A stretch of 64,000 nt of DNA from Antedon mediterranea (lineage: Eukaryota; Echinodermata; Crinoidea; Comatulida; Antedonidae). Made by a program: the position numbers and the translations under genes. Shown here piece after piece: positions 1 through 64,000 of this stretch (positions within the stretch are counted from its first letter, which is position 1; each line of letters starts with the position of its first letter). The notes beneath the pieces were generated by a model. That model saw only the letters and a program-made list of their open reading frames with translations. It was not told where the DNA came from and did no database searches. The DNA is taken from the NCBI RefSeq assembly GCF_964355755.1, contig NC_092672.1, positions 28,950,501-29,014,500 on the forward strand. The letters are read 5' to 3'.

Positions 1-1400
1 TTGAAGAATTTATCCTGTGTACTGTTGTAGTAGTTCTTTTTTATTTATTGAATGTTATGTTTACAAAATAATATACTGTACATAATTATAATACAAAAAA
101 AATTATACAATATTTTACAAGCTGGACAAGAACATATTGGCCGAATGCAGCAGGAGAGTCAGAAATATTTTTCCTGCAATATCCAATAATCATATTCCAA
201 TACCGAGTCTATCATTGTTGTCTTTGGGTGACCTCTGTTCCAGTCTTCATCAGCTCAACGTCTTTAAAAAAAGTAAAAGCAAAGTATGAAAATCCGGAAA
301 AAATAGATCATGCATATTTAGTGCAAAATTGGGCTAGTGAAATTGCTTACTTTGACATAGTCAAATAAGTATACTACCTTTCTATGGTAATTAAAACACA
401 TTACTTATAATGTTATAACTTATAAAAATAGAAAATAAATATTTGACTTACTACAGTACAGAGAACATTTGTTTGTGTTGTAAAATGGCTAAGCTGGCTT
501 TTCCCCTCTCTGTCTACTTGTACATTGCTGCTGGAAGGTTCTCAATTTCAGGCTTGTATTGCAACCATTTTCCCTGAAAAATGTTTGTTTTATTTTTATC
601 ATAAAAATTAGTTAAACAAGCTTCAACTGTAAATATATATGGTACAGCAAGCTGGCTGTATTTTCGGAATGTAGTTAAGATTGATGGCATATAGCCTAGG
701 CCAGTCTATGAAGAGTACAATGTATAGGGCCTAGCTGGGCATCTTCTGCAGGGACCCGATTGTCACAGTCTGCTTGCTACTAGCCTAGTAGTAATAATAT
801 GCAGCAGCATGTATTAATTATTCTAGGCCTAGCCCTGAACTGAAAAAATCCCAGGCTAAGTTAATTAATTTACCTTCCTGTTATTATTGCGTTATATATA
901 TTATTATATTTAAAATAACCGTCTAGGCCTACATACCGACAAATTAACAGCTCAGCTTTACATATTTATACGATCAGCCATCCCAGGGAAACCCACAGTC
1001 GCGTCGATCTCTGGTGGTGTTGTTGTACCATACAACGTGCATCGATATCTTAGATCAGATCTCTGCTGTGTGGATGCTCATTAACATATCATGCATATGT
1101 ATGAGTTAGCTCTACCGGCCTAATTTCTGAGCCGATGAGTTCGAAAAAATGGTAAATTTATTTTGATTTTTTTATAAGCGAAATCAATATTTTTTTCGGA
1201 TTTTTTTTCGGTGGAAGTGAATAACTTTATGTTAACTACAAAACGGTCTATTCAAAATTTGATTTTTTTCATCTTTATTTTTCATTTTTTGGGGGACAAT
1301 ACATCTTTAATATTACAAATTAATTTAATCTCACACGTCGTACGTACCACCCCGTATGATACAACGAACATGTAATGTATGTAAAGATTGTATAGCATAG
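1..1400. other. Intergenic, no supported gene
   Basis: AT-rich DNA with poly-A/T runs and scattered GGCCTAG motifs. The stretch from about 1140 to 1310 is a right-hand half copy of the MITE family that is complete at 8426-8779; it ends in GGGGGACAATACATCTTTAA. A weak minus-strand exon candidate near 513-573 is listed among the rejected items. Confidence 0.5.
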
Positions 1401-1418
1401 TACTACAGCGTACTGTAA

Positions 1419-1722
1419 GGCGACGTCCTTTATGTTTACCGACAGTACGCGATTCTTACCTTTAGCGATAAAGCTACAGTATCGCTTTATCAGTAGAGTA
1501 GGCGCACGTGTACTGAAACTTTTTCCGGGTTACAAGTTTGACCTAATTCCCATGCCCAGGGAAGGCATCATCGTCAGTGTAGTAGTAGTAGTAGTACCCG
1601 TAGTACTATGCGACGTCCTTTGTGTTTACCGACAGTACGAGATGAATCTACAGTATCAGTAGTAGGCGCGCGTGTACTGAAATTGCTAGTTACAAGTTCT
1701 TTGACCCAATTCCAATGCCCAG
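1419..1722. repeat. Direct tandem duplication, about 190 bp period
   Basis: GCGACGTCCTTTATGTTTACC at about 1419 recurs as GCGACGTCCTTTGTG at about 1609. Both copies run on through a block containing GTGTACTGAAA and a CCATGCCCAG-like end. The second copy leads directly into the left inverted arm that starts at 1715. Open frames here are repeat-derived and show no protein family. Confidence 0.6.
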
Positions 1723-2350
1723 TAGTCCAGTCCCTAAGGGGAGAAAAAGGGGTGGGATGTTACCAGACTGGATACAAATTTTTCAATATAGCAGTTTGGT
1801 AGAGTATAGTGTGGAGATGCCAAAACAAAGTTACTGGAAATCTGATTTGACCTCTGTGACCTCTGACCTCAATTTTTATATTTTTCTATTATATAACTAA
1901 AAATCGCCATATCTTGACAACGCAGGGACATTTTACATTTATTTTTTTTTCAAAATGCTTGGAAAATATATATTTATATTCGCTATAATGAAAAAAATTG
2001 TACAAAAATGGCCGCAAAGGCTTTATTTTTCAGTTTAACCTTTGACCTTGATTGCCTAATATCTCAATAACACGCAATCTCGGAGATTTGAGAATGGGCT
2101 CAAAATGTTAAGAAAATAAATCTAATATTTAGTCTAATAGAAACTTTTTTCAAAATATTACCATAAATTAAGCTTTTTTGACCCTTGACCTCTAATGTTT
2201 GAATATGTCAATATCTCGGTAACTATTTGTCCTAAAAAGTTCAGTTTGGTGTCAAATTGTTTAGAATATACACATTTATATTTGCTATAACAAAATATTT
2301 TGTCAGAATTCAATTGGAAATGTCATTTTCAGCTATGACCCATCGTTTTG
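1715..2350 (+). repeat. Left arm of a long inverted repeat
   Basis: This arm matches the reverse complement of 4640-5249 over roughly 600 bp. Shared blocks include GTCCAGTCCCTAAGGGG, a stretch around AAAGTTACTGGAAATCTG and the serial TGACCTCTG motifs. The arms enclose about 2.3 kb without recognisable coding sequence, so the pair may be the ends of a large non-autonomous element. No clear target-site duplication was found. The arm carries several TGACCTTTGACC-type sites. Confidence 0.65.
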
Positions 2351-2447
2351 CATATATTTAGCAATTTATAATCTATAAAAAGAGATCGAGAGAGGGGAGG
2401 GGGTTGGGGTGGATGGAGAGACACATATTTTTGTTAAATGTTAAACT

Positions 2448-2567
2448 CTGTCTACACTATAACATTTTTATGCGACAAAAAAATGTGATGTGCCTATATA
2501 TGGACACGATGAATGACATATCACTACCATATTTGGGCACATCACACCTTTTTTGTTAAACTCTCCA
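2448..2567. mobile_element. MITE, 'CTGTCTACACTAT' family copy
   Basis: About 120-140 bp, nearly palindromic. It starts with CTCTGTCTACACTAT and has a left AATGTGATGTGCC and a right GGGCACATCACA around a TATATGGAC/CCATATTT core. The right terminus is degraded. Other copies lie at 28438, 32566, 55850, 58719, 58905 and 62436. Confidence 0.65.
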
Positions 2568-3002
2568 TCAACCCAACCACCTCCCCCTTTCTTGCTTTTC
2601 CAATGCTACTGCATGCATCTATACACATCAAAATGGCCGGAATTGTACTGGAAAGTTTTTAGCTGCATTTGAAAATAAGTCCCAGAGGATGGGTGTATTG
2701 TAATGTTATCAGAATTATGGCAATTGTTTGTAATGGGAATCCGAAAGTTTTAAAACTACATTTGAAATATTTGCTAATAATATCACATGCTATTAAAGAT
2801 ATACTTATTTTCCACCTGACAAAAGTAATTTTGACAAATATTTTTGTTGAATATGCAATTTTAATGTCACACATAATAGTTTCACCAAAATTGGATTGAA
2901 AAAAAAATGATATAGTGCATACCCAAAAAAACTGTAATTCAAAGCAAAAAATAGGCTGGAAGTCAATGTGATTTTAGATAAATTAACTGTTTATTTTGTC
3001 TT

Positions 3003-3220
3003 TAAAGCTCAGGTACAGGCATGAATTTTAAATATAATATCTGGTTAATTGTACATAAATCAAGTATTTGTAAAAGGAATCAAGACGAAAAAACATAAAT
3101 TTCCCTTAAAATGGTCAAATACAAAATTTTGCAAAATTCTGCTATAAAAACCAGGAAGACTTTTTTTCAGTAGTTAGGTAGTTAACCTAATGTAATAACA
3201 TGTATGGTGACTCCCTAGAA
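3003..3220. repeat. Interspersed repeat, copy 1
   Basis: Starts TTAAAGCTCAGGTACAGGCAT and runs through ATTTTAAATATAATATCT, a CATAAATTTCCCTTAAAAT-like block and GTAGTTAGGTAGTT. It is clearly related to 35111-35320 in the last intron of the POM121-like gene. No coding capacity is seen, and the class is unknown. Confidence 0.6.
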
Positions 3221-4639
3221 GGTGAAAAAAGATGGTGGATATACGGTGGATAATTTTTGCTATAGCATGAAAATAAAAATCTGAAGTTGAATAAAAATAC
3301 CAGAAATGTAATATTCAAGTTATATTACCTATATTTAGTCATCTGATAACATTTTTTACCACACCGTTTGTTTTTCATAGCTTTTTAAAATGCCTCTCTA
3401 TTTACAAAATTTGTGTACAAAAGAATAGAGATTTTACTGTGTAATTTGAACTATCCCCCCACTGATAAGAAAGTGCTTGTTTTCTACAAGCTCGTGTAAC
3501 ACAAATAAAATCCCAAAAATTATGAAACATAGGGGAAACTATAGATCGATAATTATTGGAATGTATGATCAATAGAATTTTTTTGCCCGCACCTGGCCTT
3601 TAAAGTGATATTTACTCTATTTTTTAGATTAGCTCTTTGATTAAACACCTCTTCCAATGCAGTGAAAATCTTAAGTGTCGCCTTGTCTTACTAATCTTCC
3701 TTAACTTCTCTTTGAACGATCGTAATCAATATTTGTTGAGGTATAATATTTCCCTCTAATATGGTAATGCTTGTTTTATTGAGTCAAATGCTTTCTGATA
3801 ATCTCTAAATCAAAGATTTGGTGATATTCATTTCCTTTTTATTTTAGTTGATTGACAAACTGTATAAGATGGTCCTACTGTATAAAGCCTTATATATTGG
3901 TTTATTTACTTCTAGTCGGTCTCTGATTTTGTTTTTTGATTACTTTTGTAAATTATTTGTGTACATGTGATAATGTTCGTTTGGTCGGTAATAGTTGATG
4001 TCAGTTTTGTCATGTTTTTGTGGATTAAAGTATAATTATCATTGCTTCTCTTAATTTCTTCTGGTTTCAAAGATTTTGTTGTATAGTGTTATGAGCTGGA
4101 TGTGTTATTGCCTCATCAAGCCAAGATGGTAATTTTGACTGCTCACTGGTTTGTTTTCCTTTTATATTCCACTACAGTATGTTCTTGAAAAGAAATCAGC
4201 TTTGTAATTAATTTGTCTTTGATCCTTTTCAGATTTCTAATATTTTAAACATATGTTTTTCTTTTCTTCGCTTTTTCCTCACTGTTTCAAACATTTTATT
4301 TTTTCAGCATACTTCAAGCAATTAATTGATAATTAGGTCATATGTTTTATGAGTATCAAATCGCATTGGTTAATTCTTCTTTTCTTTCTTTAGGATCCTG
4401 ATTTTCTTTGTTTTTTTTAAAATGTTATTTAACTTTAAGTTTATCTAATTTTTTGTTGATATTAAGTGTTGCTCTTACGGTGTAGGCCTACCATGCGATG
4501 GAATTATATATTTAAATTAAATTAAACATTAAGTTTTAAGAAAATTGTAAAAGGCTAAATAGGATATTGAATGTAGTTCTGGTCCACTAAATCTATATTT
4601 TAGGTATATTATTATATGACACACGCACGCTTAACAGTA

Positions 4640-5249
4640 TATCCTGGTCATACCTCAAACTGGCATTTCCAGTAAAAATATGATAACATCTTCTATTAGA
4701 GCTAATATAAATGTTTACATTTTGAACATTTTGACACCAAGTTGAACTTTTTATGACATTTGGTTACAGAGATACAGACATATTTAAACATTAAAGGTCA
4801 AAGGTCAGTAAATGACATTTCCTGTGGATTTGGAAGAACATGTTTAATTAGAGTATATATAAATATGTATGCTCTTAACAATTTGAAACAAATTTCAAGA
4901 AATTTTGACCAGTAGTTATTGAGATATAGTAAGCCGAGGTCAAAGGTCAAAACATTAAGAAATTACATTTCCGGTCGTTTTTTTGAAAAAAGTTCTATTA
5001 GAGCGAATATAAATATGTACCCTCTGATCTATTTGACACCAATATCATTTCAATTGTCAAACCCGTTGCGGAGATATGGCTGTTTAAGATAGAAATATAA
5101 AAATTGAGGTCAGAGGTCACAGAGGTCAAATCAGATTTCCAGTAACTTTGTTTTGGTATCTCCATATCATGTTCTATCAACATGCCAAAGGGCACACTTG
5201 TATCCACTATGGTAACATCATTTCCCCTTAGGGACTGGACTACAGGCAT
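4640..5249 (-). repeat. Right arm of a long inverted repeat
   Basis: Reverse-complement partner of 1715-2350. It contains AGGTCAAAGGTCA at about 4796 and a second AGGTCAAAGGTCA near 4938. These are perfect direct repeats with one-base spacing of the nuclear-receptor half-site AGGTCA. The arm ends at CTACAGGCAT. An 83-codon minus-strand frame inside it is not supported as a gene. Confidence 0.65.
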
Positions 5250-5289
5250 CGATCGTACTATCGTACAGTACTGTATGTAATCTCACTGC

Positions 5290-7270
5290 GCATGTACCGG
5301 AAAAGTACTTGTAGTACTGTATTTTGCGTACATACTTTCGCGAATTGCAATCACTCGTGACATTTTCTGGTTTTACAGTATGTCGGAAAAACGTACAGTA
5401 GCGTAGTTTTAGAGACTAAAGAAAGTTGTAAAAAGAAAAAATATAAAACTAGATTTTCTAATGAATGGAAAAATACGTTTCCGTTTGTTAGTGCGAGTAA
5501 TCAACACGTTAACGAGAGTGAATACAAGTTTTTTGCACTATTTGTAACGTGAATTTGTCATGCTCACAGGGAGGAATCAACGATGTTGCTGTACACTCCA
5601 AGTTGTTTGTTTTAATTTGTATTTTTGTTAATGAATTAATACAACTAAGTACAGATTTGATTTGTACTGTGAATGGTTTTTTATTTAAGTGTATACAACA
5701 ATATAAATTTAGTAAATAAAGTTTGATTTATAATCACCAAACAAGTTCTTTTCTTTTTGTTTGTATTACTCTGATTTGCAAAGAGCTGTCTTAAGATTCG
5801 TGTTGGTAGTACAGTATAGTTTTATTCTTGAACGTTGGTGGCGACAGACATCACAGTGTTAACGTTGGTGGCGGTATACCCTCCCGATTTTTAATTCATT
5901 TAGGTTGGAACGTCTGCTAATGAAATGTGAGCTTTTTTTTTTCTAGGCCTAGCTTACAGCAGGGGGTACCTCCCTGCTACAGTAGGAATACAATGACATG
6001 GGCTCCATATTAGGTAGATACCGGTAGGTTTCCTACTACAGTACAAACAACTAGGCCTATCCTCAGCAGTTATCTATTTTTTGGGTTTTTTTTTATTATT
6101 TTAATATGAATATTTTACAGACTAACATACTATTTTACTCGTAACTTTATAAGCCTACTGCCTAACTGCAGGTCAGGTCTGGCGGACTAGTCACTATACA
6201 GTCTTTTAGTTTTACTAATACCACTGCCACCACCGCTTTGTAGGTACGCGACGGTACAGAGGGGTTAATCGTTATAAACTTCGAACATCGTATCGTGAAC
6301 ATAATTCGTAGCCTTTTGCTCAAGGGTACGCGTTGGTAAACTTCGGCTCGAAAAAAATCTAAACATTTTGGTCCCTGGATGGAACATTTAATTTAATTTA
6401 ATTGATTTATTTGACCAACAAAACATAATATACAATGTACAAAGATGAATTGGTCAGGGAATGCTAAAGTAATACGATTACTGTAACTACAAGAGTCAGC
6501 AGTCCCATGATCTTAACTAAAATAAATATAAAATTTTATAAACAAATAAGTATAAAGCTGTGAGTATACAGAAAAAAAGGAACAAATATATGATATACAA
6601 ACAAATTGAATTAAATATACAAAAAAAAAAAAGAATTAAAGATAATTATCAACATGACATATCACCCAGATGGGATGGAGCCGAAGGAGAGAAAATAGCT
6701 GATGTACAAGAAGCCATTGTTCAAACATAATTGATAATGAATTCTACAAATGGCCTAATTTATTCTAGTGGAAGTAAATCACCACGACCTAGGCTGGATG
6801 GTGAACGGAGATATCCACCCTATTATTTTATAGAATAGAAATAATAATTAACATAAAATACTTAATAAAAACCTTCAAAAACATGTCTAGTGGTATACCG
6901 TAAATTAATAACGGAACCCACATCATCATAATAAATAATATTTGTTTCACTTACTTCGACGAGCATTCCAAATCAATAGAAACACGAATATCAATGATGA
7001 TGTTAGATAACTCATCATTATTATTACTGTAGGAAAGCAACCAGTCACTGTTTCAATCACTCAAGTCTGTCTCGATAGTCTGCATACAGTGCTAACTTTA
7101 TATAGGCCTACATTTGAATAACCATTCTTATCTGATCTTAAAGTTCCTGTAATTATTATTAATATAGAAAGAAGTAAACCAATCAGACAATAAGCATATT
7201 TTTTTTTTCATTTTTTTTTTCTATTATACACGTTTTATAACTGTACCATATTCTATCTGATCTTGATTTT
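5290..7270. other. Intergenic, no gene seen
   Basis: AT-rich DNA with no protein-like frame. A TTAATTTAATTTAATTGATT low-complexity patch near 6385-6410 is followed by sequence resembling the end of a retroposon (about 6410-6900), which I cannot assign. Two ACGTTGGTGGCG copies lie near 5830-5870. Confidence 0.4.
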
Positions 7271-7279
7271 CCTGCAATT

Positions 7280-7860
7280 ATATTATTATTAAAGAAATGA
7301 ATACTTGTTCTCAACCTTTTTAAATAATTATCAGAAAGGAGTGTTGTTCTTGTCATTGAACAATAGAAATTCTGTTCGAACCGTATAATTGTTTACCGTG
7401 CCAAACCTTTATTCTTTATCGTTATTTTATCAATATTTCAAATAAGCATTTATTCTTGGAATTATTATTAAAGGTGAAAGAAATGAATAGGGGCTTACTT
7501 GTTCTCAATCATTCAAATAGTTATTAAGAAAGGAGTGTTGTTCCTGTTATTGAACAATAAAAATTCTCTTTGGACCATAGGCTAGGCTAGGCTAGGCTAG
7601 GCCTATAATTGTTTATTGTGCCAAACCTTTATTCTTATCGCTGTTGTATCACTCTTTTATTTCAAATACTCATTGTCATTATTTCTGAAATTATTATTAA
7701 AGATGAAAGAAATGAATACATGTTCTCTCAAAGAATCTATATATTAATTCTACTGAATTTTTCGCGTATTTTACGTATCTCTTCCAAACCCACATTTGGC
7801 ACACTGATGTTTATTGATGGGCCGCATACGACAGGCTATGATACTTTCCTGAATTAAGGA
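7280..7860. repeat. Tandem duplication, about 190-230 bp units
   Basis: Three degenerate units each contain ATTATTATTAAAG, GAAATGAATA, TTGTTC..TTGAACAATA and GCCAAACCTTTATTCTT. They start near 7265, 7460 and 7690. A short run of GGCTA pentamers interrupts the second unit at about 7580-7604. Confidence 0.6.
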
Positions 7861-8425
7861 TAAACACTAAACAAATGCAAAAAAACAGCAGTAATCTGAC
7901 GTATCCGCCACCAAATTACGCTTAAAGCAAGTCTAACCCTCAATGTAATTACAAAGTAGCGAAAAAGATACCAAACCTCATGCCAAAAAATAGCAATATA
8001 TTAAAAACCATTGAAATAAAAAACAAATGTAATGAAAAACAAAAACAAAAAAACAAATAAAAACACAAACATAAATAAAATTTTAAAATAAATGTTAACT
8101 TTTTTGAGTTGGCAACTAGTTTATCAAAAAATGTAACATTTAGTTTAAATAACAATTTGAAACCAGAGTTCCAAAGTCGTGTTTCCACAAGATATCAGAT
8201 ATAAAAGTTTGTGTCCGAGTGCATTATCTAATTTCAGTAGTGTGTGTACTTTTCTATTGATTTTAAAGTCCGTTTTACTATACCAATACTGTTCACATCT
8301 TATTCTATAACTGACTGATTAACAGAATTCAACGTGCACTTCTCATGCACGTTGTCACTTTCTGATGCGCACCCTAGATTAATATTCACACAGCACCAAA
8401 TATTAGTCGAAAAAAAATTCATATC

Positions 8426-8779
8426 TTAAAGATGTATTGTCCCCCTGAAAAAATAATTCTTAAAACATTTTTGGTTGAATATTCTATTTTAATGTAACAT
8501 AATAGTTATCCACTTTGACCAAAAATTGAATCGAAAAAAATGTATTTACCAGAAAAAAATGTAATTTAAAGCAAAAAATGGTCAAATTCGCTGCCAGCCA
8601 ATGTATTTTTGTTTGAATTTAACCATTTATTTTGTCATTTTATTAGTGAAAACATGATTTATTTTTGTTTCGTTTTCTATAGAAGTGATTAACTTTATTA
8701 AAACTACAAAATAACATATTCAAAGTCTGATTTAATTAATCTTCATTTTTCATGTTTTTGGGGGACAATACATCTTTAA
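8426..8779. mobile_element. MITE with TTAAAGATGTATTGTCC termini, complete
   Basis: Complete 354-bp element with terminal inverted repeats: TTAAAGATGTATTGTCCCCC on the left and the matching GGGGACAATACATCTTTAA on the right. The interior is also partly self-complementary (TTATTCACTTTGACC on the left, AGTGATTAACTTTATT on the right). Further copies lie at 26525-26879, 36434-36812 and 37759-38310, with half copies at 1140-1310 and 54650-54745. It has no coding capacity and its superfamily is not assigned. Confidence 0.8.
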
Positions 8780-9091
8780 CGTGTTTTTATCTTAACATAT
8801 TCATTTCACATTCATATCTATATTGAGGTTATATGCCAACACAATTCCTTGATTGTAAATAATCTTTTACACCAGATTACAATCATACTCAAAATAGGAT
8901 CCAGCTGAGTATAGTACCATATGTCACAACTACTATTATTAAAGTTACTAGGTAATATCTCCTTAATTAGAACATTCTAAGCTCGATAATTTATTACAGC
9001 ACCTGCTAGATTACCAGCATACTCAATAGTCGAGTTAAGCACCATCAATGTCACTACCACTGATAAAACTATCTAATTAAGTTAACTTAAA

Positions 9092-10308
9092 TTGATTTAT
9101 AACGCAAGCATAATTAACGTACCCTTACATATAATTCCACTTGTTGAAAAAATACTTTATAATTTTCTGTGGAATGGTCGACGTGAAAAAATTAAAAGAC
9201 TTGTTCTTATTAAAAAAGTATGTGAAGGTGGCTTGAATATGATAAATTTCAACTCCGTAATAGATTCATTAAAACTAGCATGGATAAAAAGATTACTCAG
9301 TCCCGATCCAGGAAAATGGAAAAATATTCCAAAATACTTTATGTATCCAATAGAATACACTATAGGTGCAGCTACTCAGCTTAACTTTGAAGATCATATT
9401 GACTTGAATAGAATGCCTGATTTTTATGTATCAATGTTAAAATCAGCGGTTAAGTTGAATAATATTGTTAGTGTACAAAATATAGAAGACATTTTAAAAC
9501 AACCACTTTGGGAAAATAAATATATAATTTCCGCAAGTGGAAAATCTCTTTATTTTAAAATATGGGTACATTCCAAATACAAATCGGTATGTGACATTAT
9601 CGATTTCTAACTTCAGATGAAGTGATACCTACTTTAAGCAATAAACGAAAAGGACTTATCAAATATTTTGCGCTCTTGTATTCAATTCCATGTTTGTGGA
9701 AAGAAATCATCTTTAATTCAATAAAAAACAATCAAATTAACCTGCAAGTCAAAGAAACTGTATTTCATAAAAAATACAAGGCATCTTTTCATTATACCCT
9801 TTTTGTTAGCAATGTTGCTAAAATCCCCAATATACAAGCAAAGTGGGAAGTTGAGTTAGGTAACAATGAAATAGACTGGGACAATACATGGTACTGTAAA
9901 GTTCACAATATGAAACATTTACCACAAGTCGCCCAATTTAATTTTAAATTATTACATCGTATCTTAGCTTGTAGAAAAATCTTAAAGAAGTGGAATCTTA
10001 ATAAAAGTGATTGTTGCGAAAAGTGTTGTATAGAAAGTGAAAAACATATGTTGTACACCTGTAATAGCATTCAATCAGATTTGAGGAAGTTCCGTAAACT
10101 GATCGTTAAATGTATTCCGACTAATGAAACATTACGGCCAGGTTTCCCCGAATGGTCAGACATAATTATAGGAACTCAGAACACGCTTGTTAATGAACTC
10201 ATCTCTTTATTTACATTTAGTATTTACAAATCTTGCATTATTTATAAAACAAGCAAACGGATTATCACTTGGAATTTATTTAAGATAGAAATACAAATGG
10301 AATATTGA
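9092..10308 (+). pseudogene. LINE-type retrotransposon ORF2, C-terminal remnant, frameshifted
   Basis: Two consecutive frames (9092-9610 and 9622-10308) encode the region after the catalytic palm of a non-LTR retrotransposon reverse transcriptase. The first has the typical FLWNGRREKIKR block followed by GGLNMINF and W..RLL. The second has HNMKHLPQVAQFNFKLLHRI and a Cys-rich tail, C-C-E-K-C-C...H-x3-C, which is the reverse-transcriptase-associated zinc-binding region. A one-base indel near 9608 breaks the frame: the downstream frame continues the same protein block without its own start. The polymerase and endonuclease parts are absent, so this is a 5'-truncated dead copy. It lies just before the NLR exon array. 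Confidence 0.85.
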
Positions 10309-10311
10309 CAA

Positions 10312-10497
10312 AGGATAAGATGTTTTTCTGATGGTCTTCTAATTCTGGTTGGAGGAACCAGAATAGACCTGGTAGAGGTTGTAGTTCCTTCTTCATCATC
10401 ACTATCTTGTGGAGAATCTTCAATATCTCTTTCCCTACTATTCCCAAATATAATAGTTTCTACTTGGAACGGAAGACATTTCTTTTTTGTAAATGCT
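10312..10497 (-). pseudogene. Possible retroelement coding remnant
   Basis: On the minus strand a roughly 60-codon open stretch encodes a D/E/S-rich segment followed by a T/R-rich segment (VPPTRIRRPSEK). It has no start codon and no recognisable catalytic motif. Composition and position beside a LINE remnant suggest a mobile-element fragment, but chance openness cannot be excluded. A small hairpin (ATTCTGGTT, 5-nt loop, AACCAGAAT) lies inside it near 10337-10360. Confidence 0.25.
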
Positions 10498-10625
10498 TAA
10501 CAGGAATGCACTGAATCATTTTCCTCTAATGTCGATCCTACATACCTTCAGCTAAGCTGAATATACAGCATATCTTACGTTAAAATTAAGATGAGAAACT
10601 TAACTAACAGAATATTTTTCCCTAG

Positions 10626-10756
10626 AAAACAGCAAGAATGAAGATAGTGGACAGTCAGGTGCTAAAGTCGGTCAGATAATAAACGGCAGAAAATAAAAAG
10701 AGGAGCCGATCTAAAAGAGAAAACATTTCCTTCTCAAAATCTACCTCAAGGTACAG
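10626..10756 (+). pseudogene. NLR tandem exon copy A (frameshifted)
   Basis: First copy of a five-copy tandem exon upstream of the NACHT exon. The acceptor is TTTTTCCCTAG and the donor is GTAAATAAC, as in the other copies. In phase 1 it starts NSKNEDSGQSGAK. It then lacks one base relative to the other copies (GCTAAAGTCG against TCTAAAAGTCG) and runs into a stop. With the base compensated, the remainder aligns as RSDNKRQK...LKEKTFPSQNLPQ. The length of 131 nt is not a multiple of three. Confidence 0.55.
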
Positions 10757-10837
10757 GTAAATAACAGCCGTCTTTAGTTGCTTGAAGTACAGTAAATGAA
10801 TCATCCAACTATAAACACTGATATTTGTTTTCTGTAG

Positions 10838-10954
10838 ACAACAGCGATATTGAAGATAGTGGAGCATCAGGTTCTAAAAGTCGATCACATAATAAACGGT
10901 GGAGAAAAAAAGTAATGAAAAAGAAAACGTCTCTCCCTCTAAATCTGCCTAGAG
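10838..10954 (+). CDS. NLR tandem exon copy B (intact)
   Basis: 117-nt phase-1 symmetric exon between acceptor TTTTCTGTAG and donor GTAAATAAC. Spliced in phase 1 it encodes about 39 residues: an acidic/serine half (NSDIEDSGASGSKSR) and a strongly basic half (NKRWRKK, then KKKTSLPLNLPR). The basic cluster resembles a nuclear-localisation or nucleic-acid-binding peptide, but no known domain is recognised. Because exon length and phase are symmetric, it can be skipped or repeated without changing the downstream frame. Expression is not shown. Confidence 0.55.
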
Positions 10955-11112
10955 GTAAATAACAAACGTCTTTAGTTAATTGCGTGAAATACAGTAAATG
11001 AATCATTAACCTCTATCCAACCTATGCCTCCCATCTAATCTGTTATAGAAATATATTGTAAGTTATACTCAAGATGAGAAAATAAAGAAACACTGATTTT
11101 TGTTTTCTGTAG

Positions 11113-11241
11113 ACAACAGCGAGAAAGAAGATAGTGAAGCATCAGCTTGTAAAAGTCGACCAGATAATAAGCGGTGGAGGAAGAAAGTGAAAGCCAAACA
11201 AAGAGAGAAAACATCTACTTCTCTAAATTTGCCTCCTCATG
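11113..11241 (+). CDS. NLR tandem exon copy C (intact)
   Basis: 129-nt phase-1 symmetric exon with acceptor TTTTCTGTAG and donor GTAAATAAC. The peptide runs NSEKEDSEASACKSRPDNK, then RWRKKVKAKQREKTST and SLNLPPH. It is colinear with copy B but four residues longer in the basic half. The preceding intron is also related to the other inter-copy introns: each contains TTAGTTx..ACAGTAAATGAATCAT. The duplication unit is therefore exon plus intron, about 210-275 bp. Confidence 0.55.
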
Positions 11242-11385
11242 GTAAATAACAAGTTAGTTAGTTTCGGGAATTACATTTAAATTATTAATTTACTTCTCAC
11301 TTTTAATGTCCTCTTATATACCTCCTTAAGCTGATATATAATTGTATCGTAACTTATACGTACTTAAATTTATTGGGTTTCATAG

Positions 11386-11515
11386 ACAACTGCAATAATG
11401 GAGATGATGGAGCATCTGGTTCTAAAAGTCTTCAAGCAAGCGCGCCGGATCCAGAATGTTACGAAATCGGAAAGTGGGAACAAATCTTCCCCTCTACATC
11501 TTCCTCAATGTAAAG
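11386..11515 (+). pseudogene. NLR tandem exon copy D (frameshifted)
   Basis: Acceptor GGGTTTCATAG, donor GTAAATAAC. The start (NCNNGDDGASGSKS) is in frame with copies B and C. The 3' half (SSPLHLPQCK) is in a different frame, so an indel lies in the diverged middle. The length of 130 nt is not a multiple of three, so inclusion would shift the frame of downstream exons. Confidence 0.5.
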
Positions 11516-12087
11516 GTAAATAACAAAAGAAAGATGAATTAAAAGAAGTGAATTTCAGCAACTTTTACAATATGTTCCGTGACACAGCGTCATACACGTC
11601 ATATGACATATCTCTACTCTAAATTTAACTTCAACCTACCTTTTACATGAGTATATGCCTATGTAACTGGACATATGAAGGCAATCAGAACACTGAGCTC
11701 GCCTGACCAAGATAGGAACTCGTAACAGTCCTTTGATCTTATTAGTCTAGTAGGAAGGAGGGGTTACCGTGCAACCCCATGATGTATTTTTTTAACGTAT
11801 GTTTTTGTAATCCTGAATATGTAATTAACATTTTTTTATGTTCCCTAGCACAAAATATTGTCACATAGGGTCTTTTGGAGGCCTCTTTGGTGGCCATCTT
11901 GGATTTACCAAAATACTAAATATGTATGGTACTTGACGAGTGATCATAGAGGTCTGATTTGATCTTAAATTGTTCAGAATATGTACATTTATATGTAGGC
12001 CTACTATAATAAAAGTTTTCGTTCAAAATGACCGGAAATACCACTTTTGACCTTTGACTAAGGTGAGAACAAAATAACTTTCTCTAG

Positions 12088-12415
12088 ACTACAGTGATAA
12101 TGAAAAGATGGTGCAGGGGAAAATTTCATTTTAAAATTTTGTTTAGCAATATTGCTAATCAAACTGATTTTTGAGTCGAGAAACATAGTTTTGTTTTGTA
12201 TTTTTTGCTACACAATTTTAAAAATGTGTAGCAAAAAGGTTGTTTTGTATAGCTTTTTGCTATGCTACACTGGCGAAATTATTCCCTGTGGTGGTGCATC
12301 AAGTTCTAAAAGTCGACCACCAGATAATAAACGGCGAAGTATCCAGGATGTTAACGTAGAAGCTAAACGAAGGAGGAAAACATCTACTCCTCTAAATCTG
12401 ACTGTATGCAAAGGT
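12088..12415 (+). pseudogene. NLR tandem exon copy E, split by an insert
   Basis: The module's 5' end (ACTACAGTGATAATGAAAAGATGG, after TTTCTCTAG) and its 3' part (GGTGCATCAAGTTCTAAAAG to donor GTAAATAAC) are separated by about 170 bp of foreign AT-rich sequence. The 3' part is open and encodes GGASSSKSRPPDNKRRS, then AKRRRKTSTPLNL. It could still be used if a new acceptor lies in the insert. The insert contains a strong hairpin, TTTTTGCTACACA / TGTGTAGCAAAAA, near 12207-12242. Confidence 0.5.
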
Positions 12416-13288
12416 AAATAACAGAAGAAGGATGAATACAATTATTTAAATGAGGATTTTACATTCAAATACAGTAACGTATAGAATGTGTTCACATACA
12501 TCACATGCACTATCCCTACTAACCTTTACACATGTTAGGCTGTATCACAGAATATGCCTATAGTACAGGACAAAAGATTATATTATGCAAACGTACTAGA
12601 ATCAACGTTATTCAATCATATCCAAGAACACATGTGAAGGTTCAAAATTTCAACTGTAACATTATGTTAAAATCATATTTTTGTACACTTAAAAAAACAA
12701 GTAATACAGTATTTTTCAAACACTTCCTTTACTATAACTTGATGTTATTTATTCTACAGATATGCCAGATAAATCAGCAACGACATTTCTTGATGAAAAA
12801 GATAGTATCTATACTGTTTATGGCTTCTGTTTTTAACTTTTTCCCTATGACCAGGGCCACTTAATCTCTAGCTCGCTCTCTCAAATGACAGAAAGTTGTT
12901 CTAAAGTAGCCTAAAAAGCAATGTAGATATGAGTTACATTGTGATCAACAGTTTAGTATTAGTAAAAAAAATCCGATTCAATGTAAACTAAGCTCGTCAA
13001 GACAATTTAAAAATGTTTCATTCGTTCTCATGTCAATTTCTGGCCAACTCATAGTTGACAGTTTACCAAATGTTCTTGCCTCAGCCCCAACTTTTATTCC
13101 AGGAGCTGAGCTGAAAATCCTCTGACTGACCATCCCTACCACTTAATCTCGCATCGACTTCAAAATGCAACTAATTTCCGGCCAACTAAAGGTTCACATT
13201 TTCAAAAAATTCTTACATTGAAAAAGTAAGGTATTGGTGGTGCATCATCTCACTTACCACCCCTACAACAAACCCCGTGTATGCCATT

Positions 13289-14129
13289 GGCATTATTTTT
13301 TTCCTATTAGGTTAAGGCAGAAACTATAGAGGGCCTGAATCCATACATGAATATTCATGATGTGACAGAAAAACATGGAAATAACTTTCACGCGGTAACC
13401 AAAAATTATCTCTCGTCGCGCTGCTAGAGTAGCTGCTGCAAAAACATTCACCAGCCATGTAGCCGCACCTACGTACGTATAGTATTAAAAAGTGAGTTTA
13501 AATGAAATTGAATAAGAATTTGACACTAAAATTACATATATATATATATGGGAAAATCTTTGGAACTGCTAATGCAAAAACAAAATAAATAGAAAGAAAA
13601 AGGTTATAACATGTTGCTTATGTTTCTGAAATATTTAAAGGAATTAATAAAAACTCACACATAACCTCAGAATCAATTGTGATTATAGGTTTAATTATAT
13701 CATATAGCTAGGTTTACATATTAACATATAATGCCAAAAAAGGAAAGAAAATTCAGCAACGCGACAATGTCAGGCTAGGCCTATATATAGGGTACGGTGT
13801 TCAAACGTCTACGAGAGAACTTTCGACGCGAGCTACTTATAGGTAGTGGATTGGTTTTCTCTTTTTATACAAATGAACCTTAATAGAACTCACATTTAAG
13901 ACAAGAAATGAACTGGTTTAATGTTGATATATATATGCATTATTTTTACAAAACGTCAAAAATTGCAAGTTAACAACTAAAGAACAAGAGTAGGCCCTAC
14001 AGTAACGCCGTCTCCGATCTGCACACTGCGAACGTGCATCACAGATAGTATGTTTTGCAAGTACACATATTGTATATATGCACGCCCTCTATTGTTTCTG
14101 CCTTAACCTAATAGGAAAGGAATAATGCA
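13289..14129. mobile_element. Non-autonomous DNA transposon between exon array and NACHT exon
   Basis: About 0.84 kb bounded by inverted termini. The left end is GCATTATT, a T-run, then CCTATTAGGTTAAGGCAGAAAC. The right end is the reverse complement through GTTTCTGCCTTAACCTAATAGG and AATAATGC. The inner 34 bp match with one visible mismatch. No coding sequence is visible. A (TA)n run occurs near 13540. The target-site duplication is not resolved. Confidence 0.65.
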
Positions 14130-14477
14130 CCTCAGTGTATATTTTAGATTCAATTTCTTTTTAATGTTTCATACAATTGATTCCAAGTTGGAAATTTGAC
14201 GATTTTTATGATTTTCAGCCAACTATAGTACCATTTAAAATATCTTATCTGAGGAGGACAGTAGGTAGAGACTCAGTCTCAGTAGTCACCTCTTCTTTAG
14301 ATTAATCTTTTGATGTACACTTAATCATAGTTGGTCCATCAAAGGCTCCATTTTTTCCTCCATGAACTGGGTATGGGCTTGATTTCTTGAAAACAAATAT
14401 TATGTGTAGAAATGTGTTGTTTTTGAATGTTTTGTTCCTTTTTATCTTATAGAAAAGATAGAAGGTTTTCTGCTTGA

Positions 14478-17400
14478 TATACAAGAAACATCGCTGAAAA
14501 TGCAAAAGATTTAGCACCAGCAATACTGAATACAAGATACGGAGTAGACATATCTAAACTCTTTACAGAGTTGAACCTACTCAAACAAAATCTGAGGAGA
14601 AATGGGAGTCAGTCAACGACGTTGAAAGATGTGTTGAATATTATCAAAGACAAACAAGGTTGTAAAGTCCTTATAGATGGTGAAGGTGGTATAGGTAAAA
14701 CGACGCTTTTAAGGTACATAGCATACAATGCAGGTACAGATAAATCATTTGATGTATTTGAAGGTAAAATTGTCTTTCTTTTGAATATAAGGGAGTTGGA
14801 AGAAGGAAAGGGAATCTTAGATCTAATTGTAAAGAATATTGATATGGAAGATTTTGATTTGAAAACAGGGCTTGGAGAAGATGCCAAAGTAATCAAACAA
14901 TTCATTGTAAACCATGATGATAAAATTGTGCTGTTGTTAGACGGACTAGATGAATTCAGATTTAAGAAAGACATTTTTATTAAGCTTTTTAAAAATGAAA
15001 AATTAAAGAATAGTGTAGCAATACTTACATCACGTACAGAAAACATAGATGAATATATAAATGCATGTGATGTACATGCAAGGGTTACAGGGTTTGGGGA
15101 ACACAGCATTGGAAATTACATTTCCAGATATTTTGAACATTTTGGAAAACCAGCCTTAGGAGAATCACTTAAAAAGGAACTCCAAAATGATACATTACAT
15201 TATAAACATCAAGAAATTCATTCAATGAGCAAAAATCAAATGTTACTTCTCACAATTTGTTGTATGTGGGAAGACAAACAAAAGCTCCCTAATAATAAGT
15301 CTGATCTTTTTAAAGAATTGTTTCGAAGTATTTTGAATCAGTTCATTAATAAACAAGAACAACACAATTTTATTTCAAAATTTGATGATGCTCCAGTGGG
15401 GTATGTAAATGCTATGATTTTGTTAGGGAAATGCATGTATCATAGCTTAAAGATAAATCAACTTTCAATAAACAAAGGAAATTTGATAGCTGACAAAAAT
15501 TTGATTTATATGGCCCTGAAAATGGGATTTGTTTATGAAGATGCACGAATTTCAAAATCTAGCCATGAAAAGTTTTACATGCCTCCACACAAGTTGATAG
15601 TGGAGTCATTGGTAGGATTTTATCTATACAAACTATGTGAAAGTGAATGTATGACAAATGAACGCACAGATGATGTAAACCAACTACTTGCGCCATTAGA
15701 TGAAAAAGAATGGAAAGAAATACGAGAAAGTAAACATCTGAAAATGGCAACAGAGTTTGCAATTGGGTTTATTGGAGCTGATGCTGGTGAATTCTTAAAG
15801 CACTGGATTACAAATGATTTGGCAGCATATCGATCTTTGGGTAGATACTTGGGATTTGTTAAACAATCCTATAAGGATACTGTTGAAAAAGTTTTGACTA
15901 ATCACATGTCCAAAACAACTTCAGAAATACAACATTTTTTGGAAGATATTTCAAATTCATTAAAAATGTTTATTAAGCATGCTAAACGAGATGACAAATT
16001 TAATGGAAATTTTTTACAGCTTTTGAGAGAGTTTCATAACATATCTAGTGAACATTTGTCCAGTTTCTATGAAACAATACCTTCTGGTTTTAAAGAAAAG
16101 GTTTTTACACACATTGTATGTATTTCAATTTGGTATGACCCAGTCATGTTAGAACTAAATAACTTAATCATGCATAATTGTAATTTAACAAATGCTGTAA
16201 TGAATGCTATGATCAGAGGAAGTAAGTTGAGAATACATAAAATCAATATCAGTGGTAATAATCTTAGTGACATTGATGGTACATCACTGTCTTATCTATT
16301 GAGTGCATTGACTGTGGTGGGTACACTTGACATGCATGATTGTAATCTATCAGGTGCTGTAATGAATGCTATGTGTAGAGAGTGTTATGATAATAACGTT
16401 ATGGTTAAAGTGTATCACTTAAATATCAGTGGTAATAATCTTAGTGACATTCATTGCACATCACTGTTTTTTCTATTGTGTATGATGACTTATCATAGTA
16501 CACTTGACATGCATGATTGTAATCTGTCAGGTGCTGCAATGAATACTATGAGTAGAGAGTGTTATGATAAAGGATTTGAGTTGAGTTTATATCATTTAAA
16601 TATCAGTGGTAATACTCTTAGTGACATTGATGGTACATCACTGTGTTCTCTATTTAGTATGATTACTAGCCTGCATACACTTGACATGCATGATTGTAAT
16701 CTATCAGGTGCTGTAATGAATGCTATGAGTAGAGAGTGTTCTAATAAAGGAGTTAAGTTGAGATTAACTCACTTCAATATCAGTGGTAATAATCTTAGTG
16801 ACATTGATAGTACATCATTGTGTTATCTATTGAGTATGATGATTAGGCTGCATAGACATGATTGTAATCTATCAGGTGCTGTAATGAATGATATGGGTAG
16901 AGAGTGTTCTAATAAAGACGTTAAGTTGGATTTAAATCACTTCAATAACAGTGGTAATAATCTTGGTAAGCTTGATGATGCAACAATATATTCTATATGG
17001 AGTAGAGTGGTGCTGCGTACACTTGACATGCATGATTGTAATCTGTCAGGTGCTGTAATGAATGCTGTGAGTAGAGAGTGTTCTAATAAAGGAGTTAAGT
17101 TGGATTTAGATCACTTTAATATCAGTCGTAATAATCTTAGTGACATTGATAGTACATCACTGTGTTCTCTATTGAGTATGATGCCTTGGCGTAGTACACT
17201 TGACATGCATGATTGTAATCTATCAGGTGCTGTAATGAATGCTATGAATAGAGATTGTTCTAATAAAGGAGTTAAGTTGGATTTAGATCACTTCAATATC
17301 AGTGGTAATAATCTTAGTGACATTGATGGTACATCACTGTGTTATCTATTGAGTATGATGCCTTTGCTGCGTACACTTGACATGCATGATTGTAATCTAT

Positions 17401-17510
17401 CAGGTGCTGTAATGAATGCTATTAGTATTGAGTGTTCTAATAAAGGAGTTAAGTTGGATTTAGATCACTTCAATATCAGTGGTGGTAGTAGTAATAGTGA
17501 CATTACTTAA
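14478..17510 (+). CDS. NACHT-LRR receptor (NLR), large 3' exon, 5'-partial
   Basis: NOD-like receptor, a cytosolic STAND NTPase family that senses microbial or danger signals and oligomerises on activation. The frame opens after TGA at 14475-14477. Walker A, GEGGIGKTT, is at 14679-14705 and Walker B, KIVLLLDGLDEF, at about 14922-14957. The NACHT signature GFGEHSIGNYISRYF follows. After a helical linker, ribonuclease-inhibitor-type LRRs run from about 16160 to the end as units of 59 codons (LDMHDCNLSGAVMNAM...NISGNNLSDIDGTSL). The first in-frame ATG (14844) lies 3' of Walker A, so the protein must start in upstream exons. The best acceptor (14451-14452) gives a different frame, which stops at 14512-14514. 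The gene is therefore either frameshifted or uses an unseen acceptor. No effector domain (death, CARD, TIR) is in this exon. Polyadenylation signals follow at 17771 and 17780. Confidence 0.85.
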   Translation, partial: YTRNIAENAKDLAPAILNTRYGVDISKLFTELNLLKQNLRRNGSQSTTLKDVLNIIKDKQGCKVLIDGEGGIGKTTLLRYIAYNAGTDKSFDVFEGKIVFLLNIRELEEGKGILDLIVKNIDMEDFDLKTGLGEDAKVIKQFIVNHDDKIVLLLDGLDEFRFKKDIFIKLFKNEKLKNSVAILTSRTENIDEYINACDVHARVTGFGEHSIGNYISRYFEHFGKPALGESLKKELQNDTLHYKHQEIHSMSKNQMLLLTICCMWEDKQKLPNNKSDLFKELFRSILNQFINKQEQHNFISKFDDAPVGYVNAMILLGKCMYHSLKINQLSINKGNLIADKNLIYMALKMGFVYEDARISKSSHEKFYMPPHKLIVESLVGFYLYKLCESECMTNERTDDVNQLLAPLDEKEWKEIRESKHLKMATEFAIGFIGADAGEFLKHWITNDLAAYRSLGRYLGFVKQSYKDTVEKVLTNHMSKTTSEIQHFLEDISNSLKMFIKHAKRDDKFNGNFLQLLREFHNISSEHLSSFYETIPSGFKEKVFTHIVCISIWYDPVMLELNNLIMHNCNLTNAVMNAMIRGSKLRIHKINISGNNLSDIDGTSLSYLLSALTVVGTLDMHDCNLSGAVMNAMCRECYDNNVMVKVYHLNISGNNLSDIHCTSLFFLLCMMTYHSTLDMHDCNLSGAAMNTMSRECYDKGFELSLYHLNISGNTLSDIDGTSLCSLFSMITSLHTLDMHDCNLSGAVMNAMSRECSNKGVKLRLTHFNISGNNLSDIDSTSLCYLLSMMIRLHRHDCNLSGAVMNDMGRECSNKDVKLDLNHFNNSGNNLGKLDDATIYSIWSRVVLRTLDMHDCNLSGAVMNAVSRECSNKGVKLDLDHFNISRNNLSDIDSTSLCSLLSMMPWRSTLDMHDCNLSGAVMNAMNRDCSNKGVKLDLDHFNISGNNLSDIDGTSLCYLLSMMPLLRTLDMHDCNLSGAVMNAISIECSNKGVKLDLDHFNISGGSSNSDIT
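16161..17510 (+). repeat. LRR-coding tandem repeat, 177-bp unit
   Basis: The block ACACTTGACATGCATGATTG starts at 16323, 16500, 16677, 17019, 17196 and 17373. The 16677-17019 interval holds one further unit that lacks the ACACTTGAC start. Spacings are 177, 177, 168, 174, 177 and 177 nt, all multiples of three. A more diverged first unit begins near 16161. Near identity at the DNA level points to recent duplication or gene conversion. Confidence 0.9.
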
Positions 17511-17790
17511 CTTAGATGAATCTTATTTTGAGTACGATTGGAATCTGTTAAGTGGTTTAATAACGTATTACAATCGGGGAGTTAAGTTGACATAATAATG
17601 TCAATGTAAAACATAATAATAATTGGCATCATTGGTATTTTTACTGTGTTCTTTATTGAGTAATTATTATGAAGTTAATAGCACACTTGACATGCATTAT
17701 TGTATTGTAGATATTAATATACAGATATGTATTATTTTGTTTTTGTTTATGTTTTTTGTAATATTTTCTGAATAAATGAAATAAAACAAA
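17511..17790 (+). other. 3' flank with decayed LRR unit and poly(A) signals
   Basis: After the TAA stop, recognisable LRR pieces continue: GATTGGAATCTGTTAAGTGG, GGAGTTAAGTTGAC, ACTGTGTTCTTTATTGAGTA and ACACTTGACATGCAT (about 17683). They are out of frame. AATAAA occurs at 17771-17776 and 17780-17785. Confidence 0.7.
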
Positions 17791-18057
17791 ATGGAAAATA
17801 ATGCTTACTGTTGATGTTTATTTCTTGCCTAGATTGGTGAAACTCAAAATAACAGAGTAACATACATTGTTGATAGAGTTTCTATCAATACTGTATTCAT
17901 ATATGGATGTCAATAAGCATGGTAACTTTAATTATCAAGGGATACTCCCTGATTAAAGAAACTCAAGTGTTGAACCTTGATTAGAGACTTGATTATTTAT
18001 CATAAAATTCAATATTTTTCACCCGTCTTTGTGTACGGGCGAACGATTCTTTACTTA

Positions 18058-18640
18058 TTCTTAGACAACTTAAGAGCCATTGTCTGTAAGAATCAAAGAA
18101 ATATAAAAAAGAGTGGCAGACTCAAAAGTGGATTTCTTTCAAATTTTGCACATGGCTATATATGTGTTGAGAGAAATCAAATATGAAGTATTTTTTATTT
18201 CACACGTATATTTCCATGGCAACGGCCAAATTTGTGTTTTTGACAAATTTTGTCCTTTTTTAAGGTTTTTTAAAATGGATATTGGCACTACTTTGATGAA
18301 CGATATTTTTGTGTTGTTCATTTAATTATAAAAAATAATTAGTGTATGCATATTAACAATGCATTGTGTACCTGTTTCAAATTTTTTTATTTTTTTTTAT
18401 TTCATACTTTGGGAGATACCATTTATTTAAAAAGGTGTGTTTTTCACTTTTTTTAAATTGTTCAATACAACTAAACTTTACTTCACCATACCGCCCAAAG
18501 TGGTGTATTTTTTTAGCTGATTTATTACAAATAGGTAGTTCTAATGTTTAATAATTGATTTCTAAAATAAAATACTGGGGTAAATTTAAAATCTACAAGC
18601 AGTGTTGCGAGAAACATAGGCATTTTTATATAAAAAAAAC
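18058..18640 (+). repeat. Left arm of an approximately 6.9-kb inverted-arm region
   Basis: Degenerate but collinear with the reverse complement of 24340-24920. Shared blocks are TTAAGAGCCATTGTCTGTAA, TGGATTTCTxTCAAAT, CATGGCAACGG, CCAAAGTGGTGT and ACTGGGGTAAATTT. No protein is encoded. The enclosed 6 kb holds a hAT-like insert, a satellite-like array and CCTAGG-rich DNA. Confidence 0.55.
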
Positions 18641-18849
18641 ATGGTATATTAGTAAAAACATTTTATTTTCTTTGATTATTTGATTTGAAACTCATTGGTC
18701 AGAAAAATTCTTAATGTTTTATATAGTTCTAATTGTGTTGTGAGAAAAAAAAAATAATTTTTAATTATAGATTCTGTAATTCCCAGTTTTAATGTCATTT
18801 TATAGGTTATATCCTCTGGAAATTTGAATAAATTATCAGATCGTTGTGA

Positions 18850-20160
18850 ATTTTAATCTTTGCAACAGATTACTCCTCTCTTATTTTGAAGCTCCTCTTT
18901 CATTTGTTTACTTCTTTTATTTGCTAACCTAAGTAGATCCCACATGCCCATCCACCACCACTTTTGACTACCACCCCTCCCCACCCCCACCCCGACTATA
19001 ACCACAAAAAGATAAACTGCAACACTTTGGTCGATCATCCACTATAGAGTGTCAAATACATGCATTCAAGCACCACCCACACTGCCGCTACTATCGCCCC
19101 AATGAATAGACGGATTCAAACTCCTCCATCCCACCACCTCCCCCTTTTCTCCAAGCCCCCACCCACCCCAAGTTAAAAATTGCAATGCAAAAGATAGGAC
19201 ATAAAGTTAAGTTTTTAGACCCTCGCCTTCAACCACCTAACTATTTAAAAGTCCTGGATCCACCACTTTCCCCTCCCCAAAATAGAACCAATCAAAAGTC
19301 AATGATATACTCAGGTATGTTAATGCTACATAACAAATATTGAAGCCCTGATTTGAAATTTCATTTCATTTAAGGTCAGCATGTAAAATATCACACTTTA
19401 TTATTAAATATTGGTTTTAAATTCTATATTTTTTTTACTGTGATGGTTGGATTCAGTAATAATTATTAATTAATAATTATCTGATAATTATTTAATTTCC
19501 CTTAGTTATGCATAGCAACAGTTACTATGGTAACTAAAAATGAGATATTCTTTAGATTTTGCATATTTATCTCATACAAATTTAAATTTGTAGATTATTA
19601 GCAGGCATGCCTTATTTGCATTTTCAAATTACCGTTTCACAAGGTCATATTCGTAAGCACTTTGTTCTGTGATTATTTTTATTCATGAAAACCCCATATT
19701 TTATTTACAGCGGCCACCTCCCTTAACGGACGCACTTTGAAAAGCCTGTTTGTTCTTCCTATCTAATTAGTGCATTTGGTGCTTACCGTAAGCAGCTGCG
19801 AGCACCTTTTTATACTAAAAATGAAATTTGTTGTAAGCGGCCAATCGAAAAATGTGATACTTATTGCATGGACCTATGAATTAGAGGTGCATGTTTATTG
19901 TATTTCTTTATATATTAGCTTTATTTTGAAGAGGTTTTAAAAACATTACTGTGAAGAGATGAGAAAACTACACAGATTTTGACCGACCATTTTTCATATG
20001 ATAAAAGTTTTTAAAATTTGTCTGAAAATGCTAAAAAATACTAAACCACCTGATTATAAATAATAATATGCCTACAATTAGCTGGAAAATTGAGAGGCTC
20101 GTTTCGTTAAGAATATCGTATAATTATAGCCATAAGTGATTTTGGCCCTTTATCGGCAGA
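18850..20160. other. Intergenic, low-complexity; no gene
   Basis: A C-rich stretch (CCACCCCTCCCCACCCCCACCC near 18970-18995, and similar to 19280) is followed by AT-rich DNA. A fragment of the 23.2-24.06 kb satellite lies at about 19490-19720 (GCATAGCAACAGTTACTATGG and CATGAAAACCCCATATTTTA). No protein-like frame is seen. Confidence 0.4.
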
Positions 20161-20164
20161 ACCT

Positions 20165-20340
20165 CCCTAAAGGTGCAATAAAGGGTGCAAACATATAAAA
20201 GAGTGCTAATTTGCGCCTTTTTCTCATAAAATGGTGCAGAGTTCATAAAAGGTTTATTTTTGCACCTTTTTTATCGAAAAATGCAGACAAGTATAAAAAG
20301 GTGCAGAACTGCACCAAAAAGCCCAAGTACGCCATGGTGA
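20165..20340. repeat. GGTGCA-rich inverted-repeat element, small copy
   Basis: Dense GGTGCA/TGCACC motifs (AAAGGTGCAATAAAGGGTGC, TTTTTGCACCTTTTTT, AAAAAGGTGCAGAACTGC). Related to 22840-23160. Non-coding. Confidence 0.55.
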
Positions 20341-20540
20341 CTGTGTGACAAAATAAGACCTATATTAGATTAATGAACGCTTCTTGATATATTATTAACT
20401 TAGGGCTTCTAAAAACTTAAAAGGTAATGATTATGACAATTTTTTTAGAATGACATTATTGTGGTAAGTTAAAACAAAAATAAGAAAGATTCATAATAAT
20501 AGGTTTGTGGGGACAGCTATCGGAAATCGCGGTTGTTAAA

Positions 20541-21627
20541 CGGGTGTCACGAAAGCTCAGACCACGAAAGCTCAGACCCCCTAAGACCTAAGATCACGAA
20601 AGCTAAGACCCAACACCTAAGATTACAAATACTAAGATATACTACAGCTTAAAAACAATACTTGTTTATCCATACATAATTTTAAACACAGTAGGTTTCA
20701 TTTATTACCATAAATATAATTTAATACTACCGCAAAACATAGATAAACTCACATTATTTTCGCCCGTTGAGTAAATGTATATTTTTTCTTTACAACAAAC
20801 AAACTTGACGGATTGTTTGTTGGTATATATTTACTCCATTGTGTTGGTTCAGAGGATGTTTTTCTTACGCACCTGCCTTTCTTGTATTTTGACTCCAAAT
20901 TTGTTGACTAACTTTATCCTGAACACCACACTTTAAAATTAGGACTTATAAGTACTTTCAGAAGGAGAAACACATAATAACAAATAAATAAATCCTTTAA
21001 ATTGATGATTTTACAGATGTGTTTCTTTGTATACTGTAATGTAACTCCTCGAGCTCCCATGCTCAATGTTTTTGTTTCTATGGAGCGCCAAAAGAGCAAC
21101 AATAATAGTACAAGTATAAAAACAGAAAGAAAACGAAACAAAAAAACTTATCATGATTTTTAAATTAAAATTTATTTGCCAGTATTTATTTCTTCGTACT
21201 TGCATGATTATACTATTATCATTACAATTTTAATTTTACATTGTTCCATCCACACTGTAGATGGACTCCACAGAGTTTTCAGCCCTCTATATAATTTTTG
21301 CTCTTTTGACGTTCCATAGAAACAAAAACATTGAACATGGCCCATGGGGTAGGCCTACTGTACTGTTACTGTAGGCTAGTCATTTTGTGTGCGAGAAAAA
21401 CGTCTGTAAAATCATCAATTTAAAAATGTATTTGTTACTTTTTATGTGATTCTTTTTCATGAAAGTGCCAATTCTAAGGTGTGGTATTCAGAATAAATGT
21501 TAGGAGTTAAAATACAAGGCAGGTGCGAAAGATAAATATTTGTAATCTTAGGTGTTGGGTCTTAGCTTTCGTGATCTTAGGTCTTAGGGGGTCTGAGCTT
21601 TCGTGGTCTGAGGTTTCGTGACACCCG
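20541..21627. mobile_element. hAT-like non-autonomous element 1 (8-bp TSD)
   Basis: 1087 bp bounded by inverted ends CGGGTGTCACGAAA / TTTCGTGACACCCG and flanked by a perfect 8-bp duplication, TTGTTAAA (20533-20540 and 21628-21635). An 8-bp duplication is typical of hAT elements. Just inside the ends are repeated ACGAAAGCTCAGACC / ACGAAAGCTAAGACC motifs. The interior (TTTAAATTGATGATTTTACAG, TATGGAGCGCCAAAAGAGCAAC, and their reverse partner) is shared with 47961-48859, although the outer ends differ. No transposase is encoded. Confidence 0.8.
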
Positions 21628-21679
21628 TTGTTAAACATGCAGTTTAAATATTGAGAGGAGTTTGCGCCCAAAAAATCTG

Positions 21680-22205
21680 GCCTATAAAACTAGGCCTAGC
21701 CTAGGCCTAGCTCCCGGATCCCACACCTCTCCAGTGCAGGATAGCTGTTAAAAGTAAGTAACGAAGCTTTATAGGCATGTAATTTGGTGGTTTTTATTAG
21801 ATTAACTATTATATAGGCCTATAAGCCTACTAGCCTACCTAGGCCTAGGTGGCCTCTACTAGGCATAGGTTAGGCCTAAAGTAGGCAGTCTAGAGGCCTA
21901 CTTGGCCTACAGTAGACTCTCGGGCGGGGGCTAGTCCTAGACCAGGCCTAGCCTACTTACCTGGGCCTAGTTAGTAGGATAGGCATAGATAGGCCTAGAG
22001 GCCTAGGCTAGCTAGGCCTAGGCTAGGTAGACCTTAAACTTAATTAAAAGCAGACCTAGGCCTAGGCCTAGCCAGCTAGGCCTATAATTAATAATAGGCC
22101 TAGCTAGGCAGGCTAGGGGCCTAGGCTAGTTATTAATATTATTAGTTACAGTAGCTGGGTATTAGGCCTAATAGGCCTATACTAGGCCTATAGGCCTATG
22201 CTATA
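21680..22205. repeat. TAGGCCTAG-rich low-complexity tract
   Basis: Dense, irregular array of GGCCTA, CCTAGG and TAGGCC hexamers, with a second tract at 27590-28150. The hexamers are palindromic and overlap, so there is no fixed period. Confidence 0.7.
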
Positions 22206-22839
22206 TTAATTCTTATACACATTATTTTTAATTATAAATAGTTACAGCCTGCATGATGTCATGGAGGGATAAAATAAGTTTAAACATGAAAGAGCACCTC
22301 TGCTCTGATGATCAGCAGCAATGAAGATGTTCAGAAAAGGAGAAACAAATTTGACCACATGTACCGTAATACTCTAGATATAGGGCCTACTAGACTACGA
22401 GCTGAGGAAAGGGAGAGGAACATACTTTAAAGTATGTGAAGCATTTTGACAAGGTACTTTGACTTTAAAAATCAGAACAATGCCAATAATGTATTGTATG
22501 ATGTTTTCATATTATTGATAATATTAATATAATAGTTTCCCCTCCTATTTCATACTTTTTAGGAAAGTACATAATCAGGTGAAAATGTTCGGAAAAGGTG
22601 AACCAGACATCAAGAACACTGTTTCAGATACATGGGAATAAGAAGAGAATACTGTCAAAGATGTCATCATTAGATACTTTTAGCAATAGGCCTATTGTTG
22701 GTTTGAGAAGAGTTAAGGTGCAAAGACTGGTAATTGCCATCCAAAAATTCAGCAGTTGAATTGAATAATGTAATGTTTTAAAGTTGAATAAAATTATACC
22801 AAGCTTAATCAATATTTTTTGTATTTTAGTGATTTTTAT

Positions 22840-23165
22840 TTGTGCACCTTTTTAACAGAAATTTGAACCTTAGAAGAGCATTATAGAACCCTTTATTAGG
22901 GTGTAAAGTTGCACCTTTAATTAGAGGTTGAATTTTGCTCCTTTGGGGAGCTGCTATTGTTGCATTTCGTTTGCACCTTTTAGGGTAGAAAATTACACCT
23001 TATATGGTGCAAATGTGAACTCCAAAGGAGCATTATAGCACCCTTTATCAGGGTTCAAAATTGCACCTTCCGTCAAAGGTGCAGTTGTGCACCTTAAAGG
23101 GAGCTGCTATTGTTGCATCGGTTTGCACCTTTTTAGGTAGAGATTTGCACCTTTTTTTTTAGTGT
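22840..23165. repeat. GGTGCA-rich tandem element
   Basis: Two related units of about 160 bp. Each contains GAGCATTATAG, ACCCTTTAT.AGGGT, GGGAGCTGCTATTGTTGCAT and TTTGCACCTTTTTAGGTAGA, studded with TGCACC. Same family as 20165-20340. Non-coding. Confidence 0.6.
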
Positions 23166-24060
23166 GTAGTTACGCATAGAAACAGGTTCTAAGATAACAT
23201 AAATAATACATTTTGACATAACTTGACCCAAAAAATGACCCTTTCACAAGGTCAGACATTTTCTGGGATTCAGTAGATAAGTAAATTTGGGAAAAGGTAG
23301 TAAAGCTATGTAATCAATTGTTTGTAGTCATGAAACCCCATATTAAAAATATTGTACTTAGTTACGTATAGAAACAGTTGCTACAATACACTATAGGTAA
23401 AATGTTGATGTCATTTGACCTCAATATGTAAAATTTTTTTTTTTTTCATGAAACTCCATATTTAATTTTTTTTTAAATATCATTTGTTACGTAAACAGGT
23501 TTAAGATAACACTAAAGGTCATTTTTTTTTACCTTTATTCAGATTCGTCAAGACTTTCTTTCTGAGATTATTAGGATTCAGTATTTAAAGTAAATTTGGC
23601 AAAAAGTAGAAATGTAAAACTATGTAGAAAAAATGTTTTTTATTTATGAAAAACCCCTTATTTTTTTTACATTTTCGCATAGAAACAGTTACTATGGTAA
23701 AATGTTGACCTCAAAATGAATGAATTTACAATGTCAAGTTTGTCATTAATGGAATGCAGTAGAAGTAAAATTGAGAAACATGTACAAATGCAATCAATTC
23801 TTTGTATTTATAAAAACGCCATTTTTTACGTTTTTTTAAAAATTACTTTCCTTAGTTACACATAGAAATGGTTGCTAAGGTAACACTATAGGTAAAATAT
23901 GAAAATTGTTGAGAATTGTTATGAACTATCTTGTAAATTTTGATCAAACATTAATAGTTGTAGTAAAGTGGGGACCTGTCCTGTTTTGCATTCGGACCCC
24001 TTTTGACCTCAAATGACCTATTTACAAGGTCAGATTTTTTGGGAGGTCTTTCTGTATCTC
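23165..24060. repeat. Degenerate satellite, about 170-180 bp units
   Basis: About five units share TTACGCATAGAAACAGTTAC, a TATAGGTAAAATGTTGAC-like block, TTTxCAAGGTCA, GGGATTCAGTA and CATGAAACCCCATATT. Starts are near 23168, 23350, 23480, 23675 and 23855. A related fragment lies at 19490-19720 in the same orientation. Confidence 0.6.
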
Positions 24061-24339
24061 TTTACACAAAATAGATTTAAAAATTTATAAAAACCATTGA
24101 CTCAATTATTTCCAAGTTTAACATTATTTTCCATCAACTAAATATTTCAATGCAAAATACTGTTTTTCTGGCAATTAATTGAAATAAACCTGGCAACACA
24201 TTCTCCTATTTTATCTAAACTATTCGTATGACTCTAGTAGCATTATGACAAGCCATATATACATTTTATTATTGGATTAGCCATATTTAAATTGTGTTTC
24301 ATGTGTTTTGTTTGTTGATATTTTTTTATATTTTTTGCA

Positions 24340-24920
24340 TTTTTCGTATTTTCCTGGCAACACAAAACCTATGTACGAAATTTACCCCAGTGTTTTTTTC
24401 GTGATTATTGTTGACAAACCTATTGACTATCAAATTATAAAACCTCATTGATTTAAAAACACCACTTTGGAAGTTATAGGTACGTTTATGAGGTATACTT
24501 TTATAAAAAAAATATTTTTTAAAAACACCCCTTTTTAAAATAATGGTATCAACCAAACTCCATTTTGTAATTTATTTTTTTTCTACATTAAATGGAACTC
24601 AATACATGTTGTTTACACTGCTATAACCAAAAACTGTATACTGTAAGTATTTTTGGTTAAAATAAGTAGGCCTATACAAGTTTGTACTTTTTCACTATAG
24701 AAAATCTGTGAAAAATGGCAAAAACATCAAAATTTGGATAATTGACCGTTGTCATGGCAACGGAGGCTAAAAATTAAAATGAATGTTGTAGATATGCTTT
24801 TTATTGAAATGTCTATTCATGGTAAACATTTGAGAGAAATCCATTTTTTTACATCTGCCACCAAATCTTTGATTTTTACAGACAATGGCTCTTAAAGTTG
24901 TCTTACTGGCAATTGTAAAA
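24340..24920 (-). repeat. Right arm of an approximately 6.9-kb inverted-arm region
   Basis: Reverse-complement partner of 18058-18640; shared blocks include ACAATGGCTCTTAA, TTGTCATGGCAACGG, ACACCACTTTGG and AAATTTACCCCAGT. Small open frames here are not supported. Confidence 0.55.
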
Positions 24921-24929
24921 ATTAATTGT

Positions 24930-26520
24930 CATTCTACTGTGTTCTGTTAAAATATGCACATAATCCGTTTTGAAAGTAAAACCAGTCTAGTAAAACTTGT
25001 CACGGATCGAGTTGGTCATTTTGTTGTACTCTTATGGTATGTTGACGTTGCAGGTATGTCATTTGCATACCATGTAGTTCTTAATAATGTGACGCGATAT
25101 CACTAGATGGACGTATTTTAATTCAATACTGGTTTACAGTTTTAAATCTATTTTTATCAATCAGCAGATTGCGTTTACAAATAACAACTGAAGATCGTGA
25201 ATATTATTCATTAATCTATGATGTTGGGCAGTGCTATGATTTCAGAACCAACTTCACATTCGAGTTGAATTTTCATTTTCGGTTGTTTTTTTTTTTTTGT
25301 TTTTTTTTTTGTTAGGTTGGTGAAAGGGGTGGGGAATTGCGTGTTTTGTTTGTTTTATTGACTGTGGTAGAGAATGTTAGTTCCATTATAAGAATAAAGG
25401 CTGATATAAGCCTACCAAAAGAAACGTGACTGATACGACTATTTGTCATTCTTCAATGTGTGATAAATAATATATTACGAGGACGCTGCTTTTTCAGAGT
25501 TGGTTCCAGGGCGATTTCAGTTTATGCATATATTACAATTTAATTTGGTTGCTCTTGTCCTATTTAATATCAGTGCTTTTTGTTCTTATCAGCTGATCTT
25601 GATCCATCTCCCTAAGACAATGTTGCTTGATTAACCATGCAGGGCCGTTGTACTTTACAGAGATGAGTTTTACAGAATGAAATACAATGACACACTAACA
25701 AAAATGCTGCATATGTTATCAGAATAACATTAGGTATAATTGTATCAACTAACAATAGGTTCAGTTGAATAACAATATAACAATTATCAACTGTGTGAAA
25801 ATTGTAAGAAAAGGATGATTTTGAGATCATCTTACTTTAAAACTCAATGCCGACGATGTTTCATAAAATGAAGAATTAGAAATAACATGACCTTGTAGGT
25901 AAGTAATTATAGGCATTAGAAATGCCGAAACAGCCATAAAAACCGGTCAAAATAATAACAGAGTTACATTGAAAAACCTCCCTAAAATACAAGTGTTTTC
26001 TGTTATTTCATGCCGTTAATCGGAAATCGCCCGGATTTTTGGGTACATAAAACAAAATATAATGTATGACAAAATGATTGGGAAAGTCAGAAGATACAGT
26101 CGCTTTTTCACGAGACACAAAACTCTTTCTGAAACTTAGTTGTTCAGAAAAGGTAGGCCTGTAGGCAACATAAGGTACAAAGTTGTGTGAATATAACAAA
26201 TGTACTTTATAAAATGCTGATTTTATGTATAACAAATATATAATGGAAAGTCACAGTTCTCAACAAAAAATAGGTAATCCAATACGACAATGATATACTA
26301 AAATTCATAAAGTGAAAAGTTACTCAATAATAATTAGTATTTGAGTCTTGCTGGAGAAGAAGGTCACGTGATTGGTCTATAATAACGAAAAGTAAACAGA
26401 CTACGAGTTGGCAGACGACACATGTGAAAATGAAACATAAACAAAGAACTGAATAAAATGACTATATCAAACTACAGACCATCGACTAATGTAGGCCTAC
26501 AGAGAAAAAATCATGGAAGC
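24930..26520. other. Intergenic, no gene seen
   Basis: AT-rich DNA with a poly-T tract at about 25285-25312. Open frames are short, on either strand, with no domain-like sequence. Confidence 0.4.
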
Positions 26521-26524
26521 AACT

Positions 26525-26879
26525 ATTAAAGATATTAGTGTCCCACAAAACGTGAAAAGATTAATAAAATAAATTAATAAAGACTTTAAATAGGCCATTT
26601 TGTAGTTTTAATAAAGTTATTCACTTCATTACAAACAAAAAAACACTAATTATTCCACTTATAAAAAGAGAAAAGAAACATTTAATTTTAACCAACAACC
26701 ATTTGTCTGGCAGACAATTCAAGTATTTTTTGCTTTAAATTACGTTTTTTTCAGGTAAATATTTGTGTTTTTTTTCGATCCCGTTTTTGGTAAAAGTGAA
26801 TAAATATTATGTGACATTAAAATGGCATATTAAAAAAATAGAAAAAAAATATTTTGTAGGAGGACAATATATCTTTAAA
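26525..26879. mobile_element. MITE, TTAAAGATGTATTGTCC family
   Basis: Left end ATTAAAGATATTAGTGTCCC, right end AGGACAATATATCTTTAA. The interior has the family's AAAGTGAATAA and TTGCTTTAAATTACG blocks. More diverged than 8426-8779. Confidence 0.65.
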
Positions 26880-26959
26880 CACTGTAAGGATCTTAATGAA
26901 TACTTATCAATTTTATTCCTACTACGTGGCCTATATAAAAATGATTAGTAGGCCTACAT

Positions 26960-27585
26960 TGCTAGTGTCGTTTGTAGTTGAAGTTGAAATTGTAGTCCTT
27001 AATAATAATAGAGCCTTTTGATTTGTGATACTCTTCTTTTCCGTTTTGTATACAGTCATGTAGGCCTATGTTGCAGAGCGATCTGTTCACAGAATTAAAA
27101 AATGTCATGTGTTTTCTACGGTGCCATTTTTAATGTAAGTAGGTTACAAGGATTATTTTTGAGAAAAAAAACTATGGGTAACGTAAAATAAATTAACGAG
27201 CTTTTTCGGATGTTGAAAGTAGAAATCTTCAAATACCATGTTGGGAATGAACAAAATTATTAAATATATTTTTAAAAGACATAATGAACGGTTATTTCTT
27301 TTAATAATTTCACTAACTTTTCCATTTCACCAATGGGCAAGTTCTGGTTGACTATTTTTCATCTTTAAATTACACACATATGTATATTATACATTTTTGT
27401 TCTAAATAAAGTTCGTTAAAGTTCACCTGTAATGACTTCAAAATAAAAGTGTATTTTTTTTCGGGGATTTTTAGTCGCGCCAAACCCGACTCGACTCTAC
27501 AGCTCTATTGTATACTTTTTGTTGGAGAATTAGTGAGCGCCCTCTAACATATGAAATAGTTCCCGAGAGAAGACAACAAAACCCT
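26960..27585. other. Intergenic, no gene seen
   Basis: AT-rich DNA without protein-like frames or recognised repeats. Confidence 0.35.
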
Positions 27586-27589
27586 CTTC

Positions 27590-28150
27590 TCGGTTAGGCC
27601 TAGCCTAGGCTAGTACTTCGCTTTCATATTTGAATGTTCTTTAACAAACTCATGACAGCGTAGGTGGGTGTCACTGTCAGTTCGGTGATAATTATTACTA
27701 CTCAAGTAGGCAAGGTCTGGGCCTAATAATGGACTAGGCCTAGCCTAGGCTAGCATCCAGCAGTGTAAGACTAAACTAAGAGTAGCAAGGCAACTAGCCT
27801 AGTAGGCCTAGCCTAACTAGGCTAGGCCTACTAACTAGCTAGCAGGCCTACTAGATGGGTCTAGCAGGCCTGGCTAGCTAGGCCTAGCAAGCCGGTGTCT
27901 TGCAGCCTACTAGGCCTATGCTATAAATGAGTAAGAGTCTAGAGAGAAGACAGAAAAAACAGCCTAGGCCTAGCTAGCTTACTTATGCCTAGGCTAATAG
28001 TAGTAAACTAAGTAGCCTAGGCTATTATCCTTTCGGTGATCAAGATAACCATTTTCTAGGCCTGGCCCTAGAGGCTAGGCCTATTTTATTATTATTAATA
28101 TTAAACGTTTAATTTTTTAGCATTTAGGCCCTAGGCCTATCTTTTTTCAT
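27590..28150. repeat. TAGGCCTAG-rich low-complexity tract 2
   Basis: Same hexamer composition as 21680-22205. It lies upstream of the POM121-like gene, whose noncoding first exon and promoter are probably between here and 28850 but could not be placed. Confidence 0.65.
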
Positions 28151-28437
28151 TTTTTTTAATGTTATTATTTGGACGCACCTTTTAATCCACAAAAAATGTA
28201 CAATTTTGAATAATATAAATAAAAGTGAAGTTTCAATTAATTATAATTATTATTTCCTCTAAACATTTATTTGGTTACCGTATTTGGTTGTACAGTATTC
28301 TACGTGAGACAAGCGATGTGGTTTCTCACTTGTCTAATCCTAGGCTAGGTCCCAAAATGTAATTGGAGGGCGACCTATATTTTATGAAAAGTAATAAATT
28401 ATTCATAAATTATATCATTTCAATTACATGCTTAGCC

Positions 28438-28598
28438 TACACTCTATCACACTATTTTTGTGACAAAAAGTGTGATGTGCCCATATATGGACGTGATGAT
28501 GTCATATAAAACTACAATATTTAGGCATATCACTACCATATTTGGGCACATCACACTTTTTTTTTGTCAAACTAGTTTGATAGTGTTGACAGAGCTTT
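28438..28598. mobile_element. MITE, 'CTGTCTACACTAT' family copy
   Basis: Palindromic element with AAAGTGTGATGTGCCCATAT on the left, GGGCACATCACACTTT on the right, and the right terminus AGTTTGATAGTGTTGACAGAGC. The left terminus is truncated to ACTCTATCACACTAT. Confidence 0.7.
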
Positions 28599-28902
28599 TA
28601 CATGCCTAGCCTACCTAGACTAAAAGTAAATGTGTCATAATTTGATGATAATCTATATATATAATTATTGTTTATTGTATTTGATACAATTATTAATGTA
28701 TTTTGAAACCAGGCTTAAAGCTCTATATTGAGCTTATTTGGTCTTTTCCAGGCTTTGAATTTTTTATTTAATACTTTTAATTATTTTGTGAAATAAAAAC
28801 AAACGAACAAATCTAATAAAAAACATATTTTGTCCTCCTTTGTTCTTCTAGGCTCTACTTGTATAGCAAGAAGTTCATAGTTGCCATAGGCCACAACCAA
28901 AT

Positions 28903-31900
28903 ATGTCAAGGCGCACATCTAGTGCTTTTAGGAACTTTCAAAGCAATGAAGATCGTTCAGGCCTTCGAGCAAGCCCAAGAATTTTAAACCTCTCAAAACG
29001 TATCGTAAGTCCAGTAAAGATAAAGATAGCCAGTCCAGACGTTGTTCGGTCACCGATTGCCCTGTAAGTCCAACCATTCTTTTACTCTTCATACAGATAC
29101 TGTTAGACTACATGGCTACGTTTTGTTCTAAAAAAATGTAACAGTTGATTCGCAGCGTTCTATAGAGGGCCGCGGATATAGACACGGAGTTCAATGAGTG
29201 TGTTTGTTTGATTGGCAGCAGTGCTTTAGTATAGGCAAGCGCGTTGGAAAATTGTTTGATGTCACCGTCGATGCATATTCTTCTATTCCTTAATCCATGG
29301 TTATACATAAGGTGTGATGCACATTGGAAAAATGACTCACCTCTCCCCGAGGGTCACATAGTGCGTCATAAAATAATAAATAATAAAGTGCATAATGTGA
29401 TTGTGGAATTAAGAATTTCCAGGATTTAAATTATTACACCTTACTTTCTGTGTAAATGTAAAGGTACATAGGCATTGAATTTTCAGCAATACCGAGGCTG
29501 CCATATCGGTCTACTGTACTTATGACCTGTTGAACTTGAGTTTATGAGATTAAAATCTGGTTTACGAAAGTTTACCGAAATCCTTCACAAACATTTTGAG
29601 ATGTTGAACCACGTATTTGCCATGACCTTTCACCCCTTATTTCTGAATTTAGTCTCCAACATGCACATACGTATTCTAAAACTACATACAGTACTTCTTG
29701 AACATTCTTATCATTTCTAAATATCCAATTTTTTAGGTTCAGGAAATTAGATGCAGAAATAAAAGCTGACCCTTGCAGTAAAGAGAGCGTGATATCCGCC
29801 ATCAGAAAATGTCGTAAACGATCTGTGAATTCAGAGAAGGATCGTTCTGAAGCGAATTTAACAGAGGATAATAACAAAACTAAGAAACTGTAAGTCCCTG
29901 GTCTTTCAATCAATCAATTTTGGATGCGGATTAGGGTTATAGATGGCGTACACTACATGTGGGTCAATTGTGATCAGTTAATGACAGCTAGCCTCACTGT
30001 GCAACAAAAATAAACATGCAAAAACGAAAATATAGTACTCGCACACATATAATGACGATTTGCACTCTCAATGATGTCATTAAGAGTGCAATTGAACATT
30101 TATTTTAATATCATGTGACCCACAATCCTCCAATCAAATTGCATTGCACCTTCAAAACACTGTTAATTGTTGCTTTACTCTTTAGTTTAAAAAACTAAAA
30201 CTTTGTAACATTTATTTGATGCTAGGCGAAATGAAATCAACTTTAGAAGAACACCTTCTCCTCTGCTCACCGTTGACAACAACGTCTCCAACAATGAAGT
30301 CAGTCAGAAGGTAGCTGTTAATCAGCCTCGTCTTAGCATGAATTATGGGATTGTATCAAAGACGCCACGCAACGCTATATTCAGTTCGTTTAGCTCCTCT
30401 AGATTAGCTTCCAATAATGTGAGTTTTTACTGTGTTTTTTAGATTAAAATTGAATTTTGATAACGAAACTTCACAATTTGACACCAATATTTCAGAAGCT
30501 ATTTATATGTAGGAGACAATTAACGCGATTAAACACGAAAATTATCTCTACTCGATATTAGTGTATTGGATCTTTTTAATCCATTGTATTGTATAGTTTT
30601 AAAGCCTTTATTTGAGGTAATTTGTCAAACAAACAGTATTGAATCTTGTTTTTGCCAAAAAGTGGCTATTGTCAAGTTAAGCTTACGTGTTGATTGGGCA
30701 ATGAGTAATCAATAGTGTAGTTCAAAGCCTCTATTTGCATGAGGTAATTTCTCCAATGATAAAAAAATTAAATTTGTGGTATTGTGTACAAACCACCTGC
30801 GCTCACCTAGTGTTCCCTTCATAGACGGCAGTTGTGACTATAGATTTTAGACTTTGATTTTATACAGTTGACAGAATGCTTTTTGTTAAAAATTATGTAA
30901 TTTTTGTGACTATTTTAGTATGATCTTTTGACTTAGTCATTTTTTTTTTTAGAATTTCTAAAATTTGTTTTTTTATTTCATGCACAGATTATGAAATTAA
31001 AAGATGGAATGAAATGGAGCAAATAACAAAATAAATATAATAATAATAATAATTTTTTTTTTAACAGAAAAAAAGATTATTTGAAGAGACTGTATTGGAG
31101 GAGGATGATGTTGTTCCTTCTAAGAAGTTTATTCATGCTTTGCAGGAGAAAAAGTTACCAAATACCAATATGTAAGTGGCAATCTTAAATCGCCTGAAGG
31201 ATGTGCGGCTCCCTAGATAATGGCTTTGTGTGTACTAGTACACCTGGGTAACCTCCTACTCGCCTCGTAAAATGTACTAGGTTAAAAATTTTGGTCGGTT
31301 GGACTTGTGCAACATTAAAAAAAGTAATTCACAAATAATGCACAAGTCGGAGTGTGTTAGTGGAGATGAGGCGCACTTGAGGGTATTTACAATGGTGCGA
31401 CATGCGCAACATTGTAAATACCCGAGAGTGCTCCATTAACATACAAATTTACAATTTTCATTTACCTTTTTGGGTGAATACACCTAGGCCTAGCCTAGAA
31501 AGAAGCTAGACCTAACATGGCAAGTACCACTGCTCGGCGACCAAATCACCGCCTAGGCCTAGCAAAATGGACAAGATATACAAGTGGTGTGTGTTTTTTT
31601 TTTTTTTATTTGGGCCGCGGGACAGGCAACCTGGTTTGTACTTGTAAATCGTGCAGAGAGCCTAGCACGATCGGTACTCACTTCAATACGATTTACATGT
31701 AGAGTGCTGTTATGCATTTGCTGCACACTTTTTGCACTCCAGTGCATGATAGTGAAAAAAGAAAGAGCGCACACATGACTCATCTCAGCGCATCTGATTG
31801 GCTACATCCTTGAACCCATGTTATAAATTGTTTTAATAATTCAAGTAATATTTTTATTACAGTAAAGAGGTGTCTGTATCAATAGTTGGTAAATCTTCAA

Positions 31901-34900
31901 ACCAATCAGCAAAGAAACACGATCAAGAAAAAGTTAAAAGCTCGGAAACTGAATCGGACGGTCAGCCGAAGCTTAAAAGGACACAGGGTCATCGGAAAAT
32001 GCCAACATTCAGCGCCATAGGAAGCAGTATATTTGTAGTGAGTAAAATAATTAGGAAGGCCAGCTGCATAAATATGACCAACCCATGTGCGACTAATAAA
32101 TTAAATAATCATTTTATTGTAAGTGTAGTTTAATAACCCATAGATATATGAGAATATCAATATAAAAAAAGAGAAAAATTGGCAACAGGTAATTACAGGT
32201 CCTCAAACTGATTGTTTAAAACAGTAACTCTGTGTACTCCTAGTACCACAGTTTTAAAGTTGCCGATCCAGTTATAAAGTTTATAAGTACAGTAAACTTT
32301 AAATCTATTTATTGTTTGTATCCACTTACAGAATTATATTTTTATTTATAGCCTTCAAGTACATCATTTGAATTCACAGCGAAAGACTTGGCTGAGACGA
32401 GATACCAAGCGGAACAACGTGTGAAACTCCTTAGGCAAGAACTTAAAGAACAGGATGAACTTGGTGAGTTAAGTCAACCCTAAACTCTTAATCATAAACA
32501 TTACAAAAACTGTCTAAATTGATTAAAGTGTCTGAAACCAAAACTTGTTTGAAGCAATTAAAACTAAAGCTCTGTCTACACTATTAAACTAGTTTGTGCC
32601 AAAACATGATAGTGATATGCCCAAATAAAAAGAAAAATATCACATTCTGTCCATATGGGCATATCACATTTTTTTGTCGCATAAAGTTTTATAGTGTAGA
32701 AAGAACTCAATATTCTCCCAGTCCTGGACTTTTTACCGTTTTAAAACGATTTAATTATCTGTGTGTTTTTTTTATAGAGCAAACTAAATTAAAAATAAAG
32801 ACTAAAGTAGAAGGATCTGGTTATGTTTTGGGAACCCAGACAAATACCCCGTCACTTAATATTGAGACGCCAACGACTGGAAAAGGACTACCACAGCTAA
32901 CATCGTTAATCAAACAGCCTAGTATACAAGAACCTGTGAAGACTTCAGAATTGTTAACCCAGCAAACTGGTGCCAGTTCAGCTATGCCTACTTTCTTGCA
33001 AGGTCTTGGAAAGTCATCTGCTTCTACCATTCCTCCTTCAAATCTCTTAACATCCACTACTGCCAAGACTGGTTCTCTCACAACTGTAACTCTTGGGCAG
33101 AAATTATCAACAGGTGGACTTGGAATGTCTTCTCTGACACCAGTCTCATCAACGCAAGGTACTACTACGCCAGTAATCAACTTCGGTACCAGTTCGAAGG
33201 TCACACCAGCGGCTACCAAAACCAATACCTCTTTGAATCCAGATCTATCAATTAAGAATGCTTCAAATACTCCTTCAGGATTTCAGTTTGGAACCAGTGA
33301 ACCTAAACCTTTCTCTCAAACTGGTTCTACATCATTATCTAGTGCTGGACAAGGATTCAAGTTTGGTGGAACTGGTGACAGTGCTGCTAGCGCTAAATTT
33401 CCAGTTGGAGGAACTGTTCTTGGAAGCAGTCCATCCCTTAACCAACCTACCAGCGTGCCATCGACTTCAACTGGTAGCTTCACATTTGGTGGATCAATGA
33501 CCACCAATAGTAACAATCAAACTAGTAAAGAACAGAATAAGTCAATGAATTTACCAAGTTTCTCAACATCCAGTGGTTCTATAACTGGTAACACAGGTTC
33601 ATTTGGTGGTGCAACAGTGAGCTCAAATATTTTTGGTGCCACTACGACTGGTGCAAGCGCCCCATCCACTCCAGCTCAACAAGCATCCTCATCCTCCTTC
33701 CAGTTTAAAGCCTCTGGCAGCTCCGGTAATTTGTCTGGTCTTTCATCCGGATTGTTTCCGTCAGGGATTACTAATAGTGTTTCTTCACAATCGCAAAAGA
33801 GTACGTTTAAACCGATATTTGGTGATACCCTTCAATCCATGTCAACAGCGATGACGCCACCTAAACAAACATTTAACCCGATCTTTGGTGCACCCAACAA
33901 AAGCAAGCCACCTCAAGGTGGATTTAACTTCCAACCAGGTGTAACGTCCGTATCAACAGGTGGTCAAACTTCAACACCTGCATTTGCCTTTGGTGCTAAG
34001 AGTTCCTCTACTTCTGGTGTTTCCTCTGGTATTACATCTGGTATGCCATCTGGTATTGCTTCAGGCATTGCTTCAGGTACAACTGGCAACAATAGTGGTT
34101 TTAATTTTGGATCAAGCACCACTAAAAACACCTCAAATACAATGACAGCAGGAGCCAGAACCGGTTTAAATTTTGGTAAGTAAATAATGAAGTCACAATG
34201 CCTTCAAATTTGAACTTTACCCAAAGTATAATAATAAACACAAAATAATGATTATTACAGCTTGTCCCAAGATATTTAGAAACTTTATTTGGTCAAATTT
34301 ACCATAAGTTACATAACATTGGCTCTGTGTTTCGTGTAAACTTCCTCTTTTATGACCTCTCTGTGTGACCTTTCTGTTTTGAAATTATGTACTACTGTAC
34401 CACCTGCTGTATAAAATCAAACAAGATAAGAATACTTGGCATTTAATAGACATGTGGACTGTTCCATTCTTATGGAATGGTTAGTAGTTCTATAGTATTA
34501 ATATAACATTCTTGTGTATTTTTACTGTAGGTACTTCGCAAGCACTAAGTAGTGGCTTTCAATTTGGCCAATCAAATCCCACTAATCTTCAAAGCACTCA
34601 ATCTGGTGGGATGTTCAGTCAAGCTCAAGCAACACCAGCGTTTGGCCAGACCACACAGAGTATGACCGGGTTTGGACAGTCCAGTGGCTCCGCATTTGGA
34701 CAAACAAGTAAACCGACCTTTGCCCCGTCTGCAGCAAATAGCTTCGGTCAACCAAATCAAACTAACATGTTTGGACAACCTGCTCAAGCAGTTCCTTCAT
34801 TCGGCCAGAGTTCTTCTCAGCCGGCCTTTGGTCAAGCGTCCAGTCAAGGTGCTAACACAGGCTTTCAGTTTGGTGCTGCTTCTGCTACGCCGCCTTTTGG

Positions 34901-35664
34901 GGGATTTGGTCAAGCTAGCCAAGCAGCAACTCCGGCTGCTTCCCAGCAAATGACTCCATCGTTTGGACAGAGTGATAATGCAAAACAGGGCTTCAACTTT
35001 GGTGGATCAGGTAGGAGACTATTTTTAAAATATCCTAAAATATTGCTATTGGAGTGAAACAACCCAAGTTTCTTATTAGTTCAAAATAATATAGACCAGG
35101 ACAATCGCATTAAAGCTCAGGTACAGGCATACATTTTAAATATAATATCTCGTAGTGTAAATAAAGCAAATGTGTTTAACAGAAATCATGACATAAAAAC
35201 ATGAATTTTCCTTAAAATTGCCAGATACAAAATTTGACAAATTTCTGCTATAAAAGACAGACTTTTTTTAGTAGTTGGGTAGTTTAACCAATGCAATACT
35301 ATATCCGGCAACTCCTTAGAAAGTGAAGACAGAGTTGTAACATTACAATATCAGGAAACAATAAAACATTCATGAGAAAGAGCACCTTTTCTGCACTCTT
35401 AACCGCTCCATTTGCTTGACACAGAGTGATTCTTATTGACCTTTAAGATTGTGTCCGCTGATCAAGACACCTTATTTAATGTAAGATAATGTTATTTAAT
35501 GTATTTGTTTGTTTTCAGGAGTGTCTCCTGCACCAAACTTTGGTTCCGGTGGATTCATGACGCCAGCAGGACAGAATCAAAATTTTTCTGTAGGGGCCGG
35601 TGGAACGATAGCCAGGGACCGAAAGAAATATGCTGCCCGCAGAAAAGTGAATAAAAGGAGGTGA
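28903..35664 (+). CDS. POM121: POM121-like FG nucleoporin, 9 coding exons
   Basis: FG-repeat nucleoporin of the nuclear pore complex; family members help build pores in the nuclear membrane and bind importins. Coding exons: 28903-29063, 29737-29889, 30226-30418, 31068-31171, 31863-32037, 32352-32463, 32778-34175, 34531-35010, 35519-35664. All junctions are GT-AG and keep one frame, giving 973 residues. The exon holding the ATG starts at 28852 and has an in-frame TAG at 28864, which fixes the start. The N-terminal third is basic and Ser-rich (SPRILNLSKRIVSPVKIKI). The two large exons are Ser/Thr/Gly-rich with FQFG, FKFGG, FTFGG, FAFG and many FGQ repeats. The C-terminus, FSVGAGG...RKKYAARRKVNKRR, resembles the vertebrate POM121 tail. 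Unlike vertebrate POM121, no N-terminal membrane helix is seen. NUP153 is a less likely alternative. Confidence 0.85.
31381..31421. repeat. Perfect hairpin in POM121-like intron 4
   Basis: GGGTATTTACAATG, a 13-nt loop, CATTGTAAATACCC, set in a longer imperfect palindrome (GAGGCGCAC.. / ..GAGTGCTCC). Probably the centre of a MITE. Confidence 0.5.
32566..32709. mobile_element. MITE copy in POM121-like intron 6
   Basis: Termini AAAGCTCTGTCTACACTATT and TTTATAGTGTAGAAAGAACT, with the GATATGCCC / GGGCATATCAC core. 'CTGTCTACACTAT' family. Confidence 0.7.
35111..35320. repeat. Interspersed repeat, copy 2
   Basis: TTAAAGCTCAGGTACAGGCAT onward matches 3003-3220. It lies in the last intron of the POM121-like gene. 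Confidence 0.6.
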
Positions 35665-36381
35665 TCCGGCCGTATGTAGGTTTTATACAAATTCAAGGAA
35701 GGTATTTTTGTGGCCACTGATTGGTGGTTTGCCTCACTTCAAAACGTGGCTCTATTTACTAAGGAGTTGTGAATTTATTATCGCTACAAAATAAAATACA
35801 AAAACAAAAAAGGCATTAATATGAATTTGTTATGGTGCATTGGCCACCAGAAAGTGCATTCCTGTGCCCTCATGTTTGAAGGAATGATGCCTGTTTAGTT
35901 GTATACAATTTTACTTATTCTCGCATTTGTTATTTTGTACATTGCGGCCAATAACATAAACTTTGAAAGATAGTTGTCACAACATGAAATGGCACTATTG
36001 AAAATGGATGGACGATTCAAAATCAAATTCACAATTAAATTAAGGAATGGATATTTTGCCATAATTAAAAAGAATAATGCTGTATAGGGTATGTAAATAT
36101 TTTGTGTTCATGGTTACGATAAATTTTTAAAACATTGTTTGCAAAATATACTAAAATTTATTCTGCGTCAAAAGTGATAAATTATTGTTCAAATTGAATT
36201 TCTAAATCTGTGTTGTATTGTAACACTTCCAATACAATCTTTGTAAAAAGTTTCTGTAAATGCTGCAGCATAGACCAGAAAAACCTTAGTGTACCACATT
36301 TTATTTGTCGAAAAATGTAGTATATTTGTAATTTGTAGCGATGTTATCATCATGGCAGTATGTGAATATTATATTTTGTCA

Positions 36382-36387
36382 AATAAA
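36382..36387 (+). terminator. Candidate poly(A) signal, POM121-like gene
   Basis: AATAAA about 0.7 kb after the stop. An earlier AATAAA at 35790-35795 is an alternative, so the 3' UTR could be short or long. Confidence 0.5.
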
Positions 36388-36433
36388 AGTAAATGGAGCA
36401 GCATGTTATAGTATTTGTAATAATTTCAATAAT

Positions 36434-36812
36434 TTTAAGGATATATTTGTCTCCCTGAAAATAATACTTTAGTTATTCACTTTGACCAAAAATTGAATTT
36501 GAAAAACAAAATTGAAAGGGGATTTTGGTTTGAAATCATTTTGTTTTTTGAGTTTTTTTTTAAGGAATATAACTTTATTTAAAGTTTTATTGTCCCTATT
36601 ATAAAAGATAAAAAGTTATTCACTTCCATAGAAAAAAAAATGTAACCAAAATCCATTGACTTCCAGTCAATTTGTCTTTTTTCTGATTTTTTTTTCAGGT
36701 AAATAATTTTGTTTTAATCCAATTTTGGTCAAAGTGAATAACTTCATGACATCAAATAACATATTCAAGAAAAATTTGAAAACAAATATTTGTTCAGACA
36801 ATATATCTTTAA
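36434..36812. mobile_element. MITE between convergent genes
   Basis: TTAAGGATATATTTGTCTCCC on the left and GACAATATATCTTTAA on the right; TTAAAGATGTATTGTCC family, diverged. It fills the tail-to-tail gap between the POM121-like gene and the minus-strand gene. Confidence 0.6.
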
Positions 36813-36884
36813 AACTACAGTACAGTTTAACAAAGTATGGTATATGAAAAATACACCTCTACAAGCCAGATTGTTAGGAAATAG

Positions 36885-36890
36885 TTTATT
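36885..36890 (-). terminator. Candidate poly(A) signal, minus-strand gene
   Basis: TTTATT on the plus strand (AATAAA on minus), about 150 bp past the stop at 37042. Confidence 0.45.
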
Positions 36891-37041
36891 AAAATAATCT
36901 TATTATTAGTATTAATATCTTTTGCACAAATGATTTTTACAAATATAAATTGTAAAACTAATGCTATTATTATTTTTTTAAATACACTTTGCTTTTGCTG
37001 ATTAAAGGTTATCTTCAATTTCATCATTATAAAATATTTTC

Positions 37042-39811
37042 TTAGGTTTGTTTGTTAGTGGAAGATTTCTCCGAGTTATCTAAATTGTTTTCCATAATTT
37101 CACAAAACTTTTTAAAATTATTTTCTTCTAATTCTGTCATGATTTTGTTGAGTGCATATATTTCTAGCCTTTGTCGTTGTTTCTTTTGCAATTCTTTCTC
37201 TTTAAGATATTGTTTCTCTGTCCTTTTTGCTTCCTCTTTTTTAGCAAGTTCTTTTCTCCTCGCCTTGCTTTCAATTTGTGAGAGACGTTCCTTTACCGTT
37301 CTTTGACTCTGTAATAACGAAAACAAAATTTTAAAAACATAAATAAATTTTGGTAAAACATAAAAACCACCATTAAAAGCATTAAAAAACGTAATATTGA
37401 AAAATGTAACATATTGTCCCTTTGAATTTTTTTATAATTTTTTCAAATAGGAAATTTTAATGCTGCATAAATAGATATTTACAAAATTGGATTGGAAAAA
37501 AAAAATATTTACCTGATAGAACCATAATTTAAGGAAATTATAAATTATAGTTATATATTATAATTAAACTGGAAGCTAATTTAACAGTTGATTTGGTCAT
37601 TTTTTATAAGTAAAATCATAATTTTTCATTGTGGTTTTATTGTGGTATTCCTTTCAGATTCAATCGAAAAAACCAAGGACAGTACAAATGTACAACAATA
37701 AAATAAGTGAATAACATTAAACTAAAAAAATGACCTACTTCCTAATGCCTCCGTCCTCTTAAAGATGTATTGTCCCTTGAAACACAAAAAAATGAAGGTC
37801 AAAATATTCTAAATTTAAAGTGGCCATATCAAAGTAATATTAAAGTTATTCACTTTAAGTCGAAAATTTGAGCCAAAAACAACAAGTTTACATAATTAAC
37901 AGGTAAATTAGCTTGAATACATTTCATCTGGAAAATCGTCACGAGCGAAAGTAAACAAAGATTTCAAACCATGAGTACGCATTATGCATATGCTAAATTA
38001 GGATTGTTTACAACTCGTCACGGTTAAGAAGGTATTTTCACACAGATCATGAGGAAGTTTTATGATTATGCATACAGAGTAGCGAAACAAGCGCGTTTCA
38101 TTATGAGATATGTTTTGATCGAAAACTTTGACTGGAAGTCAAAGTTATTTTTTTAACAAAAAAACGTCTGTATTTCAGTAAAATTTTTTTTTTTTAGAAA
38201 AAATTTTTGGTGATAGTTACTATTATGATACTTCAAAATGACCCACCTTTTTTCGAAATCTATTATTTTTTATTTTTTGGGAATTAGTCAAAGGGACAAT
38301 ACATCTTTAAATATAACTGCCTAAAGGCGCGGTGCAAAAACATAAAGAAAAAATATAGTATTGATATTAATGATAATGATTTGCTTACCCGAATATCATT
38401 CATAGAAAGAACATATTCCACTTTCTTAAGCTGTTCAATTGTTGGTGTACAAGGAGGAGCACATGGCAACATCATCCCACAGTCTTTGATAACACCAGAT
38501 TGCTTATCAGACAAGTACACCCTTCTCACCTTCTCATCCCCCTCCAGAACTGGCGCTTTGGTGTATATAGTGGAAGCTCTTTGGAAGACATCAGAACACA
38601 AGGATGTCTCTGATGAACTGATGGATTTAGTGGTTGAACTTGTTCTGGAGATGGAAGCACCATCTTCAGACAACTCTCGTCTCGTTTTTGTTTGTTTTGG
38701 GACTGCCTCAATTTGTAAAACAGAATTTTTAGATAGTGCATTGTAAGAACTAATTACAACTTGATTATTCTGTATTTTTAACTTCCCTTTTTTACTGACA
38801 TCTTTTCTAGTTGTACACCGTGACTTCCTGCCATTGGTTTTACGACTTTTTGGCTTCTTCTTTGACGAATACTTGGCTGATCGACTTGTTAACTTGACTT
38901 GATTTGAATCTAAAAATAGAAAAAAATATATATATTTTTTTATGAAGTCTGCATAAACCACTTAAAGAACATTTCTGAAATTCTAAAAATAATTAATAAA
39001 AACAAGTCAACATATTCATATATTTACATAAATTTGTTTTTATTAATTACAGTTTAATAGAATCCGGCCTTTAGGACACTTCAAGAGGCAATAATATAAT
39101 ACATATGTTTTCACACTAAAACTAACTCTTATATGGGAGACAATCCTATTATTAAGGGGACACTTAGATAATCATGTTGGATCTTGAAGGCGTCCCCTTA
39201 ATAGAGGTTATACTGTAGTTAATAATGTAATCATTGTATTTTTTAAATGTCCAATAACAGTGATAATACAAACCTTTGGAAGTTGTACAACCAGTTTTTG
39301 TATCAAAGTTCAACGTCCTATTGTCGACCTCATCAAATAAATGTTCATAATATAGTGAGGTATATGATTGCACTGGCGATGGTTTGTCTGCTTTTTTGTC
39401 ATCTTTCAGCTTTGATCCACAAGCAGTTTTATCTGTCTCAAGTACTCTAAAGTTTGAAAAGGAGCTTGCTTGTATTTTATAATCGGATTCAATCAAGCTG
39501 GAATGTGGAGACATATTATCCAAAATTGCGGAATTTTTTCTAGAATTTGATGCCGATAATTGTATATTGCGATGCGATTGCTGCCATGAGATATGTGGTA
39601 ATGAAATGCCGTGCGGAAGAGGACGTATCACGGTTGGAATTACATTGTTTCTATTTTGTTTAGCATTTAGCTCGTATGTCGTAGCAGGTTGACATACTCT
39701 TGGTGCCAGCCCGCTACCTCTTATTGTAAACATTGACGTCAATAGGGGTGAAGTTGTACCCATGCATATACCTTTGGTATATCCTAATATTCCAACAGTT
39801 GCACCGCTCAT
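37042..39811 (-). CDS. Unrecognised basic, coiled-coil-tailed protein, 3 exons
   Basis: Three exons read on the minus strand: 39811-39274, 38909-38389 and 37308-37042. They give 441 residues with GT-AG introns and an unbroken frame. The start MSGATVGILGYTKG is the first ATG of its exon. Residues 1-180 are Ser/Asn-rich without a domain. The middle begins with a basic block (KKKPKSRKTNGRKSR...SKKGKLK), then a Ser-rich stretch and LPCAPPCTPTIEQLKKVEYVL. The last exon is a charged helix, probably a coiled coil (ERLSQIESKARRKELAKKEE), followed by IYALNKIMTELEENNFKKFC. There is no signal peptide or membrane span. I do not recognise the family; the charged C-terminal helix resembles centrosome or cilium proteins only in style. 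It converges on the POM121-like gene and diverges from NIP7, probably sharing a promoter region with the latter. Confidence 0.75.
37759..38310. mobile_element. MITE in intron 2 of the minus-strand gene
   Basis: 552 bp; TTAAAGATGTATTGTCCC on the left and GGGACAATACATCTTTAA on the right match exactly. Longer than the 354-bp copy at 8426, so it has an internal insertion or is a different subfamily. Confidence 0.75.
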
Positions 39812-40631
39812 GATTTTTCTAAATGTCTCTTTAAAATTATAAATATAAAACAAAAATGTATGCACAAAATTGGTAATCTAACACAATTTTTTTCCAATAT
39901 TAAGTAAGTATAAATGAAATTATTTCCATATAACAAAACAAGGCTACTTCAAAGTAGTATTATGTAGAACATCAACTTTGTAGAGTAGACCATTCATCTA
40001 ACATCTGACCGTACACAAACAGGAAGAAGTCCACTCATTCACTGGATAATCCCCGTCAGCCAGCTCAGCAGCTGAGTTGAGTATCTGTTTTAACCAAATA
40101 CAAAGCAGTTTGGTGTACTTCTCACGCCTTTTAAAACCAGTACAGAACATTATCTATTAATATAATTGTTTAAGCATTGATCTGTACACTTTATACATCT
40201 TAATTTACTTCGCAAAGAATGATATTTTCTAAATACGTACGAGTACACTCCTCTTCCTCTCTGTACTATGTAAAAACCAGATCAGAGAGCACGTCGAGTT
40301 TGTTTACATACTACAGTATCTACGGAAACATGAATATTCATAAGCAGTGGTTTGCCACGCCTCTTTTGGTATATAAGTTTATATTTGTATAATTATTAAA
40401 CCGCGATTTTATTATTAGAAACATAATTAACGTAGTAGTAACAGATATATAAATGTTATTTTATATTAATATTACTTTGTATTATATTACAATTTAGTTA
40501 TTAATCAATACAGTAGGCCTAGTACTAGTGCAGTAAGATTGTTCAGCTAAAAAAGGTCATTACAGGGTCATCAGTGCACAAACGTACATGTGCTTGTTTT
40601 TTTTAGAAGATCCAAACAAAATAAAAACGAA
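39812..40631. promoter_or_regulatory. Head-to-head intergenic region, minus-strand gene / NIP7
   Basis: About 820 bp separate the two divergent start codons. Both genes must start transcription here or in introns just outside, so a shared bidirectional promoter is likely. I see no clear TATA box and cannot place start sites. One GTAGGCCTAG motif occurs near 40513. Confidence 0.4.
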
Positions 40632-42967
40632 ATGAGGCCTTTAACAGAAGAAGAGACAAAGATATTCTTTGAAAAATTATCAAAATAGTACGTAAATATT
40701 ATTTCTTATATTACTATTACTTATAGTTCAAGTAGAGGACATACACAGCCTAGTTACTAGTAAACTAGCTAGCTAGCTAGGAGTCGGACCGGAATAGTAG
40801 ACTAAACCGACGTCGTTAGTGACATACCGGACAGATGCGGGAATGCAGTGAGTGAGTGCCAGTGGTCCGGAACAAGCAAGTTCATTAGCTAGCTAGGCCT
40901 AGCTAAATAGACAGCATAAAAAGCTAAGCTGCACTTATTTTATTTTAGTAAGTTTGTAGGCCTATATTTTCTATGTAATTAAGATAAAATGTATTGAAAT
41001 GAAACTTAATAATAAAATAAAAATTATAATATGAAATCGATTTAATTTAGTTTTTATAAATTATATTTTTATAGAGGTTTTATTATTTATTAATATTCAA
41101 TAATATTATTCAGGTTACAAAACAAAACAAAGTCTACAAACAAATGCAAATACAAACATAGGGTCTACACACATTATGATTTATATTGTAAAACCATTTT
41201 TTATTTTAAAAAAAACCACAAATTTTAATAATGCATTTAGTTAGTGTCAATAACATCATCTTGGATAAATCGCCAGGTCTCTAAATAAAACTGTTTTCAA
41301 ATATTTTACCAGTATTGGAGAAAACATCAAGATGTTAATAGATCGGCCTGACGGTACATACTGCTTTCGTTTCCATAAGGACAGAGTTTATTACGTAAGG
41401 TAGGTTTGTAAGTTATGGTCACATTTTGGAGAACAGTTGTCGACCGCAGCGCATCACAATTTCACAACCATAAAATCTGAAGATAACTTACCTAAAAAAA
41501 TTCCTCTTGGCAAACTGGCCTCATGAGATATTTTATTAAATTCCAAACAAATTATCAAACTCATATTATGAACAACTCATTCAGGAAAATTTGAACCCAT
41601 GACCTTGTGATTAGTGAAGCATAACCACCTAACTGCATCGTGGGAATATATTTGATACTTATGTAACTTTTTTTCTTATTTCATTCAGTGAACTGATCAT
41701 GAAAAGAGCAGCTAACATTGCTAGAGAACACCTGATGAGTTTTGGAACCTGTTTTGGAAAATTTACAAAAACATTGAAGTTTAGGTTACATGTGACAGCA
41801 TTAGATTTTCTTGCACCATATGCTAAGGTACTTACAGAAGTTTGTTAAAGTCTTGATCCAAGGAGATTAGGAAGGGATTTTATGCAGATTTTTAATCAAC
41901 TGAGTGGCAAACGTCTCATTATACATAAACAAAAATCACATAGGGGCGGGGGCGGAGAAAGAGGTAATCACATGGCCATACAAAGTATTTTTTTTCTTTA
42001 CAGTTTAAAGTGTGGGTAAAACCTGGCTCTGAGCAGTCATTTCTGTATGGTAATCATATATTAAAGAGCGGTCTAGGTAGAATCACAGAGAACACATCCA
42101 AATATCAAGGCGTCATTGTCTATTCAATGTCAGATATTCCTCTGGTATGTACTTTCTTTTCATTTGTTATTTTGGTATTAATATTAACAAATAAAAATAA
42201 TAACGTCGTCTTTCACAATATAATTTAGATCATAAAAATACCACAGTAAACTCCCCGAAATCTTTTCCAAAAAAGCTTTTTTTAAAAATGAATCAATTGA
42301 TTGATTGAATGTTCAAACTCATTGATATTGAATGCTTATTTTCATTGATTGAATACTCAAACTCATTGATTGAATACTCAAACTCATAAATTGAATACTC
42401 AAACTCATTGATTGAATACTCAAACTCATTGATTGACTACTCAAACTCATTGATTGAATACTTAAACTCATTGATTGACTACTCAAACTCATTGATTGAA
42501 TACTCAAACTCATTGATTGAATACTCAAGCTCATTGATTGAATACTCAAACTTATTGATTGAATACTCAAACTCATTGATTGAATACTCAAACTCATTGA
42601 TTGAATACTCAAACTCATTGATTGAATACTCATACTCATTGATTGACTACTCAAACTCATTGATTGAATATTTTAACTGACATTGATTGAATATTTAAAA
42701 TCATTGATTGAATACTCAAACTCATTGATTGGATACTCAAACTCATTGATTGAATACTCAAACTCATTGATTGAATATTTTAACTGACATTGATTGAATA
42801 TTTAAAATCATTGATTGAATACATTTTGATTAATTTATACATTACAGGGATTTGGCGTAGCAGCAAAGTCAACTCAAGAATGCAGACACACCGATCCGAT
42901 ATCCATTGTCGTTTTTCATCAAGCTGATATTGGCGAATATTTAAGAAATGAAGACACATTAACTTGA
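40632..42967 (+). CDS. NIP7: 60S ribosome biogenesis factor NIP7, 5 exons
   Basis: Conserved nucleolar protein needed for pre-rRNA processing and 60S subunit maturation. Exons 40632-40687, 41313-41399, 41689-41827, 42004-42144 and 42848-42967 join in frame to 180 residues, the usual length of animal NIP7. The sequence is immediately recognisable: [19 protein letters not shown], then [84 protein letters not shown] and the C-terminal [18 protein letters not shown]. The C-terminal half is the RNA-binding PUA domain. All introns are GT-AG. Intron 4 is filled by a minisatellite. The stop is TGA, with AATAAA at 42980 and 43014. Confidence 0.97.
42300..42830. repeat. Minisatellite, 21-bp unit, in NIP7 intron 4
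   Basis: More than 20 copies of TTGATTGAATACTCAAACTCA, with a few units altered (GACTAC, AATATTTTAACTGACA). The 21-nt period keeps all frames open on both strands and generates spurious repetitive frames. Copies are contiguous without spacers, so it is not a CRISPR-like array. Confidence 0.92.
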
Positions 42968-42984
42968 ACACAATCGATTAATAA

Positions 42985-43540
42985 ACTATCTATAAATAGA
43001 AAATCTTTCTATAAATAAAGTTAAAGCTTGTTTAATAAAACTTTCTATAAATAGAATGTATTAATCAAACTTTCTATAAATAGAATTTATTAATCAAACT
43101 TTCTATAAATAGAATTTATTAATCAAACTTTCTATAAATAGAATTTATTAATCAAACTTTCTATAAATAGAATTTATTATTCAAACTTTCTATAAATAGA
43201 ATTTATTAATCAAACTTTCTATAAATAGAATTTAAGCTTTTTTGATCAAACTTTCTATAAATAGATTCTATTAATCAAACTTTCTATAAATAGAATGCTT
43301 TTTTGATCAAACTTTCTATATATAGATTTTATTATATAAACTTTCTATAAATAGAATGTAAGCGTGTTTAATCAAACTTTCTATAAAAAATATAGAATTT
43401 AAGTTTGATCATAAATATTAATTTTAACTTGTTTGGTCAAACTTTCTATAAATAGAATAATTTAAGCTTGTTTATAGTCAAACTTTCTATAAATAGAATG
43501 TATTAATCAAAATTTCTATTAATAGAATTTAAGTTGGTTT
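42985..43540. repeat. Minisatellite with CTATAAATAG in each unit
   Basis: About 16 units of roughly 29 bp, ATCAAACTTTCTATAAATAGAATTTATTA, of variable length, starting 20 bp after the NIP7 stop. At least a dozen contain exactly CTATAAATAG, which fits the MEF2 consensus YTAWWWWTAR. Variants CTATATATAG and CTATTAATAG also fit. It probably lies in or just past the NIP7 3' UTR. Confidence 0.9.
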
Positions 43541-43559
43541 TTTTTTATAAAACTTTAAA

Positions 43560-44090
43560 TAAATGTTCATGTTGGGGGTTTATTTCGATCAAAAAGTCTC
43601 CAATGGCAAACTTCAGTGGTGTTAGGAATTGGGGAAGCCTCGCTTCATGTTTTGTGTCGGAATCATTAATAATGATTTCCATCAAGGGGGAGGTGGGCTG
43701 GCTTTGTTGTCTTACCCAAGCCTATCTCAAGTTTACTATGGAAAGTAATGAATAAAGTTCAGATGACAAATGGACGTCACAATACTTATGTTGAATGTTC
43801 CACCAATGATGAACAGAAGAAATTCATGTCTAGCGCCCTCTATTATTTTTCGAAAAACATTAAATGATAATGTTCGTACTTATTTTTTGTCGTGTCTTTT
43901 TTAGCCCATTTTGTAAACTCAATGAACTAAATATTATAGCACCGCAAATAAAGTTTTATGCGTACTTTTCAATTGTTATCGTTTACCGTAACCATAGAGA
44001 TAACGGTGCGAGAATATGAATCCGAATAGTCAGCTAACAACAAAGTCCGAGCAACAACAAAGCGGAACGCAACTTACTGCTTTGATCAAA
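43560..44090. other. Intergenic, no gene supported
   Basis: A 73-codon open frame at 43534-43755 has no family resemblance and begins in the minisatellite edge. Nothing else is seen. Confidence 0.35.
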
Positions 44091-44104
44091 CACTGATCCC
44101 CAGT

Positions 44105-44276
44105 AAAGCGTGGTTCCCACTAGCGACGCAACGCAAGGACGTAACGCAAAGCAAGTGAATTGACCAATCACAAGCAATGGCTTATTCGCTTGTGATTGCT
44201 AACTTCGCTTGTCATTGGTTAAAACGCTTGCGTTGCGTTTACGTCCTTGCGTTACGTTCTAGTGGGAACCAAACTT
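44105..44276. mobile_element. Palindromic MITE with GGTTCCCACTAG ends, copy 1
   Basis: Left AGCGTGGTTCCCACTAGCGA and right GTTCTAGTGGGAACCAAACTT. Interior repeats of CGCAACGCAAGGACG on the left and CTTGCGTTACG on the right form a near-complete palindrome of about 170 bp. Confidence 0.7.
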
Positions 44277-44540
44277 AAAGCTTGGTTCCCAATTGCGACG
44301 CAACCTACGCAGCGTAAGAAAATCAATGCCCTTACAATAAAGCGTGGTTCCCACTAGAACGCAACGCAACAACGTATTGACGCAAAGTGCTGTATTGCGT
44401 AATCACAAGTGGGAACCGATGACGCAACAATGCTGCAAAAATCGCAGGTTTGATTTGACGCAGGCTGGGGAAAACACAATAATTATTGCAAGAACATTTC
44501 CTTACGTTGCGTAGTATCTAGTGGGAACCACGCTTTAGCT
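44277..44540. mobile_element. Related palindromic MITE, nested copies
   Basis: Starts TAAAGCTTGGTTCCCAATTG. A second left end, AAAGCGTGGTTCCCACTAGA, sits at about 44339, and the shared right end CTAGTGGGAACCACGCTTTA finishes at about 44538. This suggests one element inserted beside or into another. Confidence 0.6.
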
Positions 44541-44544
44541 TCCC

Positions 44545-46250
44545 AGGTCCTCTTGCTTGCGTTCCGTTTACGACGCCCCAGAATTTGTCGTATTCGAATG
44601 GGAACTTTCGTTGTGCTCAACACTAACGTCATTCGAAATTCGAATATAAACGTTGACAACGCAAGCTTTTTCGTTAAGAACAATCTCAACGCTCAAAATA
44701 TTCCGTTATGATAAGTAGGCCAACTCAAGGGAAAAACTGTACTCAAAGGTAAAAGTCCCACTCGAATGCATACGACAATTGCGTCGCGTCATACCAAGCT
44801 TAATTTAGTGTTGTAACAGTGATCTTCTAACGATTATTATTTGTTATTTAACTGCGTTTATATATATAAATCATTTTCACTCTCGTACATTTAATTAACT
44901 TTGGTTACACATTTTTTTCATATTTCTCTAACAAAACGATGTTGGTGGTCATAAAAAAAAAACTCTTCCTCCCAGCATTGTATCTATGGCAACAACGCGA
45001 CAATATTATTGCAACCATGACTATGGTCACGCACTTCCGTTGTCCGGCCACATAAACATGTGCGCGCTTTCGCGTTTCTTTTGGAGAATCGACATGGGCG
45101 CGAACTTCAAAAATTAAACGTGAAACAGCGTACACGTGGTGTGCAGATGGCCAACTAGACTTCAACGCTATTTTCATAAAACTTGTTTATAAATCATCTC
45201 TTCATTTTATGATAGTCAATACACACATATTGCGATTTTTATGCATAGGTCCTATTTATCTAATCAATAAGGCATTGCCTATGCTTTATAATTATAAGTT
45301 ACAGTAGGCATATGATAAAAATGCAGAGGCTGTATCTTTAAATACGAATGAGACAGTTCATTGGATGCGTAGGCCTACATTTTTCTCTTTAAATTTGAAA
45401 TGTGTCCAAGCCTAGAATAATGTTGGCCCATATGACGAATTAATATTCATAATTAAAACAGGCCTATTCATACTTTTAGGAGCTACGTACAGATATAATA
45501 AAAGACATGCCTATACAAAATATTGTATTTTAGCCTATATTAGGCCTACATAAGGCTATTTATTTATTTTTTTATATTTTCATAGAAAATGAAAATCATG
45601 AAACTATATAGGCCTATAGACCTAATGCGCCGTTCACAAGCGTTAACTAATATAAATTCATATTTAAAAAGATATTATTAAAGTTATGTCTTTGTACCAT
45701 ATCTGCCTTTACTTATTAATATTACTAAGTTCCTGCTTTATGGTTCATTTTGCAAGTAGTCAATTGTTATTATGGGATGTCGTGTTTTGTGTTGAGTTAA
45801 TGCGACCGTCATCATTTCCGGGCGTATGAACATTACACAACATAAAAATGTTACACTAATTAGCAGAAATTTCACTGAAAAACAGACTGTATATATATTT
45901 TTTTATTTTCTTGTAAGTCCCTAAAACAAATATTGAGCCTTGGTATAAAAATGTAAGGCATCTCCTATATAAAATTGTATATTTTCAATTTATAAGAAAT
46001 TTAAAGTTTGTTTATGTTTTGCTAATTAAACAATTGTTGAGTACTAGATAATTCGATGTTTTATATAATTATTCCTATTGCAATTGACATTAATAAGAAT
46101 TTACAGTTTATATATTTTTTTCACCAATTTAGTTAATCGTCACAAAGGGAGGCTTCATTAGTTACTATTATGGGATACTTTTAGACAATATTATGGGATA
46201 TCCCCATGCTAATTACGTCACACTGCGCATGGTCAGTTGGTATTTTTCCA
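44545..46250. other. Intergenic, upstream of Mi-2; no gene
   Basis: AT-rich with scattered TAGGCCTA. A 90-codon minus-strand frame at 44905-45177 overlaps a GC-rich patch but has no recognisable domain. No convincing exon. Confidence 0.4.
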
Positions 46251-46261
46251 CCCTTTTGTCG

Positions 46262-46394
46262 TGGGGGGTGAGCTTTACACCGCGCCATCTTCATTTTTCT
46301 ACGGCTGGGAGTAATTGCCGTGTGTAAATTATTGTTAATTTATTTACTTGACGGTGTTAAAATATATCAGAGCCTGTACTGATATATTTATAAA
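46262..46394 (+). promoter_or_regulatory. Probable Mi-2 core promoter / 5' UTR
   Basis: A G-rich then mixed sequence directly before the start codon. GCCATCTT at 46284-46291 (AAGATGGC on the other strand) matches the YY1 core often found at transcription starts of TATA-less genes. Start site not placed. Confidence 0.4.

Positions 46395-64000
<17,606 letters not shown>

Follow-up and report, generated by a model that had tools for sequence, protein, structure and literature searches.

The window, meaning the whole 64-kb stretch of Antedon mediterranea DNA that was analysed, carries, at 10626-12413, five exon-like units that are arranged head to tail and homologous to one another. They lie upstream of a large exon encoding a NACHT domain and leucine-rich repeats (LRRs). 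The features of this region are listed below.

9086-10308, + strand: two out-of-frame coding fragments (open at 9086-9610 and 9595-10308) at the place expected for a DED-like first exon
10626-10756, + strand: module copy 1, 131 nt; broken by a frameshift and an in-frame stop; translation NSKNEDSGQSGAKVGQIINGRK, then a stop
10838-10954, + strand: module copy 2, 117 nt; intact, open, phase 1-1; peptide NSDIEDSGASGSKSRSHNKRWRKKVMKKKTSLPLNLPR
11113-11241, + strand: module copy 3, 129 nt; intact, open, phase 1-1; peptide NSEKEDSEASACKSRPDNKRWRKKVKAKQREKTSTSLNLPPH
11386-11515, + strand: module copy 4, 130 nt; does not keep the frame; terminal stop (SSSM, then a stop)
11733-12058, + strand: interspersed repeat, an insertion into the intron that separates copy 4 from copy 5; multi-copy matches in the genome
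12088-12413, + strand: module copy 5, 326 nt; interrupted by a 175-bp insertion; no open phase-1 frame
12760-12804, + strand: 45-nt exon, phase 1-1, between the array and NACHT; peptide DMPDKSATTFLDEKD; donor GTATCT
14453-17510, + strand: NACHT-LRR exon; ORF 14478-17510; Pfam NACHT (8.7e-17) plus LRRs

The ORF has the NACHT and LRR features of the animal NLR (NACHT-LRR receptor) gene family: it matches Pfam NACHT with 61.9 bits (cut-off, 26.7), contains the Walker A motif GEGGIGKTT, and ends in leucine-rich repeats that score above the Pfam cut-off as LRR_1 and LRR_4. No Pfam match to FISNA or B30.2 was found in the window (E 0.001). Within the LRR part, seven similar 177-bp tandem repeats (83% match) span positions 16243-17483, a pattern that points to recent homogenisation of repeats in the sensor part of the gene.

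The five-unit array

The donors and acceptors that delimit the units were located by script. The five GGTAAATAAC donors were found at 10756, 10954, 11241, 11515, and 12413, and all five units end at identical GTAAATAAC donors. Pairwise exon identity among the copies was 69-80% (z 8-18 against shuffles), and their likeness is therefore not due to chance; even the damaged units take part in it, with copy 1 being 76% identical to copies 2 and 3 and copy 4 matching the other copies with z 8.7-11.3. The 175-bp insertion in copy 5 (approximately 12114-12288) has 14-bp inverted ends (CAGGGG...CCCTG; TIRs CAGGGGAAAATTTC / GAAATTATTCCCTG) and a 5-bp TSD, TGGTG, thus resembling a short DNA transposon. 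The interspersed repeat at 11733-12058 matches dozens of sites, with 85-88% identity, across most chromosomes; the rest of the array has no such matches.

The presence of five head-to-tail copies before the NACHT exon, as described in the initial annotation, was confirmed by these comparisons. Other parts of that description held for some copies only. The introns, reported as duplicated too, are partly so, with the shared sequence adjoining donors and acceptors: I1 and I2 match at 85% over 52 bp and 96% over 25 bp, I2 and I3 at 72% over 61 bp, and I4 and I5 at 92% over 24 bp. An exon length of 117-132 nt fits copies 1-4 but not copy 5 with its TIR insertion, and the acceptor type attributed to all units (TTTTCTGTAG) is present at copies 2 and 3, while the remaining copies have TTCCCTAG, TTTCATAG, and TTCTCTAG. 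Likewise, the basic cluster NKRWRKK and the conserved LNLP tail, said to occur in each unit, are found exactly in copies 2 and 3 only, as is TTTCTGTAG; elsewhere, the tail reads QNLP, LHLP-like, or LNLT. Phase-1 symmetry, by which any number of units could be included, applies to copies 2 and 3, whereas copies 1, 4, and 5 are broken, leaving two usable copies of the five. Neither the 45-nt phase-1 exon at 12760-12804 nor a frameshift early in the NACHT exon, described below, had been included in that annotation.

Linker exons in paralogous receptor genes

DED-like-NACHT-LRR genes form a very large family in this genome (365 first-look candidates). In close paralogues, the NACHT exon is preceded by a 170-aa exon that starts with MAASE and is well conserved. 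Pfam matches it weakly to DED, with E values reaching 1.2e-6 in relatives but never passing the curated cut-off. In most paralogues examined, the DED-like exon and NACHT are separated by a pair of short phase-1 exons, named a (ERRKDEYDDNKASGSKRRPEG) and b (GNREGDDDKCVASASKRRREG). This linker exon is 60 nt long and is normally present as these two related copies, the gene order being DED-like exon, linkers a and b, the 45-nt exon or its counterpart, and the NACHT-LRR exon. The 45-nt exon is kept in the paralogues as DMPYRPATTLHGDKH, DFPVTPQDENH, and variants, with GTATGT as the donor. With such loci as L023/L012, L025/L018, L028/L021, and L029, the window gene shares the NACHT-LRR exon (67-74% amino acid identity), the 45-nt exon, and an equivalently placed, related phase-1 linker exon. 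Those paralogues begin, however, with a DED-like exon, which the window gene lacks. Their linkers typically number two, are 60 nt long, and do not carry the KRWRKK/LNLP extension (only a linker remnant is left in L023), against five longer units in the window.

We take the module to be the linker exon of a DED-like-NACHT-LRR gene, probably lengthened on its 3' side and expanded to five units in the window lineage, because several lines of comparison converge. The modules share a DD..ASGSK.RP core with linker exons a and b, and the core DD.KASGSK.RPEG is found at the equivalent position in L024, L025, L028, L029, L030, L046, and L048; a gene on C7 (L052) has NSGDEDDGASGSK at the corresponding place. 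At the nucleotide level, copies 2 (z 7.0) and 3 (z 6.4) resemble linker a above every shuffle, with weaker similarity to b, and both have the phase 1-1 junctions and the acidic-ASGSK-basic core of a linker exon. The neighbour at C3:28.910 Mb, the nearest relative among the genes compared (lowest dS, 0.36 versus at least 0.49), is L023/L012 (G000:C3:28900000-28913104; 28.91 Mb), which has a DED-like exon, a linker remnant, the 45-nt exon, and NACHT. Copy 4 and the intron belonging to it can be aligned with this linker remnant (z 7.1; none of 300 shuffles scored as high). This homology with linkers placed between DED-like and NACHT exons upholds the earlier view that the modules are genuine 1-1 exons of an NLR gene. 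In the more distant genes L038-L044 and L049-L051, no convincing linker match was obtained, although peptides this short may escape such a comparison. The NACHT-LRR ORF of L023/L012, at 617 aa, is shorter than the others.

Since the junctions in the apparently intact paralogues are uniformly phase 1, duplication or loss of a linker keeps the frame, and linker exons could thus be gained and lost without a frame change. At some loci, linkers a and b are separated by 15 codons duplicated from the DED-like exon; together with the two related linkers, this indicates that tandem duplication acted here earlier. As judged from the alignment, the linker exon of the window lineage would have been lengthened at its 3' side, past the GAAG/GTAAA donor of the paralogues, and the exon with its intron would then have been multiplied, probably through unequal crossing-over, until five units were present. 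Later losses would have removed the DED-like exon, shifted the frame at the NACHT start, and broken three of the five linker copies, and insertions would also have entered one linker copy and one array intron. The linker peptide itself is most likely a flexible, low-complexity charged spacer tethering a death-fold effector to the NACHT core.

On the minus strand at L046/L047 (G000:C1:2295157-2299915), a unit of 1,315 bp that comprises a DED-like exon and linkers a and b is present in four near-identical tandem copies. No NACHT exon was found in the next 9 kb, and a 1635-codon ORF lies downstream.

State of the window gene

In seven paralogues, the sequence EKIEVYLL.KQ..F..NAK.FTPA is read from the NACHT acceptor without interruption. 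Relative to these, the window gene lacks one base in an A run at approximately 14497-14500, just past the acceptor, and because of this deletion, phase-1 entry ends at a TAG (14512-14514). Entry in phase 0 runs into another TAG (14459-14461), and a TGA (14475-14477) closes the frame of the NACHT-LRR ORF on its upstream side. All three frames are closed between 14453 and 14514, with no open frame from the upstream exons into NACHT, and therefore no combination of modules can reach the NACHT ORF by splicing at the conserved acceptor.

The DED-like exon of the paralogues had no match above chance in the whole 64-kb window at the protein or DNA level; the same search readily found a damaged paralogue. 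Among the genomic DED-like matches listed, none lies between C3:28.909 Mb and the window NACHT exon, and no N-terminal effector (death-fold) domain was found for the window gene. The fragments at 9086-10308 gave no Pfam match at E 0.001 and, by eye, look like a decayed non-LTR retroelement. The one-base deletion could be an assembly error, but an error in the A run would not bring back the DED-like exon or the broken copies. The window gene would give no protein product.

Nevertheless, the NACHT-LRR ORF runs for 1010 codons without a stop, against approximately 18 stops (minimum, 6) expected in a neutral simulation at 15% change, which implies that the exon was constrained until recently or still is. 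Lineage-specific substitutions were little different between the window gene (31 synonymous, 69 non-synonymous) and its sister (32 and 45). Taken with the unbroken ORF, these counts suggest that inactivation was probably recent or that the NACHT exon gained another N-terminus.

Given the homology, the exon phases, the lesions, and the absence of the DED-like exon observed in the window, we consider it quite probable that the array arose when the linker exon of a receptor gene of the DED-like-NACHT-LRR type was expanded in tandem in this lineage, and that the gene is now most likely a recent pseudogene. A functional NACHT-LRR exon with a new N-terminus, provided by a cryptic in-exon acceptor or another first exon and leaving the array as a decaying, skipped leftover, would agree with the lack of stops and with the AG dinucleotides just downstream of the TGA at 14475. 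We regard this as unlikely, as the conserved acceptor at 14450-14452 opens into closed frames in all three phases, the ORF has no ATG ahead of the Walker A motif, and the DED-like exon is missing. Somewhat less probable still, some haplotypes or sister genes may carry an intact, amplified long linker, with the number of spacers varying among alleles and the window representing one inactivated allele.

The initial annotation had proposed a working receptor whose module number varies by splicing or copy number, perhaps governing nuclear entry. Copies 2 and 3 are indeed open and phase 1-1, as are the linker exons of the relatives, and N-terminal cassettes have been tandemly amplified elsewhere (the four DED-like-plus-linker units at C1:2.295-2.300 Mb). 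Even so, with three of the five copies broken, the NACHT entry frame closed, and the DED-like exon missing, we find an active receptor of this kind very improbable. The proposed nuclear localisation is likewise unsupported because the basic cluster, confined to copies 2 and 3, is not conserved in the paralogue linkers.

That the repeated unit might belong to a known transposon family scattered in the genome was examined by searching the genome with single module and linker peptides. The 39-aa module peptide matched only the array itself in the 354-Mb genome, so the module is not a dispersed element. A transposon or satellite unconnected to the receptor gene is scarcely credible and was rejected: two mobile-element-like insertions do lie within the array, but besides this array-only peptide match, the multi-copy DNA matches are confined to 11733-12058, and homologous exons occupy the equivalent place in paralogous NLR genes.

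Comparison with zebrafish NLR-C genes

The NLR-C genes of zebrafish and other teleosts (FISNA-NACHT, NLR-B30.2) form a very large family with death-fold domains in some groups, and in zebrafish, N-terminal peptide repeats of approximately 30 aa, one per exon and differing in number from gene to gene, precede a large NACHT exon (PMC4852459, PMC11192531). This contradicts in kind the earlier statement that no NLR with such an architecture was known, and the principle of variable-number, one-exon N-terminal repeats before NACHT is therefore already established. Both systems combine a very large NLR family with short repeats upstream of NACHT, each on its own exon; they differ in the peptide, in its position behind a DED-like exon, and in the host family. 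The zebrafish repeats are group-specific and approximately 30 aa long, whereas the Antedon linkers are 20-42 aa. In the Antedon relatives, the linkers sit between the DED-like exon and NACHT, and the five-copy case occurs in a broken gene. Moreover, zebrafish NLR-C proteins have a FISNA extension before NACHT and belong to a family published as fish-specific, in contrast to the window, which lacks a FISNA match at the threshold given above. Within the literature library consulted, no paper on tandem linker exons in invertebrate NLRs was found.

Overall, the observation of the array is true and its explanation mostly ordinary. It documents a large animal NLR family in which a death-domain-to-NACHT linker, carried on phase-1 exons, would have been gained, lost, lengthened, and tandemly copied, much like the N-terminal repeat exons of zebrafish NLR-C genes, and it adds modest evidence on the diversification of NLR N-termini. 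As a functional claim on the window gene, it carries little weight because the gene looks dead.

Two further regions of the window were noted. Exons with PHD fingers and chromo/helicase-like sequence lie downstream on the same strand (54430-62300), consistent with a CHD3/4-type remodeller gene, and FG-repeat-rich, nucleoporin-like exons are present at 32588-35057.
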